A stretch of 64,000 bases of DNA from Phytoactinopolyspora mesophila (lineage in GTDB: Bacteria > Actinomycetota > Actinomycetes > Jiangellales > Jiangellaceae), in contig NZ_WLZY01000007.1 of assembly GCF_010122465.1 (NCBI RefSeq), forward strand, positions 1 to 64,000, in the 5' to 3' direction. Each line of letters begins with the position of its first letter. The stretch's first letter is position 1. Positions 1-64,000 of the stretch are shown here, in pieces. The position numbers were made by a program, and so were the translations under genes. Under the pieces are notes generated by a model. That model made no database searches. It saw only the letters and a list, made by a program, of their open reading frames with translations, and had not been told where the DNA came from.

Positions 1-1
1 T

Positions 2-85
2 CGTAAACGAATCCATTCAGGGATCGACTACAAGACTCCGCAAGAAGTCCGCAACGAATACCTGAATCGGCAGCTCGCAGCGTAA
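2..85 (+). mobile_element. IS3-family transposase, C-terminal fragment (cut by window edge)
   Basis: An open frame enters from the left edge and stops at TAA 83-85. It encodes 27 residues containing RIHSGIDYKTPQEV and ending in NRQLAA. This matches the extreme C-terminus of IS3-family OrfB integrases, where a short basic stretch and a Y-x-(T/S)-P-x-E/Q-V motif follow the DDE core. Only the tail is visible, so whether the element is intact cannot be judged. I could not identify its right terminal inverted repeat in the 86-171 gap. The tail-to-tail position next to the aminotransferase gene suggests an insertion boundary just left of the window. Confidence 0.6.
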
Positions 86-171
86 CCGTCCGCAAATGGA
101 GCGGTCCGGAAAGCTCCGGGCAGCCCAGCGGCCACCCATGAACTCACCCACGGATAGGTCAGAAGCCTCAT

Positions 172-1344
172 TTAAGCGGCGCGGAAGATGGCGGCGAGGC
201 GAGCTATACCGACCTCGATCTGTTCGGGACTGGCCACGGAGTAGCTCAGGCGCAACCCGTCGGTACGGCGCCGGTCCGCGTAGAACGCTTCTCCCGGCAC
301 ATAGGCGACACCAGCCTCGATGGCGGCATGCGCCGTCGACGTCGTGTCGAACTCGTCCGGTCCGCTCACCCAGATGAACATCCCGCCATGCGGCCGCGTC
401 CACCGAAACCCCGAGACCCCGGCCAGCTCGCGGTCCAGAGCCGCGAGCATGATGTCCCGACGGCTGCCATAGTGCTCGCAGACCTTGGCGATCTGCCCAT
501 CGAGAGAGCCGCCACGCGCGACCTCGAGCGCGAGCATCTGGGTGAATGTGGAGGTGTGCAGGTCGGCAGCCTGCTTGGCTCGGGTGACCGGCGCCAGGGC
601 TTCCGGCGTGGCCGCGAGCCAGGCCAGCCTGAAACCGGGAACCATGGTCTTGGAGAACGTGCCCGCATGGATCACCACGTCCGGCGCCAGGTCCACGAGG
701 TAGGGCAACGGGTCACCTTCGAAGCGCAGATCGCTGTACGGGCTGTCTTCCAGAATCGGCACCCCGTGGGCGCGGGCGAGGTCGACGATCGCGTGCCTGC
801 GAGGCAGGCTCAACGTGGCGCCCGTGGGGTTGTCGAAATCGGGAATGACGTAGATCAGCTTGACGCCGGACTCCAGCGCCTCCGCCAGGGATTCCGGCAC
901 CATGCCGTCCTCGTCGATCTCCACAGCGCGAAACCGCACCTCGTACGCTTCGAAGGCGCGCAACGCCCCCGGATAGGTCGGTGCAGCCACCGCCACGACG
1001 TCACCCGGATCGAGATAACACTTGCCGACGAGGTCCAGGCCCTGCTGCGAGCCGGACACGATCTGCACGCCCTCGGGCCGCACGCCGGCGTAGCGAGACG
1101 CCACCCATGCACGCAGCTCAGGGTCACCCTCGGTGGTGCTGTACTGCAACGACACAGCACCGCGCTTACTCAAGATCCGTTCCGAGGCCTCCCGGATGGC
1201 CGCTACCGGAAACAGGTCGGGCGCAGGCAGGCCGCCGGCGAACGAGATGACCTCGCCTCGTTGGGTGAGCTTCAGGATTTCCCGGATGGCTGACGGCCGG
1301 AGCCGGCTGGTCCGGCTTGCCGCATGCTGAGACCACGCAATCAT
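172..1344 (-). CDS. PLP-dependent aminotransferase (LysN/2-aminoadipate aminotransferase-like)
   Basis: A fold-type I aminotransferase of about 390 residues. It lacks the N-terminal HTH domain of MocR regulators and resembles the LysN/ARO8-like branch. Visible features are an N-terminal segment with SFAGGLPAPDLFP, a central NPTGATLSLPRR loop, and the PLP-lysine region TFSKTMVPGFRLAW. I chose the ATG at 1344 because the family motif LRPSAIREIL begins about 15 residues later; an upstream start would add 18 residues of poor similarity. No convincing Shine-Dalgarno is visible. The gene lies 87 bp downstream of the KDG kinase gene in the same direction and may be co-transcribed. The true substrate (aminoadipate, aromatic or branched-chain) cannot be read from sequence. 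Confidence 0.85.
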   Translation of the reverse strand: MIAWSQHAASRTSRLRPSAIREILKLTQRGEVISFAGGLPAPDLFPVAAIREASERILSKRGAVSLQYSTTEGDPELRAWVASRYAGVRPEGVQIVSGSQQGLDLVGKCYLDPGDVVAVAAPTYPGALRAFEAYEVRFRAVEIDEDGMVPESLAEALESGVKLIYVIPDFDNPTGATLSLPRRHAIVDLARAHGVPILEDSPYSDLRFEGDPLPYLVDLAPDVVIHAGTFSKTMVPGFRLAWLAATPEALAPVTRAKQAADLHTSTFTQMLALEVARGGSLDGQIAKVCEHYGSRRDIMLAALDRELAGVSGFRWTRPHGGMFIWVSGPDEFDTTSTAHAAIEAGVAYVPGEAFYADRRRTDGLRLSYSVASPEQIEVGIARLAAIFRAA

Positions 1345-1431
1345 GAGACCAAGTGGACCACAGGACGCAACGGACAAGCAGGCCCGCCCTGGCGGCACCG
1401 AACCGATGCGACCAGCAGCGGCCGCCGGTTC

Positions 1432-2373
1432 TTACCTCTGGACCGAATCCGGGGCGCCGAACGATTCGAGGTCGCCACGATGCGGCAGACCTTCCCAGTC
1501 GCCGAGCGTGGTGCAGGCGAACGCACCTGCGGAAACGGCGGTATCCAGCCGCTTGTCCGCCGCCTCGCCGGCCATCCACTCGGCCAGGTACCCGGCCACG
1601 AATGCGTCGCCGGCACCGACGGTGTCCACGACGGGGACCGCCACCGCCGGGGTCTTGCGGATCTGGCCGTCGATGATCGAATAGGCACCCTCGGCACCTA
1701 GCTTGAGCACCACTTGGCCCGGACCGAGCCCGCTCACCGCATGGGCGAGTTCTTCGACAGACCCATCGGGCACGACAAGAGACGCCTCCTCCGGCCCGGC
1801 GAAGACCACGTGTGCGCGTTCCACCAGATGCGTCAGCGCCGCGCTCGCTTCTTCCCTGCTCCACAGGCTGGCGCGGTAGTTCAGGTCCAACGACACCAAG
1901 GTCTCGTGCTGCCGGGCAATATCCACCGCCTGTTGCACCGCAGACGCCGGTCCGGGACCGAGCGCGGGTGTGATGCCGGTGACGTGCAGCACGTCGGCCG
2001 CGGCAATCGCATCGGTGTCGATGTCGAACGCGGTGATGGCCGACGCCGCGCTGCCGGTGCGGTAATAGCGCACGTGGGTCCGCAGCGCATTCGGACGTTC
2101 CTTGATCATCAGGCCGGTGGGGCGGCTCGGGTCGACGCGAACGACGGTGTCAACACCTTCGGCTCGCAGCTCCCGTTGGATCAGTTCCCCGAATGCGTCG
2201 TCGCCCAGCCGGCTGATCCAGGTAGCCCGGCCGCCCAGCCGGCATACACCGATGGCGACATTGGTCTCCGCGCCGGCCACCGAGAGCCGCATGTCGCGGT
2301 TGCTGGCCAGTGCCCCCACCTGCGCCGCCGAGATCAGCGCCATGGTTTCGCCAAGCGTGACCAGCCCGCTCAT
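1432..2373 (-). CDS. kdgK: PfkB-family sugar kinase, probable 2-keto-3-deoxygluconate kinase
   Basis: A ribokinase/PfkB-fold kinase of 313 residues. The first PfkB signature is around residues 40-65 (NVAIGVCRLGG...SRLGDDAFGE) and the second carries the catalytic base in DTVGAGDAFVAGY near residue 250. The probable reaction is phosphorylation of 2-keto-3-deoxygluconate to KDPG. That assignment rests mainly on the gene starting inside the stop codon of a KDPG aldolase gene (ATGA overlap), which makes a translationally coupled KDG-to-pyruvate/glyceraldehyde-3-phosphate module. Fructokinase or another PfkB specificity cannot be excluded from the protein alone. Confidence 0.8.
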   Translation of the reverse strand: MSGLVTLGETMALISAAQVGALASNRDMRLSVAGAETNVAIGVCRLGGRATWISRLGDDAFGELIQRELRAEGVDTVVRVDPSRPTGLMIKERPNALRTHVRYYRTGSAASAITAFDIDTDAIAAADVLHVTGITPALGPGPASAVQQAVDIARQHETLVSLDLNYRASLWSREEASAALTHLVERAHVVFAGPEEASLVVPDGSVEELAHAVSGLGPGQVVLKLGAEGAYSIIDGQIRKTPAVAVPVVDTVGAGDAFVAGYLAEWMAGEAADKRLDTAVSAGAFACTTLGDWEGLPHRGDLESFGAPDSVQR

Positions 2374-3038
2374 GCGCTGCCCTGCCTGGCACGGCGGACC
2401 TCGCTGAGCGCCCGCTCGGCACGCTCGGCCAACGCGTCCAGGTCCCCGCCGGCCGCTGCGTCGCCCTGGAGCGGACCGCCCAGCCCCACGCCGATGGCCC
2501 CCGCACGGATCCAGTCACCGATGTGGTCGAGCGCCACGCCGCCGGTGGGCATGAGCCGCACGTCGGGAAATGGTCCTGCGACGTTCTTGAAGTACGACGG
2601 CCCGACCGCCGACGCCGGGAACACCTTGACCGCGCTGGCGCCCGCCCGCCACGCGGTGATGATCTCGGTAGGACTCAGCGCGCCCGGGTACACCGGCACG
2701 CCGGCCTCCGCACAGGTGCGGATCACGTCTAACTCGACGGACGGCGACACCACGAACCCCGCCCCGGCATCGAGCACGGCGCGGGCCTCGTCGGGGGTTG
2801 TGACAGTGCCCGCCCCGACGTCCACGGTCGAAGGCAGCTCCGCCCGAACCGACGCGATCGCATCGACGGCTCCCGGAGATGTCAAGGTGATCTCCAGGCA
2901 GCTGACTCCGGCATCGACAAGCACCCGGCATATCTCACCGAACCGGTCTGCGGAACTGGCCCGCAGGATGGCCATGACACCGGTCTCCTGCAGTTGTGGA
3001 CTCGGCGCCAATCGGCGGAACGGGTCGGCCTTGTTCAT
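2370..3038 (-). CDS. eda: 2-dehydro-3-deoxyphosphogluconate (KDPG)/KHG aldolase
   Basis: A class I aldolase of 222 residues, the usual family size. It cleaves KDPG to pyruvate and glyceraldehyde-3-phosphate in Entner-Doudoroff or uronate catabolism. The catalytic Glu lies in CLEITLTSPGA near residue 47, the phosphate loop in VGAGTVTTPDEA, and the Schiff-base Lys in AVKVFPASAVGP near residue 135. An ATG with a purine-rich GGGGAAG upstream starts the gene. It is the first gene of the eda-kdgK pair, overlapping kdgK by 4 bp. No uronate isomerase or dehydratase is in view, so the upstream route to KDG lies elsewhere. Confidence 0.9.
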   Translation of the reverse strand: MNKADPFRRLAPSPQLQETGVMAILRASSADRFGEICRVLVDAGVSCLEITLTSPGAVDAIASVRAELPSTVDVGAGTVTTPDEARAVLDAGAGFVVSPSVELDVIRTCAEAGVPVYPGALSPTEIITAWRAGASAVKVFPASAVGPSYFKNVAGPFPDVRLMPTGGVALDHIGDWIRAGAIGVGLGGPLQGDAAAGGDLDALAERAERALSEVRRARQGSA

Positions 3039-3147
3039 GGCGGTATCTTCCCCTTTCGACTACCTCAGAGTAGACGCCCAACGCGTCGTTCTCATGCGCA
3101 GGCTCAGCGGAGTTCGCCTACCATGCGTGACGATCACGCGGTCCGGA

Positions 3148-4134
3148 TCACCTGGTGTCCCGTCCGGCCTTGAACAGCTCGCGCAGCCAACGCAGCCGCT
3201 CATTCACCTGGAAGGTCTCACCGCCTTCGTGCTTGTTGAAGTTCCACACCCGGATCTCCTTGGGGCCGGCATAGTGGTTGTGAGAAGCGAAGACGGTCGA
3301 CGGCGGGCACACCGGGTCCATCATGGCCACGCTGTACAGGGCGGGAGCCGTGCCGCGCGGCGCGAAGTTGATGCCGTCGAAGTAAGACAACGTGCGAAAC
3401 ACTTGCTCTTCGTGGTGGCGGTGGATCGACAGGTACGTGGTGATCTCGCCGTACGGCGCCCGGTCGGTGATCTCGGTGGCCCGCCGGTAGCCGGCGAGGA
3501 ACGGGACGTCGATGCTGGCCCCGGCCAGCCCTGGAACCAGTGCCGCGACCGCCTGCGTGATCCCGCCGCCCTGACTGCTACCGGCGACGACGATCCGCTC
3601 GGCGTCCACGAGCCGATGCTGGGCGGCGGCCTCGACCGCTCGGACACCGTCTGTGAAGACCCGGCGGTAGTAGTAGTCGTCCGGATCGAGAACTCCCCGG
3701 GTCATGAAGCCCGGCGCCTGTGGGTTGGAACCGCCAACCGGGTCCGGAGTGTCACCGGGCGAGCCGGCCGAGCCTTGGCCGCGCGTGTCCATGACGAAGC
3801 TCGCGTAACCCGCCGCCGGCGCCGTCAGCCAGTCATGCGGCAAACCGCGTCCGCCGCCGTAGCCGATGTAGTTCACGACGGTAGGCAGGGGCTCCGTCGC
3901 CCCAGCCGGGACGAGGAGCCAGCCGGCGATCCGGTGACCGCCCCAGCCGGAGAACCGCACGTCATACACGTCGACCAGCGTCAATGCGGCGTCGTACGGG
4001 GTAAACTCCACGTCCAGCGGGAACGCTCGCGCCTCGGTCAGGGTCCTCGCCCAGAAGGCGTCGAAATCCGGCTGCTCGTCTCGTTCGGGACGATACTCAC
4101 GCAACTCGGAAAGTGGTTTGTCGAACAACGGCAC
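3148..4134 (-). CDS. axeA: Acetyl-xylan esterase / cephalosporin-C deacetylase (CE7 family)
   Basis: An alpha/beta hydrolase of 328 residues that removes acetyl groups from xylo-oligosaccharides; CE7 enzymes also deacetylate cephalosporin C. The catalytic triad is readable: Ser in AGSSQGGG near residue 187, Asp in MMDPVCPPS near residue 271, and His in NKHEGGE near residue 300. The family N-terminal [10 protein letters not shown] and FDAFWARTL blocks are present. The open frame runs about 64 codons further upstream, but the GTG at 4134 has a strong GAAGGAG 7 nt before it and gives the family length, so I start there. No signal peptide is seen, consistent with cytosolic CE7 enzymes acting on imported oligosaccharides. 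It is divergent from the alpha-mannosidase gene. Confidence 0.9.
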
Positions 4135-4212
4135 GGTCGGGCTCCTTCGGTCCGGGCGAGCGAAAGCTGCCTGCAGCCTATTCCGCCTGCGAAAGCAGGG
4201 CGCCGCCCGCCT

Positions 4213-4254
4213 CCTGGCATGAGCATCGATCCGCCTGGAATGAGCATCGATCCG
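4213..4254. repeat. Tandem 21-bp duplication in the divergent axeA/mannosidase region
   Basis: Two adjacent 21-bp units read CCTGG(C/A)ATGAGCATCGATCC followed by G, with a single difference. Each contains the palindrome ATCGAT. The 21-bp period equals two helical turns, so identical faces would be presented to a DNA-binding protein. This could be an operator for the flanking carbohydrate genes or a simple replication-slippage duplication. Confidence 0.7.
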
Positions 4255-4297
4255 CGGACGATCAACTGCCACGGGCTCGATGGTGCCCCTCCCGTCC

Positions 4298-4387
4298 CGG
4301 TGATCGTGAGCGGATTTCGGCTTCACAATCTAGACATTTCTCTCACCGCATCGGCTTGTCGCAGCGCGAATCCGCTCACGATCACCG
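4298..4387. repeat. Palindromic element, GTGATCRTGAG family, copy 1
   Basis: Perfect 19-bp inverted arms (4298-4316 and 4369-4387) read CGGTGATCGTGAGCGGATT and its complement, enclosing a 52-nt AT-richer loop. Two other copies with related arm sequences occur at 27556-27615 and 44395-44452. This copy sits in the 380-bp divergent gap between the esterase and alpha-mannosidase genes. The rest of that gap holds the 21-bp tandem repeat and the two ribosome binding sites, and no gene. Confidence 0.75.
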
Positions 4388-4514
4388 AGATGGCGATCAT
4401 CTTGCCCTGCAGGCAGACTCGTCGAAGGGTGCGCAGTGGCGTGATGAAAGACTCAGGGGAACAATTCATACCGACAACCTGACATTCTCATCTTCCGATG
4501 GAAGGATCCGTCCG

Positions 4515-7500
4515 ATGCATGACGACCGCACACTGATCGAAGACCGGCTCGACCGGGTACTGCGTGAACGGATCCGGCCGGCTGTGTACCCGCGGAAGAG
4601 TCAACTGAGTGTCGAGGCGTGGCACGCCCCCGGTGAACCGGTTTCACCCGTCACCGGTTTGGCGGCCGACTACTCTCCCGCGTCGGTGGGCGATCCCTGG
4701 GGCCCGCCGTGGGGTACCACCTGGTTCAAGTTCACCGGCACCGTGCCGTCGGAATGGGCCGGACAGACGGTCGAGGCGGTCGTTGACCTCGGATTCACCG
4801 GTGGTGGCCCCGGATTCACCGCTGAAGGGCTCGTCTATCTGCCCGACGGCAGCGCTGTGAAGGGCCTGCATCCACGCAGCTACTGGCTGCGGGTCGGCGA
4901 GCCCGCGACCGGAAACGAGGAGATCCACTTCTACGTCGAGGCCGCGGCGAACCCGCTCATTCATGGCCCGGTCACGCCGCTCGGGGACACCAGGACCGCC
5001 GGAGACCAGCCGCTGTATCGCCTGGTCCAGGCTGATCTGGCCGTCTTCGACGAAACCGTCTGGGAGCTGTGCAACGACCTCGACGTGCTTGGGGAGCTGA
5101 TGCGCGAACTTCCGGTCGAGCAGCCGCGGCGCTGGGAAATCCTGCGCGCCATCGGTCGGGCGCTGGACGCACTCGACCTGCACGACGTCGGCGGCACCGC
5201 CGCGAACGCCCGGGAGCTCCTCGCGCCGGCACTCGCCAGCCCGGCACAGGCGTCGGCACACCAGGTCAGTGCGGTCGGGCATGCGCACATCGACTCGGCG
5301 TGGCTGTGGCCGTTGCGGGAGACGGTGCGCAAGGTGGCCCGTACCTCGTCCAACACGGTCAACCTGATGGACGACTACCCCGAGTTCATCTTCGCCATGT
5401 CCCAGGCACAGCAGCTGGCGTGGATCAAGGAGCACCGTCCAGAGGTTTACGAGAAAGTCAAGAAGAAGATTGCCGAAGGCCGGTTCATCCCGGTGGGCGG
5501 CATGTGGGTCGAAGCAGACACGAACATGCCAGGCGGCGAGGCGATGGCCCGCCAGTTCGTGCACGGCAAGCGATTCTTCGCCGAGGAATTCGGCATCGAG
5601 ACACAGGAAGTGTGGCTGCCGGACTCCTTCGGCTACTCCGCGGCACTCCCCCAGCTGGTGAAGCTCTCCGCGTCCCGGTACTTCCTCACCCAGAAGATCT
5701 CCTGGTCAACCACCAATCCCTTCCCGCACCACACGTTCCGCTGGGAAGGCATCGACGGGTCCCGCGTCTTCACCCACTTCCCGCCGGTGGACACCTACAA
5801 CAGCGAGTTCACCGGCAAGGAGATGGCCCACCTGGTACGCAATTTCCGGGACAAGGGTTCGGCACGACGCTCTCTGGTCCCGTTCGGGCACGGCGACGGC
5901 GGAGGCGGCGCCACCCGGGAGATGCTCGCCCGGGCCTCCCGTTTGCGCGACCTCGACGGCTCGCCCCAGGTGACCATCGAGTCGCCGTCGTCGTTCTTCA
6001 CCAAGGCCGAAGCCGACTATCCGGATGCGCCTGTGTGGGTGGGCGAGCTGTACCTGGAGTACCACCGCGGAACGTACACGTCGCAGGTCAAGACCAAACA
6101 GGGCAACCGCCGCAGCGAACATCTGCTGCGCGAGGCCGAGCTCTGGGCCGCCACCGCCGCCGTGCGCACCGGGTTCAGCTACCCGTACGAGCAACTGGAC
6201 CGGATCTGGAAGACCGTGCTGCTCCACCAGTTCCATGACATCCTGCCCGGATCGTCCATCGCCTGGGTGCACCGGGAGGCGGCCGACACCTACGCCGCCA
6301 TCGCCGACGAACTCAACCGCATCATCCTCGATGCGCTGGGCGCGCTGGCCGGCGAGGGCGACCGGCCTCTGGTGTTCAACGGCGCACCACACGAACGCTC
6401 AGGCGTCCCTGCCGGCGGCGCCCGGGTACGCGAAGACACCGGCGCCGACACCTCGGTCACGGCGACCGAGCAGGATGGCGGCTGGATCATCGACAACGGG
6501 CTGCTGCGCGTCGTCGTCGACGCCAACGGCCTGGTGACCTCCGTCGTCGACCACGAAACCGGACGTGACGCCCTCGTCCCCGGGCAGCCGGCCAACCTGC
6601 TGCAGATGCATCCCGATCTGCCGATCCAGTACGACGCCTGGGACATCGAGTCTTACTATCGCAACACCGTCACCGACCTGGCTGACGCCGATCTCGTGGA
6701 GATCGAGCGGTCCGGATCCGACGTCACTGTTCGGGCCCACCGCAGCACCGGCCGCAACGGGACCACCCTGGTGCAGTCCATCACCCTGCGTGCGGGCAGC
6801 CGCGTCGTCGACTTCGACACAACGGTCGACTGGCACGAGTCGGAGATGCTGCTCAAGGCCGCGTTCCCGCTGGACGTGCGCGCCGAGGTGTCGTCGTCGG
6901 AAACCCAGTTCGGGCATGTCAAGCGCGCCACACACACCAACACGTCGTGGGAGGCGGCCAAGTTCGAGATCTGTGCACACCGGTTCCTGCACGTAGCCGA
7001 GCCAGGCTGGGGGGTCGCGCTGGTCAACGACTCCACCTACGGGCACGACGTCACCCGCGACATGCGTGACGACGGCGGGACCACCACCACGGTGCGGTTG
7101 TCGCTCGTGCGTGCCCCCCGGTTCCCCGACCCGGAGACCGACCAGGGCCGGCACTCGTTCCGGTATGCGCTGGTTCCCGCGGCCGGCATCGGCGACGCCG
7201 TGCGCGAGGGGTACCGGATCAATCTGCCTGAGCACCACATCGGCGGGGGCCGCGAGGTCCAGCCGCTGCTGGCGGTGGACAACGACGACGTCGTGGTCGA
7301 GGCGGTCAAGCTGGCCGACGACGGCTCCGGCGACGTCGTCATCCGGCTCTACGAGTCCGCAGGTGGTCAGGCGACTGCTCGGGTGACAGCTGGGTTCCAG
7401 GTCGGATCCGCCGTGCCGACCGATCTGCTGGAACGGCCCTTCGAAGAAGCGACCAGCGGAGCGAAAGTGACGCTCGAGGGCGACACCGTGCAGCTCCGGC

Positions 7501-7553
7501 TGCGCCCATTCCAGATCGTCACCCTGAGGCTGGGCCGGGCCGCACAGACCTGA
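4515..7553 (+). CDS. Alpha-mannosidase, glycoside hydrolase family 38
   Basis: A GH38 retaining alpha-mannosidase of 1012 residues, close to bacterial family length. The N-terminal jelly-roll-like region is followed by the catalytic domain. The metal site is GHAHIDSAWLWP near residue 255, the nucleophile Asp is in LPDSFGYSAALPQ near residue 370, and LLHQFHDILPGSSI is near residue 570. A long C-terminal beta domain begins around residue 640 (NGLLRVVVDANGLVTSVVD). The frame is open far upstream, but ATG 4515 has GGAAGGA about 10 nt before it and matches the family N-terminus. No signal peptide is visible, so it probably acts on imported mannosides. It is divergent from the CE7 esterase gene. 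Confidence 0.92.
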   Translation: MHDDRTLIEDRLDRVLRERIRPAVYPRKSQLSVEAWHAPGEPVSPVTGLAADYSPASVGDPWGPPWGTTWFKFTGTVPSEWAGQTVEAVVDLGFTGGGPGFTAEGLVYLPDGSAVKGLHPRSYWLRVGEPATGNEEIHFYVEAAANPLIHGPVTPLGDTRTAGDQPLYRLVQADLAVFDETVWELCNDLDVLGELMRELPVEQPRRWEILRAIGRALDALDLHDVGGTAANARELLAPALASPAQASAHQVSAVGHAHIDSAWLWPLRETVRKVARTSSNTVNLMDDYPEFIFAMSQAQQLAWIKEHRPEVYEKVKKKIAEGRFIPVGGMWVEADTNMPGGEAMARQFVHGKRFFAEEFGIETQEVWLPDSFGYSAALPQLVKLSASRYFLTQKISWSTTNPFPHHTFRWEGIDGSRVFTHFPPVDTYNSEFTGKEMAHLVRNFRDKGSARRSLVPFGHGDGGGGATREMLARASRLRDLDGSPQVTIESPSSFFTKAEADYPDAPVWVGELYLEYHRGTYTSQVKTKQGNRRSEHLLREAELWAATAAVRTGFSYPYEQLDRIWKTVLLHQFHDILPGSSIAWVHREAADTYAAIADELNRIILDALGALAGEGDRPLVFNGAPHERSGVPAGGARVREDTGADTSVTATEQDGGWIIDNGLLRVVVDANGLVTSVVDHETGRDALVPGQPANLLQMHPDLPIQYDAWDIESYYRNTVTDLADADLVEIERSGSDVTVRAHRSTGRNGTTLVQSITLRAGSRVVDFDTTVDWHESEMLLKAAFPLDVRAEVSSSETQFGHVKRATHTNTSWEAAKFEICAHRFLHVAEPGWGVALVNDSTYGHDVTRDMRDDGGTTTTVRLSLVRAPRFPDPETDQGRHSFRYALVPAAGIGDAVREGYRINLPEHHIGGGREVQPLLAVDNDDVVVEAVKLADDGSGDVVIRLYESAGGQATARVTAGFQVGSAVPTDLLERPFEEATSGAKVTLEGDTVQLRLRPFQIVTLRLGRAAQT

Positions 7554-7573
7554 TCCCTCGCCCGCTAGTTCCC

Positions 7574-7671
7574 CGCCTAGATGATCATGTTTGGTGGGTT
7601 TCCTCGCGCCTTACCAGGCCTGCAGGCCTATCGACGCACGGGGAAACCCACCAAACATGATCATCTAGGCG
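7574..7671. repeat. TGATCATGTTTGGTGGGTTT palindromic element, copy A
   Basis: A 98-bp element with perfect 30-bp terminal inverted arms (7574-7603 and 7642-7671). The arms begin CGCCTAGATGATCATGTTTG and continue GTGGGTTTCC. The centre contains CCTGCAGGC. It fills the gap between the convergent ends of the alpha-mannosidase gene (stop 7553) and the AraC gene (stop 7676), so it could act as a bidirectional terminator as well as being a dispersed repeat. Related copies are at 22979-23263 and 52974-53041. Confidence 0.85.
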
Positions 7672-7675
7672 AGGG

Positions 7676-8551
7676 CTACGGGACAAACGCGCGCTGTGCC
7701 TCGCGGCGGAACTCCCGCGGTGTCAGCTCATACACGTCCCGGAAACAACGTGTGAAATAGGACTGACTGGAGAAGCCGCACCGATGGGCGATCGACGTCA
7801 CTGAATCGGCGGTAGTGGCCAGCAACGACGCCGCCCGCTCCAGCCGGAGACCGGTCACGAAGCGCGTGGGCGTGGTCCCCGCGCAGACGCGCATGGTCCG
7901 GGACAGATGCGCCGGGCTGACGTTGCACAGATCCACCAGGCGGGCAACACCGCCACGCAGGTTCTCCTCGCGGCGCATCGCCGAGCAGGAATCGGTGAGC
8001 CACACCGGCCAGCGGCCGGCCGCGGACCACGAGTCATCGTCGCCTGGCTGCGCAACCACGGCGAGCACGTCCGTCCAGAACCGCACCAGATCCAGCTTGC
8101 TGGGCCGCCCGTAGAACCGCTCCAGCGCGGTCTCGAACGCTTGATGAGCCGAACCTGCCACGCCCTCGGGCGAACTGAAGACAACAGGATCGGCCTGGTG
8201 CTCCCAGCCATGGCTCGGGTCGGCCCCGGCCAGTTCCAGAAACTGCCGCCATGCCGTCGCCGGAAACGCCACGTTGATGAACTCGAGTCCATCGGGCGAC
8301 AACCCGGCGAACGCGTGCTGATCCCGCGGACGTACCAGCACGATGTCGCCAGCGCTGAGCAAGTGCCGTCCGTCCGGGCGCAGGTGCTCCCCAGCCCCGG
8401 ACGTCACGCCCATGAACTCATAGAAGTCGGCGTGACCATGCAGGCCCGACGTCGGGGCGCGGGGGCCGAAGTGCACCCGCGCGGCGTGATACGGGCGGCC
8501 CTGGGCATGCCGGTCGAACCACAGTAGCTGGCGCACATCAACAGAGTACAA
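7676..8551 (-). CDS. AraC-family transcriptional regulator with N-terminal cupin sensor
   Basis: A regulator of 291 residues. An N-terminal cupin-like ligand domain covers about residues 15-95 (HGHADFYEFMGVTSGAGEH, DIVLVRPRDQHAF). The C-terminal pair of AraC helix-turn-helices covers about residues 190-285 (LVDLCNVSPAHLSRTMR; VTSIAHRCGFSSQSYFTRCFRD). The frame starts at a TTG (8551); a GTG five codons later is an alternative, and neither has a strong ribosome binding site. It is divergent from the PhyH-type gene with a gap under 100 bp, so it probably controls that gene. The short repeat GTAC...GTAC at 8546-8571 lies in that gap. The effector is unknown; a sugar is plausible from context. Confidence 0.85.
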   Translation of the reverse strand: MYSVDVRQLLWFDRHAQGRPYHAARVHFGPRAPTSGLHGHADFYEFMGVTSGAGEHLRPDGRHLLSAGDIVLVRPRDQHAFAGLSPDGLEFINVAFPATAWRQFLELAGADPSHGWEHQADPVVFSSPEGVAGSAHQAFETALERFYGRPSKLDLVRFWTDVLAVVAQPGDDDSWSAAGRWPVWLTDSCSAMRREENLRGGVARLVDLCNVSPAHLSRTMRVCAGTTPTRFVTGLRLERAASLLATTADSVTSIAHRCGFSSQSYFTRCFRDVYELTPREFRREAQRAFVP

Positions 8552-8643
8552 ATACTCGCAATCGGCGTACTATTCTCGCCCGAGCGTCGCAGCGCACCAT
8601 GGCATCAACAGGCCACACCAGCCCCAGTCCCGCGGAGGACTCC

Positions 8644-9471
8644 ATGGTCAACGAGGCACCATCCAGCTACTCCCACCAGGCCGATCGCCCTGTGACCGCG
8701 GCGGAACGTGAACGTGTGCGCAGCGATTTCCAACGCGATGGCTACGTCGTATTCCGGAACGTCGTGGATGCTGACCTCATCAAGGAAATGAACGGACATG
8801 TCGAGTGGCTCCAACGCCGCCACCCGGAAGTGCGGCCGGAGCAGCTGGGGCACACCTACCTGCGCGACGATCCGTTCTGGGTTCACGTGGTCAGCGACCA
8901 GCGTCTGCTCCAGGTCGCCGAAACGTTCATCGGCCACGACATCGCGCTATTCGCATCGCATTACATCTCCAAGCCGCCGTTCTCGGGGCAACCGGTGCTC
9001 TGGCACCAGGACGCTGCCTTCTGGCCGCTGGAGCCGATGGATGTCGTCACGTTGTGGCTCGCCGTGGACCACTCCACGCCCGAGAACGGATGTGTACGAG
9101 TCGTACCTGGATCACACACCTGGGATGTCGCCGAAATGACTGAGAACACGCAGGTGGAGAGTGTGCTCGGCAAAGAGATCGCGGTGGACGTCGACGAGAC
9201 GCAGGCGCTGGATATGGTGCTGGCTCCAGGAGACGTCGAGGTGCACCACCCGAACATCGTCCATGGCAGCACCGCCAACACCTCCCCGCACCGACGATGC
9301 GGGCTCACCATCCGCTACATCCCGACCACGACGAAGATCATCGCTGCCGAACAGCCGTATCCAAGCGCATTTCACCTGCAAGGGGATCCAGGCGTCAACG
9401 TCTACCAGCCTCGGCCGCGGTACAACCCCGGCCGCCACTACGAGTTCAGCGCCGCCACCCGCTGGACCTGA
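8644..9471 (+). CDS. Phytanoyl-CoA dioxygenase (PhyH) family Fe(II)/2-oxoglutarate oxygenase
   Basis: A protein of 275 residues with the PhyH fold. The metal-binding facial triad is visible as H-x-D in LWHQDAAFWPLE (His near 120, Asp near 122) and the distal His in NIVHGSTANTSPHRR near residue 207. A following Arg could hold 2-oxoglutarate. An in-frame ATG exists at 8599, but ATG 8644 is preceded by GCGGAGGACTCC, so I start there. The family hydroxylates very diverse small molecules, so the substrate cannot be named. The divergent AraC gene suggests an inducible catabolic or biosynthetic step. Confidence 0.85.
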   Translation: MVNEAPSSYSHQADRPVTAAERERVRSDFQRDGYVVFRNVVDADLIKEMNGHVEWLQRRHPEVRPEQLGHTYLRDDPFWVHVVSDQRLLQVAETFIGHDIALFASHYISKPPFSGQPVLWHQDAAFWPLEPMDVVTLWLAVDHSTPENGCVRVVPGSHTWDVAEMTENTQVESVLGKEIAVDVDETQALDMVLAPGDVEVHHPNIVHGSTANTSPHRRCGLTIRYIPTTTKIIAAEQPYPSAFHLQGDPGVNVYQPRPRYNPGRHYEFSAATRWT

Positions 9472-9510
9472 CACGACGCCGTGCGGCGCGCGGTGCGAAG
9501 ATTTCCGGTC

Positions 9511-10020
9511 ATGAGCAAGAAGAAGCAGGCCGGCAGGGGCACACCGGCTACCGTCATGCTGCAACGCTCCGGTACTCCACACACGGTGCATCCGTATGAG
9601 CACAACCCGGACGCCGAGTCGTACGGATTGGAAGCCGCCCATGCTCTCGGTGTGCCTCCGGAGCGTGTGTTCAAGACGCTGCTGGCCGATGTCGACGGCG
9701 GGCGGCTCGTCGTCGGAATCGTGCCGGTATCCGGCTCGCTGGATCTCAAGTCGCTGGCCAGCGCCGTCGGCGGTAAACGCGCCACCATGGCCGACATCGC
9801 CGACGCCGAGCGGGTCACCGGTTATGTGGCCGGTGGGATCAGTCCGCTGGGCCAACGCAAGCGCCTGCCGACGGTGATCGACGACACCGCGACCGCCTAC
9901 GAGACCATCTACGTCTCGGGTGGGCGCCGGGGCCTGGACATCGAACTGGCGCCGGCGCAACTCATCGAGCTCACCGGGGCAACGACCGCTCAGATCGCTC
10001 GACCAGGCTTTGCCAGCTGA
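9511..10020 (+). CDS. ybaK: Cys-tRNA(Pro)/Cys-tRNA(Cys) deacylase, YbaK/EbsC family
   Basis: A trans-editing enzyme of 169 residues that hydrolyses mischarged Cys-tRNA(Pro). YbaK hallmarks are the conserved Lys in VFKTLLAD, KSLASAVGGKRATMAD in the middle, and the glycine-rich GYVAGGISPLGQRKRLP loop. Family length is about 155-170. The frame opens at 9481, but the ATG at 9511 begins the typical short basic leader MSKKKQAG. No clear Shine-Dalgarno is visible. It follows the PhyH gene on the same strand with a 39-bp gap, though a functional link is unlikely. Confidence 0.92.
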   Translation: MSKKKQAGRGTPATVMLQRSGTPHTVHPYEHNPDAESYGLEAAHALGVPPERVFKTLLADVDGGRLVVGIVPVSGSLDLKSLASAVGGKRATMADIADAERVTGYVAGGISPLGQRKRLPTVIDDTATAYETIYVSGGRRGLDIELAPAQLIELTGATTAQIARPGFAS

Positions 10021-10189
10021 TTCGCGATACCCAGGACGACCCACGAACGCCTCGGTTTGACTCGGGCCGGCCACACGAAGGGTGGTTCACCGCACTTGTG
10101 GGAAAATGTCGGGTGCCGCCGGCCGGCCTCGTTCAAGGATCAGCGTTGATCCCGCGAGCTGACGTCTTCAAGAGATCAAGGATCAACGT

Positions 10190-11068
10190 ATGACCGACCG
10201 GGCGACCGGGTTACTCGACCGCCCAACGTCCCAGCAGCCACCTTCGCGCACCCACCGGCAACGAGTCGCGGCCTTCGTCGAGTCCAAAGGCTTCCAGCGG
10301 CTGATCGTCTCCCTTATCGTGCTCAATGCCGCTGTGCTGGGCCTGGAGACCTATGACGAGGTCACAGCACGCTGGGATTGGCTGCTGAGCCCGCTCAACC
10401 GTTTCATCATTGCGGTGTTCGTGGCCGAGATCGCCTTGCGGATCTTTGCCCACGGCCGCTCCTTCTTCCGCTCCGGCTGGGGCTTGTTCGACCTGTTCGT
10501 CGTCACGCTCGCGCTGATACCAGCCTCCGGAGACGCCGCCGTCCTGCGGGTATTGCGGGTCTTGCGGGTTCTGCGGTTGCTCTCCACGGTGCGGTCGATG
10601 CGGCGGGTCGTCGGCGCGCTGGTGACAGCCATTCCTGGCATAGCTTCGATCGGAGCTCTGCTGGTGATCCTGTACTACGTCGGGATCGTCATGGCCACCA
10701 ACCTGTTCAGCGGGATCTCACCGGAACACTTCGGCAACCTTGGCCAGACCGCCACCTCCATGTTCCGCATCATGATCGGCGACGGCGGCCTCGGTGACAT
10801 CGTCGAGCCGATCGGGCGGGAACAACCAGCGGCGTGGCTGTTCTTCCTCATCTTCGTCGTCGTCACCACCTTTGTGGTTCTCAACCTTTTCATCGCCGTC
10901 ACGGTCGAGGCGCTGGACCGGCAGAGAGAGAACGAATCGCGCGACGACGACACTTCCAGCTCAGGCCCGGACCGCGAGGACCAGCTCCTCGAGGCGATCA
11001 AGGACCTGCAGCGCCAAGTCAGCTCACTGGAACGCCGCCTGGACGGCCCCGGCAATCCCCAGCAATAG
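10190..11068 (+). CDS. Voltage-gated-type ion channel (BacNav/ion_trans family)
   Basis: A six-transmembrane channel subunit of 292 residues. S1 is near residues 38-56 and S2-S3 near 72-112. S4 near 118-140 carries a regular arginine ladder (VLRVLRVLRVLRLL). S5 is near 148-170, the pore helix and filter region near 180-205 (ATSMFRIMIGDGG), and S6 near 212-238. A charged cytosolic tail with heptads (LLEAIKDLQRQVSSLERRL) resembles the C-terminal tetramerisation coil of bacterial sodium channels. The filter lacks the usual T-L-E-S-W motif, so Na+ selectivity should not be assumed. ATG 10190 follows a 169-bp gap. It probably forms a homotetramer in the plasma membrane. Confidence 0.85.
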   Translation: MTDRATGLLDRPTSQQPPSRTHRQRVAAFVESKGFQRLIVSLIVLNAAVLGLETYDEVTARWDWLLSPLNRFIIAVFVAEIALRIFAHGRSFFRSGWGLFDLFVVTLALIPASGDAAVLRVLRVLRVLRLLSTVRSMRRVVGALVTAIPGIASIGALLVILYYVGIVMATNLFSGISPEHFGNLGQTATSMFRIMIGDGGLGDIVEPIGREQPAAWLFFLIFVVVTTFVVLNLFIAVTVEALDRQRENESRDDDTSSSGPDREDQLLEAIKDLQRQVSSLERRLDGPGNPQQ

Positions 11069-11088
11069 TTCCGCCGCGCTCACTCGCC

Positions 11089-11688
11089 TCATCGGTGGTC
11101 CCAGATCCAAGGCGACCTGTCGTCACGGAACAACGACATCAACGTCACGACGATGATCGCCAGCAGCGGCCAGACGAACAACGCCGCCGGCGCTTCAAGT
11201 TCCATCGGAAGCTGCACCTCAGTGCCGGGTTCGTCGTTGACCGCGGACGGGCCGAGCAGGATGCCAACGCCCATGGCCAGCAGCGAGCCACCGAAACCAC
11301 CTGTTGCGAGAGCGAGCAGAGTGGTCACCGGCCGCCGGCGGTGACGGGGACCGAACACGGCACCAAGAAGAATCCCGATGGCGGCACCGAGCAGCGAAAA
11401 CACGGCCACCCGGTCGAAGAGCTGGCGAGCCTCGGCGATCGGAACAGCAACACCTTCTTCGGCGACCTGGCCGGTGATGTCAGGAGTGAACATCAACCAC
11501 GCCACTCCGAAGAGCACACCGACGACCACTGACGTCACGCCGATCTCGGCGGCAACCTTACGGGTGCTGGGCAGCGGATTACGCCGGCCGGTCCTGGTTC
11601 GCGCCCCGGACGGCGTGTCGTCGCGGGTGCCCGGTGCCTGAGGTGGCCGCTCCGATGACGCGGGCCAGGCCCAGGGGTCACGGCTCAT
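11089..11688 (-). CDS. Predicted membrane protein of unknown function
   Basis: A protein of 199 residues. A Pro/Arg-rich, probably cytosolic N-terminus of about 45 residues is followed by four hydrophobic segments: near 47-68 (GVTSVVVGVLFGVAWLMF), 93-112 (VAVFSLLGAAIGILLGAVFG), 120-142 and 165-187. A short charged C-terminus follows. It resembles the small four-helix DUF2567-type actinobacterial proteins, but I cannot confirm the family by eye. It ends close to the channel gene (convergent, 20-bp gap) and lies downstream of dnaE on the same strand. Confidence 0.7.
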   Translation of the reverse strand: MSRDPWAWPASSERPPQAPGTRDDTPSGARTRTGRRNPLPSTRKVAAEIGVTSVVVGVLFGVAWLMFTPDITGQVAEEGVAVPIAEARQLFDRVAVFSLLGAAIGILLGAVFGPRHRRRPVTTLLALATGGFGGSLLAMGVGILLGPSAVNDEPGTEVQLPMELEAPAALFVWPLLAIIVVTLMSLFRDDRSPWIWDHR

Positions 11689-11734
11689 GCGAACCGGCCG
11701 GAGTCAGAATTTTCGCGCACACGCATCTATACCA

Positions 11735-14700
11735 TCAGACCACACATGTCGGACCCAGTAGCGCCTTGAGATCACCCATCAACGCCGACGACGGTGTGAC
11801 TCGCAGGCCGTCGGACAACCGCATCAGCGTGGTCCGTTCCGAGCCGGTCAGCTTGAGATGAACCTCGGTGGCGCCTGGGTGTGTCGCCAGGACATCTTTG
11901 AGCCGTTCGACAACCGGCGGCGTGCACCTGGTCAACGGCATGGTGACCATCAGCGGACCGGTGGGCGCGGCCGAGACGTCGGGCATGCTGAGTTCACTGG
12001 CGATGAATTGTGGTGCCTCGTCGCGCCGGTCCAGCTTCCCTTTCACAGTCACGACCTCGTCTTCGATCAGCTGCATGGCATGCAGCTGATAGGTGGCCGG
12101 GAAGAACAGGCACTCGATGGAGCCTTCGAGGTCTTCCACGGTGGCGATGGCCCACGTGTCGCCTCGTTTGGTGACCTTGCGCTGGATGGCGGTGATGAGC
12201 CCACCGATGGTCAGATTGGTGCCGCTCGGGACCTCGGTTTCGTCGCTGAGCGCAGAAATCGGCCGGTCAACCACTGAGGAGAGCACGTGTTCGATGCCGA
12301 GGAGTGGGTGGTCGGAAACATAAAGCCCGAGCATCTCGCGCTCGTAGCCGAGTTTGACCTTCTTGTCCCACTCAGCCAGATCAGGCACGCTGACCTCGAG
12401 ACCCGCAGACTCCTCGCCGCCTGCTCCACCGAACAGGTCGAACTGGCCGATGGCTTCGTTGCGTTTCAACGTGATGACCGCGTCCACCGTCTCGTCGACG
12501 ATGGATACCAGGGCTCGGCGGGCGTATCCCATGGAGTCGAACGCACCGGCTTTGACCAGCGACTCGACCACACGCTTGTTGCACACTGGCACCGGAACCT
12601 TGTTCATGAAGTCCGGGAAGTTCTCGTATCGGCCTTCGCTCTTGCGTGCGGCGACGATCCCGTCGACGACGTTGGTGCCGACGTTACGGATAGCGGCCAA
12701 CCCGAAACGGATGTCAGTGCCGACCGGCGTGAAGTCACCCTCGGACTCGTTGACGTCGGGCGGGAACACCTTGATGCCCATGCGCCGGCACTGCCCCAGG
12801 TAGAGCGCGGTCTTGTCTTTGTCACCCCGGACGGAAGTCAGCACAGCCGCCATGTACTCGGCGGGGTAATGAGCCTTCAGGTACGCGGTCCAGTACGACA
12901 CAAGGCCGTAAGCGGCGCTGTGGGCCTTGTTGAACGCGTAGTCGGAGAACGGAACGAGGATGTCCCAGAGCGTCTTGATCGCCGCTTCGGAGAAGCCGTT
13001 GGCTTTCATGCCGTCTGAGAAGCCGACGAACTCCGCGTCGAGCACCTCGCGCTTCTTCTTGCCCATGGCACGGCGCAACAGATCCGCTTTACCGAGCGTG
13101 TACCCGGCCAGCTTCTGGGCGATCTCCATGACCTGCTCCTGGTACACGATCAGGCCGTAGGTGGTACCCAGGATCGGCTCCAGCGCTTCGGCCAGCTCGG
13201 GATGGATCGGGGTGATCTCCTGCTGGCCGTTCTTGCGCTGGGCATAGTTGATGTGTGAGTTGGCGCCCATCGGCCCTGGCCGGTACAGGGCGCCGAGGGC
13301 GGAGATGTCTTCGAACGTGTCGGGTTGCATCAGCCGGCACAGCTGCTGGTAACCGGTGCCGTCGAATTGGAAGACACCGAGTGTGTCCCCCCGGCTGAGC
13401 AGCTCATACGTGGCCGGATCATCCAACGTGAGCTCGTCGAGGTCGACCGGATCCTTGCCGTTGCGGACGATGTTCTTCAGCGCGTCGTCGAGGATCGTGA
13501 GATTGCGCAGCCCCAAGAAGTCCATCTTGACCAGGCCGAGCGTCTCGCAGGTCGGATAGTCGAACTGCGTGATGATGGCGCCGTCTTGCTCGCGCTTCAT
13601 GATGGGGATGGTGTCCAGCAGCGGCTCGGAGGACATGATGACCCCCGCCGCGTGCACGCCCCACTGCCGTTTCAGGTTCTCCAAACCCCTGGCGGTGTCG
13701 ACGACTTTGCGCACGTCCGCGTCGGCCTCGTACAGCTGGCGGAATTCGCCTGCCTCCGAGTATCGCTTGTGTTCGGGATCGAAGATGCCGCTCAGCGGGA
13801 CGTCTTTGCCCATGACCGAGGGCGGCATGGCCTTGGTGATCCGCTCCCCCATGGCGAACGGGAAACCGAGCACCCGAGAAGCATCCTTGACGGCCTGCTT
13901 CGCCTTGATAGTGCCGTAGGTGACGATCTGCGCGACGTGATCGCTACCGTACTTGTCGGTGACATAGCGGATGACCTCACCACGGCCGCGCTCGTCGAAG
14001 TCGACGTCGAAGTCGGGCATCGAGGCGCGTTCCGGATTGAGGAATCGCTCGAAGATCAGACCGTGTTTGAGGGGATCGAGGTCGGTGATGCCCATCGCAT
14101 ACGCCGTCATGGACCCGGCGCCGGAGCCACGGCCAGGACCGACCCGCACGCCGTTCTTCTTGGACCAGTTGATGAAGTCCGCCACGATCAGGTAATAGCC
14201 GGCGTACCCCTTGCCGGTGACGACGTTGGTCTCATACTCGGCCTGCTTGCGGACTTCGTCGGGAATGCCGTCGGGGTAGCGCATATGCAATCCCCGCTCG
14301 ACCTCTTTGACGAACCACGAGGTCTCGTCCTCCCCCGCAGGCACGGGGAAGTGCGGCATGTACCGGCCGGCCTCCTCGATGAACTCGACCTCACACCGCT
14401 CCGCCACCAGCAGCGTGTTGTCACACGCCTCCGGGAGACCCGACCAGACCGAGCGCATCTCTTCGGCCGTCTTGAGATAGAAGTCTTCGGCGTCGAACTT
14501 GAACCGCTTGGGGTCGGCCAGCGTGGAACCGGACTGCACGCACAGCAAGACCTCGTGCGCCTTGTGGTCCGCCTTGTGGGTGTAGTGGAGGTCGTTGGTG
14601 GCCAGCAACGGCAGACCGAGCTGCTTGGCGAGGCGCAACAGGTCTTCCCGGATCCGCGTCTCGATCGACAGACCGTGGTCCATCAGCTCGACGAAGAAGT

Positions 14701-15265
14701 TCTCCTTGCCGAAGATGTCCCGGAACTCAGCGGCCGACGCGACGGCGTCGTCGAACTTGCCGAGCCGCAGCAAGGTCTGGACCTCACCGCTGGGGCAACC
14801 CGTGGTGGCGATCAGGCCGCCGGCGTAGGTCTGCAGGATCTCGCGGTCCATCCGCGGTTTGAAGTAGAACCCTTCGAGGGACGCCAGCGACGAGAGCCGG
14901 AACAGGTTGTGCATTCCGGCGGTGTTCTCGGCCAGCAGCGTCATATGTGTGTACGCACCGCTGCCCGAGACATCGTCCCCGCCGCCGTCACCCCACCGGA
15001 CCCGGGTTTTGTCGAATCGGCTCGTCTTCGGCGTCAGATAGGCCTCGGTGCCGATGATCGGCTTGATGCCGTGGGCCTTCGCCTTGCTGTAGAACTCGTA
15101 CGCGCCGAAGACGTTGCCGTGGTCGGTGGTGGCCACGGCCGGCATTCCCTGCCTGGCGGCTTCAGCGAACAGGTCATCCAGCCGAGCAGCACCGTCAAGC
15201 ATCGAATACTCGGTGTGCACGTGCAGATGGACGAAGTCCCCGGAGCTGGACCCAGCACTCGACAC
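11735..15265 (-). CDS. dnaE: DNA polymerase III subunit alpha (replicative DnaE1)
   Basis: The replicative C-family polymerase, 1176 residues and of DnaE1 length. The N-terminal PHP domain begins with VHLHVHTEYSMLDG at residue 12 and TTDHGNVFGAYEF. The palm active site MPDFDVDFDERGRG is near residue 416. Finger and helix-hairpin-helix regions follow, then a C-terminal OB-fold (LTIGGLITAIQRKVTKRGD) near residue 1010. A GTG start at 15265 is used, with AGGAGGT upstream at a long spacing. The PHP metal-binding residues look intact, compatible with the 3'-5' proofreading described for actinobacterial DnaE1. The neighbourhood (lspA and the pseudouridine synthase gene nearby) is conserved in actinobacteria. 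Confidence 0.97.
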   Translation of the reverse strand: MSSAGSSSGDFVHLHVHTEYSMLDGAARLDDLFAEAARQGMPAVATTDHGNVFGAYEFYSKAKAHGIKPIIGTEAYLTPKTSRFDKTRVRWGDGGGDDVSGSGAYTHMTLLAENTAGMHNLFRLSSLASLEGFYFKPRMDREILQTYAGGLIATTGCPSGEVQTLLRLGKFDDAVASAAEFRDIFGKENFFVELMDHGLSIETRIREDLLRLAKQLGLPLLATNDLHYTHKADHKAHEVLLCVQSGSTLADPKRFKFDAEDFYLKTAEEMRSVWSGLPEACDNTLLVAERCEVEFIEEAGRYMPHFPVPAGEDETSWFVKEVERGLHMRYPDGIPDEVRKQAEYETNVVTGKGYAGYYLIVADFINWSKKNGVRVGPGRGSGAGSMTAYAMGITDLDPLKHGLIFERFLNPERASMPDFDVDFDERGRGEVIRYVTDKYGSDHVAQIVTYGTIKAKQAVKDASRVLGFPFAMGERITKAMPPSVMGKDVPLSGIFDPEHKRYSEAGEFRQLYEADADVRKVVDTARGLENLKRQWGVHAAGVIMSSEPLLDTIPIMKREQDGAIITQFDYPTCETLGLVKMDFLGLRNLTILDDALKNIVRNGKDPVDLDELTLDDPATYELLSRGDTLGVFQFDGTGYQQLCRLMQPDTFEDISALGALYRPGPMGANSHINYAQRKNGQQEITPIHPELAEALEPILGTTYGLIVYQEQVMEIAQKLAGYTLGKADLLRRAMGKKKREVLDAEFVGFSDGMKANGFSEAAIKTLWDILVPFSDYAFNKAHSAAYGLVSYWTAYLKAHYPAEYMAAVLTSVRGDKDKTALYLGQCRRMGIKVFPPDVNESEGDFTPVGTDIRFGLAAIRNVGTNVVDGIVAARKSEGRYENFPDFMNKVPVPVCNKRVVESLVKAGAFDSMGYARRALVSIVDETVDAVITLKRNEAIGQFDLFGGAGGEESAGLEVSVPDLAEWDKKVKLGYEREMLGLYVSDHPLLGIEHVLSSVVDRPISALSDETEVPSGTNLTIGGLITAIQRKVTKRGDTWAIATVEDLEGSIECLFFPATYQLHAMQLIEDEVVTVKGKLDRRDEAPQFIASELSMPDVSAAPTGPLMVTMPLTRCTPPVVERLKDVLATHPGATEVHLKLTGSERTTLMRLSDGLRVTPSSALMGDLKALLGPTCVV

Positions 15266-15554
15266 GACTTAACCAGACCTCCTAGAACAGCCACACGCAG
15301 GCAGAAGCCAACAACTCCCACGCCGCACTCGCACCCCGCACTCACACTGGGCCCAGACGCGCGCGCAACCGAGAATAATGCCACTCTAGGTGGCCGCGCC
15401 GACAAGGTTGCGACGCCACCCCGAGGCACCCTGCGAACGCAGCCAGATACGGTGGCGGCCACAGTGACCGGCGTACGGTGGGAGCCGGGAGACCCGCCAG
15501 GGGCCACACCGCCGCCTCGCCGCATCGTGCGAGACAAACGACCAGAGGAGAGGC

Positions 15555-17015
15555 ATGCACGTGCCACCCGCCTCATCTAGGCCCCGCTTCTCGCAGCAGA
15601 TCCGTCGGCGCCCACCGGTGCCCGTGCCGAGCCTTCTGGACCAGGGCGTACGTCAGCTCAGCCAAGCAGCCAACAAGGGCCGGCTGTGGCTCGCCATCGC
15701 CGGCGTGGCCGCGTGCTTCCCGGGACGACCCCGGAGAGCTGCGATCCGAGGGGTCGCAACGCTCGCGGTGACGAGCGCGGTAGCCAACGGACTGTTCAAG
15801 CCGCTCATCCGCCGGAGGCGGCCGGACGCGGAACTGACACCGGTGATTCGCCGGCTGAAGCGCGAGCCGGTCACCACGTCGTTCCCGAGTGGTCATGCCG
15901 CGTCCGCGGCGGCGTTCGCCACCGGCGTCGCGATGGAGAATGCCGCTCTGGGGGCCGCCGTGGCGCCCCTGGCCGGTGCCGTCGCGTACTCCCGGGTTCA
16001 TGTAGGTGTACATCATGTCAGCGACGTCGTGGCGGGTGCCACGCTCGGAGCCGGGATAGCCCTCGCCGGTCGCCGCTGGTGGCCCGTCCTGCCCCGTACG
16101 CCGTGGGGCGTGCACCCCTCGTCGTCGGCGCCGTCGCTTCCCGCGGGAGCCGGGCTGGTGATCGTCGCCAACCCCGGATCAGGGAACAACACCGATCCGT
16201 CCGAAGAGATCGGCCGGCTCCTCCCACGGGCCAGGATCCTGCACATGAAGCCCGGCCTCGACCTCGACTCCGCGCTGGATGAGCTGGACGATGTGCGCGC
16301 GCTGGGCGCAGCCGGTGGGGACGGCACCGTCACCACAGTGGCCGCCGTCGCAGTCCGGCGAGCTCTTCCGCTGGCCGTCTTTCCATGCGGAACCCTCAAT
16401 CACTTCGCCCGCGATGTGGGAATCACCAATTTCGCCGACACTTGCGGTGCCACCGAAGCCGGCTCGGCGATAGCCGTAGACGTCGCCACCGCCGGCCCGA
16501 GGGCATTTCTCAACACCGCGAGCATCGGGGGCTATCCCGAGATGGTCCGACGCCGCGAGGTTCTCGAGAAGCGGCTGGGCAAATGGCTCGCGATGGCGGT
16601 GGCCACAGCACAAGTCCTGCGCACCCAGCAACCGCTGCGGGTGAACCTGGACGGCACGACGACCACCGTGTGGCTCGTTTTCGTCGGCAACGGCTGTTAC
16701 GTACCGCGCGGAACGTTTCCGGCCTGGCGCCCGCGTCTCGACGACGGCAACCTCGACATCCACTATTTGTCCGCACGCGGGCGCTTCTCCCGGACCCGCG
16801 CCGTTCTGGCGACCCTCACCGGCGCCGGCGAGCGCAGCAGGGTCCACGTCGCACGCATCGCTGGGTCTTTGACGCTCGAGTCGCTGGACGGCGAGGTAGA
16901 ACTAGCCTGCGACGGTGAGCCGGCGGGCACTGTCGCCGAGTGCGTATTCGGCAAACTGCCTGGGTCGCTGGTCGTCTACCGGCCGGACTCCGGCGCCCCC
17001 GCCCGGACTCACTGA
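15555..17015 (+). CDS. PAP2 phosphatase - diacylglycerol/lipid kinase fusion protein
   Basis: A bifunctional protein of 486 residues. The N-terminal half is a PAP2 acid phosphatase with its three motifs: [10 protein letters not shown] near residue 90, [13 protein letters not shown] near 112, and [16 protein letters not shown] near 150. The C-terminal half from about residue 200 is a DAGK/LCB5-type kinase, with [17 protein letters not shown], the nucleotide motif [13 protein letters not shown] near 255, and [13 protein letters not shown] near 277. The combination suggests lipid phosphate turnover at the membrane. GAGGAGAGGC precedes ATG 15555. Its last 7 bp overlap the end of the convergent pseudouridine synthase gene. 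The 289-bp gap to dnaE upstream holds no gene. Confidence 0.9.
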
Positions 17016-17932
17016 GCCAACAGGTCCAGCGCACCCTGGAGATCGTCGGGGTACTCCGAGGCGTACTCGGTCCAATCGCCGGTGCCAGGGTGCTCGAAAC
17101 CGAGCCGCACGGCGTGCAGCCATTGCCGGGACAGTCCCAGACGCGCGGCCAGGGTCGGGTCGGCGCCGTAGGTGAGGTCAGCCACGCACGGGTGCCGCAA
17201 GGCACTCATATGTACCCGGATCTGGTGTGTACGGCCTGTCTCCAGCCGGATCTCGAGCAGACTGGCCGCCGGGAACGCCTCGATCGTTTCGTAGTGGGTG
17301 ACACTCGGCTTGCCGTTGGCGACGACGGCCCATCTGTAATCGTGATCAGGATGCCGGCCGACGGGGGCATCGACGGTGCCCCTGGATGGGTCGGGGTGGC
17401 CCTGGACCAGCGCGTGATAGATCTTCTCGACGACGCGCTCGCGGAACTGCCGTTTCAACGAGGTGTAGGCGGCCTCGGACTTGGCCACCACCATCAGCCC
17501 GCTGGTGCCGACGTCGAGACGGTGCACAACTCCCTGGCGCTCGGCCGCGCCGCTGGTGGAGATCCGGAAGCCGGTGCCGGCCAGCCCGGCGACGACCGTC
17601 GGGCCGCTCCAGCCCGGACTAGGGTGAGCAGCCACGCCGACCGGTTTGTCCACGACGACGATGTCGGCGTCGTCGTGCACGATCCGCATGCCCTCCACGT
17701 GTTCGGGGACCATTTCCACCGGGGCGGCAGGCTCGGGCATGTCGACCTCGAGCCAGCCCCCGGCGTGAACTCGGGCCGATTTGGGCTCAGGTACGCCGTC
17801 CACCCGGACCCGGCCTTCCTCCACGAGGTCAGCGGCTTTGCTGCGGGAGAGCCCGAAGAGGCGGGCCAGCGCCGAGTCGAGTCTTTCTCCTTCGAGGCCT
17901 TCCGGCACGGGCAACGCCCGCAGGCCACTCAC
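17009..17932 (-). CDS. rluD: RluA-family 23S rRNA pseudouridine synthase (RluD-like)
   Basis: A protein of 307 residues. An N-terminal S4 RNA-binding domain covers about residues 15-75 ([20 protein letters not shown]). The catalytic domain contains the RluA signature with the catalytic Asp in [16 protein letters not shown] near residue 140, and the later [15 protein letters not shown] motif. It isomerises uridines in ribosomal RNA; the precise target site is not deducible. The start overlaps the stop of lspA by 4 bp (ATGA), indicating translational coupling in an lspA-rluD operon. Actinobacteria commonly pair these genes upstream of dnaE. Confidence 0.93.
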
Positions 17933-18684
17933 CGTTCCCCTGCCTCGTGCTCGTCCGAAGCCGCGCCTATATGCCCCGGCCTGGTCGGCTCCGTGGGCGA
18001 TTCGCTCACATCGGTGCCGGGCGGTGGTTGTGCGAGCCCGGTGTCGGCCCCGGCCGGTGTGCGCTCGTCCGGCGTGTCCGCGTCCGTGGTATCGCCGTCC
18101 GTGGCGTCCTCAGCCGCGGACTCGCCGGGCACGGGCTCGTCGGTTGCCGGGCCGGCACCGAGGGTCGAGAACGCCACCCCACGGAAGCTGAGCAAAGCGA
18201 TCAGCGCGGCCGCGCCCACAATGGACGAATCGGCGATGTTGAATACCGGCCAGTTCGGCAGCTCGATGAAATCGACGACGTGCCCGCGCATAGGCCCAGG
18301 CTCGCGGAAGATCCGGTCGGTCAGCGTGCCCAGGGCTCCGCCGAGCAGCCCGCCCAATGCCACGGCCCAGACCAGGCTGGTCACCTTGCGGCTCAGCCAG
18401 CCGATGACCAGAACCACAGCCACCGCGATGACGGTCAGCACGACCGTCAGGTTGGTGAACATACTGAACGCCGCGCCGGGGTTACGTACCAGCCTGAACT
18501 GCAGCACGTCGCCGACGACGTTGATGACGCGGCCGTCTTGCAGCGCCTCGACCGCCCAGACCTTGGTCAATTGATCCAGCGTCAGTATGACCGCTGCGAT
18601 CACCAACAGGGTCGCCGTGCGACGTCGTGTTTTCACACCTTTTGTGTCGTCGCGAGTCAGCGACGCTCCTGCCGTTGTTTGCAT
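17929..18684 (-). CDS. lspA: Lipoprotein signal peptidase (signal peptidase II) with long acidic C-tail
   Basis: The aspartyl protease that cleaves prolipoprotein signal peptides at the lipobox. Four transmembrane helices cover about residues 25-165. The catalytic Asp residues are in LGTLTDRIF and [11 protein letters not shown]. After the last helix comes an unusually long tail of about 80 residues rich in Asp, Thr, Pro and Glu; most LspA proteins end soon after helix 4. I use ATG 18684, which overlaps the end of the preceding DksA-type gene by 28 bp. A GTG at 18636 right after AAAGGT is an alternative start. It is coupled to rluD. Confidence 0.93.
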
Positions 18685-19100
18685 GTCACACACAGTGTGG
18701 CACGAGGGAACGCCAGGAGACGAGCTTTGCCGATCGGTTTGCCACAGTTCTCACAGACTCCGTACGTGCCGTCGCTGATGCGGGACAACGCCCGTTCCGT
18801 CTGATTCAGCATCTCCTGATGGCTGGCCGCGAGCGACATCTCATGCTCTCGCTCGAATGCCTTTGAGCCGGTGTCGACCTGGTCTTCGCCGCCGTCGTCG
18901 GTGCTGCGCCGCAACAGCTCAGCGATTTCCATCTCGGCGTCCGCGATCTCCTCTCGCAGCCGCGCAGCCTCGCTCTGCAGCGTTTTGTGAACCTCAGCCA
19001 GTTCGTCAGAGGTCCACGGCTCCTCATCGGTACCGACGACCAGCGCTGCCGCTTGGTCCGCCCTGGACACCGTCTCTGCACTCTCCGTGCGCTCGGTCAT
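18657..19100 (-). CDS. DksA/TraR-type C4 zinc-finger protein
   Basis: A protein of 147 residues from the ATG at 19100; the frame extends upstream, but that part looks non-coding. A coiled-coil of about residues 30-110 (SDELAEVHKTLQSEAARLRE, QEMLNQTERALSRISDG) is followed by the four-cysteine zinc ribbon CENCGKPIGKARLLAFP...CVTC. This is the DksA/TraR/YocK architecture. It may bind RNA polymerase's secondary channel, but the actinobacterial versions are poorly characterised and the acidic tip residues cannot be judged here. The gene overlaps the start of lspA and likely leads an operon with lspA and rluD. Confidence 0.88.
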   Translation of the reverse strand: MTERTESAETVSRADQAAALVVGTDEEPWTSDELAEVHKTLQSEAARLREEIADAEMEIAELLRRSTDDGGEDQVDTGSKAFEREHEMSLAASHQEMLNQTERALSRISDGTYGVCENCGKPIGKARLLAFPRATLCVTCKQRQERR

Positions 19101-19454
19101 TCCGACGCACCCCCTAAGTCTTCCATGTGCCCGCCCACACTTTGTCCGGGTCAGGTGAGGATAGATCCTTCCTGGCTTTCCTTCAATCAGCTCTCCATAC
19201 TCAGCGTTCTCACAGCATGACTGATCAGCCGTCGTTGTTGCCACGAAACAATGCCCATAACCGCCTCACGAGAAACGTGTCAGGTATCACGATCCGCCAG
19301 CGCACATGCTTTGCCCGGTACGTGCACCCGATTGTGGACCCACGCTGTGATGGCGCTCACGCATCGGCCGCCTGAGCCGAATCGGGCCCGTGGTCACAGA
19401 ATTCGGGTGCGCCGATGCCGGTTGCGGCCAGTACACTGTCGGTGCGAGCAGGCG
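19101..19454. other. Divergent intergenic region between the DksA-type gene and the ileS leader
   Basis: No coding region is supported here. It should hold promoters for both directions. A TACACT -10-like hexamer at about 19432 precedes the ileS leader, but I cannot pair it with a convincing -35. Confidence 0.4.
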
Positions 19455-19690
19455 TTGATGAGGCCAGTAGCCCGCGTGGACAGCCATGAGCGAGCCGGGG
19501 ACGGTGTGAGCCCGGTGGCACACATGCCGGTGAACATCACCTCGGAGCCGCCGGAAGAACAGTGCTCGGGCAGCTGTTGCCCGCACCTAGTAGAACCGGC
19601 CGCAGGAAACGAAGTGGGTCATCCGCATCGTGGATGGTCAAAGAGGGTGGTACCGCGGGGTTCGCCTCGTCCCTCTGTCGGGCACCAGCG
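19455..19690 (+). promoter_or_regulatory. T-box riboswitch leader of ileS
   Basis: The near-invariant T-box sequence AGGGTGGTACCGCGG is at 19644-19658. It is followed by a complementary CCCTCT (19671-19676) able to close the antiterminator/antisequestrator against AGAGGG at 19642. The ATC at 19536-19538, inside GGTGAACATCACC, is a plausible isoleucine specifier codon. There is no U-tract after the stem, and the ileS Shine-Dalgarno GGAGG (19693-19697) follows at once. This fits the translation-controlling T-boxes known before actinobacterial ileS. Uncharged tRNA-Ile would expose the ribosome binding site. The 5' boundary is approximate. Confidence 0.9.
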
Positions 19691-19708
19691 ACGGAGGAAA
19701 CCACCACG

Positions 19709-22700
19709 ATGAGCGACGCCAGCACCCGGCCCTCGCCGGACGGAGCGGCCACCGGTCCGGCGCACACCACGGATTCCGCGGCTGACCAGGTCACCGGCAA
19801 CCAGTCCTACCGGCCGGTCCCGGGTCAGGTCGATCTGCCGGCCTTGGAACACGAGATCCTGGCTTTCTGGCGCGACCACGACATCTTCAGCCGAGCGCTC
19901 AAATCGAGCGAGGGCAAGCCGACGTGGATGTTCTACGAGGGACCGCCCACGGCCAACGGCACGCCTGGGACCCACCACATCGAAGCTCGGGTGTTCAAGG
20001 ACGTGTTTCCGCGTTACCGCACCATGAAGGGCTACCACGTGCCCCGCAAGGGCGGCTGGGACTGCCACGGCCTGCCGGTGGAGATCGCGGTCGAGAAGGA
20101 GCTCGGCCTTTCGTCGAAGACCGAGATCGAGGCATACGGAGTCGCCGCGTTCAACGACAGGTGCCGCGAATCCGTTCAGCGCCACGTCGGCGCATTCGAA
20201 GAGATGACCGAGCGGATGGGCTACTGGGTGGATACCACCCGGCCCTACCGCACCATGGACTCCTCCTACGTGCAGAGCGTCTGGTGGTCGCTGAAGAAGA
20301 TCTTCGATGCCGGGCTGCTGGTCGAGGACCACCGGGTCGCGCCATTCTGCCCACGCTGCGGCACCGCCCTGTCGTCGCACGAGCTCGCCCAGGGCTACGA
20401 GACCGTCGCCGACCCGTCGGTCTTCGTCCGGCTCCCACTGACTTCCGGGCCGCTCGACGGCGAGGCATCCCTGCTGGTCTGGACCACCACACCGTGGACG
20501 TTGGTCTCCAACACCGCCGTAGCGGTGCATCCCGACGTCACGTACGTAGCCGCGACGAACGGCGACGAGACGCTCGTCGTCGCCGAGCCGCTGTTCGAGG
20601 CCGTGCTGGGTGAAGGCTGGACCGCCACCGCCCGGTTCTCCGGCACCGAGATGGAGTTCTGGAACTACCAGCGCCCGTTCGAACTGGTTGACATCGCAGC
20701 CGACGGTCAGCCTGCCAACCATGTGGTGGTCGACGACTACGTCACCACCGCGGACGGCACCGGCTTGGTCCACCAGGCTCCCGCCTTCGGCGCGGACGAC
20801 CTACGCGTCTGCAAGCGCTACGGACTGCCCGTCGTCAATCCCATCGAGCCCGACGGCACGTTCAGCGCCGACGTTCCGCTGGTGGGCGGTCAGTTCTTCA
20901 AACACGCTGACACCGCGCTCACCCACGACCTCGAGCAACGCGGGCTCATGTTCCGGCACACCACCTACGAACACGAGTATCCGCACTGCTGGCGCTGCCA
21001 CACGCCCCTGCTGTACTACGCCCAGCCGTCCTGGTACATCCGGACCACGCAGTTCAATGATGCGCTGCTGCGCGAGAACGAGAAGACGAACTGGTATCCG
21101 GAGACCATCAAGTGGGGCCGCTACGGCGAGTGGCTGCGCGGCAACGTCGACTGGTCGCTGTCCCGCAACCGTTACTGGGGTACGCCGCTGCCGGTGTGGC
21201 GTAACGACGACGACCCTTCGCACCTGGTGTGTGTCGGCTCCCTGGCCGAGTTGTCCGAGCTGGCCGGCGAAGACCTGTCCGAGCTGGACCCGCATCGTCC
21301 GTACGTCGACGACGTCACCTTCACCCTGCCAGGTGTCGCCGGAACGTTCCGGCGTGAGCCGTACGTTATCGACGCCTGGTACGACTCCGGCTCCATGCCG
21401 TTCGCGCAATGGGGGTACCCGCACGAGCCGGGCAGCGAGCAGATGTTCGCCGACACGTACCCGGCGCAGTTCATCTGCGAGGGCATCGACCAGACCCGAG
21501 GCTGGTTCTACACGCTGATGGCCGTGGGAACGGCTGTCTTCGGCCGCTCGTCCTACGAGAACGTGCTGTGCCTGGGCCTGCTCCTGGCCGAGGACGGGCG
21601 GAAGATGTCCAAACATCTCGGCAACATCCTGGAACCCATCCCGCTGATGGACGACCACGGCGCGGACGCGGTGCGCTGGTTCATGGCCGCCAGCGGTTCG
21701 CCGTGGCAGGCTCGAGGGATCGGGCCGGGCGTACTCGGCGAGATCGTTCGTAAGGTGTTGCTCACCTACTGGAACACCGCGTCGTTCCTGTCGCTGTATG
21801 GACGGACCTCGTCGTGGGCACCGGCCGACGGCGCGCCGGAGCCGGCCGACCGGCACGTGCTAGACCGCTGGGCGCTCAGCGAGCTGAACCGGCTCGTCGC
21901 CGACGTCGACACCGCGTTGGAGAACTTCGACACACAGCGTGCCGGCGCTCGGCTGGCCGGATTCATCGACGACCTGTCGAACTGGTACGTCCGCCGCTCC
22001 CGGCGCCGGTTCTGGGACGGCGATCCGGCCGCCCTCGCGACGCTGCACGAGTGCGTCGAAAAGCTGACTCGCCTGCTCGCGCCCATGGTCCCGTTCATCA
22101 CCGAGCGGGTGTGGCAGGACCTCGTCGTCGCAGTGGATCCGGACGCGCCGGAGTCGGTGCACCTGGCCGCGTGGCCGCAAGCCGATCCCGGTGTCGTCGA
22201 CATCCAGCTTGCCGACGAGGTCGCGCTCACGCGCCGCCTGGTGGAGCTGGGCCGCGCCGCTCGCGCGGAGTCGAAAGTCCGGACCCGCCAGCCGCTGGCT
22301 CGTGCTCTGGTGGGCGCATGGGGCTGGGAGTCGCTGCGTGGCGAGCTTCGCGCTGAGATCGCCGACGAGCTCAACGTCGCCGAGGTCACCTCGTTGAGCG
22401 CGGCCGGCGCCTCCGCCGACTCCGCCGACGCACTGCTGGACGTTTCGGCCAAGGCCAACTTCCGTTCCCTGGGGCGCCGGTTCGCCAAAGACACTCCGAA
22501 GGTGGCGGCGGCGGTGTCCGAGGCCGACGCCGAGGCTCTGGCGTCGGCGCTGCGCTCGGAGGGCTCGGTGACCATCCCCGTGGCAGAAGTGGGCGAGGTG
22601 ACGCTGGAACCGGACGACGTCGTTGTCACTGAAACGCCACGGGAAGGCTGGGCCGTCGCCCGTGAAGGTGAGACCGTCGCGCTCGATCTGACGCTCACCG

Positions 22701-22984
22701 ACGAGCTGGTCCGGGCCGGACTGGCGCGGGAGGCGATCCGGCTGGTCCAGGAGGCACGCAAACAGAGCGGCTTCGATGTCGCCGACCGCATCGAGCTGGC
22801 ATGGTCGGCGGCCGAGAGCTCCGGTCAGCTCGCCGAAGCGTTGAGCGAACACCAGGCGCTGCTGGCCGACGAGGTCCTCGCGGTCGCCGTGCACAGCGAT
22901 CTCGACGCGCTGCCGGACGAACCCGACCACACCGACCGGGACCTCGGCCTCACCTTCCGCCTCCGCCGCGCCGCCTCCAAATGA
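19709..22984 (+). CDS. ileS: Isoleucyl-tRNA synthetase
   Basis: A class Ia synthetase of 1091 residues that charges tRNA-Ile with isoleucine. The HIGH-type motif is represented by GTPGTHHIEAR near residue 90, replacing the canonical last residues as in other actinobacterial/eukaryotic-type IleRS. The KMSKS loop is DGRKMSKHLGNIL near residue 632. The CP1 editing domain (TTTPWTLVSNTAV) is near residue 265. The length, an early WYDSG block and the C-terminal region fit the long IleRS type 2 clade. ATG 19709 is preceded by CGGAGGAAACC just after the T-box. The stop codon TGA (22982-22984) lies inside repeat element B. Confidence 0.97.
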   Translation: MSDASTRPSPDGAATGPAHTTDSAADQVTGNQSYRPVPGQVDLPALEHEILAFWRDHDIFSRALKSSEGKPTWMFYEGPPTANGTPGTHHIEARVFKDVFPRYRTMKGYHVPRKGGWDCHGLPVEIAVEKELGLSSKTEIEAYGVAAFNDRCRESVQRHVGAFEEMTERMGYWVDTTRPYRTMDSSYVQSVWWSLKKIFDAGLLVEDHRVAPFCPRCGTALSSHELAQGYETVADPSVFVRLPLTSGPLDGEASLLVWTTTPWTLVSNTAVAVHPDVTYVAATNGDETLVVAEPLFEAVLGEGWTATARFSGTEMEFWNYQRPFELVDIAADGQPANHVVVDDYVTTADGTGLVHQAPAFGADDLRVCKRYGLPVVNPIEPDGTFSADVPLVGGQFFKHADTALTHDLEQRGLMFRHTTYEHEYPHCWRCHTPLLYYAQPSWYIRTTQFNDALLRENEKTNWYPETIKWGRYGEWLRGNVDWSLSRNRYWGTPLPVWRNDDDPSHLVCVGSLAELSELAGEDLSELDPHRPYVDDVTFTLPGVAGTFRREPYVIDAWYDSGSMPFAQWGYPHEPGSEQMFADTYPAQFICEGIDQTRGWFYTLMAVGTAVFGRSSYENVLCLGLLLAEDGRKMSKHLGNILEPIPLMDDHGADAVRWFMAASGSPWQARGIGPGVLGEIVRKVLLTYWNTASFLSLYGRTSSWAPADGAPEPADRHVLDRWALSELNRLVADVDTALENFDTQRAGARLAGFIDDLSNWYVRRSRRRFWDGDPAALATLHECVEKLTRLLAPMVPFITERVWQDLVVAVDPDAPESVHLAAWPQADPGVVDIQLADEVALTRRLVELGRAARAESKVRTRQPLARALVGAWGWESLRGELRAEIADELNVAEVTSLSAAGASADSADALLDVSAKANFRSLGRRFAKDTPKVAAAVSEADAEALASALRSEGSVTIPVAEVGEVTLEPDDVVVTETPREGWAVAREGETVALDLTLTDELVRAGLAREAIRLVQEARKQSGFDVADRIELAWSAAESSGQLAEALSEHQALLADEVLAVAVHSDLDALPDEPDHTDRDLGLTFRLRRAASK

Positions 22985-23263
22985 TCATGTTTGGTGGGTT
23001 TTCTCTTGCGTCACCATGTCTGCAGGCATGGTGACGCAAGAGAAACACCGGTCACGCAGGCGTACCAACCACGCTCGGTAGCCCGTCCGCGACGACGGCC
23101 CGGCTCCCGGGCGGGGCCTGAGACAGGTGGGCGCGCGCCACGCACGCGCCCACCCTGCCTTGGCTCGCACGAGCGCCCGCCCCGGCGTTACCAGGACTGC
23201 TCGCGCATCAACAGGTCTGCAGGCATAGCAGGGCACGAGGAAACCCACCAAACATGATCATTT
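22979..23263. repeat. TGATCATGTTTGGTGGGTTT palindromic element, copy B (composite, 285 bp)
   Basis: Outer 27-bp inverted arms (22979-23005 and 23237-23263) differ at one position and match copies A and C. Just inside the left arm is a perfect 18-bp hairpin (23001-23018 with 23027-23044, loop TCTGCAGG) like the one in copy C. Near the right arm is a second TCTGCAGGCAT (23215-23225). It therefore looks like two elements flanking about 150 bp of GC-rich filler. Mirror-image 88-codon frames on both strands follow from the inverted ends and are unlikely to be genes. It lies between the convergent ileS and gdh genes and provides the ileS stop codon. Confidence 0.85.
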
Positions 23264-23271
23264 AGGTGGGG

Positions 23272-24516
23272 TTAGAGGTAGCCGCGGAGCTTCGCAGCGC
23301 TGGCGACGCGTTCCACACCGATCTGGAAGGCGGCCTGGCGCGGCGTGATATTGCCAGCCGCGGCGGCCCGCTCCTTGACGGCGGTATACGCCGCCACCAT
23401 GTGACGGCGCAGCTGCTCGTTCACCTGCTCTTCAGTCCACTTGAATTCTTGCAGGTTCTGTGTCCACTCGAAGTAGGAGACAGTAACCCCGCCGGCATTC
23501 ACCAGGATGTCCGGCTGAACTTCGATGCCGCGGTCAGCCAGGATGTCGTCAGCGGCCGGGGTGACCGGATGATTGGCTGCCTCCAAGACCAGGCGGGCGC
23601 GGATCTGGTCCGCATTGTCCGACCGGATCGCCTCACCGAGGGCCGCCGGAATCAGGACCGTGACGTCGAGGGTGAGGAGCTCGTCGTTGTCGATGAAGTC
23701 GGTACCGGGCGTGCCCACGACACTGCCGCTCTCGCGAACATGCGTGTCCACGGCGTCGAGATCAAGACCTCCCGGGGCGTAGATGCCACCACGAACGTCG
23801 CTGACCGCAACCACCCGGAAGCCCTCGGCGGCGGCGAGCCGGGCAGCCCAGGAGCCGACATTGCCGTAGCCCTGAATCGCGACCGTTGTCTCCGCGGCGT
23901 CCCAGCCGCGGTGGGCAGCAACCTGTTCCAGGATCATCACCGTGCCACGTCCGGTAGCAGCGGCCCGCCCATGAGAACCGCCGAGCTCCACCGGCTTCCC
24001 AGTGACGATCGCTGGCGTATGGCCGCTTTTGCGACCGTATTCATCCATCATCCACGCCATGGTCTGAGCGCTGGTGTTCATGTCGGGCGCCATGATGTCC
24101 CGCCGCTCCCCGATCACATAGCTGACCTGGGACAGGTACCTGCGCGTCAACCGTTCCAGCTCAGCGCCGGGCAGGGTGGCGGGGTCAACCTGCACCCCAC
24201 CCTTGGCACCCCCGAACGGCACATCGACCAGAGCCGTCTTCCAGGTCATCAACGACGCCAGTGCCCGTACCTCGTCGAGATCGGCGTCCTGGTGATAGCG
24301 CACGCCGCCCTTGTAGGGACCACGTGCGCCGTTGTGCTGGACCCGGTACCCGTAGACGATCCGGGTGGAGTTGTCAGCGGTACGTACCGGAACCTGCACC
24401 CGGATCTCGCGATACGTGCCGGAGAGAAGCTCGCGCGTGGAGTCGTTCAGCCCTAGTTGATCAGCTGCCCGGTGAAAGGAGTCGGTGACGGCCTGAAACG
24501 CCGACGGCTTGGTCAA
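23272..24516 (-). CDS. gdhA: Glu/Leu/Phe/Val dehydrogenase, probable glutamate dehydrogenase
   Basis: An amino-acid dehydrogenase of 414 residues, typical of hexameric GDH. It interconverts glutamate and 2-oxoglutarate plus ammonia. The substrate-binding region GPYKGGVRYHQD is near residue 66, and the active-site Lys region VPFGGAKGGVQVDP is near residue 100. The Rossmann motif VAIQGYGNVGSWAARLAAAEG is near residue 215. Coenzyme preference cannot be fixed by eye. It lies 12 bp downstream of divIVA on the same strand, so it may be read through from that gene. It converges on ileS with repeat B between them. Confidence 0.93.
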   Translation of the reverse strand: MTKPSAFQAVTDSFHRAADQLGLNDSTRELLSGTYREIRVQVPVRTADNSTRIVYGYRVQHNGARGPYKGGVRYHQDADLDEVRALASLMTWKTALVDVPFGGAKGGVQVDPATLPGAELERLTRRYLSQVSYVIGERRDIMAPDMNTSAQTMAWMMDEYGRKSGHTPAIVTGKPVELGGSHGRAAATGRGTVMILEQVAAHRGWDAAETTVAIQGYGNVGSWAARLAAAEGFRVVAVSDVRGGIYAPGGLDLDAVDTHVRESGSVVGTPGTDFIDNDELLTLDVTVLIPAALGEAIRSDNADQIRARLVLEAANHPVTPAADDILADRGIEVQPDILVNAGGVTVSYFEWTQNLQEFKWTEEQVNEQLRRHMVAAYTAVKERAAAAGNITPRQAAFQIGVERVASAAKLRGYL

Positions 24517-24528
24517 CCGGATCCCTCG

Positions 24529-25392
24529 TCAGCGCTGGTCGTCGTCGAGCAGGCTCGCAACAGAGCGCAACGAACCACCGGTCTGCGTGGTGGAGGTGTT
24601 CTCGTTGCCTCCGCCGCCCGGACGCGCCGGCTGCTGACCGGTGTTGTTCGGGACCGGCCGCTGCGGCTGCTGTGGCTGCTGTGGCTGCTGTTGTTGAGCC
24701 TGGGCGGCGGCGATCTCCGCCTCCGCGCGCTCGTCGTCGCTGGCACCGCCGACCTCGAGCTTACGAAGCTCGTTCTCCAGGTACGACTTGAGCCGGCTGC
24801 GGTACTCGCGCTCGAAAGCACGTAGACCTTCCAGCTGCCGCTCCAGGTCGGCGCGCTCGGTCTCCAGCTTGCCGAAGACCTGGGCACGACGCTTCTGGAC
24901 TTCCTGGTCGATCGACTCAGCCCGCTGCCGAGCATCCTGCTCGAGCTTGGCAGCCTTGGCCTTCGTCTCGGAATCGAGCTTCTCCGAGCGGCTTCGAGCC
25001 TCGCCCATCAGGCGATCGGCTTCAGCCTTGGCATCGGCTACCAGCTCATCAGCGGTCTTCTGCGCCAGGGCGAGAACCTTGGCGGCAGCGTCGCTGGGCT
25101 GGGCACCAGGTGCCCCTCCTCCGGCCGTGACAGCTGGAGGAGCCGAAGTTGGAGGAGCCTTGGGCGCCTCAACCTGGCGTGGTGGCTGGACTGGTTCGGC
25201 TGAACCAACGGCCCCGGCTCCGCGGGTTACCGCGGCGAGCTTGTCTCGAAGCTCGTCGTTCTCGCGCTGTAGGCGCGCGATCTCAGCCTCGACCTCGTCC
25301 AGGAACTCATCCACCTCCTGCATGTCGTAACCTTCACGCAGGCGGACAGTCGTGAACTCTTTGTTCTGGACAGCCTCGGGCGTCAGTGGCAT
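24529..25392 (-). CDS. divIVA: DivIVA/Wag31 polar growth and cell-division scaffold
   Basis: The polar coiled-coil protein that directs apical cell-wall growth in actinobacteria. It has 287 residues from ATG 25392, which has GAGGTGACGTT just upstream; the open frame begins 12 codons earlier. The conserved N-terminal membrane-binding module is MPLTPEAVQNKEFTTVRLRE and YDMQEVDEFLDEVE. A Pro/Ala-rich linker (about residues 65-100) separates it from a long Lys/Glu-rich coiled coil (about 105-225). The C-terminal tail is glutamine-rich and low-complexity (QQQQPQQPQQPQ), then glycine-rich. Its place at the end of the dcw region after yggT is conserved. Confidence 0.95.
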   Translation of the reverse strand: MPLTPEAVQNKEFTTVRLREGYDMQEVDEFLDEVEAEIARLQRENDELRDKLAAVTRGAGAVGSAEPVQPPRQVEAPKAPPTSAPPAVTAGGGAPGAQPSDAAAKVLALAQKTADELVADAKAEADRLMGEARSRSEKLDSETKAKAAKLEQDARQRAESIDQEVQKRRAQVFGKLETERADLERQLEGLRAFEREYRSRLKSYLENELRKLEVGGASDDERAEAEIAAAQAQQQQPQQPQQPQRPVPNNTGQQPARPGGGGNENTSTTQTGGSLRSVASLLDDDQR

Positions 25393-25437
25393 AACGTCAC
25401 CTCGAATGTGAGCAGCGTCGTGAGTCACCGTACCGCG

Positions 25438-25725
25438 TCATCCCATCGATGCGACAACCGACTGGGCAATTCGCACCAGGATGATGAGCACAATGAACGC
25501 CAGGTCAATAGCAACCGAACCGATCCGGAGCGGCGGGATCACCCGTCTGAGCAGCCGAAGTGGAGGGTCGGTCACTGTGTACACGGCCTCCAACACTACA
25601 AGCAACGGGCCTTTCGGCTGCCACTCGCGTGCGAAGACCTGGATCCAGTCGACCACCAGACGGACCAGCAGGGCGATGAAGAAGAGCCATAGTGCTATCG
25701 ACAAAGGCTGGGTAATGACCGACAC
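25438..25725 (-). CDS. yggT: YggT family membrane protein
   Basis: A small integral membrane protein of 95 residues. Two hydrophobic helices lie near residues 7-28 (LSIALWLFFIALLVRLVVDW) and 66-90 (GSVAIDLAFIVLIILVRI), separated by a conserved loop (VYTVTDPPLRLLRRVIPPLR). It is single-repeat size, as in actinobacteria. The function is not settled; genetic context links it to cell division and osmotic stress. It lies between sepF and divIVA in the conserved order. Confidence 0.92.
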   Translation of the reverse strand: MSVITQPLSIALWLFFIALLVRLVVDWIQVFAREWQPKGPLLVVLEAVYTVTDPPLRLLRRVIPPLRIGSVAIDLAFIVLIILVRIAQSVVASMG

Positions 25726-25823
25726 GGGATCCGAACCTACCTGACGAAGGTTCCGTGTGCTGCCACCGGCACCCGTCTGTTGGCTTTTCTGGCTTCTGGT
25801 AGCACTGCTGATACATCAATTGA

Positions 25824-26351
25824 TCAACTCTGGTTGAAGAACGCGCCGTCGGCGATGCGCGCCTTGTCCTCCGCTGTGACCTGCACATCTGCAGGTGTCA
25901 GCAAGAACACCTTCGCCGTGATCCGGTCGATACTCCCCCGCAGCCCGAAGATCAGCCCGGCAGCGAAATCGACCAGACGCTTGGCGTCAACGTCATCCAT
26001 CTCCGATAGGTTCATGATGACTGGGACGCCGTCACGGAAGTGTTCACCCAACGTCCGTGCTTCGTTGTACGTACGTGGATGAAGCGTGGTGATGCGCGCT
26101 TCCCGGGCAGCAGGCGCCGACCGCGGCGTGGCCATTGGCCGGCGATCCGCCAAGGACGAGACAGTTGCCGAATGCTCCCGTTCACGCCTGGCGGGCGGCC
26201 GCTCTACCTCCTGAGGCTCGTATGCCTCGGGCGCGTCTTCTTCGTACTCCCGCTCATATTCATCGGCGTATTCATCGTATTCGTCCTCGTAGCGGTCCCG
26301 GTCCTCCACGAGGCCGAGGTAGACCGCAACCTTGCGCATTGCGCTGGCCAT
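25824..26351 (-). CDS. sepF: Cell division protein SepF
   Basis: A membrane-anchoring partner of FtsZ, which is especially important in actinobacteria lacking FtsA. It has 175 residues. An N-terminal amphipathic anchor ([13 protein letters not shown]) is followed by a very acidic Tyr/Glu linker (about residues 18-50) and the compact C-terminal SepF domain from about 85 ([42 protein letters not shown]). There is no FtsA in the cluster, consistent with SepF filling that role. Upstream is a 373-bp gap where yggS is normally found. Confidence 0.95.
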
Positions 26352-26724
26352 GCTCTCAAGTCCTCCGCACTAGTGGTGGACGGTCTCTACCTTGCACATC
26401 TCTGACACTAGCTCCAACCACCGCCGTGGACGAGTATTGCGCGACACGACACGCACGGTGTGTCGCCAGATGCTGGTGATACGTGTCGGCTCAGCAGTGA
26501 TCACTGGGACCAATGCGTTCAATGAGACCGCTCGCGACGGCCTGACGCATCACCAAACGCCGCAGAATGGCCGATAGCAGTACGTTTCATCATCGGGCGA
26601 GAAATCCGTAGGCGTTCCTCGGGCCGACGGCTCAGCCGGCTTTCTCAGAGCGCCCAGCGTGGTGGGTCTCGATCCCGTCCGGACGGCCCCGTCCCGTCAT
26701 CCCGCACACGGGGTTGACGGGGCA
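26352..26724. other. Gene-free gap between pgeF and sepF where yggS is usually found
   Basis: No open frame with PLP-binding YggS/PROSC features is visible on either strand. The only frame, a 61-codon one on the plus strand, lacks recognisable content. The region probably holds the sepF promoter and the pgeF terminator hairpin. Confidence 0.6.
26686..26723 (-). terminator. Hairpin immediately after pgeF
   Basis: GCCCCGTC (26686-26693) pairs perfectly with GACGGGGC (26716-26723), 2 nt beyond the pgeF stop. There is no clear U-tract, as is common for actinobacterial terminators, so its activity is uncertain. Confidence 0.45.
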
Positions 26725-27498
26725 CTAGGCGGCGAGCCAGGTGATTCCGGCGAAACGCCCGGTGATCCGGTCGCGCCGATACGAGAAGAACTCCTCGTGC
26801 TCGACAGTGCAGGGCCGCACGTCAGGCTTCCACGGCCCCTCCTCGAGCCGCACCCCCGCGTCTCGCAACTGCGCCGTCACACCAGCCGGGACGTCCAGTG
26901 CCGCAGTCCCCCATCGCGTGGTCGCCCACGACGACGGAACGGCCTCGGCGACTTCGGCTCGCAGGCTCTCCGGCACCTCGTAACACCCCCCGCAGACCGC
27001 CGGCCCGACGTGCCCCACCAGCTGCTGGGCGCCGAGGCGATACATGGTGTCGGTCACGGCCGCGACGACACCAGCCGCCATGCCCGGCCGGCCCGCGTGC
27101 GCAACCGCTGCGACTCCCGCCGCCGGGTCAGCCAGCAAGACCGGCACACAGTCGGCCACCAGCACCGCGAGAGCGAGGCCCGGCCGTGTCGTCACCATCG
27201 CGTCAACCTCGGGCGGTGGTACGTCAGTGGGCCATGGTCCGTCGATGACGGCTACGTCGGCGCCATGCACCTGGTTCATGTAGACCACGTTCTCGGTGCG
27301 GAGTCCGAGGTGCGCGGCCAGTGCGCTGCGGTTCTTCTCGACGGCAGCGGGATCGTCGCCGACGTGCCGGGCAAGGTTGAGCTGGTCGAACGGAGCCGCA
27401 CTCGAGCCACCAGTGCGATCGGTGAAGGCGAACGAGGCGGCACCGTGGGTGCTGAAATGGGCGATCACGCTTCCATCCTGCCCGATCCGTGCCGGCAC
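26725..27498 (-). CDS. pgeF: Peptidoglycan editing factor PgeF (multicopper polyphenol oxidase/laccase-domain family)
   Basis: A protein of 257 residues of the YfiH/DUF152 family. The conserved His and Cys ligands are visible in NQVHGADV, VADCVPVLLADP and VAHAGRPGMAAG. In E. coli the family prevents misincorporation of serine into peptidoglycan stem peptides; adenosine-cleaving activities are also reported. Its location directly after ftsZ is conserved. A 135-bp spacer containing palindromic element copy 2 separates it from ftsZ. Confidence 0.9.
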   Translation of the reverse strand: MPARIGQDGSVIAHFSTHGAASFAFTDRTGGSSAAPFDQLNLARHVGDDPAAVEKNRSALAAHLGLRTENVVYMNQVHGADVAVIDGPWPTDVPPPEVDAMVTTRPGLALAVLVADCVPVLLADPAAGVAAVAHAGRPGMAAGVVAAVTDTMYRLGAQQLVGHVGPAVCGGCYEVPESLRAEVAEAVPSSWATTRWGTAALDVPAGVTAQLRDAGVRLEEGPWKPDVRPCTVEHEEFFSYRRDRITGRFAGITWLAA

Positions 27499-27555
27499 AC
27501 ACCTAACTGCGCTTCGCGATCAACCGCAGATCGGCCGACCTCGCCCAGCGGTGAA

Positions 27556-27615
27556 CCGGTGGTCGTGAGTGGCTTTGCCTCGCTGTTGCGACGCTGCTCC
27601 GCTCACGACCACCGG
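27556..27615. repeat. Palindromic element, GTGRTCRTGAG family, copy 2
   Basis: Inverted arms CCGGTGGTCGTGAG (27556-27569) and CTCACGACCACCGG (27602-27615) extend to 17 bp with one mismatch, around a loop of about 26 nt. It lies between ftsZ and pgeF, so it would form an RNA hairpin directly after the ftsZ stop and might attenuate read-through into pgeF. Confidence 0.7.
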
Positions 27616-27633
27616 ACGGCCGGCGCGAGACGT

Positions 27634-28860
27634 TCACTTCAAGAAGTCGGGGACGTCGAGATCGTCATCCGGCGGGACAATTCGGCGCTGGTCACGGGGG
27701 CGCGGTGGGGCCGGCGGCTCACTACGCTCGGGACGCTCGCGGACGGCTTCGGCCTGCCCGGCGCCCTCGGCGCTGCCGCCACTCCCAGTGCTGGAATCGC
27801 CGTTGGTGGCGCCGGAGCCGGACTCGTCGGAACCGGTGGAGCCCTGCTCTGCCGGCGGCGGCACAGCCTGCCCCTCCGCCCGCCGGACGGTGCCGAGCTC
27901 ACGTCTCGGAGGCATCCCTCCGTCGAAGCCTGCCGCGATGACCGTCACCCGGACCTCGTCGCCCAAGGCGTCGTCGATCACCGCACCGAAGATGATGTTG
28001 GCTTCGTCATGTGCGGCCTGAGCCACCAGGTTGGCAGACTCGTTGATCTCGAACAGGCCCAGGTCGGAGCCACCAGACACCGAGAGCAGCACGCCGTGCG
28101 CACCGTCGATCGATGCCTCGAGGAGCGGCGACGAGATCGCCATCTCGGCAGCAGCCACCGCGCGATCCTCACCGCGTGCAGACCCGATACCCATCAGCGC
28201 TGAACCGGCATTGCTCATGACGGACTTCACATCGGCGAAGTCGAGGTTGATCAGACCCGGCGTGGTGATGAGGTCGGTGATGCCCTGGACACCAGAGAGA
28301 AGCACCTGGTCCGCGCTCTTGAACGCATCGAGCACGCTGACCTGGCGGTCGCTGATGGACAGCAGCCGGTCGTTGGGGATCACGATGAGGGTGTCGACCT
28401 CTTCACGCAAGGCCTCGATGCCGGCCTCTGCCTGCATCGCCCGACGGCGGCCCTCAAACATGAAAGGCCTGGTCACCACGCCGATGGTCAGTGCACCCAG
28501 CGATCGGGCGATGCGCGCCACAACCGGCGCGCCCCCGGTGCCCGTGCCGCCTCCCTCACCGGCCGTGACGAAGACCATGTCCGCGCCCTTGAGCACCTCT
28601 TCGATCTCTTCGGCGTGATCCTCAGCGGCTTTGCGCCCGACATCGGGGTTGGCGCCGGCGCCCAGCCCTCGGGTGAGTTCCCGGCCGACATCGAGCTTCA
28701 CGTCGGCGTCGCTCATCAAAAGCGCTTGAGCATCGGTATTGACCGCGATGAACTCGACACCTTTGAGGCCGACCTCGATCATGCGGTTGACCGCGTTGAC
28801 ACCGCCGCCACCGATGCCGACGACCTTGATCACCGCCAGGTAGTTCTGCGGAGCAGTCAC
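27634..28860 (-). CDS. ftsZ: Cell division GTPase FtsZ
   Basis: The tubulin-like GTPase forming the Z-ring, 408 residues. The tubulin signature [18 protein letters not shown] is near residue 100, preceded by [16 protein letters not shown] near residue 10. The T7 synergy loop [15 protein letters not shown] is near residue 205. A Ser/Gly/Pro-rich linker (about residues 330-390) leads to the C-terminal recruitment peptide [11 protein letters not shown], which binds SepF in actinobacteria. ftsZ is preceded by its own 304-bp non-coding region, consistent with dedicated promoters. Confidence 0.98.
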
Positions 28861-29164
28861 GTCCAGTCGCCTCTCAATCGAGTCCCGTTCTAAACTCTCA
28901 CCCTCAAGTTGAGGTTTATAGTTATGTCAACCTGAGCGATGGTTTAGACGCTAAGCGGGCCGGAGTCGCCTGTGGCGCAGACACGCCGAGAAGAGTCGTG
29001 ATCGACATTTTTCGCAGACTGCGCCACGACCCTTCCGAGTCAGGGGTCAATGCCTGCTCACGACCCACTTCGATACCGCCAGGTCGAGGAATTGGCGATC
29101 CTCGGCCCGGAAGACCAACTGACGGTATCGAAGTGCGTCCGTGCGCGCAGGCACGTGTGCTGCG
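28861..29164. other. ftsQ-ftsZ intergenic region with two hairpins
   Basis: This is a 304-bp gene-free region. One inverted repeat is 29066-29082 with 29119-29135 (CACTTCGATACCG arms, 17 bp, one mismatch), just after the ftsQ stop, and could end the murC-ftsQ transcript. A second 9-bp pair is GTGGCGCAG (28972) with CTGCGCCAC (29019). ftsZ promoters are expected between these and 28861. The AT-rich stretch TTTATAGTTATG near 28915-28926 is a candidate location. Confidence 0.5.
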
Positions 29165-29905
29165 TCACGGTACGACGACGGGCCGGTCCGGCGCCGAGAC
29201 GTCGTACCCCGAAGGCTGTTCCTCCTGGTCCTCGATGAGCGCGAGCAAGGCCGCGGCCTTGTCCTCGCCCCGGTCTGCCGTCCCCCACCGGACGGTGACG
29301 TCGTCGTCGAGGATCAGGCGCACGTCCGCTGCGGATTCGACCTCGACGCTGGCCACGATCTCTTCCACCCGCGCCGGCAGACCGGTCAGCACCTCGACGC
29401 CAATGGCGCGCGCCAGCACCGCCGAATCCTCCGTGGGAGCAATCAGGACAGGCACACCGTCAGCGGGTTGATCGGACCGGTCGAAGAGAGTTCCCGACTC
29501 GTCGACGCTCCACCACCGGCTGCCATCAGGTACGGCTGCTTCGGCGATTCGAGGCTCGACGGCGATGGTCAAGGTGCTCGGCCATGAGCGCTTGATCCGC
29601 ACGTCGCCCACTTCCGGCAGGCCACGGACACGGTCTGCGACCTCACCCGAATCGACCCGGATGAGCGGCACCCCGATGGGCACCTCGGCGACGGCCGAAA
29701 CCTCGTCCGACTTCTCGTCCTCGACGCCGGTGATGCGCACATCCTGAACCGCCAGCACGGATGACCAACCCACCAGCCACCCGCCGGCACCCACAACTGC
29801 GGCGCCGAACAGAGCGAGCAGGGCCAGGCCGACCCGCCTCTTGCGGCGCTGCCGGAGCCGAGCCGCGAAACGCTCCGCGCTCACCGACCGCGTCCCGCTC
29901 ATCAC
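29165..29905 (-). CDS. ftsQ: Cell division protein FtsQ/DivIB
   Basis: A bitopic divisome protein of 246 residues that links FtsL and FtsI with early components. A short basic cytosolic part is followed by a transmembrane helix near residues 24-48 (RVGLALLALFGAAVVGAGGWLVG). The POTRA domain follows (VQDVRITGVEDEKSDEVSAVA; LPEVGDVRIKRSWPSTLTIA), then a FtsQ beta domain (WWSVDESGTLFDRS). Translation starts at GTG 29905 or ATG 29902, 5 nt after murC, so the genes are coupled. Confidence 0.93.
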   Translation of the reverse strand: MMSGTRSVSAERFAARLRQRRKRRVGLALLALFGAAVVGAGGWLVGWSSVLAVQDVRITGVEDEKSDEVSAVAEVPIGVPLIRVDSGEVADRVRGLPEVGDVRIKRSWPSTLTIAVEPRIAEAAVPDGSRWWSVDESGTLFDRSDQPADGVPVLIAPTEDSAVLARAIGVEVLTGLPARVEEIVASVEVESAADVRLILDDDVTVRWGTADRGEDKAAALLALIEDQEEQPSGYDVSAPDRPVVVP

Positions 29906-29910
29906 ACCCG

Positions 29911-31425
29911 CTACTCCCTGCCGACCCGGAACTCCACCCCAGGCCGCACGCTGGGCGTGCCGCGGCCCTCACGGTCCTGGGCGGCCCGCACGTGCGGGCC
30001 GGACGTGCCCGTCGCCGCCGCTTTCGACTCGAGCAGCTCGAGAATCTCCGGGCCCACCAGCGTGACGTCGCCGGCGCCGAGGGTCAGCAACACATCGCCA
30101 GGCTGAACCCAGGACGCGGCCACGTCCGGCACCGCCGACCAGGAGCGCTCAAAAGACACTTGGGTGGGGGGCAGCGTGACAGCTGAGGCCACGAGTTCGC
30201 CCGTGACACCTGGCTCGGGGTCCTCACGAGCCGCATAAACGTCCATCACGATGACCTCGTCGGCTGCCCCGAGGGCGGAGCCGAACTCTTCGGCGAAGAT
30301 CCGCGTGCGGCTGAACAAGTGCGGCTGGAACACCGCGATCAGTTTGCCGTCTCCGGCCACCGAGCGCGCGGCCGAAAGTACGGCCGCCACCTCGGTGGGA
30401 TGGTGTGCGTAGTCGTCGTACACGCGCACTCCGGCAGCCACCCCCTTGAGCTCGAAACGGCGGCGGGTGCCGGTGAACCCCGCCAGACCGTCACGCAGGT
30501 CGCCGCTGGAGAAGCCGAGCCCGAGTCCGGCGGTGAACGCTGCCGCGGCGTTCAGGGCATTGTGCCGGCCGGGTACTCGCAGCTGGATCCGGCCCTGCCT
30601 GCGGCCACGCGCCACCGGTTCGAACGACGCCCCGGAGTCGGAGAGCTCGAGATCGTCGAGGCGCACCATCGCATCCGGCGACTCTCCGTAGGTGTGGACG
30701 GTCACGCCGCTGGCGGCGGCCCGCTCGCTCAGAGCCCGCGCCCCCGGATCATCGATGCAGATCACGAGGAATCCGCGCACCCGTTCGACGAAAGCGTCGA
30801 AGGCGGCGATGTACGCCTCATCGGTTCCGTAGTGATCGAGATGGTCGGCCTCGAGATTGGTCACGATGGCGACCTCGGGGTCGTAGGCGAGGAACGACGC
30901 GTCGCTCTCGTCGGCTTCGGCGACGAACAGGTCGCCACTGCCGTTGTGGGCATTGGCCCCGGACTCGTTGAGGTGCCCGCCGATGGCGAACGAGGGGTCG
31001 GCGCCACAATGCTGCAACGCCACAGTGAGCATGGACGTGGTGGTGGTCTTGCCGTGAGTGCCGGCGACGGCAATGGCGCGGCGACCGGACATCACCGCCG
31101 CCAGCGCCGACGCCCGCGGCAGCACTCGGAGGCCACGTTCTTGTGCGGCCACGACCTCCGGATTTGTCTCCCGGATCGCCGTGGACACGACCAGGGTGTC
31201 GGCGTGCCCGAGGTTCTCCGCGGCATGCCCGACGTGAATCCGCGCTCCCAGAGCGCGCAGTCCGGTGAGCACACCGGAGTCTTTGGCGTCGCTGCCGGAC
31301 ACCTCGACGCCCCGGGCCAGCAGGATGCGGGCGATCCCGCTCATGCCTGCTCCCCCGATGCCCACGAAGTGGACGGCACCGAGTTTCTCGGCCGGCACGA
31401 CGCCCTCCGGCGGTGGAACGATCAC
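29911..31425 (-). CDS. murC: UDP-N-acetylmuramate--L-alanine ligase
   Basis: The first Mur ligase, adding L-Ala to UDP-MurNAc in the cytoplasm. It has 504 residues, slightly longer than usual because of a poorly conserved C-terminal extension of about 35 residues. The N-terminal UDP-binding motif is HFVGIGGAGMSGIA near residue 20, the ATP P-loop is VAGTHGKTTTTSML near residue 118, and DDYAHHPTEV is near 335. The GTG start at 31425 abuts the murG stop at 31426, implying coupled translation. Confidence 0.96.
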   Translation of the reverse strand: MIVPPPEGVVPAEKLGAVHFVGIGGAGMSGIARILLARGVEVSGSDAKDSGVLTGLRALGARIHVGHAAENLGHADTLVVSTAIRETNPEVVAAQERGLRVLPRASALAAVMSGRRAIAVAGTHGKTTTTSMLTVALQHCGADPSFAIGGHLNESGANAHNGSGDLFVAEADESDASFLAYDPEVAIVTNLEADHLDHYGTDEAYIAAFDAFVERVRGFLVICIDDPGARALSERAAASGVTVHTYGESPDAMVRLDDLELSDSGASFEPVARGRRQGRIQLRVPGRHNALNAAAAFTAGLGLGFSSGDLRDGLAGFTGTRRRFELKGVAAGVRVYDDYAHHPTEVAAVLSAARSVAGDGKLIAVFQPHLFSRTRIFAEEFGSALGAADEVIVMDVYAAREDPEPGVTGELVASAVTLPPTQVSFERSWSAVPDVAASWVQPGDVLLTLGAGDVTLVGPEILELLESKAAATGTSGPHVRAAQDREGRGTPSVRPGVEFRVGRE

Positions 31426-32547
31426 TTACTGACCTCCGCTGTCCGTGCCGTCCCCCGAATTTACGTCGCTACCCGACGCCTGCTCTACGGCATGCCGCAT
31501 CATGCGCACGAGGTGGTCGTCGGCGTCCCGCCGGCCCAGGTCCGCCGCGGCGGCGCCCATGGTGCGCAGCCGATCAGCGTCCCGCAGCAACGGCACCACT
31601 GAGCCGATGAACTCGTCGGGGGTGAGATCGGAATCCCGGATCAGCACGCCACCGCCGGCTGAGACCGTCGGCTCGGCGTTCAGCCGTTGTTCGCCGTTGC
31701 CGTGCGGCAGCGGCACGTACACCGCGGGCAGGCCCACCGCGGCGAGTTCGGCGCAAGTGATCGCGCCTGCTCGGCACAAGACCAGATCAGCGGCCGCGTA
31801 GGCGAGGTCCATCCGATCGATGTAAGGCACGGGAACATAGCCCGGCCTGGCGGTCACCGAATCGATGTTGCCGGCGCCGACGGCGTGCAGGATCTGTGCG
31901 CCCGCGTCCAGCACGGCATCCACAGCGGCCATGATCGTGTCGTTCAGCCGCCGTGCGCCCTGGCTGCCACCGAACACCAGCAAGGTGCGTTTGTCGGGCT
32001 CCAAGCCGAAGAAGGCCCGCGCCTCGGCGCGCTGGGCGCTGCGGTCCAGCAGAGCGATGGAGCGCCGCAGTGGGATTCCCACGTGTTCGCCGTGTGCGAG
32101 CTGGACGCCGGGTGAGGCGACCGCGACGTGGGACGTGAAGCGGGCGCCGATGCGGTTGGCCAGGCCGGGCCTGGCGTTGGCTTCATGCACGACGATGGGG
32201 ATACCCACCCGGCGGGCGGCCAGGTATGCGGGCAGTGCCACATATCCGCCGAATCCGACCAGCACCTCCGCTTGGCGCTCACGCAGCACCGTGGCAGCTT
32301 GACGCACCGATCCACGCATCCGGGCAGGGATCCGGACCAGCTCGACCGTGAGCCGCCGCGGCAACGGCACCGGCGGGATCAGCTCGAGGTCGTATCCGCG
32401 CTCGGGGACCAGGCGTGTCTCCAGTCCGCGCTCGGTGCCGAGCATAGTGATCTGAGCGTCGGGCTCGGCCCGGCGCAACGCGTCTGCCGTGGCCAGTGCG
32501 GGCTCGACGTGCCCGGCCGTACCACCTCCGGCCAATACGACCTTCAC
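31426..32547 (-). CDS. murG: Undecaprenyldiphospho-muramoylpentapeptide N-acetylglucosaminyltransferase
   Basis: A GT28 glycosyltransferase of 373 residues that adds GlcNAc to lipid I to make lipid II at the inner membrane face. Visible motifs are the N-terminal glycine loop [28 protein letters not shown] near residue 130, and the C-terminal domain [11 protein letters not shown] near 195. [25 protein letters not shown] near 265 contacts UDP-GlcNAc. The GTG start shares its TG with the ftsW stop (GTGA overlap). Confidence 0.96.
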
Positions 32548-33770
32548 GCCGCCGCCTCCCGCCGGCGCAGCCGGCGCTCGCGTTGAGCGGCGAGTGCTTC
32601 CTTGGCTCCTGGCTCTTGCTTCGCCAGGGCCAGCAAGACCCCGACGGCGGCCACCGTCGCCACGATCGACGCTCCTCCGTACGAGACAAGTGGAAGCGGG
32701 ACGCCAACCACTGGAAACACCGCCAACACCATGCCTAGATTGATCACGGTCTGCACCATGAACCAGCCGGTGATACCGGCCGCTGCCAACCGGACGAATG
32801 TGTCTTTCGTCCGCATCGCGATGCGCAGGCCAGCATAGCCGAAAGCCAGGAAGAGCACGATGACCATCAGGGAGCCGGGCAGTCCGAGCTCTTCACCGAG
32901 GATGGCGAAGATGAAGTCCGTGTGCCGCTCCGGCAACGTTCCCCACTTCTGTGTGCTGGCACCCAGGCCGGTTCCCCACCAGCCGCCGTTGGCGAAGGCG
33001 AATATCGAGTTCGCTGCCTGATACCCGGTGTTGGCGTAGTCGGCGAACGGGTCGAGGAATCCCAGGACTCGCTGAGTCCGGTAGCCCGTGGAGAAAATGA
33101 AATACACGCCTAGGACGCTCACACCTCCGACGGCAAGACCGAACAGCCAGGTCGGCACCCCCAGCACCCACAGCATGCTGAGCAGGATCAGCACCATGAC
33201 CACCGACGTGCCCATGTCGCCTTGCCCGATCGTCAGTCCGATGATGATCAGCGACACCGGCGCGACCGGGATCAGCAGCTGCCGCCATTGGCGCACGAGC
33301 GCGCCTTTGTTGGCGAAGACGTGGGCCACCCAGACGATCAGCGCCAGCTTGGCCGCCTCCGAGGGCTGCAATAGGAACGGCCCGCCGAAATCCAGCCAGT
33401 TGCGGCTGCCGCCGCGAACAACGCCCAAACCCGGGATGTAGGTCAGCGCCAGGAGGCCGATGGCGACAATGACCAGCAATAACGCCATCGCCCGCAGGAC
33501 GCGGATCGGCATCCGAGTGATCAGCCACGCGATGGGCAGCGCCACCAGGACCCAGACCAGCTGCCGGGTGAAGTAGTAAGCAGGATGCCCGAATTGCGTC
33601 GTGGACATATAGGTGGTGGATGAGAACACCATCACCAGGCCGAGCAGCAGAAGCAGACCAGCCGATCCGAGAATGAGGTAGTACGAGGCCAGCGGGCGAC
33701 GCAGGAACCTGCTCAACGCCGCCCGGCCGGACCCCGGCGTCCGGACAGGCCCGGTTTCAGTCGCTGCCAT
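32544..33770 (-). CDS. ftsW: SEDS-family peptidoglycan polymerase FtsW
   Basis: A polytopic SEDS glycosyltransferase that polymerises lipid II at the septum with FtsI. It has 408 residues from ATG 33770; the frame runs 44 codons further upstream into murD but that part is not FtsW-like. About ten transmembrane helices are visible. Family motifs include [21 protein letters not shown] near residue 155 and the C-terminal [19 protein letters not shown]. The chosen start overlaps murD by 14 bp. Confidence 0.95.
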
Positions 33771-35208
33771 AGCGGCGCACCGCCGCCGCGAAAGCCTCTC
33801 CGCGACTGGCGTAATTGACGAACATGTCCATGGACGCGCACGCGGGTGCAAGTAGCACGGTGTCTCCCGCCTGGGCGGCTCCGGCCGCCGCCTGCACTGC
33901 ACGGTCCATAGCCATATTGTCAGTGTCAGGGAGCTCGATCACCGGCACATTCGGCGCGTGTCGCTCGAGTGCCTCCCTGATCAGGTGCCGATCCGCGCCG
34001 ATCAGCACGGCGGTCCGCAGGCGCTCGCGGGAGCCGATCACGAGATCATCGAACTCCGCGCCCTTGGCCAGCCCGCCGGCGATCCACACGACAGATTCGT
34101 ACGCGCCCAACGATGCGGCCGCGGCATGGGGGTTGGTCGCTTTGGAGTCGTCCACGTAGGCGACATCACCCAGGACCGCGACCTCCGAGGCCCGATGCGG
34201 GTCCGGGGTGTAGTGGCGAAGCCCGTCGCGCACCGCGACGGTGGGCACGCCGATGGAGCGGGCGAGGGCAGCGGCGGCCAGTGCATTGGTGATGTTGTGC
34301 GGGGCAGCCGGGTGGATGTCGGCGACGGTGGCCAGCTCCGCGGCCGACGTCTGCCGCTCGGCGATGAACGCTCGGTCCACCAGCACGTCGTCGACCAGCC
34401 CGAGCATGCCGACTCCGGGTACACCGAGCGTGACCCCGATGGCCCGGGCTCCGTCGGCGACGTCGGCGTCTCGGACCAGTTGCTCGGTGACTGGGTCGGC
34501 GAGGTTGTAGACGCAGGCTGACTCGACACCCTGGTAGATGCGGCCCTTGTCCGCGGCGTACGCCTCGAATGAGCCGTGCCAGTCCAGATGGTCCGGTGCC
34601 ACGTTGAGCACGGCCGCCGAACGGGCCGCCAGAGTGTGAGTCCAGTGCAGCTGGAAACTCGAGAGTTCGACGGCGAGCACATCGTGACCGGCTGGATCGA
34701 GCACGGCGGAGACGATGGGATCACCGACGTTGCCCGTGGCTCCGACCCGTAACCCGGACGCCCGCAGGATCGACGCCAGCATGCGAAGCGTGGTGGTTTT
34801 GCCGTTGGTGCCGGTCAGAACCAGCCACGGGGTAGCCGGATCGCGCAGCCGCCACGCCAGCTCCACCTCTCCCCAGATCGGTATGCTCGACGCGGCCGCC
34901 GCCTCGAGTAGTGGTGCCGTGGGACGCCAGCCCGGCGATGTCACGACCAGCTGCACGCCAGGTGGGAGGGTGGAGGTAGAGCCGGGGCCGAGCCGGGTAG
35001 TCGCCCCGAGGATCTCGAGGATCTTCGCTCTCTCGCGCTCGCTGTCGCCATCACGCTCGTCGACGACGCTCACCTGTGCGCCCAGCTGAACCAGCGCGTC
35101 GGCCGCGGCAAACCCGGACACACCAATACCGGCCACGAGGACGGACAGCTCCGGCCAAGGGCTCTCCCGCTCCGCGACGTCCAACCAGTCAGGCACGCTC
35201 ACACCCAC
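33757..35208 (-). CDS. murD: UDP-N-acetylmuramoyl-L-alanine--D-glutamate ligase
   Basis: The Mur ligase that adds D-Glu, with 483 residues. It has an N-terminal Rossmann domain (VLVAGIGVSGFAAADALVQLG), the central P-loop VLTGTNGKTTTLRML near residue 135, ELSSFQLHWTHTL near 182, and the C-terminal VDDSKATNPHAAAASLGAY motif near 355. The GTG start at 35208 follows GGAAGGATGGCGGT. A 431-bp palindrome-rich gap separates it from mraY, which is unusual because these genes are normally tightly packed. Confidence 0.96.
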   Translation of the reverse strand: MGVSVPDWLDVAERESPWPELSVLVAGIGVSGFAAADALVQLGAQVSVVDERDGDSERERAKILEILGATTRLGPGSTSTLPPGVQLVVTSPGWRPTAPLLEAAAASSIPIWGEVELAWRLRDPATPWLVLTGTNGKTTTLRMLASILRASGLRVGATGNVGDPIVSAVLDPAGHDVLAVELSSFQLHWTHTLAARSAAVLNVAPDHLDWHGSFEAYAADKGRIYQGVESACVYNLADPVTEQLVRDADVADGARAIGVTLGVPGVGMLGLVDDVLVDRAFIAERQTSAAELATVADIHPAAPHNITNALAAAALARSIGVPTVAVRDGLRHYTPDPHRASEVAVLGDVAYVDDSKATNPHAAAASLGAYESVVWIAGGLAKGAEFDDLVIGSRERLRTAVLIGADRHLIREALERHAPNVPVIELPDTDNMAMDRAVQAAAGAAQAGDTVLLAPACASMDMFVNYASRGEAFAAAVRRYGSD

Positions 35209-35256
35209 ACCGCCATCCTTCCCGTGACAGACAACGACCTATTCATACCGCAGACC

Positions 35257-35324
35257 CATGGCACGTTGGGTACACGCGATTCTGGCTGGCAAGCCGCTTC
35301 CCAACGTGTATCCAACGTGCCATG
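35257..35324. repeat. Palindrome in the mraY-murD gap
   Basis: A 20-bp arm CATGGCACGTTGGGTACACG (35257-35276) pairs with its near-perfect complement (35305-35324, one mismatch) around a 28-nt loop. It does not share the core of the neighbouring variable-arm element. It is part of the 35209-35639 stretch, which contains only palindromic DNA and no gene. Confidence 0.75.
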
Positions 35325-35390
35325 CCCCGAACCGTGCCGGGCGAGGCGCGGACCGGCACCAGCTGAGCAGAGGGCGGACGGGAGTGGTGC

Positions 35391-35409
35391 CCCGGCCATG
35401 GTGCGGACC
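35391..35409. repeat. Left-half remnant of the variable-arm element
   Basis: CCCGGCCATGGTGCGGAC matches CCCGGCCTTGGTGCGGAC at the arm/core boundary of the full copy at 35444-35555 (one difference), then diverges. It looks like a decayed left half with no right arm nearby. Confidence 0.45.
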
Positions 35410-35443
35410 GATCGTCCGTGGAAACCGGCGCACAACAAGTAGA

Positions 35444-35555
35444 GCGGGGAATGAGCGGAAGGAATCTCCCGGCCTTGGTGCGGACGGGCATCGGCGAGCG
35501 AGGAACGAGCGAGTCCGCGGGCGGGGCCGGGAGATTCCTTCCGCTCATTCCCCGC
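35444..35555. repeat. Variable-arm palindromic element, full copy D1
   Basis: Perfect 31-bp inverted arms (35444-35474 and 35525-35555; arm starts GCGGGGAATGAGCGGAAGG) flank exactly 50 nt of core. The last 40 nt of the core match copy D2 at 63866-63915 with one difference (core contains GGCATCGGCGAGCGAGGAAC and GCGAGTCCGCGGGCGG), yet the arms of D1 and D2 are unrelated. The core itself repeats CGAGCGAG. It lies between mraY and murD in the dcw cluster. Confidence 0.9.
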
Positions 35556-35573
35556 GGGCTTAACGATGGAATC

Positions 35574-35600
35574 AACGAGCGAGTCCGCGGGCGAGGCCGG
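35574..35600. repeat. Right-half remnant of the variable-arm element (D4)
   Basis: AACGAGCGAGTCCGCGGGCGA followed by GGCCGG reproduces the right half of the core and the arm junction, 19 bp beyond D1. The sequence after it (AAATCTCTTCCCATCC) would be a right arm but has no complement nearby, so the element is incomplete. Confidence 0.7.
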
Positions 35601-35639
35601 AAATCTCTTCCCATCCCTCCCACACTCCCCTGTCACGAC

Positions 35640-36701
35640 TCACAGCGTCGCGACCCACTCCGCGTAGAACAGCCCCACGCCGGCCATGACGAAAAGCCCG
35701 GCGATGATCCAGAACCGGATCACAATCGTCACTTCCGCCCAGCCTTTGAGCTCGAAGTGGTGTTGTAGCGGCGCCATTCGGAACAGCCGTTTACCGCTGG
35801 AGAGTTTGAACCAGGCCACTTGCAGGATCACCGAGAGGGTGATGATGGCGAACAGCCCGCCGAGGACGACGAGCAGCAGTTCGGTACGGCTCATGATGGC
35901 GAGCCCGGCCAGGGCGCCGCCCAGGGCGAGTGAGCCGGTGTCGCCCATAAATATCTTGGCTGGCGCCGCGTTCCACCAGAGGAAGCCGAAGCATGCGCCC
36001 ATCAGCGCAGCGGCAACGACGGCGAGGTCATGTGGGTCGCGGACTTCGTAGCAGCCGGGTCCCGGCGACACGCTGCAGCTCTGGTTGAACTGCCAGATAC
36101 TGATCAGGGTGTAGGCACCGAAGACCATCACCGATGCGCCGGTGGCGAGTCCGTCCAGACCATCGGTGAGGTTGACCGCGTTCGAGGTGCCCGACACCAT
36201 CAGCAGGGCCCAGATGACAAACGCGGCGGCGGGAAGGACCACTGGCGTGTCGCGGAGGAACGAAATCGCCTCGGAGCCTGGGGTGTAGCCCTGCTCGTTC
36301 GGGAAGTTCAGCGCCATGATGCCGAAGGCGACGGCCACGCCGATCTGGCCGGCCATCTTCGCCCGGCTGCGGAGTCCGAGGCTGCGCTGTTTGGAGATCT
36401 TGATGTAGTCGTCCAGGAAGCCGACCAGACCAAGTCCTACCAGCAGAAAGAGGACGAGAAGCCCGGACGCGCTCGGGGCGGACGGCCGCACGAGGTGTGC
36501 TAGCGCATATCCCGCGACCGCGGCGATGATGATGACCGCGCCGCCCATTGTGGGCGTGCCCCGCTTGGTGTGATGGCTGGTGGGGCCGTCGTCTCTGATG
36601 AGCTGGCCGTAGCCGCGCTTGACCAGAACCCGGATCGCGACAGGCGTGCCGAGAATCGAAATGACCACGGCGACGAGGCCGGCCGTGAGGATCGAGATCA
36701 C
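35640..36701 (-). CDS. mraY: Phospho-N-acetylmuramoyl-pentapeptide-transferase
   Basis: An integral membrane enzyme of 353 residues with about ten helices. It transfers phospho-MurNAc-pentapeptide to undecaprenyl phosphate, making lipid I. Catalytic loops are readable: [11 protein letters not shown] near residue 47, [16 protein letters not shown] near 95, [12 protein letters not shown] near 178, and the Mg-binding [14 protein letters not shown] with the nearby [12 protein letters not shown]. The GTG start overlaps the murF stop (GTGA). Confidence 0.96.
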
Positions 36702-38128
36702 GCGGTTCCCTCCCCCGCTGGCGCGGCCTCGGCCAGCCGTTCGCCCAGGACGCGGAGTCCGGCGTCACGGGACGATTTGACCAGCACGACGTCTCCGGCC
36801 CGCAGCTCCTTGGTCAGGAGCTCCTCCGCGGCTTCGCGGTCGGGGACCCAGACGGACTCGCCTGCCCATGAGCCTTCCAGGGTCGCACCCTGGTGCATCG
36901 GCCGGGCTCCTTCGCCGACGACGACGAGCCGGTCGACATTCAGCCGGACCACGAGCCTGCCGATGGCGTCGTGTTCGGCCGCCGAGGCGTCCCCCAGCTC
37001 CAGCATCTCGCCGAGCACGGCCCAGGTCCGGCGCCCGGTGGCCATGGACATCAACGACTTCAGGGCCGCACGAACGGCTTCCGGGTTGGCGTTGTACGCG
37101 TCGTTGACGATCGTCGTGCCGTCCGGGCGTTCGGTGACCTCCATCCGCCAGCGCGACAGCGCCTTCGCTGCTGACAGTTGGCTGGCGATGACATCCGGTT
37201 TCATGCCGAGAGCGAGCGCCACCCCGGCGACGGCCAGCGCGTTGGAGACCTGGTGCTCGCCGACGAGTTTCAACGCGACGCCGGCTCCACTCGGGTTCTC
37301 GGGCGTGACCAGTGTGAACGAGGGCCTGCCCGTCTTGTCGAGCTGGACGTTCTCGGCCCGGACCTCGGCATGTACCGACTCACCCACCATCAAGACATTG
37401 GCGGCGGTGCGTTCGGCCATGCGGCGCACGACGGGGTCGTCGGCGTTGAGCACCGCGATGCCACCCAGTGGCAGAGCCTCGACGAGTTCGCCCTTGGCCC
37501 GGGCCACGGTGTCACGGTCGCCGAACTCGCCGAGATGCGCGGAGCCGACGTTGAGCACGACGCCGGCCCGTGGCGGGGCGATGCCGCACAGGTAGCGGAT
37601 GTGTCCGACGCCGCGGGCGCCCATTTCGACGACCAGGGTCCGGGTCGATTCGTCAGCCGTGAGCACGGTGAGTGGAACGCCGACCTCGGTGTTGTACGAG
37701 CCGGGGGGCGCGACGACCGGCCCGAGCGGGGCCAGCACCTGTGAGAGCAGGTCCTTGGTGGTGGTCTTCCCGGACGAACCCGTGACTCCGACGACGGTCA
37801 GCTGCGGCAGCCGATCAAGGACGCTTCGGGCTAGACGGCCCAGAGCTCCTTCGGAGTCGCCGACCACGACCTGGGGAATCGATGCTCGCACGGGGCGCTC
37901 CACAAGAGCCGCGACCGCGCCCATCTTCGCCGCCGAGACCACGTAATCGTGGCCGTCGCGTTCGGCGCCGACCCGCGCCACGAACAACGCGCCGTCGACA
38001 GCCAGCCGTGAGTCGATCACAACCGGGCCGGTCACCCTCAGCCCGGCGTGCTGGGCCGAATCTTGCGCGGTGTCGTCGACCTCACCACCGACAGCATCGG
38101 CGATTTCGGCCAAGGTCATCGGTATCAC
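36698..38128 (-). CDS. murF: UDP-N-acetylmuramoyl-tripeptide--D-alanyl-D-alanine ligase
   Basis: The last cytoplasmic Mur ligase, adding D-Ala-D-Ala, 476 residues. Motifs are the P-loop [16 protein letters not shown] near residue 113, [15 protein letters not shown] near 165, and [15 protein letters not shown] near 340. Possible starts are GTG 38128 and ATG 38119. It follows murE with an 18-bp gap and overlaps mraY by 4 bp, so murE-murF-mraY are likely one transcript. Confidence 0.96.
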
Positions 38129-38146
38129 CGCGTCGCCACCTCTATT

Positions 38147-39844
38147 TCACTCACCATGTCTGCCGATCTTGTCCAGGTGCTCCTCCCGGAGCACATCGCG
38201 GTCATCGAACGGGTGCACCGTGCCGCCGATCTCTTGGCCGGGCTCATGTCCCTTGCCCAGGACGACCACCGTGTCCTGAGGTCCATGAGCGCGAGCCAGA
38301 GCAGCGCGGATCGCGGCTCGCCGGTCCGCGACCTCCACCACCTCAGCACGCTCCTCTTCACTTATACGTTCCGCGCCGGCCAGAACTGCCGCTCTGATCT
38401 CCGGCGGATGCTCGAGCCTCGGATTGTCATCCGTCACTATCACGACGTCAGCGTTGCGTGCCGCCGCCGCCCCCATGAGTGGCCGTTTGTCTCGATCCCG
38501 GTTGCCGCCCGCCCCGGTCACGACCACGAGTCTCCCAGCCGGCCGCCCGGGCGTCTGGCTTCGCAGTGCTCGCAGTACATTCTCGATGGCGTCAGGTGTA
38601 TGTGCGTAATCGACCACCATCATCGGCGCGTCAGGGTCGTCGACTCGCACCTGCTCCATGCGCCCGGGAACGCCTGGGCATCGTCCCACTCCGGCGGCCG
38701 CCACCTCCGGGTCCACACCGGCCTGTACGAGCATCACGACGGCAAGCGCGGAGTTGGCGACGTTGAAATCACCAGGCAGCGGGACCTGGAGTTCCACCGA
38801 CCGGCCGCCGTCGACCAGCCTGGTCACCTCTCCCCGTTGGACTCGCCAGCCGGCTCGCGGATCCGCGGCCGGCCCGGGCGCCGACGCCGCGGCAGAGCTC
38901 GCTGCGGGTGCGGGCCCGCCGCTGGAGGCTGTGGCGACGGTGACGACCGGGATCTCGACCTCCGCCGCCAGCCGGCGTCCATGGGTGTCGTCGACGCAGA
39001 TCACCGCCTGCCGGCTACGTCGCACCGAGAACAACCGGGCCTTCGCGCCGAAATAGTCCTCAAGATCGGTGTGGAAATCCAGATGGTCCCGTGACAGATT
39101 GGTGAATCCGGCGACGTCGTAAGAGATTCCGTCGGCGCGACCGAAAGCCAGGGCATGGCTGGACACCTCCATGACGCAGGCTTGAATGCCCCGCTCACGC
39201 ATGACGGCCAGGATCGCCTGCATATCGGTCGCCTCGGGCGTCGTCCGCACGCTGGGCACCACCTCGTCCCCGACCCGGATCTCCACGGTGCCGATCATGC
39301 CGGTCACATATCCCGCATGACGGAGGCCGGACTCGAGCAGGTAAGCGGTGGTGGTCTTGCCGTTGGTGCCGGTCACGCCCAGCATGAGCAGGTCGTGCGC
39401 CGGATGCCGGTACACGGCCGCCGCGATCCCTCCGAGCCAGGCCCGCGGATGATCCACCACGATCATCGGCACCGCACCGCTCACCGAACCCCCAGCGGGT
39501 GTGTCCGGCGCCGCCCAGCCGGCGATCTCGGCGCCTTCCTCGTCGGTGAGAACCGCCGCCGCCCCGGCCCCGACGGCTGCGTCGATGAATCGCGCACCGT
39601 GTGTCACAGCTCCGGGCAAGGCCGCGTACAGGTCTCCCGGTCGTACTTGCCGGGAGTCATGTGTGATGCCCGATACCGTCAGGTCCCCGACCTCAGGTAC
39701 CGCTCCGAGCGGAAGCAGCGACCTGAGGTTGGCCACTGGGTACGGCGCAAGGCCGCTCGGGCGCAAGCCTGACCACCCCGGACCAGATCCTGGGCCGGCG
39801 CTTCGCGGGGCTGCACCCGCACCAGACGCGTGCTCCTCAGTCAT
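38147..39844 (-). CDS. murE: UDP-N-acetylmuramoyl-tripeptide synthetase (diaminopimelate-adding)
   Basis: A Mur ligase of 565 residues, with a Gly/Pro-rich N-terminal extension of about 35 residues. Motifs include the P-loop GVTGTNGKTTTAYLL near residue 155 and EVSSHALAFGRADG near 225. The DAP-recognition motif DDNPRLEHPP is near 490, indicating diaminopimelate rather than lysine as the third residue. The LL versus meso isomer cannot be decided. A Pro/Ala-rich insertion (about residues 305-325, SSGGPAPAASSAAASAPGPA) is unusual. It starts 223 bp after ftsI. Confidence 0.95.
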   Translation of the reverse strand: MTEEHASGAGAAPRSAGPGSGPGWSGLRPSGLAPYPVANLRSLLPLGAVPEVGDLTVSGITHDSRQVRPGDLYAALPGAVTHGARFIDAAVGAGAAAVLTDEEGAEIAGWAAPDTPAGGSVSGAVPMIVVDHPRAWLGGIAAAVYRHPAHDLLMLGVTGTNGKTTTAYLLESGLRHAGYVTGMIGTVEIRVGDEVVPSVRTTPEATDMQAILAVMRERGIQACVMEVSSHALAFGRADGISYDVAGFTNLSRDHLDFHTDLEDYFGAKARLFSVRRSRQAVICVDDTHGRRLAAEVEIPVVTVATASSGGPAPAASSAAASAPGPAADPRAGWRVQRGEVTRLVDGGRSVELQVPLPGDFNVANSALAVVMLVQAGVDPEVAAAGVGRCPGVPGRMEQVRVDDPDAPMMVVDYAHTPDAIENVLRALRSQTPGRPAGRLVVVTGAGGNRDRDKRPLMGAAAARNADVVIVTDDNPRLEHPPEIRAAVLAGAERISEEERAEVVEVADRRAAIRAALARAHGPQDTVVVLGKGHEPGQEIGGTVHPFDDRDVLREEHLDKIGRHGE

Positions 39845-39908
39845 AGCTCAACCCCAGCGCGTTCCCCATCCCGGTCAAGAGATCGCGCGATTCTCGGGCG
39901 CATAGCCA

Positions 39909-39934
39909 GTCTCCGGGCTCGTCGGCCCGGAGAC
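39909..39934 (-). terminator. Strong hairpin between ftsI and murE
   Basis: GTCTCCGGGC, loop TCGTCG, GCCCGGAGAC: a perfect 10-bp GC-rich stem with a 6-nt loop, lying in the 223-bp ftsI-murE gap. No U-run follows. It may terminate or attenuate mraZ-rsmH-ftsL-ftsI transcription before murE. Confidence 0.55.
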
Positions 39935-40067
39935 AAGGCTCGTCCACCCTGTACGGGTTCAGGAACAGGCTCTCGGCGGCTCTCTGCGACACGGCAGCAA
40001 AATCTACTCGGCGCGCAGCACGACGTGTGCGACGGCTCCGCCGTGAGCCGCTCGGTCAGCGCGTGTC

Positions 40068-42194
40068 TCAGGTGTCCGCGTCATCGTCCTCATCATCGGA
40101 GTCGCTTTGGTCCTCAATGATCTCGTCGGCGAAGAGCGGTAGTCGCGGCGGGTCGTCGGGCGAGGGCTGAACGCCCTCCATCTCCAGCGCAAAGCGGAGG
40201 ATGTCCGCGAAGGCAGGCCCCGCGAGGCCACTCCCGGAGTTTCCGTTGCGTGGGTTCATGACCGAGACGGCGACGACGTACTTGGGGTCGTCGGCCGGGG
40301 CGAAGCCCATGAACGACGAGTTGAACTGCCGGTAACAACCGCAATCGGGGTCGATCCGCTGAGCAGTACCGGTCTTTCCGGCCACCCGGTACCCCTCGAG
40401 GGCCGATCCCTGCCCGGTGCCGCCCTCACCCATCACCGCTTCCATCATGGCGGTGACCTCCGCGGCGGTCTCCTCGCTGACCACACGTACCGGCTCGGCC
40501 TGATCGACCGGGTGCTCGTTGCCGTCGGCGTCGATCGTCGCCGAGATCAACGTCGGGTCCAGCCGCACTCCGCCGTTGGCGATGGCGGCGTACGCGGAGG
40601 CGATCTGGACGGCGTTCACCGAGACACCCTGCCCGAACGACACGTTGTCGCGTGTCAGGTCGGACATGTCGGACGGCAACCGCCCCGCGGTCTCGGCAGG
40701 TAGACCGATGCCCGTCTGGCTGCCGAGCCCGAAGTCCGCCAGGTAGTCGTACAAGACGTCCTGGTCGACCGCTTCGGTCGCCAGCAACGTCCCGACGTTG
40801 CTGGACTTGGCCATGACGCCGGTCAAGGTCATCTGCTGTTCGGGGTGGTTGTAGTGGTCCCGGATGGTGTGACCGCTACGCCGGATCCGGTCCGGTACCG
40901 AGAAGACTGACTCCGTCGTTGCCGCGCCTTCCTCGATGACCGCCGCCAGGCTGAGTGGCTTGAAGACCGAGCCGGGCTCGTAGGCCTCCTCCACCGCCTT
41001 GCTACCCCGGTCGGCCGCTTCCACGCTGTTGGGATCGGTTGGGTCGAGCGAAGGCACGCTCGCCATCGCGGTGATCTCGTGCGCGTCTGGTTCGAGTTTG
41101 ATGACGACGGCGACGCCTGAGTCCGCGGCAGCGTTCTCTACCGCCTCGGCGAGCACTTCTTCGGCATACCACTGCATGTCCCGGTCGATGGTCAGTCGTA
41201 GTCCGTCTCCGGTGACCGGATCCTGCCGCGCGACGGCACCGGTGGGGATTCGCTGCCCGCCCGGGCTCTGCCGGTAGACGACCTGGCCGTCCTCGCCGGC
41301 CAGGAGATCGTCCTGGGAGAACTCCAACCCGGCGAGCGGGGTTCCGTCGGAGCCGATGAACCCGACGATGCTGCCGGCCACCGACCCTGCCGGATAGTCA
41401 CGAAGTTCGGCGTTCTCCGCGCCGATGCCGGGAAGCTCCAGCTCCTGAATCTCTCGCCATACAGAGCCGGAAACGCTCTTCGCCACATAGGTGAACTGGC
41501 GATCTCCGGTCATCTTCTCCTGGAGTTCTGCGGCGCTATGCTCCAGGATGTCCTCCAGCTGGAGCGCGTAGCGGGCGGGGTTAGTGACCTCCGTCTGATC
41601 AACGAAGACGTGATATGCCTCGACCGCTTTGGCGAGAGGGGCACCGTTGCGGTCGACGATATCGCCACGGTCGGCGACCAGAGGTGTGGTCGTACGACCG
41701 ATCTGGCTGGCGGTCACCGCGTAGGTCGACGCGTCGAGCCCCTGCAACTGCACCAAGCGACCGGCGAACAGGGACAGCAGCACACACCCGGCCACCATCA
41801 GCACCTTGAGCCGCTTGCGCGGATCGGCCAACCGGAGCATCCGCGGCGGGTGCTTCTTCTTCGCGACCTTGGGTTTCGGTGGCCGCCGAGCCGGCGGTCT
41901 GGCGGCCGGCTCACGTGCCGGCCTGGTACGACGGGTGGTCGCGCTCGGCGCGGAGCGGCCCGCCGCCGAGGGCGCACGGCGCGGTGCCGGCTTGGCCGCG
42001 CGCTTGGGACTGCCGGCGGACGGCGCAGATCTCCTGGCGCTCCCGGACGACGCCGGCCGTTTGCGTCCGGACGGCGGTTTGCCTTGGCCCCGGCCGGTGG
42101 ACGAGGCAGCCGGGCGCGGAGTCCGGCGAGACTTGCCTGTTTGCTTGGGTTTGCCCCCCGACGAACGGCGGCGCGGCGGCTCCCGCCCGGTCAC
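40068..42194 (-). CDS. ftsI: Septal class B penicillin-binding protein (FtsI/PbpB)
   Basis: The division transpeptidase, 708 residues. A very basic Arg/Pro/Ala/Ser-rich cytosolic region of about 125 residues precedes the single transmembrane helix (LKVLMVAGCVLLSLFAGRL). The dimerisation domain follows, then the transpeptidase domain: active-site Ser in EPGSVFKPLSLAAV near residue 405, SxN in KSSNVGTLL near 463, and KTG in VAGKTGTAQRI near 605. The C-terminus is highly acidic (QSDSDDEDDDADT). The GTG start overlaps the ftsL stop. Confidence 0.95.
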   Translation of the reverse strand: MTGREPPRRRSSGGKPKQTGKSRRTPRPAASSTGRGQGKPPSGRKRPASSGSARRSAPSAGSPKRAAKPAPRRAPSAAGRSAPSATTRRTRPAREPAARPPARRPPKPKVAKKKHPPRMLRLADPRKRLKVLMVAGCVLLSLFAGRLVQLQGLDASTYAVTASQIGRTTTPLVADRGDIVDRNGAPLAKAVEAYHVFVDQTEVTNPARYALQLEDILEHSAAELQEKMTGDRQFTYVAKSVSGSVWREIQELELPGIGAENAELRDYPAGSVAGSIVGFIGSDGTPLAGLEFSQDDLLAGEDGQVVYRQSPGGQRIPTGAVARQDPVTGDGLRLTIDRDMQWYAEEVLAEAVENAAADSGVAVVIKLEPDAHEITAMASVPSLDPTDPNSVEAADRGSKAVEEAYEPGSVFKPLSLAAVIEEGAATTESVFSVPDRIRRSGHTIRDHYNHPEQQMTLTGVMAKSSNVGTLLATEAVDQDVLYDYLADFGLGSQTGIGLPAETAGRLPSDMSDLTRDNVSFGQGVSVNAVQIASAYAAIANGGVRLDPTLISATIDADGNEHPVDQAEPVRVVSEETAAEVTAMMEAVMGEGGTGQGSALEGYRVAGKTGTAQRIDPDCGCYRQFNSSFMGFAPADDPKYVVAVSVMNPRNGNSGSGLAGPAFADILRFALEMEGVQPSPDDPPRLPLFADEIIEDQSDSDDEDDDADT

Positions 42195-42568
42195 TCGCCC
42201 CCACCGCCTCCCGACGGCGTGCCCAGTTCTATGAACTCCAGGTTCTCGCCCGGGACCATCCCGAGCTCTTCGGCCCGCTCAGCCAGCCCCGCAGGGGACT
42301 CGAGAACGGCAACCTCGCTCGCCAGCATCTCGGCGCGGTCCCGCAACGCGGTCGTCTCCGCCTCGAGGCGGGCCAAGGCGAACGAGCCCTGTTGCAGTGC
42401 GGTGTTCAGCAGAAGAAGCCCAACCAGGCCGACACCCAGCAACAGCAGCACCAGCACCACGAACGGTGCCCGGGGCGACCGGGACGTACCCGGCAGCACG
42501 CGCAGCGTGTTATGCCGCCGTGGTGATCTCTGGATTCTCGGCGGCGTCAGCGCCTTTTCCGCACTCAT
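42191..42568 (-). CDS. ftsL: FtsL-like septum formation protein
   Basis: A small bitopic protein of 125 residues. A basic N-terminus of about 30 residues is followed by one strong helix near 34-58 ([21 protein letters not shown]). A leucine-zipper-like coiled coil comes next ([20 protein letters not shown]), and the tail is Gly-rich. Size, topology and position between rsmH and ftsI identify it as FtsL, although the family is poorly conserved. Of two close ATGs, 42568 has GGGGAGGA at proper spacing and an ATGA overlap with rsmH. Confidence 0.88.
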
Positions 42569-43608
42569 GGGCATTCCTCCCCGTGTCCCCCGTGCCGGAA
42601 CGTCTTCGCGACATTCCGTCTTTCACCCGAGCCGGCGCCACGTTCTCCCTCGCGAATCCGCTCGACGGCGCGTAGCCGGGCCGAAGCTGCGCGAGGGTTG
42701 GCATCGATCTCGGACTCGGCTGGTGCCTCCGCTCGGATCAGCAGCCGGAGTTCAGGGCGGTGCTCGGGAAGTTCGACGGGCAGGCCGGGCGGCGCAGTGC
42801 TGGACGCGCCGGCCGCGAAGGCCCGCTTGACGATGCGATCCTCGAGCGAGTGGTACGAAAGCACGACGGCGCGGCCACCCACGGCCAGAGCGCCCAAGGC
42901 AGCCGGTATCGCCCGGCGAAGCGAGTCGAGCTCGGCGTTGACCTCGATGCGCAGCGCCTGGAAGGTGCGTTTGGCAGGATGGCCACCGGTGCGCCGCGAA
43001 GGCGCCGGGATGACGTCGCGCAGCAGCTGTACCAGGCGCCCGCTGTCGGAAAACGGGCGCTCCTGCCGGGCCCGCACGACCGCCCGCGCGATTCGCGAGG
43101 CGAATCGTTCCTCGCCGTACTCACGCAGGATGCGGGTGAGATCCCCAGCGCTGTACGTGTTCAGCACATCGGCGGCCGTAGGCCCCTGAGAGTGCTGGTC
43201 CATACGCATGTCGAGAGGGGCGTCGTGGGCGTAGGCGAAGCCACGCTCTGCCTCATCGAGCTGGAGCGAAGACACTCCGAGGTCGAAGAGCACACCCTGC
43301 ACCTGGCCGACCCCTTGGTCGGCCAGCACGTCCGTCAGCTCGTCGTATACGGCGTGCACGGGTGTGAAGCGGGCTCCGAACCGGGCCAGGCGCCGGCCGG
43401 CGCGCCGCAGCGCTTGCTGATCACGGTCTACGCCGATCAGCCGTGCTTCAGGACATGCCTCGAGCAGGGCCTCGGCATGTCCACCGAGGCCCAGCGTGGC
43501 ATCGACCACGACACTGCCGGGCTGCTGCACGGCCGGGGCGAGCAGCTCGGTGATCCGCGGTAGCATAACCGGGACGTGGGCGGCGTCCGGCGAACCTTCT
43601 TCGGCCAC
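42565..43608 (-). CDS. rsmH: 16S rRNA (cytosine(1402)-N(4))-methyltransferase
   Basis: An S-adenosylmethionine-dependent RsmH/MraW of 347 residues that modifies C1402 in the ribosomal P-site. The N-terminal block is [13 protein letters not shown], the SAM-binding motif is [15 protein letters not shown] near residue 40, and [19 protein letters not shown] is near 110. The C-terminus holds [16 protein letters not shown] near 255. The frame is open 257 codons upstream, but GTG 43608 has GAGGAGGCGACC directly before it and gives the family length. Confidence 0.95.
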
Positions 43609-43835
43609 GGTCGCCTCCTCACTGGCTCTGCTTCCCGGCAGGGAGTTTCTTGGTCCCGGTTCCTTCGCTCTGGCTCGACCGCTCATGCGACCAGGTCCCC
43701 GCCCGCTCGATTTCGTCGGTACTGCCTGGCACCGGGGAAGGTGCGCCAGGGAGTTGTGAGCGGGCCGGAGACCTCGTCGCACGAACTGAATGGGCCTGAA
43801 CGGCTCGGTGACGGCTCGAGGCAAGTGCGCGGCCA

Positions 43836-44267
43836 TCAGAAGATTCCCGGTAGCACCTCCTCGGAGATGTCGGCGAACATCGGCTCTTTCTCGGACTGGT
43901 AGGTCTCCCACGCCTCGGAGGACCAGATCTCGACCCTCGTCATGGCGCCGACGACAGTGCACTCCCGCTCCAGCCCCGCGTAGGTGCGAAGCCCGGCCGG
44001 AATGGTGATGCGCCCCTGCTTGTCCGGAACCTCGTCGCTGGCTCCGGCGGCGAGCATCCTGGCGAAATCCCGCGTGCCTTTGTGGGTGAACGGTGCGGCG
44101 CGCAGTTGCTCGGTGAACCGCAGGAACTCCGCGCGTGGCCACACGTAAAGACAGCGCTCCTGCCCCCGTGTGATCACAACGCCCTCCGCCAGGTCTTCCC
44201 GGAACTTCGCGGGGAGAAAGAGCCGCCCTTTGTCGTCCAGGCGAGGGGAATGGGTGCCCAGAAACAT
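43836..44267 (-). CDS. mraZ: Transcriptional regulator MraZ
   Basis: A ring-forming AbrB-fold repressor of the dcw cluster, 143 residues. Both DxxxR half-motifs are present ([15 protein letters not shown] near residue 10; [18 protein letters not shown] near 80). I use ATG 44267, which has GGGGAGG eight nt upstream; the earlier GTG at 44276 lies right on the Shine-Dalgarno. The upstream DNA shows GTGG repeats at 10-bp spacing (separate entry), implying autoregulation. A 227-bp gap separates it from rsmH. Confidence 0.95.
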
Positions 44268-44303
44268 GAGCCCCACCTCCCCGTCGGCTAGGCCACTCTC
44301 GCT

Positions 44304-44337
44304 CCATTGACCGCCACTCTACTCCACTTTCCCCCAC
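44304..44337 (-). promoter_or_regulatory. MraZ operator repeats upstream of mraZ
   Basis: On the mraZ strand GTGG starts at 44337, 44327 and 44317, and the variant ATGG at 44307, all at exact 10-bp steps. This matches the tandem MraZ box arrangement (TGGG/GTGG every 10 bp) described for other bacteria. It lies 40-70 bp upstream of the mraZ start, a good place for autoregulation. Confidence 0.7.
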
Positions 44338-44394
44338 TTGCAACCACATGGCGCCCCACCACTCCCCCTCGTGCCCCACCGCCGCCCAATTCGC

Positions 44395-44452
44395 CCGTGA
44401 TCATGAGCGCCGCAATGTCGCCCAGGCGACCGAAATCTGCTCATGATCACGG
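44395..44452. repeat. Palindromic element, GTGRTCRTGAG family, copy 3
   Basis: Perfect 14-bp arms CCGTGATCATGAGC (44395-44408) and GCTCATGATCACGG (44439-44452) enclose a 30-nt loop. It sits in the divergent mraZ/moxR gap; the remainder of that 335-bp gap is promoter DNA with no gene. Confidence 0.75.
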
Positions 44453-44602
44453 CGTCGAAACTCAACCGCCACGCCACGGCCCAGGCGGTGAGCCGCGATT
44501 CAAGCGGCGCCCCGAGCGGGCGGGGGCTCGTTTCTCGGCGCGCAATTTGCGAGACTCGGAACACGAGCACCACGCTCGAAGCCGGTCCGAAGGAGAAGCC
44601 CA

Positions 44603-45637
44603 GTGCCCGAGCCCCCGCCCCCGCCTCCACCTGCCGGGCCCGCCAGTACCGGCACGCCCCGTGAGGACCGCTCAGGTGAGCTCGATCTTTCGGATCTCAC
44701 TGAGACCGCGGATCGCCTTCAAACCGCTATCGGCGCGGTCGTCGAGGGCAAGCCGGAAGCCATCGAGCTCGCCCTCACGGTGCTCTTCGCCGAAGGCCAC
44801 CTGTTGATCGAGGACGTACCTGGTGTCGGGAAAACGCTGCTGGCCAAATGCATCGCACGGGCCGTGGACTGTTCGGTCCGCCGGATCCAGTTCACCCCGG
44901 ATCTCATGCCCAGCGACGTCACCGGTGTTTCAGTGTTCAACCAGGAGAGCCGTCAGTTCGAGTTCAGGCCCGGAGGTGTCTTCGCCAACGTCGTCGTCGG
45001 CGACGAGATCAACCGCGCCTCACCCAAAACACAGTCCGCCTTGCTCGAGTGCATGGAAGAGCGTCAGGTCACCGTCGACGGCACCACATACCAGCTCGAG
45101 TCCCCGTTCATGGTGGTGGCCACTCAGAACCCCATCGAGATGGAAGGCACCTATCCCCTGCCCGAGGCCCAGCGCGACCGGTTCATGGCGCGGTTGTCCA
45201 TGGGATATCCGTCAGCGTCCGCCGAACTCGACATGATCGACACGCACGGCGCCTACACCGGACTCGACGCTCTCGAACCGGTCACCGATGCCGCGCACAT
45301 GACCAAACTGATCGGGCTGGTCCGGTCGGTCTACGTCTCCGACGCCGTCAAGCAGTACGCCGTCGCGTTGTCCAGCGCGAGCCGCAACTCCCCCGAACTG
45401 CGGCTCGGGGCTTCCCCCCGGGCCACCCTCCACCTGGTGCGAGCCAGCAAAGCGTGGGCGGCACTCGACGGCCGTGACTACGTCCTCCCCGACGACCTCC
45501 AAGCGCTCGCGGCGCCTGTCCTCGCACATAGGCTGCTGCCCACGGCCGAGGCACAGATCGGCCGACGCGAGGCCGCCCAGGTGGTCACCGATCTTGTCCA
45601 GCACGTTCCGGTTCCGGAAGGTCATCCGCGCGCGTGA
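44603..45637 (+). CDS. MoxR-family AAA+ ATPase
   Basis: A chaperone-like ATPase of 344 residues. A proline-rich N-terminus of about 25 residues leads to the AAA+ core: Walker A DVPGVGKTLLAK near residue 72, Walker B VVVGDEINRASPK near 132, and sensor 1 VVATQNPIEMEG near 172. The lid domain contains LRLGASPRATLHLVRASKAWA. GTG 44603 follows AAGGAG. MoxR proteins typically act with a following DUF58 protein; here the DUF58 gene overlaps by 4 bp (GTGA), and a transglutaminase gene follows. Confidence 0.93.
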   Translation: MPEPPPPPPPAGPASTGTPREDRSGELDLSDLTETADRLQTAIGAVVEGKPEAIELALTVLFAEGHLLIEDVPGVGKTLLAKCIARAVDCSVRRIQFTPDLMPSDVTGVSVFNQESRQFEFRPGGVFANVVVGDEINRASPKTQSALLECMEERQVTVDGTTYQLESPFMVVATQNPIEMEGTYPLPEAQRDRFMARLSMGYPSASAELDMIDTHGAYTGLDALEPVTDAAHMTKLIGLVRSVYVSDAVKQYAVALSSASRNSPELRLGASPRATLHLVRASKAWAALDGRDYVLPDDLQALAAPVLAHRLLPTAEAQIGRREAAQVVTDLVQHVPVPEGHPRA

Positions 45638-46914
45638 GTCGCTCTCTCTCCGGCCTCACTCGCCGCGGCTGGATGTTCGTGTCGCTCGGCGGGGGGATAA
45701 TCCTGGGCGCTGTGCTCGTCGGACAGCGTGATCTTCTGCGGGCTGGAATCCTGCTGTTCATTCTTCCGCTCGGCAGCCTGATCGTCGCTGCCCGCAGCCG
45801 CGTTCGGCTCGAAGCGCAACGCACCATCGACCCCGCTCGAGTAGAGGCAGGCTCCCGCGCCACCGTCCATCTGAGACTGTCCAACCGCAACCGGATACCG
45901 AGCGGCGTCGTTCTCGCCGAAGACACCCTGCCTTACACGTTGGGCCAGCGGCCCCGATTCGTCCTCGACCACGTCTGGTCACGTTTCAGCCGCGACGTCA
46001 CTTACACCCTCCAGCCATCCTTGCGCGGCAGGTTCTCCATCGGGCCGCTCGCCATCCGGATCACCGACCCCTTCGGGCTGGTCGAGTTGCGCCGGTCGTT
46101 CAGCGACGTCGGCACCCTCATCGTGACCCCCACGGTGCGGCCGCTCCCGCCAGTCCGGCTGACCGGCGAGTGGAGCGGCAGCGGCGAGACCCGGCCCCGG
46201 GCGATCACCACCTCCGGAGACGAAGACGTCACGGTCCGGGTGTACCGCGACGGCGACGACATGCGGCGGGTACATTGGCGTGCCACCGCGCACCACGGCG
46301 AGCTGATGGTGCGCCGCGAAGAGCAGCCATGGCAGAGCCGGGCCAGCATCCTGCTCGACAACCGCCTCAGCGGGCACGCGGGAGACGGCCCTGATTCCTC
46401 CCTCGAATGGGCCGTGAGTGCTGCCGCCTCGATCGGCGTCCACCTCGTCGACCGCGGATATGTCGTTCGGTTGCTGAACGACGACGACGATTCCCAGCCC
46501 GCGGACTGGCACCACTCCGTCCGAGAGCCGGCCGACTCCCGGATTCACCTCCTCGACACGCTTGCGGTCGCCTCGGCCAGCCGGCGTGCCTCGGTCGCGC
46601 ATTGGGCCGACTTGATCGCGGGCACGGAGTCTGCCACCGGCATGCTGATCGCTGTCCTCGGCCGAATGCAGCCCGAGGAAGCGAAGCTGGTTGCCCGGCT
46701 GCGCCAGGGCACGTCCGCGGCGCTCGCGGTACTCGTCGACGCCGCTTCATGGACAGCGATGGCCGAATCGGAGACCGAACGGGTCAGGCAGACCGAGGTC
46801 ACCCAGATCCTGCGTCGTGGCGGATGGACGGTCATCGACGCTCAACGCCACGAATCGGTCTCCACGGTGTGGGAGCGGCTGGGCCTCGAGCGCACACTCG
46901 GAGGTGCAGCGTGA
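45634..46914 (+). CDS. DUF58 domain membrane protein
   Basis: A protein of 426 residues. Two N-terminal helices lie near residues 12-50 (GWMFVSLGGGIILGAVLVG; AGILLFILPLGSLIVAA), then a beta-rich region. The DUF58 signature VRVYRDGDDMRRVHWRATAHHGELMV is split here as VRVYRDGDDMRR and VHWRATAH near residue 200, followed by a von Willebrand A-like region. Its partner is the preceding MoxR ATPase. The function is unknown; membrane protein assembly or cell envelope processes are inferred for such operons. Starts and stops overlap both neighbours by 4 bp. Confidence 0.9.
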   Translation: MSRSLSGLTRRGWMFVSLGGGIILGAVLVGQRDLLRAGILLFILPLGSLIVAARSRVRLEAQRTIDPARVEAGSRATVHLRLSNRNRIPSGVVLAEDTLPYTLGQRPRFVLDHVWSRFSRDVTYTLQPSLRGRFSIGPLAIRITDPFGLVELRRSFSDVGTLIVTPTVRPLPPVRLTGEWSGSGETRPRAITTSGDEDVTVRVYRDGDDMRRVHWRATAHHGELMVRREEQPWQSRASILLDNRLSGHAGDGPDSSLEWAVSAAASIGVHLVDRGYVVRLLNDDDDSQPADWHHSVREPADSRIHLLDTLAVASASRRASVAHWADLIAGTESATGMLIAVLGRMQPEEAKLVARLRQGTSAALAVLVDAASWTAMAESETERVRQTEVTQILRRGGWTVIDAQRHESVSTVWERLGLERTLGGAA

Positions 46915-49238
46915 ACAGCCGGACCCGGCCGACCGTGGTGGGTGGCATCGCCGCACTGGTCTCGATCGTTCCGTTGCTCGAGCTCACGGTCGACGCCAGC
47001 TGGGTCGCGCAGGCCGTGCTGGCAGTTGTCATCGTGGTCGCCATCGGCTACACCGGCCGTTACTTCCGCGTCCCCGCGGTGCTGACGCTACTCGCGCAGA
47101 TCTTGGCCCTGACATGGTGGATCGGCCTGCTCATCGCCGCCGATCTCGCATGGTTCGGCGTGTTCCCCAGCACCACGTGGCCGGCTCGATTCATCGATGT
47201 GTTCACCCAGGGCGCGGAGAGCATCAGCGTGCTCAGTACGCCGGTGCCCATCACCGACGGCATCCTTGTGTACCTCGTGGCGGGCGCCGGCGGCATCGCG
47301 ATATTCGTGGACCTGCTCGCAGCGGCCCTGCGCCGTTCGGTCCTGGCCGGCGTGCCTCTTGCCGCGGCATACACCGTCACCGCCAGCATCGAAGGCGGCG
47401 ACATCGGGTGGTGGTGGTTCGTGCCGCCGGCCGCAGGTTTCATGGCGCTGCTGGTGGTCGAAAGCCGTGCCCGGGTCTCGGCGTGGGGGCACCCAACCGA
47501 TCCACATCGCAACGCGTCGGGATTGCCCGCCACCAACGCGTTGGCACGCAACGGCCGCCGGGTGGGGGTTGTCGCGCTTTCAGCGGCGATCGCCGTGCCG
47601 GCATTCGCTCCCGTCCTCACCGATGGCCTCGTCGACGGACGCGGTGGTGGCGGCGGAGGAAGCGGCGACGGCCGCACCATCCGTACCGACAACCCCATCC
47701 TCGATCTGCAACGAAACCTGACCCGCCCGGACAACGTCGACGTCTTACGCTACGCCGCGTCGGACGAAGCGCCCCACTACATTCGCACCGTGACGCTGGA
47801 TGCGTTCGACGGCGAGGTATGGAAGACCTCGGACCGGCCGGTTCCGGAATCGCAGCGAGTAGCGGATGGCATGCCGGAGCCGCCGGGCCTGGATCTCGAC
47901 GATCCGGCGGAGGTCGAGTTCGAATTCGCGATCACCGACAACTACAGCTCTCGATGGCTGCCTCTGGCGTATCCCGCGCAGCAGATCGAGATTGCCGGAG
48001 ACTGGCGTTACGACGTCACCACCCTCGATGTGGTCTCCACCGACGAGGATGTCCTGGGCGCGGACTACACCGCCGTCAGCCTGGACATCACCATCGAAGC
48101 CGAACAGCTGCAAGAAGCCCGCTCACCCAATCCCGACGTCGAGGAGCTGACCGAGCTCCCCGAAGAACTCCCGGCCATCGTCACGGACCTCGCCGACGAA
48201 GTCACCCAGGACGCGGAGGACGACTTCGCGAAGGCCGCGGCACTCCAGCAATGGTTCCGAGGTCCGGCATTCACCTATGACCTCTCCACGCAGCCCGGGA
48301 CATCATCCTCCGCGCTGGCGGACTTCCTCGAAGACCGACGCGGATACTGCGAGCAGTTCGCCGCGACCATGGCGATCATGGCTCGCTATCTCGACATCCC
48401 GGCCCGGGTGGCCGTCGGATTCACACCTGGGACGTTCGAGGGCGGCGGCACCTGGCTGGTCCGTGCCCACGACGCCCACGCCTGGCCCGAGCTCTATTTC
48501 GAAGGTGCGGGTTGGGTGCGATTCGAACCCACCCCCGCATCGCGTACCGGCACGGCGCCGAGCTGGACCATCGAACCGAGCCCGGACACCCCCGACGACC
48601 AGCCCGACGAGCCCGACGCCACCAGCACGGCCGACTCGCGGGACAATCTCGACCAGTTGCCTGAGGACGATCTGCTCGGCGGCGGCGGCGGAGCTACCCC
48701 CACGGATTCCTCGCCTTGGCCTCAAGCCGTGGCACTGGCATTGCTCGGCGCGTTTGTGCTGGGCAGCACACCATCCGCGATCGCGCGGCTACGTCGCTGG
48801 CGGCGCTGGCAGCGCGCCGGTCAGGACACCACGGCCGCCGCGGCGGCAGCATGGTCTGAGGTCAGTGAAGCCGTCCGGGACGCCGGTTACTCGTGGAATC
48901 CCGCGGCGACTCCGCGGGTGGCGGGACGCACTATCGCTACCAGCACCGGCATCAGCGGAGAGATGCGCACGCTTCTCGATCATCTGGTCAGTGTGGTGGA
49001 GCGCGCCCGCTACGCCCGCTCTGCCGAGCCGGTACCGGAGCTGCGCACCGATACCGCCCTGTTCTGCAGATCGCTGCTACGTTCGCAACCGGTACATCGG
49101 CGAGCGCGCGCCTTCTTGTGGCCCGCCACGCTGACCGATGCCTGGACCAATGCGGCACAGAAGGTCAGCGCGGCCCTGGATTGGCTCGACGACGCCGGGC
49201 CACGCCTCCGGGCGTCCCTGGCTCGTTCGCGACGATAA
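46911..49238 (+). CDS. TgpA-type membrane transglutaminase-like protein
   Basis: A protein of 775 residues from GTG 46911 (GGAGGTGCAGC upstream; GTGA overlap with the DUF58 stop). An N-terminal DUF3488 block with about six helices covers residues 5-240. An external transglutaminase-like domain carries the Cys in GYCEQFAATMA near residue 480, the His in AHDAHAWPELYF near 522, and following WVRFEPTP. An acidic linker leads to a helix near 605 (AVALALLGAFVLG) and a cytosolic DUF4129-like tail. The Cys-His pair looks intact, so cysteine-protease or transpeptidase activity outside the membrane is plausible. Confidence 0.92.
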   Translation: MNSRTRPTVVGGIAALVSIVPLLELTVDASWVAQAVLAVVIVVAIGYTGRYFRVPAVLTLLAQILALTWWIGLLIAADLAWFGVFPSTTWPARFIDVFTQGAESISVLSTPVPITDGILVYLVAGAGGIAIFVDLLAAALRRSVLAGVPLAAAYTVTASIEGGDIGWWWFVPPAAGFMALLVVESRARVSAWGHPTDPHRNASGLPATNALARNGRRVGVVALSAAIAVPAFAPVLTDGLVDGRGGGGGGSGDGRTIRTDNPILDLQRNLTRPDNVDVLRYAASDEAPHYIRTVTLDAFDGEVWKTSDRPVPESQRVADGMPEPPGLDLDDPAEVEFEFAITDNYSSRWLPLAYPAQQIEIAGDWRYDVTTLDVVSTDEDVLGADYTAVSLDITIEAEQLQEARSPNPDVEELTELPEELPAIVTDLADEVTQDAEDDFAKAAALQQWFRGPAFTYDLSTQPGTSSSALADFLEDRRGYCEQFAATMAIMARYLDIPARVAVGFTPGTFEGGGTWLVRAHDAHAWPELYFEGAGWVRFEPTPASRTGTAPSWTIEPSPDTPDDQPDEPDATSTADSRDNLDQLPEDDLLGGGGGATPTDSSPWPQAVALALLGAFVLGSTPSAIARLRRWRRWQRAGQDTTAAAAAAWSEVSEAVRDAGYSWNPAATPRVAGRTIATSTGISGEMRTLLDHLVSVVERARYARSAEPVPELRTDTALFCRSLLRSQPVHRRARAFLWPATLTDAWTNAAQKVSAALDWLDDAGPRLRASLARSRR

Positions 49239-49542
49239 CGCGCTGGCTCCCGACGCTGCCCGGGTATGGCTGCGCAGCGCTTGCTGGCGGGAGCATTGAT
49301 CGGCGCCCGTCCCCCAGCCACACCCCGCCTGGGCGCCACAGACGGAAAGAGACCGGCATTACGGAGCACTAGCCCGCTGCCGTTTCGGAAAGGACCGACG
49401 CGAGCAAATCGGACAGTCTGTTGGCGAGCGAGACGAAAAGCCCCGCCTCACCACAGCCGTGGTTGGGCGGGACATCACGACAAGGCCGCAACACCGCGAA
49501 AGCGGCAACGAGTGACCTACCGGCCGACCCGAACGGACGTCG
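49239..49542. other. Convergent intergenic region with terminator-like hairpin
   Basis: This is a gene-free 304-bp gap between the convergent transglutaminase and DUF3040 genes. A hairpin with CCCGCC (49442) and ACCAC pairing to GTGGT and GGCGGG (ending 49471), with a 2-nt mismatch, could terminate from either side. The open frames here are shadows with no homology signs. Confidence 0.5.
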
Positions 49543-49968
49543 TCAGTTGCCGAAGCCGCGCTCGCGCCGCTGGCGCCAACGTTCCTCCAGGCGCTGCATA
49601 TACGAGCTGTTGGGTTGCCTTCGGCCGGACGAGCGACGCTGCCGTCGCGGCGCGCCCGGACTGATGTCAGGCACGTCTTCCGGCTCCGCGGTGGCTTCGG
49701 GCGTGCGTCTCCAGGACGTGACGCCGAGCCATGCCGAGCCCAGCATGACGACGAACCCAGCGACACCGACCGGGATCACCTGGGTGATCGCGCCAGACAT
49801 CAACAACACGACACCAATGACGAACGCGATGCCAGACCAGACGGCGCGGCGCACGTATTGGCGACGTAGGTCCGAGCCACGCATGGTGGTGGCGAACTTC
49901 GGATCCTCGGCCTGGAGCGCCTGCTCCATCTGCTCGAGCAGCCGCTGCTCATGATCGGAGAGAGGCAC
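49543..49968 (-). CDS. DUF3040 domain-containing membrane protein
   Basis: An actinobacteria-specific small protein of 141 residues. The conserved N-terminus MPLSDHEQRLLEQMEQAL and DPKFA are followed by two helices near residues 42-62 (AVWSGIAFVIGVVLLMSGA) and 66-84 (VIPVGVAGFVVMLGSAWLG). An Arg-rich C-terminal tail ends in RRERGFGN. The biochemical function is not known. It is monocistronic and converges on the transglutaminase operon. Confidence 0.92.
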   Translation of the reverse strand: MPLSDHEQRLLEQMEQALQAEDPKFATTMRGSDLRRQYVRRAVWSGIAFVIGVVLLMSGAITQVIPVGVAGFVVMLGSAWLGVTSWRRTPEATAEPEDVPDISPGAPRRQRRSSGRRQPNSSYMQRLEERWRQRRERGFGN

Positions 49969-50126
49969 CGTTCCCCTCCAACGAACGCGGGCTTACATCT
50001 GTCTACTGCTGTGACTTCAAGCATATGCCCTGATAGCGCCAGGGGAAAGCCAGGGTCGCCTATGTTGGACGTTCGATAGGCCTCAGCCGGCCGGCCCGGC
50101 CGGTGACCCGCCTGCTCCAGGCCGCT

Positions 50127-50882
50127 TTACGGGGCTCGACGCATCGAAACGATCGCGTGCAGGGCGCCGGCGAGGGGACGCAGTTCCGGGTGGGAAGCGG
50201 CTTGAGCTTCCAGCGCTGAGAGCGCACGGACGTCGGCGGGATCGTCGACGAGTGTCCCCGGCACCAGGTCGGTGAAGATCCGTACGCCATGAATCTCGTC
50301 GACGACGAATCCCACGCTGGCGAGCAGCGCCCCCAGGCCGGCCTCGCTGAATCGTCGCGGCAGTGGATCCGTGGCGCCCCAACGTCCGTCCGGATCCTCG
50401 AGCAGGTGCTTGGCTTCTTCCAGATGCCCCGCGACTGCCTTTCCGATGACAGCCGCGTTCCGCTGGGCCGTGACGATGCTTCCGATCGCCGAAGGGCGCA
50501 GGCAGGAGGCGATACCCGCCAACGCCGTGGCGGGGTCGTCGGCCACTTCCAGCACGCCGTGGCAGAGCACGACGTCCGCCGTTTCCGCTCCGATGAGCCC
50601 AGGAAGCCCGGCAGCGTCTCCCTGAACTGCTTCGACCTGATCGGTGACCCCGGACTCCAGTGCCCGTTGCCTCAGCGTCGCCAGCGCGTTCGGACTAGGA
50701 TCGACGACGGTGATCCGGTGCCCTTGCGAAGCCAGCGCGACCGCGAAGACGCCGCTGCCGCCGCCCACGTCGAGGATGTCGAGCGCGGAGTGTCCCAGCT
50801 GCGCTTTCCGGCGCTCGAGCAAGGCGACCACCTGGCTCCACAAGGCCGCCGTGCGAGCTCCCTGGTGCGGATTGTCCGGCAT
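50127..50882 (-). CDS. SAM-dependent methyltransferase (CmoM/SmtA-like)
   Basis: A class I methyltransferase of 251 residues from ATG 50882, which has GGAGACCAG upstream; another ATG lies nine codons earlier. Motif I is ILDVGGGSGVFAVALASQG near residue 37, the Asp/Pro motif VVDPSPNALATL near 60, and motif post-II VLCHGVLEVADD near 103. C-terminal features (LSALEAQAASHPELRPLAGALHAI) resemble actinobacterial CmoM/SmtA-type proteins, which modify tRNA wobble carboxymethoxyuridine in E. coli. That role here is a guess. It lies between DUF3040 and the aldo/keto reductase gene. Confidence 0.8.
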   Translation of the reverse strand: MPDNPHQGARTAALWSQVVALLERRKAQLGHSALDILDVGGGSGVFAVALASQGHRITVVDPSPNALATLRQRALESGVTDQVEAVQGDAAGLPGLIGAETADVVLCHGVLEVADDPATALAGIASCLRPSAIGSIVTAQRNAAVIGKAVAGHLEEAKHLLEDPDGRWGATDPLPRRFSEAGLGALLASVGFVVDEIHGVRIFTDLVPGTLVDDPADVRALSALEAQAASHPELRPLAGALHAIVSMRRAP

Positions 50883-51071
50883 CTGGTCTCCAGTGTTGGT
50901 CCGGTGCATGAGCGTGGAGTCGACGACGACAATAGGTCCAGTATCGGCTGATCGTCACCCGAATGGCTGCCATGACACGGCGACCGGTCCGCTGACGCTC
51001 CCTTTCGCGGCGGGCCCGCGCCGACGATCATCGCGGCTGTGGCGGCCCGGGTCTCGGGTGCGGAACAAGGA

Positions 51072-52133
51072 TCAGCTGTCGCTCGAGCGCGCCCACAGGT
51101 TGAGCCCGGCCTCGAACAGATGCTCGTCGATGGTCGCGATCTCGTCAGCGGTCAGCTCCGCATTCTCCAACGCGCCCAGGCTGTCGGTCAGCTGCTCGAC
51201 AGTGCGGGCACCGATCAGGACTGACGTCACCCGCTCATCTCGCAAAGCCCAGCTGAGCGCGAGCTGTGCCAGAGTCTGATTGCGCCCGGCCGCGATCTCG
51301 TTGAGCGCGCGAAGCCTCGCACGTATGTCGTCGGTGATGATCGAGGCGTCGAACGATCCCGGCCGCGCCGCTCGGGCGTCGTCGGGAATACCGTTCAGAT
51401 ACTTGCCGGTCAAGAGTCCCTGCCCCAGCGGCGAGAACGCGATCACTCCGACACCCAGTTCGCCCACGGCGTCCAGCAGATCGTTCTCGATCCACCGGTT
51501 GAACATCGAGTACGAGGGCTGGTGGATGGTCAGCGGCGTTCCGAGTTCGGCCATGATCCGCGCGGCTTCTCTGGTCCGGTCCGCAGAATACGACGAGATA
51601 CCCGCGTACAACGCCCGGCCGGACCGCACAGCCGTGTCCAGCGCACCCATCGTCTCTTCCAGCGGCGTGTCCGGATCGAACCGGTGAGAGTAGAAGATGT
51701 CGACGTAATCGAGGCCCATCCGCTCCAGCGAGGCGTCGAGGCTGGCCAGGAGGTACTTACGCGAACCCCACTCTCCATAAGGCCCCGGCCACATGTCGTA
51801 ACCGGCCTTGGTGGAGATGATCAGCTCGTCACGATACGGCCGGAAGTCCTCGGCAAAGATCCGGCCGAAGTTCTTCTCGGCCGAGCCAGGGGGCGGCCCG
51901 TAGTTATTGGCCAGATCGATGTGATTGACGCCATGGTCGAAGGCTGTCCTGATGATCTGGCGCTGGGTGGCCAGCGGCGTCTCGTCGCCGAAGTTCTGCC
52001 ACAGGCCGAGTGAGACCTCCGGCAATCGCAGGCCGGTGCGGCCACAGCGCCGGTACGTCATGGACTCGTAGCGGTCCTCCGCTGCCCGGTGCGGAGCATG
52101 GACACTGAGGTCTTTTGGTGGTCGTTGACTCAT
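51072..52133 (-). CDS. Aldo/keto reductase, YghZ/L-glyceraldehyde-3-phosphate reductase-like
   Basis: A TIM-barrel NADPH oxidoreductase of 353 residues. The catalytic tetrad can be placed: Asp and Tyr in HIDLANNYGPPPG, Lys in IISTKAGYDMWPGPYG, and His in IFYSHRFDPDTPLEE. The C-terminal NADP-binding SVLIGARTVEQL is present. The W-P-G-P-Y-G insertion is typical of the YghZ/Kv-beta-like subgroup, which reduces L-glyceraldehyde 3-phosphate and methylglyoxal. ATG 52133 is used although the frame extends upstream. It is divergent from the SpeE-like gene, 19 bp away. Confidence 0.9.
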   Translation of the reverse strand: MSQRPPKDLSVHAPHRAAEDRYESMTYRRCGRTGLRLPEVSLGLWQNFGDETPLATQRQIIRTAFDHGVNHIDLANNYGPPPGSAEKNFGRIFAEDFRPYRDELIISTKAGYDMWPGPYGEWGSRKYLLASLDASLERMGLDYVDIFYSHRFDPDTPLEETMGALDTAVRSGRALYAGISSYSADRTREAARIMAELGTPLTIHQPSYSMFNRWIENDLLDAVGELGVGVIAFSPLGQGLLTGKYLNGIPDDARAARPGSFDASIITDDIRARLRALNEIAAGRNQTLAQLALSWALRDERVTSVLIGARTVEQLTDSLGALENAELTADEIATIDEHLFEAGLNLWARSSDS

Positions 52134-52152
52134 ACATGGGAACCTACATCTC

Positions 52153-52977
52153 GTGCCGAAACGCCGTTCACGCCGCCGCCCGGATCCGCAGCCGGGGCAA
52201 CATCCTATTGACACCGGCACCGCTGAGCTCGTTCCAGACGGCGACGGATCCGGCGGCTGGACCGTCGTCGTCAACGGCGCACCCAGTTCATATGTTGATC
52301 TCGACAATCCCACGCGACTCGAGTTCGAGTACGTTCAATGGACCGGTCACATACTCGACGTGGTGGCTCCCGAGGCAGCACCGATCGACGCCGTGCACAT
52401 CGGCGGCGCCGGCTGCACACTCGCGCTCTACACAGCCGCCACCCGGCCCGGGTCTCGTCAGCTCGTCTTCGACGTGGACGCCGCGCTGGTCGTCCTCGCC
52501 CGCCAGGCATTCGGCCTGAAGAACGTCAACGGTCTACGACTAAAGGCAGCCGACGGCCGCGCCGGCCTCGCCACTCTCCCCGACGCCAGCGCCGACGTCG
52601 TCATCCGGGACGCGTTCGACCAGACGGCGGTGCCGCCCCATCTCGCGACGGTGGAGTACCACCGGGAGGTGGCCAGGGTGCTGCGTCCAGACGGTATCTA
52701 CGTGGCCAACGTCGCCGACAACGTCCAGGTGCGCGACTCGCGGGTGGAAGCGGCGGCGGCCCAGACCGTCTTCACCGACGTAGCCATGGTGGCCGAGCCG
52801 GCGCAGCTCCGCGGTCGCCGCTACGGCAATGTGCTGATCCTCGCGTCACTGACGCCCCTCCCGGAGGACGCGCTCGTCCGCCGCCTCGCGGGCGGGGCGG
52901 TACGGGCCCGGTACGTCGGCGGCGAGCGCGTGCGCGAACTCACCTCCGGCCACCACCCCCACCACGACCCCACCTAG
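52153..52977 (+). CDS. Spermidine synthase-like (SpeE-fold) protein
   Basis: A protein of 274 residues with the polyamine synthase/SAM-methyltransferase fold. The N-terminal beta region includes PSSYVDLDNPTRLEFEYVQW, the nucleotide-binding loop is AVHIGGAGCTLALYTAA near residue 83, and acidic VFDVDAALVVLARQ is near 106. VIRDAFDQTAVPPHL near 152 replaces the usual D-x-x-D/T polyamine-binding motif. Actinobacteria have many such homologues without shown aminopropyl transfer, so it may be a methyltransferase-like enzyme. GTG 52153 is the start. Its TAG stop is formed by the left end of repeat C. Confidence 0.8.
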   Translation: MPKRRSRRRPDPQPGQHPIDTGTAELVPDGDGSGGWTVVVNGAPSSYVDLDNPTRLEFEYVQWTGHILDVVAPEAAPIDAVHIGGAGCTLALYTAATRPGSRQLVFDVDAALVVLARQAFGLKNVNGLRLKAADGRAGLATLPDASADVVIRDAFDQTAVPPHLATVEYHREVARVLRPDGIYVANVADNVQVRDSRVEAAAAQTVFTDVAMVAEPAQLRGRRYGNVLILASLTPLPEDALVRRLAGGAVRARYVGGERVRELTSGHHPHHDPT

Positions 52978-53041
52978 ATGATCATGTTTGGTGGGTTTTC
53001 TCGTGCGTCACCACGCCTGCAGACATGGTGACGCACGAGAA
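52974..53041. repeat. TGATCATGTTTGGTGGGTTT element, copy C (one-sided)
   Basis: CTAGATGATCATGTTTGGTG and the following GGTTTTCTC match the left arm of copies A and B. An 18-bp hairpin with one mismatch follows (52998-53015 with 53024-53041, loop CCTGCAGA), nearly the same as the inner hairpin of B. The right outer arm is absent, so it is truncated. It lies between the convergent SpeE-like and DUF4091 genes and supplies the TAG stop at 52975-52977. Confidence 0.85.
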
Positions 53042-53103
53042 GTCCTCGGTATGTGCCCGTCGGTCATCGGCCCGCAAGCCTGCCGCGGCATCGCGCCGAA
53101 CTC

Positions 53104-54795
53104 CTAGCCGAGCTTCTCCTTCAGGATCCGCGCGTCGACCTGCCGGCGGGACTCGAGATAGTGCTCGGGGTCGTAGCTGAACGAGTTGTATCGCAGCTCG
53201 CCCCCCTGATCCACATAAGACCGCGCTGTCGCGTCATCGGTCAGCTCGCGCAGCAGTTGCAGTGCTCGGTGGTCGTCCATGGCCTGGGTGAAGACCCGAT
53301 GACGCAACGAGAGCAACGGGTGTCCGTCATCGCCGGGGTAGACGATGAACGCGTCACCGGCCGGGAACGCCCCACCGGCACATGTGTCCTGGAACGGGTT
53401 GACGGCCCGGAGCGAGAACTGGGTCCGCCAAAAGTTGAAACCCCAGTGCAGGAACCCCGGAGCTCCGGCCACGAAGAGCTGACGCCCCAGGACCCGGTTC
53501 CGCAGCGAGGGCAGGCCGATGAATCGGTTGGCGACATCGCGGTGCTGGGATACGCAGTGGTAGACCCACGGGCTGGTGCCGCTCTCGAGGAACGGCCGCA
53601 CGTGGTTGGTGGCCACGATGGGTGTTTCCACAACGCCGTCTTGCACGAATGTGAAGTCGCTGAGAGCGTCTGCCACCGTCGCGCCCTGAAGAAGGTCGGC
53701 CACGACCGCACGCGCCGAACGGTAGTCCTCGAGCATCTCCTCACGAGGCTCGTCGCTGATGTGAAAGAAGACGTCGCCACCCCAATGTAAGTCGAGGTAA
53801 CGGCGCAGTTGCGGGATGAGCTGCTCCATCAGATCCCGGTAGCGTGAATCGGTGGCGGGGATGTGCCAGCCGAAGCGGTGCTCGATTCCTGCCGGGGTGT
53901 CGACATAAATCGCGGGTGTGGCGCGGGCACCCCACTGGGTGAACAGATGGGCTATCTCGAGCGTGCGGATGCCGTGCCGTTCACACATCCGTAGCCACCG
54001 CTCCAGCCGCTCGAACCCGAACCGGTAACCGCTGCCGTCGTCGGCGATCTGAATCAGCTGGACAGGGGTGCGGGTATGTCCGACAGCGGTGTCGAGCGGC
54101 GGGGTCCAGGTCGGCGTGAGGATCGAGTTGACGCGCATCTGGGCCGCGGCGGCAACGTAGCGGTCGAGGATCTCCCAGTGATCCTCGCTGAAGACGTCGG
54201 CCCCGTAGTACTCGGCAAGGCAGTCAGCGTGAAGCCAGTGGGTGTTGATGATGTCGAGCTCCGGCAACGCCACCGGATGGATCGTGACGGGCAACTCGGT
54301 CCGGTATAGCTGTTCGTCCGTCCTCTTGTCGGTCACGACGATGGCGAGCTCGTGCTGACCCGCGAGCGCGGGGTCGTCGAGCTGAATGTCGATCCAGATC
54401 GAACGCCAGTAGCCGACGGCAGGAGCGATCTCGTCCTGGGGACCGAGCGGGCGCAGCAGGTCCGGGTACAGGCCGGGGGTGTCTCTCAGGTAACCGTCGT
54501 CGTGCCCGTCGAACGCGAGGAGTGTGGCGGGTACCAACTCGACCACACTCATCCGCACATGTTCCGCCAACGGTCCTTCGGCCCAGGCGCGCAGCGGCGG
54601 CAGAGATTGGAGATTGTCGACCGCGGGAGGCAGGAACGCGATCTGCGCGCAGAGCGTCTCGCCAAGGAACCCGGATAGTGCAGATCCGCTCCGGGCCGGA
54701 CGTGGACGTTCGTCGGGGAAGACCTTCTCCAGGCAGTCGACGGTGTAGAAACTCCATTCGGGCCGGAGTTCGCGGCCATGGCGCACAATGATCAT
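53104..54795 (-). CDS. DUF4091 domain protein (glycoside hydrolase-like)
   Basis: A protein of 563 residues. An N-terminal beta-sandwich covers about residues 1-190. A TIM-barrel-like region holds ILTPTWTPPLDT, RTLEIAHLFTQWGARATPAIY and FFHISDEPREEMLEDYR; the D-E pair in this last motif resembles the GH123-type acidic residues. The C-terminal DUF4091 part holds QLFVAGAPGFLHWGFNFW and DAFIVYPGDDG. No signal peptide is seen, so it probably acts on imported sugar. ATG 54795 overlaps the permease stop (ATGA). It is the last gene of the importer operon, consistent with processing the imported substrate. Confidence 0.8.
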   Translation of the reverse strand: MIIVRHGRELRPEWSFYTVDCLEKVFPDERPRPARSGSALSGFLGETLCAQIAFLPPAVDNLQSLPPLRAWAEGPLAEHVRMSVVELVPATLLAFDGHDDGYLRDTPGLYPDLLRPLGPQDEIAPAVGYWRSIWIDIQLDDPALAGQHELAIVVTDKRTDEQLYRTELPVTIHPVALPELDIINTHWLHADCLAEYYGADVFSEDHWEILDRYVAAAAQMRVNSILTPTWTPPLDTAVGHTRTPVQLIQIADDGSGYRFGFERLERWLRMCERHGIRTLEIAHLFTQWGARATPAIYVDTPAGIEHRFGWHIPATDSRYRDLMEQLIPQLRRYLDLHWGGDVFFHISDEPREEMLEDYRSARAVVADLLQGATVADALSDFTFVQDGVVETPIVATNHVRPFLESGTSPWVYHCVSQHRDVANRFIGLPSLRNRVLGRQLFVAGAPGFLHWGFNFWRTQFSLRAVNPFQDTCAGGAFPAGDAFIVYPGDDGHPLLSLRHRVFTQAMDDHRALQLLRELTDDATARSYVDQGGELRYNSFSYDPEHYLESRRQVDARILKEKLG

Positions 54796-55601
54796 CCTTT
54801 CAGTCCGACGGAGGCAACGCCCTGGACAAACTGTCGTTGCAGCACGAGATAGATCAGGAACGGAACCAGGAAGGAGACCGTCGCACCGGCCATCACGAGG
54901 CCGTACTCGGTGACGAAACGGCCCTGAAGCCTCGCTGCCGCCAAGGTGACTGTCTGCATGGATTCGTCGGAGATCACGACGAGCGGCCACAGGAAGTCGT
55001 TCCATGTCGTGAGAAACGTGAAGACCGTGAGAGCGACGAGCACCGGCCGGATCAAGGGGACCACGATGGCGACGAAGACCCTGCGGTCAGAAGCGCCGTC
55101 GATCCGGGCCGCCTCGAGCAACTCGTCCGGCACGTTCGACATGAACTGACGGATCAGGAAGACCCCGAAGGCGTTGATGATCGGCAGGATCAGGGCGATA
55201 TGAGTATTGAGCAGGCCGAGGTCCCGCACGATCACGAAGAGCGGGATCATCGTCACCTGAACCGGGACCATCATCGTGGCGATGTAAATCCAGAACAGCG
55301 TCTCAGATCCGGGAAACGGCTTCTTGGCGAAGGCGAAGGCGGCAAGCGAACTGACAACGAAGTTGACGACGCAGGCGAGCGTCACTACCAGAGCGCTGGT
55401 GACGAGTGCGCGGCCGAACCCGTAGTCGGTGAACAGCCGGACGAAGTTGTCGAGCTGCAGGCGGTCCGGGTCAAACGAAAGCGACACGGTGTCGGCCCGC
55501 TGGATGCCTGTCACGACCATGAAGGCGAACGGCAGCAGAGCCACCACGACCAGCAGAAGCAGTACACCGTTGACCCCTAGGTCGGCAATTCTCTTGAGCA
55601 T
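54792..55601 (-). CDS. Sugar ABC transporter permease (MalG/CUT1 type)
   Basis: A permease of 269 residues with six helices. The ATPase-contacting EAA loop is EAARIDGASDRRVFVAIVVPL near residue 185, and the MalG-like N-terminus is GVNGVLLLLVVVALLPFAFM. The frame is open far upstream, but ATG 55601 after GGGGAG gives the family length and an 8-bp gap to the preceding permease gene. It acts with the adjacent MalF-type permease and solute-binding lipoprotein. No ATPase gene is in the operon. Confidence 0.93.
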   Translation of the reverse strand: MLKRIADLGVNGVLLLLVVVALLPFAFMVVTGIQRADTVSLSFDPDRLQLDNFVRLFTDYGFGRALVTSALVVTLACVVNFVVSSLAAFAFAKKPFPGSETLFWIYIATMMVPVQVTMIPLFVIVRDLGLLNTHIALILPIINAFGVFLIRQFMSNVPDELLEAARIDGASDRRVFVAIVVPLIRPVLVALTVFTFLTTWNDFLWPLVVISDESMQTVTLAAARLQGRFVTEYGLVMAGATVSFLVPFLIYLVLQRQFVQGVASVGLKG

Positions 55602-55609
55602 CGTCTCCC

Positions 55610-56560
55610 CTACTTCCGGTTCAGCAAGACACGCTGGGCAAAGGAGACCAGGAAAACGATCACGAAGAGCACCATCGCCATCGCCGAGGCATACCCCATC
55701 TGCATGTTCTGAAAGGCCGCGCCATAGATGGCCATGACCAGCGTGACGGTGCCACCTCCCGGCCCGCCGGCCGTCATGGTGTACACGAGGTCGAAGACCT
55801 GGAACGACCAGATCGTGCCGAGGATGACCACGAGCAGTGTCACTGGCCGCAGTGAGGGGATGGTGATGCTCCAGAACTGCCGGATCCCCCCAGCACCATC
55901 GATGGAGGATGCCTCGTAGATCTCGTTGGGGATGGCGAGCATCCCCGCGTAATAGATGACCAGGAAGTACCCGATGTTCTTCCACACCGTGACGAGTGAG
56001 ACGACGACGAGCGCGGTGACGGGCTGTCCCAGCCAGTTGACGTTGTCAATCCCGGCGACGCCGAGCACAGTGTTGACCAGACCATGGTCGGTAGCCAGCA
56101 GATACCGCCACACACTGCCGACGATCACCATTGAGGCGATCACCGGGATGAACAGGGCGGATCGAACGAATGCCCCGAACCGGTGACGGGTCCGGCGCGC
56201 GACCATCGCCGCGATGACCAGCGCGAGCACAGTCTGCAACGGCACCGATATGAATGTGTAGACGAGCGTCTGCCACATGGCTTGCCGGAACGCGCCGTCG
56301 CTCAGAAGGGTCCGATAGTTGTCCGGCCCCACCCAGCTCGGTGATCGCAGCAATGAGTAGTCGGTGAGGCTGTAGTACGCCGACAACAGGATCGGCGTCA
56401 CGATGACCACCGCGATCACGACCAGGCTCGGCATGACGTACCAGACCCCGGAGAAGGGGCGGAGCTTGCTCGGCCGTCGTCCCGGCTTTCCCACGGTGCG
56501 ACCGGTGCCGACGTCGGCGTCGGCCTGAACCGCGCTCGCCTGCGTTCTGTTCGTCGTCAT
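55610..56560 (-). CDS. Sugar ABC transporter permease (MalF/CUT1 type)
   Basis: A permease of 316 residues. A basic cytosolic N-terminus of about 35 residues is followed by six helices (first: VWYVMPSLVVIAVVIVTPILL). The EAA loop is EASSIDGAGGIRQFWSITIP near residue 215. It starts 4 bp after the solute-binding gene stop. It pairs with the downstream MalG-type permease. Confidence 0.93.
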   Translation of the reverse strand: MTTNRTQASAVQADADVGTGRTVGKPGRRPSKLRPFSGVWYVMPSLVVIAVVIVTPILLSAYYSLTDYSLLRSPSWVGPDNYRTLLSDGAFRQAMWQTLVYTFISVPLQTVLALVIAAMVARRTRHRFGAFVRSALFIPVIASMVIVGSVWRYLLATDHGLVNTVLGVAGIDNVNWLGQPVTALVVVSLVTVWKNIGYFLVIYYAGMLAIPNEIYEASSIDGAGGIRQFWSITIPSLRPVTLLVVILGTIWSFQVFDLVYTMTAGGPGGGTVTLVMAIYGAAFQNMQMGYASAMAMVLFVIVFLVSFAQRVLLNRK

Positions 56561-56564
56561 ACCG

Positions 56565-57800
56565 TCAGTTCTGCGCGTTCTCGAGCGCGCGGTCGCCTGC
56601 CTCGGCGGCGTCAGTGAGCGCCTGCTCCGGGCTCTTCTGGCCGAGCATCATCTGTTGCAGATTGGTGTGCAGGGCGTTGTAGACCGACGAACTCCCGGCG
56701 ACGATCGGGAGGCTGCGCTGAATCTCCGGCTGTGCGTAGAAGCTCTCAAACACCTGCGGGCCGACGTACTCCGCGCCTTCGGTGAGCGGCGGGTACGGGG
56801 CGAGCTGATGGAACTGGGCCATTTGCTCCGGCGAGGTGATGTACGCAACCAGATCGGCACAAAGCTGCTTGTCCGGGCATTTGTCGAGCATCACCAGCGC
56901 ATCCGCTGCCACGAAGGTCGCTCTGGTCTGCCCTTCGAGGCTGTCGACGAAACCGAGTTCGAAGTCTCCCTCCTCGAAATTCGGATAACGTGCGTCCGAG
57001 GAGAAGACAAACGCCGTTTGACCCTGAGTGAACTGCGCCTCCACATCGTCGCCGATGAGACTCGTGACCGCCTCGGTCATGATGCCGGACTCACGCAACT
57101 CCCACAGGAACTCCGCGGCGGCAAGACCCTCGGCCGAGTCGAAGGCCGTCGCGGTGCCTTCCTCGTTGAAGAGTTCGCCACCGGCTTGCCATAGCAGCGG
57201 AAAGAAGGTCTCGTTCAACATCCCGGGGTGGCCGCCCCACGGCTGCTGGACGGGCGTGATACCCGCGTCGAGAAGCCTCTGGCAGGCCTCGAGGAATTCC
57301 ATCCACGTCTGCGGAGGTTCGTCGACCCCGGCCTCCCCGAGGAGATCAGCGTTGTAATAGAGCACCCGCGCTCCGCCGACGACGAGCGGGATCGCTACCT
57401 GCTCACCGCCTACCTGACCTTCGTCGAGGTAGAGATAGTCGGGAGCATCCGAGTTCGGCAGATAGTCATCGAACGGGACCAGCGCTCCTTGGGAGTGGTA
57501 ATCCCCAATCATCTCGGCGTACATCAGGCCGACATCCGGCCCTTCACCTCCAGTGATGCCGGTCAGATACGCTTCCTCGTAGTTCTCCCACGGGATGATC
57601 CGGACGTTGACGTCGACGCCATGCTCGTCCTCGAAGTTCTCGAGGATCGGCGCCCAATCCGAAGCGTCACTGATGTTCGCTTGGGGCGGCAGCCATAGAG
57701 CGAGCGAGTCGACGTCTCCGCCTTCGCCACCGCCGCAGGCCGTCAGCCCGACAGTGCCGATGACGGCGGCGCTAAGCATCGTTGATCGGCTGCGCTTCAT
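56565..57800 (-). CDS. Extracellular sugar-binding lipoprotein of an ABC importer
   Basis: A family 1 solute-binding protein of 411 residues. The lipoprotein signal is MKRSRSTMLSAAVIGTVGLTACGG with the lipobox L-T-A-C at Cys 22; the mature N-terminus is glycine/acid-rich. The body shows SBP_bac_1 features such as YEEAYLTGITGGEGPDVGLMY and LVVGGARVLYYNADLL. It anchors outside the membrane and delivers sugar to the two permeases downstream. GGAGGAAAC precedes the ATG. A LacI-type operator lies directly upstream. The substrate is unknown; the linked DUF4091 gene suggests a complex glycan fragment. Confidence 0.93.
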   Translation of the reverse strand: MKRSRSTMLSAAVIGTVGLTACGGGEGGDVDSLALWLPPQANISDASDWAPILENFEDEHGVDVNVRIIPWENYEEAYLTGITGGEGPDVGLMYAEMIGDYHSQGALVPFDDYLPNSDAPDYLYLDEGQVGGEQVAIPLVVGGARVLYYNADLLGEAGVDEPPQTWMEFLEACQRLLDAGITPVQQPWGGHPGMLNETFFPLLWQAGGELFNEEGTATAFDSAEGLAAAEFLWELRESGIMTEAVTSLIGDDVEAQFTQGQTAFVFSSDARYPNFEEGDFELGFVDSLEGQTRATFVAADALVMLDKCPDKQLCADLVAYITSPEQMAQFHQLAPYPPLTEGAEYVGPQVFESFYAQPEIQRSLPIVAGSSSVYNALHTNLQQMMLGQKSPEQALTDAAEAGDRALENAQN

Positions 57801-57819
57801 TGTTTCCTCCTAGTCGCGG

Positions 57820-57831
57820 GCAACCGCTTGC
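57820..57831. promoter_or_regulatory. LacI-family operator upstream of the ABC operon
   Basis: GCAACCGCTTGC fits the LacI-type pattern GCAAN-CG-NTTGC. It sits about 20 bp upstream of the solute-binding gene start, just before its ribosome binding site. A second dyad, CGTTG-N7-CAACG (57858-57874), lies further upstream. No LacI-type gene is adjacent, so the regulator must be elsewhere. Confidence 0.65.
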
Positions 57832-58274
57832 AGCGAGGGCGCTTCTCTTCATCTTTTCGTTGCACCCTACAACGACTATCGGGTCTTGACGCCTATTTCT
57901 GATCGAAATTTGCAGTCCGGCATCAGCTTTGAGCAGTCCCGACTCGGCCCTAGCGACATGTTGGCGTTTCGCCGAAAGCTAATCTGCGCTGCCCATTTGC
58001 CCACATGGACAGGGGACCGCGCGCGACAATGCCTGTTACTTGATGATTTAGCCGTCAATCAGTCAACTACCGTCATGTAGTGTGATCGAGCGTGGAGGAG
58101 ATGGAGAACCTTGGCCACACGCCGCCTGAGGCGTCGGCACTCAGGCTCAGGACGCGCAGGGCACCCCCGCGGCTCACGCCTAAGCCGTCCAGCCTCTCCG
58201 GAGGGCCACTCCCAGCTTCTTTCCCAGCCACGTCAGATGTGACCACGAGTGGCAAGCACTAGCCGGCAACGGCG

Positions 58275-58326
58275 GATGAGGCCGCGCGGGCGAGACTGGA
58301 TGCCTCGGTTACCGCGCGGCCTCATC
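58275..58326. terminator. 15-bp perfect inverted repeat downstream of nrdJ
   Basis: GATGAGGCCGCGCGG (58275-58289) pairs with CCGCGCGGCCTCATC (58312-58326) around a 22-nt loop. It is the second hairpin after nrdJ and could back up termination. Confidence 0.55.
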
Positions 58327-58360
58327 ACCAGCGGACGCGTCAGGGGGTCTTATTCGGAGC

Positions 58361-58386
58361 CGGGGCCTGGTTTCTGCCAGGCCCCG
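58361..58386 (-). terminator. Hairpin terminator of nrdJ
   Basis: CGGGGCCTGG, loop TTTCTG, CCAGGCCCCG: a perfect 10-bp stem 12 nt beyond the nrdJ stop. It is typical of GC-rich actinobacterial terminators without a strong U-tract. Confidence 0.75.
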
Positions 58387-58398
58387 GGTGTCTATTCG

Positions 58399-61287
58399 CT
58401 AGCTGCAGCCGCTAGTGGAACCGCAGCCTTCGCAGACGTAGCAGCTTCCCGCCGGGCGCATCTTCGTGCCACAGGTGACGCAGAGCGGCGCGTCGGTGCT
58501 GGTGCCCTGGAGGACTTCCAGCAACTCAGCTGACGTGTGGGCCTGGGCCGGAGCGGGTTTCGCGGCTTTCTCCTCGACCCTGCCAAGCGTTTCCACCGCT
58601 TCCGTCTCCGCAGCTGGCACCACGGGTGCGGACTGACGGAATGACTCGACCTCGACGTCGTCTTCGTCCACCGGCGCGTACTCGCCGGTCTGAAGTTGCT
58701 GCGTCCGCTCGGCAGCAGTGTGTATGCCGAGCGCGGACCTGGTCTCGAACGGCATGTGATCCAGCGCGAGACGGCGGAAGATGTAGTCCACCACACTCTG
58801 AGCCATTCGCACGTCTGGATCATCGGTGACGCCGGACGGCTCGAACCGCATGTTGGTGAACTTCTGCACGTACGTTTCGAGTGGGACGCCGTACTGCAGC
58901 GCTATGGAGATGGCGATGGAGAACGCATCCATCACACCGGCCAACGTGGAACCCTGCTTGCCGAGCTTGAGGAAGACTTCGCCCAGGCCGTCGTCCGGAT
59001 ACGAACCGGCCGTCACGTACCCCTCAGCACCTCCGACGGTGAACGACGTCGTGCGACTCGGACGCGATTTGGGCAGCCGCTTACGGATCGGCCGGTATTC
59101 AACCACGACTTCCCGCTCGGCTTCCTTACCCGACTTACGGGTGCTGCCGTCGGACAACGGCTGGCCCACCTTGCAGTTGTCACGATAGACGGCCAGCGCC
59201 TTCAGGCCGAGTTTCCAGCCCTGCAGATAGACGTTCTCGATCTCGTCGATCGTGGCCGATTCCGGCATGTTCACCGTCTTGCTGATGGCCCCGCTCAAGA
59301 AAGGCTGCACAGCGGCCATCATCTTGACATGGCCCATCGGCTCGATGGCTCGGGGCTGACCAGCCGCGCAGTCGAAGACCGAATAGTGCTCCGGCTTCAG
59401 GCCAGGGGCATCAACAACATTGCCGTGCTCGGCGATGTACTCGACGACCGCCTCGACGGTCTCCTCCGCGTAGCCGAGCTTGCGCAAGGCCTCAGGCACC
59501 GTGTGGTTGACGATCTGCATCGAGCCGCCACCCACCAGCTTCTTGAACTTCACCAGGGAGAAGTCAGGCTCGATGCCCGTGGTGTCGCAGTCCATCATGA
59601 AACCGATGGTGCCGGTAGGCGCCAGCAGACTCGCTTGGGCGTTCCGCCAGCCGTTCTTCTCACCGATCTTGTTGCCCTCTTGCCAGTATCGTGTCGCGAC
59701 CTTCTGCACATCCCCGTCGAGTGCGAAGTAGGTCCGCAAGGCATCGTTGGCAGCGGCGTGCTTTCGCATCACCCTGGCGTGTGCATCGGCGTTGCGGGCA
59801 TACCCCTCGTAGGGTCCCACCACACCGGCCAGTTCAGCCGAACGCTTGTAGGCGGCGCCAGTCATCAACGACGTGATCGCCGCGGCCAGGGCCCGGCCGG
59901 CGTCGGAGTCGTAAGCCAGGCCCGACGCCATGAGGAGCGCGCCGAGATTGGCATAACCGATGCCGAGCTGGCGGTAGGCCCGGGTGGTCTCGGTGATCTT
60001 CTCCGTCGGGAAATCGGCGAAGCTGATGGAGATGTCCATCGCGGTGATGATCAGCTCGACCGCGCGCGCGAACGTCTCTCCGTCGAAGCTGCCGTCGTCC
60101 TTCAGGAACTTCAGCAGGTTGAGGCTTGCCAGGTTGCAGCTGGAGTTGTCCAGGCTCATGTACTCCGAGCACGGATTGGACGCTGTGATCCGGCCGGTCT
60201 CAGGATTGGTGTGCCAGTCGTTGATGATGTCGTCGTACTGGATGCCGGGATCGGCGCACTCCCAGGCGGCCTTCGCCATCTTGCGGAAGAGCTCACGCGC
60301 ATCAACGGTCTCGACGGTTTCACCGGTCATCCGCGCCCGAAGGTCGAACGGAGTGCCGTCCTCGACGGCGCGCATGAACTCGTCGGATACCCGAACTGAG
60401 TTGTTCGCGTTCTGGTACTGCACCGACACGATGTCTTTGCCGCCGAGGTCCATCTCGAATCCGGCATCACGCAACGCACGGATCTTGTCTTCCTCGCGAG
60501 ACTTCGTTTCGATGAATTCCTCGATGTCGGGATGGTCCACGTCCAGCACGACCATCTTCGCCGCCCGTCGGGTGGCACCGCCGGACTTGATGGTTCCCGC
60601 CGACGCGTCAGCTCCGCGCATGAAGCTGACAGGTCCCGAAGCGGTGCCCCCCGAAGAGAGCAACTCCTTGCTGGAGCGGATCCTGGACAGGTTGAGACCA
60701 GCCCCGGAGCCACCCTTGAAGATCATTCCTTCTTCGCGATACCAGTTCAGGATGGACTCCATCGAGTCATCCACCGAGAGAATGAAGCAGGCGCTCACCT
60801 GCTGAGGCGATGCGGTACCGACGTTGAACCACACTGGGGAGTTGAAGCTGAATACCTGGTGGAGGAGCATCCAGGTCAGCTCGTGTTCGAACACCTCCGC
60901 GTCATCCGGGGTGGCAAAGTACCCGAATTTCTCCCCGGCCTGACGGTACGACTTGACCACACGGTCGATGAGCTGACGCAGGCTCCACTCACGGGCATCG
61001 GTCCCGACCGCGCCACGGAAGTACTTCGTCGTCACGATGGTCGAAGCGTTCAGGGTCCAGAAGTCCGGGAACTCAACGCCCTTCTGCTCGAAGAACGTCT
61101 CCCCCGTCTGCCAGTTCTGCTGGCTGACGTCACGGCGTTCCCAGGCCACCTCGTCGTAGGGGTGCACACCAGCCGTCGTGAACATCCGCTCGATGGTGAT
61201 TCCCCGTGCGGCGCCCTTGGCCTTGGCCTTCCCGGCGCCCCTGGCTCCGGTACCGCCACGACTAGTGCCGCTCACCGTCTCTGTCAT
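58399..61287 (-). CDS. nrdJ: Vitamin B12-dependent (class II) ribonucleoside-diphosphate reductase
   Basis: An adenosylcobalamin-dependent reductase of 962 residues that makes dNTP precursors without oxygen dependence. The substrate-site region QVSACFILSVDDSMES is near residue 167, GGSGAGLNLSRIRSS near 195, the C-x-E active loop SNPCSEYMSLDNSSCNLASL near 371, and LAPTGTIGFMMDCDTTGIEP near 560. The C-terminal tail CVTCGTKMRPAGSCYVCEGC...GCS is a zinc-ribbon plus redox cysteines, typical of the long actinobacterial NrdJ. GGGAGAGATAC precedes the ATG. It follows nrdR by 112 bp, as in Streptomyces nrdRJ. No cobalamin riboswitch is seen. Confidence 0.97.
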   Translation of the reverse strand: MTETVSGTSRGGTGARGAGKAKAKGAARGITIERMFTTAGVHPYDEVAWERRDVSQQNWQTGETFFEQKGVEFPDFWTLNASTIVTTKYFRGAVGTDAREWSLRQLIDRVVKSYRQAGEKFGYFATPDDAEVFEHELTWMLLHQVFSFNSPVWFNVGTASPQQVSACFILSVDDSMESILNWYREEGMIFKGGSGAGLNLSRIRSSKELLSSGGTASGPVSFMRGADASAGTIKSGGATRRAAKMVVLDVDHPDIEEFIETKSREEDKIRALRDAGFEMDLGGKDIVSVQYQNANNSVRVSDEFMRAVEDGTPFDLRARMTGETVETVDARELFRKMAKAAWECADPGIQYDDIINDWHTNPETGRITASNPCSEYMSLDNSSCNLASLNLLKFLKDDGSFDGETFARAVELIITAMDISISFADFPTEKITETTRAYRQLGIGYANLGALLMASGLAYDSDAGRALAAAITSLMTGAAYKRSAELAGVVGPYEGYARNADAHARVMRKHAAANDALRTYFALDGDVQKVATRYWQEGNKIGEKNGWRNAQASLLAPTGTIGFMMDCDTTGIEPDFSLVKFKKLVGGGSMQIVNHTVPEALRKLGYAEETVEAVVEYIAEHGNVVDAPGLKPEHYSVFDCAAGQPRAIEPMGHVKMMAAVQPFLSGAISKTVNMPESATIDEIENVYLQGWKLGLKALAVYRDNCKVGQPLSDGSTRKSGKEAEREVVVEYRPIRKRLPKSRPSRTTSFTVGGAEGYVTAGSYPDDGLGEVFLKLGKQGSTLAGVMDAFSIAISIALQYGVPLETYVQKFTNMRFEPSGVTDDPDVRMAQSVVDYIFRRLALDHMPFETRSALGIHTAAERTQQLQTGEYAPVDEDDVEVESFRQSAPVVPAAETEAVETLGRVEEKAAKPAPAQAHTSAELLEVLQGTSTDAPLCVTCGTKMRPAGSCYVCEGCGSTSGCS

Positions 61288-61399
61288 GTATCTCTCCCGT
61301 TTGTGTCTTGTTCCCCCGTGGCCGCTGCCGAGTCAATGACTCCCGTCAGCGGATGGAGAGCCCGCTCTTCGGTTCCTGCTGTATCCACAGCGATGGCAT

Positions 61400-61870
61400 C
61401 TAGTGCAATTGGGAAGCATCCTCGACCCGGCCGCCCCGCAACACCGCGATCTCAGCCTCGAAGTCGGCCAGCGTGTCGAAACTGCGGTACACACTGGCGA
61501 ACCTCAGATAGGCGACCTCGTCTAGCTCACGTAGCGGTTCGAGAATGGCCAAGCCGACCTCATGGCTCGGGATCTCGGCGCACCCGGCAGCTCGAAAATG
61601 CTCTTCAACCTGCTGAGCCAGCCGGGCCAGTGAGTCATCCCCGACGCCGCGCCCCTGACACGCTTTCCGGACTCCGAGGATGACCTTGTCCCGGCTGAAC
61701 GGCTCGGTAGCGCCTGATCTCTTCACCACGGCCAGCGTCAGCTGTTCAACCGTGGTAAACCGCCGCTCACAAGACGGACATTGCCGACGCCGCCGGATGG
61801 CCGCGCCGTCGTCAGCTGTTCTGCTGTCAACCACACGACTGTCCGGGTGACGACAGAAGGGACAGTTCAC
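61400..61870 (-). CDS. nrdR: Transcriptional repressor NrdR
   Basis: An ATP/dATP-sensing repressor of ribonucleotide reductase genes, 156 residues. The N-terminal zinc ribbon is [15 protein letters not shown]...[12 protein letters not shown], followed by an ATP-cone ([20 protein letters not shown]) up to about residue 140. The frame is open upstream, but GTG 61870 starts the canonical N-terminus after GGGGGAGCGCGC. It is operonic with nrdJ. A possible NrdR box about 100 bp upstream suggests autoregulation. Confidence 0.96.
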
Positions 61871-61966
61871 GCGCGCTCCCCCTTCCAGCGGGTCCGGGGC
61901 TGTGGAATAGCTGGGGACAACCTGTGCATGGCCAACCACAACCTGTGGACTACTTACACATATGTA

Positions 61967-61983
61967 ACTACTAGATATAGGGG
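61967..61983 (-). promoter_or_regulatory. Possible NrdR box upstream of nrdR
   Basis: Read on the nrdR strand, CCCCTATATCTAGTAGT is an AT-rich island resembling the 16-bp NrdR consensus (ACAC-TATAT-NTGTGT type). A neighbouring TTACATATGTGTAA could be the second of the usual pair. The match is partial, so this is tentative. Confidence 0.4.
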
Positions 61984-62138
61984 TAACCGTACGTCGCGGT
62001 CGCGACGTTCGCAACCACAATGGTCGGATACGGGCCACGCAGCTTGTCTCTGCAGGTCACGGCACGTCATGAGGCCACCTCTCGGCGAGTCGCCTCGCAC
62101 GCGCCAGCTGCCCGAAAATCAGACCGGAAGGTCCGCCG

Positions 62139-62738
62139 TCAGCCCAGCCCTAGCGGAACCAGCAGCGTATCCCCAGGATGGATGTCGCTACCGGATCGGA
62201 GGCCGTTCAGCTCGATGATCGCGTCGACCAGTGGGCGTGGATCTGCATCCGGGTTGACCGCCCGGGCAACGTGCCACAGCGTATCTCCGGCTTCGACCGG
62301 GACCGAAACCGTCTGGGCATCGGAGCCGGCGCCGTTGCCCTGCTGCGCGAACGGCAGGGCCGCCGCAGCGATCAGCACAACCCAGATGAGCGCCACGACG
62401 ATCCGGCCCCGCCTGGTGAGCCTGGAGCCGTGCATACTGGGCGCTGCCGCCGACGAACACGAGCGCACCGCCGCCCTGCCGGGCGACACGCGCCGGACAC
62501 CGACGGGCTGACGGTCACCAAGCTGACGGTCACCAATCGGAGCCGGCCGGACACGTCGCACGCGCACTGGAGCCTCGCTGGCAGCCTCCTCCACAGGCGC
62601 CGCACCCGGGCCGGCGACACGCCCGGACGCCCGGCCGAGCATCACGACACGCCGGCCGTGCTCACGCGTGGCCCCGCGGGACTCCCCGGCTGCCTGGGCC
62701 TCCGTCTTCCGCACAGTGGCTGCTGTGATGATCGCCAT
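62139..62738 (-). CDS. LysM-domain SOS-linked cell division suppressor (Rv2719c/YneA/DivS-like)
   Basis: A protein of 199 residues from ATG 62738, which has GGAGGTAGAGGTA just upstream; the longer open frame crosses the lexA promoter. A basic cytosolic N-terminus of about 115 residues (Arg/Ala/Pro-rich) is followed by one helix near 118-138 (RIVVALIWVVLIAAAALPFA). A C-terminal LysM domain follows (VEAGDTLWHVARAVNPDADPRP...IHPGDTLLVPLGLG). Location divergent from lexA and next to nrdR copies the mycobacterial Rv2719c-lexA arrangement, where the protein inhibits division during SOS. A perfect SOS box lies about 45 bp upstream. Confidence 0.85.
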   Translation of the reverse strand: MAIITAATVRKTEAQAAGESRGATREHGRRVVMLGRASGRVAGPGAAPVEEAASEAPVRVRRVRPAPIGDRQLGDRQPVGVRRVSPGRAAVRSCSSAAAPSMHGSRLTRRGRIVVALIWVVLIAAAALPFAQQGNGAGSDAQTVSVPVEAGDTLWHVARAVNPDADPRPLVDAIIELNGLRSGSDIHPGDTLLVPLGLG

Positions 62739-62780
62739 TACCTCTACCTCCGGTTCTTCGCGATCAGACTGCCCGAGGAC

Positions 62781-62794
62781 CGAACAGCCGTTCG
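62781..62794. promoter_or_regulatory. SOS (LexA) box 1, LysM-gene side
   Basis: CGAACAGCCGTTCG perfectly fits the actinobacterial LexA consensus CGAAC-N4-GTTCG. It lies 43 bp upstream of the LysM gene start and probably controls it. A degenerate second half (AGAACATCCGTGCG, 62797-62810) is adjacent. Confidence 0.85.
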
Positions 62795-62850
62795 ATAGAA
62801 CATCCGTGCGAATAGTTCTACACGGAGGCACTGACAATGTCGAGAAAATC

Positions 62851-62866
62851 TCGAACAGATGTTTGA
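62851..62866. promoter_or_regulatory. SOS (LexA) box 2, on the lexA promoter
   Basis: TCGAACAGATGTTTGA matches the consensus with one core mismatch. It overlaps the -35 hexamer of the predicted lexA promoter, so LexA binding would block RNA polymerase directly (autorepression). Confidence 0.75.
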
Positions 62867-62891
62867 TCGTGTCGCTGTTTCGGGCTAACCT
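62863..62891 (+). promoter_or_regulatory. Predicted lexA promoter
   Basis: -35 TTGATC (62863-62868) and -10 TAACCT (62886-62891) with an exact 17-bp spacer, giving a leader of about 85 nt before the lexA GTG. Confidence 0.65.
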
Positions 62892-62982
62892 GACACCGTC
62901 AGCACATGACGCACGGAGGGCCGGTCCGCAGCTTTGAGCATCCATCGCCGGCCGTGCGGTACAAGTAATCGGAGGTAGCGTC

Positions 62983-63732
62983 GTGGCCAGGCAAGGCAGC
63001 AAGGAACAAGGGTCGGGCAAACAGACCACTGCGCGGGGCGCCTCTATTCATCAGTTTCCGGACCCCACCACGGGCGGCAGGCCCATCCTCACGCCGCGCC
63101 AGTGGAAGGTGCTCGAGGTCATCCGTGACTCGGTCGAGCGACGGGGTTACCCGCCGAGCATGCGAGAGATCGGCGAGGCAGCCGGCCTGGCCAGTCCGTC
63201 CAGCGTCTCGCACCAACTCACCGTCTTGGAAGCCAAGGGGTACATCCGCAGAGATCCGCACCGGCCCCGCGCGCTCGAGGTACTCGCCCCGCCGCCCGCG
63301 GAGGACGGCGGTGTTGATGCCGAAGCACCGATCGCCGCAGATGAGCCGTCGCTTCCAACCCCGTCGTACGTGCCGCTCGTCGGCCGCATCGCCGCCGGAG
63401 GTCCGGTCCTCGCCGAGCAAGCTGTTGAAGACGTCTTCCCGCTCCCCCGTGAGCTGGTCGGTGAAGGCAACCTGTTCATGCTGAACGTCACCGGCGATTC
63501 GATGCTCGATGCCGCCATTTGTGATGGCGACTGGGTCGTCGTACGTCAGCAAGATGTGGCAGAGAACGGCGAGATCGTCGCAGCCATGCTCGACGGAGAA
63601 GCCACGGTGAAAACGTACAAGCAACGTGATGGCCACGTTTGGCTACTGCCTCACAATGACTCGTACGAGCCGATTCCTGGTGACTCTGCCACCATCCTCG
63701 GTCGCGTCGTAGCCGTAATGCGCCGCATCTAG
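62983..63732 (+). CDS. lexA: SOS response repressor LexA
   Basis: A self-cleaving repressor of 249 residues. A 30-residue leader is followed by the winged helix ([41 protein letters not shown]). The Ala-Gly cleavage site is in [12 protein letters not shown] near residue 138, the catalytic Ser in [10 protein letters not shown] near 171, and the Lys in [10 protein letters not shown] near 208. GTG 62983 follows GGAGGTAGCGTC. It is autoregulated through SOS box 2 and shares the divergent region with the LysM gene. Confidence 0.97.
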
Positions 63733-63742
63733 CTACTCCGAG

Positions 63743-63800
63743 ACCGCCGGTCAGGGCTCGGGCGGGCATCGGCGAGCGAGGAACAAGCGAGTCCGCGGGC
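63743..63800. repeat. Variable-arm element, partial copy D3
   Basis: A stretch of 54 bp (63747-63800) is identical to 63860-63913 in D2, i.e. CCGGTC plus 48 nt of core. It then switches to an unrelated right side (AGACCCTTGCTCCC) that does not pair with the left side. It starts 14 bp after the lexA stop codon. Confidence 0.85.
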
Positions 63801-63837
63801 AGACCCTTGCTCCCCCAGCCGAGCCGACGAACCACCC

Positions 63838-63943
63838 ACACAGCGTGCATCCAGCACCACCGGTCAGGGCTCGGGCGGGCATCGGCGAGCGAGGAACAAG
63901 CGAGTCCGCGGGCGGGACCGGTGGTGCTGGATGCACGCTGTGT
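63838..63943. repeat. Variable-arm palindromic element, full copy D2
   Basis: Perfect 28-bp arms (63838-63865 and 63916-63943; arm starts ACACAGCGTGCATCCAGCACC) flank a core of exactly 50 nt. The core shares 39 of its last 40 nt with D1 (35475-35524), while the arms are unrelated to those of D1. With D3 it forms a direct tandem at 113-bp spacing. No gene is supported from 63733 to 64000. Confidence 0.9.
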
Positions 63944-64000
63944 TCTAACCGGAGTTCAAGCGGCTCAGCGCCCCTGTCACGACACTACGATCCGCCGTGA

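Follow-up and report, generated by a model that had tools for sequence, protein, structure and literature searches.

A dispersed palindromic element of the Jiangellaceae with a conserved core and copy-specific arms

Two palindromes beside mraY and lexA

The window analysed in this work, a 64,000-nt stretch of the Phytoactinopolyspora mesophila genome, contains two full copies of a palindromic element that we term the D family. The first, D1, lies inside the cell-wall (dcw) cluster, between a murD-like Mur ligase gene (33757–35208, - strand) and mraY (35640–36701, - strand), whose stop codon is 84 nt from the D1 right arm. D1 comprises a 31-nt left (5′) arm (35444–35474, + strand), a 50-nt conserved core (35475–35524, + strand) and a 31-nt right (3′) arm (35525–35555, + strand), the left arm being the perfect reverse complement of the right. 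The core, which contains CGAGCGAG-GAA-CGAGCGAG, is repeated at about 25–29 places in this genome. D2 follows the 3′ end of lexA (62983–63732, + strand); on its other side, past the end of the window, is a DinG-like helicase gene in convergent orientation. It has the same architecture, with a 28-nt left arm (63838–63865, + strand), a 50-nt core (63866–63915, + strand) and a 28-nt right arm (63916–63943, + strand) that is again the perfect reverse complement of the left.

The lengths and perfect pairing of the arms (31 and 28 bp), the 50-nt cores and the single difference between the last 40 nt of these cores are exactly as the original prediction described them; over all 50 positions, the cores differ at 6. 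The arms of D1 and D2 are unrelated to each other except for an inner CCGG(C/T)C, and both left arms are unique in the genome: across this genome and the four congeners checked, the arm sequences were found at their own two places only. The arm-core arrangement is far beyond chance, with folding z-scores of about -10, 0 of 200 shuffles folding as well, and 0 expected occurrences of the core motif in shuffled windows.

Each element is accompanied by an incomplete relative. Directly after D1 lies a half copy of the family (CGAGCGAGTCCGCGGGCGAGGCCGG, 35576–35600, + strand) without arms, and beside D2 lies a 54-nt partial copy (63747–63800, + strand), a tandem partial duplicate that is identical to D2 positions 63860–63913 and also lacks complementary arms. 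The original prediction was right to count D1 and D2 as two full copies, but it missed these two armless ones. The mraY–murD spacer that houses D1 (35203–35639) is ~435 bp long here and near zero in the congener G004; because this whole spacer is extra relative to such congeners, the D1 site cannot tell which arm came first. The D2 spacer is too diverged for orthologous comparison in the nearest named relatives. In addition to D1 and the half copy, the mraY–murD spacer holds another repeat (35257–35326) that recurs at G000:C13:4815, C1:454277 and C1:1150185.

Other structured sequences are present in the window. Long palindromes at 23000–23045 and 52998–53041 have GGTGGGTTTTCTC(T/G)TGCGTCACCA in common and differ by a compensated change (CTCTTGC/GCAAGAG versus CTCGTGC/GCACGAG); the D family may not be alone in having arms that co-vary. 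Hairpins at 4292–4393, with a 52-nt loop, and 27556–27615 share GTG(A/G)TCGTGAG(C/T)GG arms and are possibly another palindromic family. A very long intergenic inverted repeat (52-nt arms at 85%, no loop) occupies 7571–7674, and an mraW cis-regulatory RNA (RF01746) lies at 43673–43790 on the - strand.

Copies, arms and gene context in the Jiangellaceae

Within the 6.5-Mb genome that contains the window, 20 places match a 30-nt core with up to 3 mismatches. Among the named relatives searched, Phytoactinopolyspora alkaliphila is the nearest to this genome, with 90% identity in a long conserved protein, which places it in the Jiangellaceae. We catalogued at least 29 copies among the loci examined. 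Long complementary arms flank 20 of the 29, and in 12 of the 20 these arms are perfect and at least 18 bp long; the other 9 copies are mostly tandem, partial or decayed. The variable-arm model first put forward for D1 and D2 withstands the refuting conditions set in the original prediction: most copies have complementary flanks and there are not two arm sequences common to all. We examined pairing over the 20 core-proximal arm nucleotides in the 63 copies whose arms reach 20 nt or more. On average, 19.1 of these positions pair with the copy's own partner arm, compared with 8.9 when matched to the arms of other copies (19.4 and 7.7, respectively, in the window's genome alone).

Arm variation starts almost at the core edge in the window's genome. 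In a Jiangella-like genus (genus labels of relatives, such as this one, are inferred), the repeated unit takes in about 12 bp of each arm, which are fairly constant, and the outer arm is variable. Some non-orthologous copies have common arms (the CCGGCAAATGGAGTCTCTCC and GCCGGTGGGTGGGG groups), and tandem copies at C7:156365–156480 repeat the left arm (L-core-L-core-R), suggesting that, in some cases at least, duplication takes the arms with it. The most constant part of the element is the CGAGCGAG..CGAGCGAG direct repeat, which would be compatible with a putative recognition site. Because copies were located through the core, core constancy is partly a product of ascertainment; orthologues located through their flanks also retain the core. 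The comparison used one genome per species, phylogeny judged from sequence identity alone, and gene calls from a simple home-made caller.

The D family is present throughout the Jiangellaceae. Related cores extend to further genera, being numerous in G005 and G019 and scarce or missing in G010, G017 and G002. An 18-nt motif, GAGCGAGGNACGAGCGAG, occurs more widely: of 394 genomes sampled across the class, other families included, 90 carry it, and a reversed-pattern control is far lower. In other actinobacterial families this motif is often found just after stop codons. The sequences around it differ between families, such that these repeats have the 18-nt motif in common with the D family and differ from it in their surroundings; no long matched arms were seen in the loci examined outside the Jiangellaceae. 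In genome G102, from another family, GAGCGAGGAACGAGCGAG often lies within about 12 nt after a stop codon (L336–L364 and other class-level loci). Phage and plasmid collections yielded no full-length relatives, only three weak partial plasmid matches, and a literature search for the core sequence found no paper containing it.

Nearly all copies are intergenic, with one (site 198, described below) inside an open reading frame. A gene 3′ end faces 50 of 61 non-orthologous copies, at a median distance of 19 nt, and copies are found in 19 convergent gaps versus 1 divergent gap. The elements show no preferred orientation relative to genes (15 '>>' versus 18 '<<').

The two strands of the element are not equivalent. 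Left arms are G-rich in 57 of 65 copies, and the 5′ arm is G- and T-rich: G-C stem pairs outnumber C-G pairs (769 versus 445), as T-A pairs do A-T pairs (221 versus 139). The flanks of the copies have no G/C skew and more A than T. Arm mismatches are likewise biased, with 27 G.T on the core strand versus 8 A.C, the latter corresponding to G.T on the other strand (p = 0.002; 26 versus 8 in the non-orthologous set, p = 0.003). Even in '<E<' contexts, in which the neighbouring mRNA carries the other strand, we observed 6 G.T and 0 A.C on the core strand, and the core strand forms the more stable fold in 67 of 67 elements tested. If pairing counted only in duplex DNA, or only in transcripts of the adjacent gene, the G.T preference would not be expected to stay with the core strand whatever the gene direction. 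Mutation could account for part of this strand bias.

Evolution at orthologous and empty sites

We compared 13 copies from G019 with the matching places in related species of the Jiangella-like genus, restricting the count of changes to sites alignable without guessing. This left out sites 200 and 201, whose arms are not so alignable, and site 195, at which the G018 copy is decaying. Counted over species pairs, of which related ones repeat some events, there are 25 compensated changes and 2 other doubles, alongside 12 changes confined to one side; independent sides would be expected to give 3.6 doubles. By our tally, the distinct compensated events number 14, including 8 of transversion type and 1 symmetric 1-nt deletion, and several of the compensated changes are adjacent. 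The transversion-type and symmetric-deletion events cannot pass through a G.U intermediate.

These in-register changes can be followed in individual arms, which read GGCCGGTGTCC in G019 and G013, GGCCGGTGTC in G018, where one base is gone from both arms, and GGCCGGTGGGC in G016. At site 204, the arms read GTGGGTGGGGGAT, GTGGGGAGGGGAC and GTGGGAGGGGGAT, each perfectly matched. The core at site 2 differs between species at 2–4 of 48 positions. Pairing is thus maintained while sequence changes, as had been proposed from D1 and D2: orthologous copies change both arms in register and the core stays. Ordinary double substitutions, if pairing is selected for, could also give rise to such changes. Some orthologous copies decay without correction, as at site 202 with its 8 one-sided changes.

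The element is also gained and lost, being present in some species and absent in others at matching sites. The copy at site 2 is lost in G017, and G009 has palindromes without a core at sites 201 and 203, where its relatives carry the element. The sequences of these palindromes are consistent with deletion of the core between the GCCGGC inner arms.

Sites with and without the element bear on the suggestion that one arm pre-exists in the host. At site 198 (L198, G019:C1:6460361-6464401), the element forms a 99-bp in-frame insertion in a conserved reading frame that probably encodes a membrane protein, and relatives show in-frame size differences (+24 in G009, +36 in G014). Its outer right arm aligns with host codons that species lacking the element also have, and its left arm complements this outer right arm. 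This is the only clear case of a pre-existing arm; at site 196, the empty loci have only about five nt of one arm. With its in-frame insertion in a coding gene and in-frame remnants in relatives, the site 198 copy resembles Rickettsia palindromic elements. Unlike those elements, nearly all D copies are intergenic and their arms are not conserved.

At site 205, the element is present in G019 and G009 only. An 11-nt direct repeat, TTC[A/T]GCGCCGG (one mismatch in G009), borders it on both sides, and the empty loci have a single copy of this sequence. No other insertion has a convincing direct repeat (site 196 shows one of 7 nt); over all copies, direct repeats indicative of target-site duplication are not enriched relative to shuffled flanks. 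We found no donor with the same outer arms for the site 205 copy, whose other matches cover mostly the core and about 12 nt of each arm. A separate, conserved ordinary hairpin lies beside the element at this site.

Explanations for arms that vary but stay matched

Similar to REP sequences and REPINs, the D family is short, dispersed, mainly extragenic and hairpin-forming, and compensatory hairpin changes have been reported in REPIN spacers (PMC3116915). In REPINs, however, it is the outer ends that are conserved and the middle that varies, whereas the D family has a conserved middle and variable outer arms. REP/REPIN sequences have conserved palindromic ends (GTAG/CGTC-tagged); in the D family the ends, judged by their overall conservation, are the variable part. 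Of the linked recombinases that the original prediction suggested looking for, Y1/RAYT transposases (PF01797) were sought in 22 genomes of the family and none has one, with control genomes positive. This absence and the reversal of conserved and variable parts rule out a REPIN/RAYT system. The D family also resembles MITEs in being small, non-coding, dispersed, palindromic and present or absent between species, but it has no constant terminal inverted repeats, and target duplications do not appear to be general.

We favor, with a probability of roughly 0.5, the reading that the D family is a REP-like interspersed palindromic element of the Jiangellaceae, about 90–120 bp long, with a conserved core and arms that are rewritten from each other. 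The identity of the element would reside in the core of about 47–50 nt at the head of the hairpin, and the arms would need only be complementary. Its functional form would be the folded strand reading GAGCGAGGAACGAGCGAG, as single-stranded DNA or RNA. Because they pair, the arms could serve a polymerase as templates for each other (intrastrand template switching), so that whatever changes in one would be copied to its partner, and complementarity could extend into flanking host DNA. Over time, each copy would acquire its own, still perfect, arms. The core would be kept either by selection or by the agent of spread, which would tend to place, or leave, the element near gene 3′ ends.

Intrastrand template switching with the 5′ base as template is predicted to yield G-C over C-G and T-A over A-T pairs (Monttinen & Loytynoja 2022, PMC8794818). 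The stem composition of the D family (769:445 and 221:139) agrees with this prediction. The excess of paired changes, which include adjacent, transversion-type and indel events, is also in line with template switching. Like the template-switch hairpins described in that work, D-family stems are perfect and show paired changes together with the G-C and T-A excess. Those hairpins lie in rRNA and microRNA genes, whereas the D family is a dispersed bacterial repeat with 18–33 bp arms and a fixed core. It is mainly the fit of the stem-pair asymmetry to the prediction (PMC8794818) that leads us to prefer template-directed rewriting over plain compensatory substitution.

A possible, if less favored, alternative is a structured RNA or single-strand element in which the stems would have changed by ordinary compensatory substitution under selection, with no need for template switching, and the core would serve as a conserved loop to which a protein or RNA binds. 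The one-strand G.T wobble (27:8) is a classic sign of selection for pairing on a single-stranded molecule, and the in-register arm changes, the strongly conserved loop and the position of the majority of copies near gene 3′ ends would all be in keeping with such an element. Perfect stems of 20–33 bp with few wobbles are, however, unusual for selected RNA stems, and transversion-type changes together with a symmetric deletion make up most of the distinct compensated events, several of which are adjacent. Moreover, the neutral orientation of the element means that the preferred strand is not consistently in the mRNA, and Rfam covariance models gave no match at D1, D2 or the other copies searched.

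It is improbable that the arms are made once per insertion, with the core entering, its end folding back and adjacent host DNA being copied. Such snap-back would account for D1 and D2 arms that are found nowhere else in the genome, for the pre-existing outer right arm at site 198, and for the limited match of the site 205 copy to other copies. It is at odds with in-register arm changes long after insertion, with arms common to some non-orthologous copies (CCGGCAAATGGAGTCTCTCC and GCCGGTGGGTGGGG groups), with site 196, where the empty loci hold so little of one arm, and with the G-richness of left arms, which is not expected of random host DNA. The original prediction had offered two options, a mobile core with fold-back duplication around it and selection favoring a hairpin, and we see parts of both. 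Fold-back is partly supported by the site 198 left arm, which complements pre-existing host DNA. It applies only in part, because in the Jiangella-like genus some 12 bp of each arm belong to the repeated unit, some non-orthologous copies have arms in common and arms change after insertion, so that they are not simply made fresh each time.

Transcription terminators, or mRNA 3′-end stabilisers of neighbouring genes, with a constant loop are a distinctly unlikely explanation. As with intrinsic terminators, D-family hairpins lie close to gene 3′ ends, and their proximity to these ends and excess in convergent gaps speak for such a role. Yet T-rich tracts follow only 3 of 68 elements on the core strand and 13 of 68 on the other strand, so the U-tract expected after a terminator hairpin is mostly absent. 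Wobble and stability favor one strand irrespective of gene direction, D1 lies inside the mraY–murD operon, one copy is inside an open reading frame, and site 205 already has its own conserved hairpin. The rarity of T-tracts and the orientation neutrality lead us to reject termination as the sole function, and a simple terminator role is unlikely. Finally, insertion of the core into the loops of pre-existing host hairpins, with both arms older than the core, would account for variable but matched arms but is very improbable given that the empty orthologous sites 196, 198 and 205 have no matching hairpin and that the arm-only palindromes of G009 (201 and 203) look like core deletions between GCCGGC repeats.

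Returning to the reading in which arms are rewritten from each other around a conserved core, we tentatively propose a fuller version: a selected or mobile core that may spread by machinery other than Y1/RAYT transposases, and whose arms may be continually rewritten by hairpin-templated synthesis that prefers one strand and one direction and also lengthens them into host DNA. The D family also shows that repeats can escape searches built around conserved inverted ends. To explain how long stems can change in sequence and yet remain perfectly paired, template switching has been put forward on indirect evidence from rRNA and microRNA genes (PMC8794818). The D family provides dozens of independent natural hairpins with one constant core, making arm evolution measurable per copy and per species. 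It can also reveal on which strand and in which direction correction runs, and it offers a natural test bed for how hairpin arms are kept matched.
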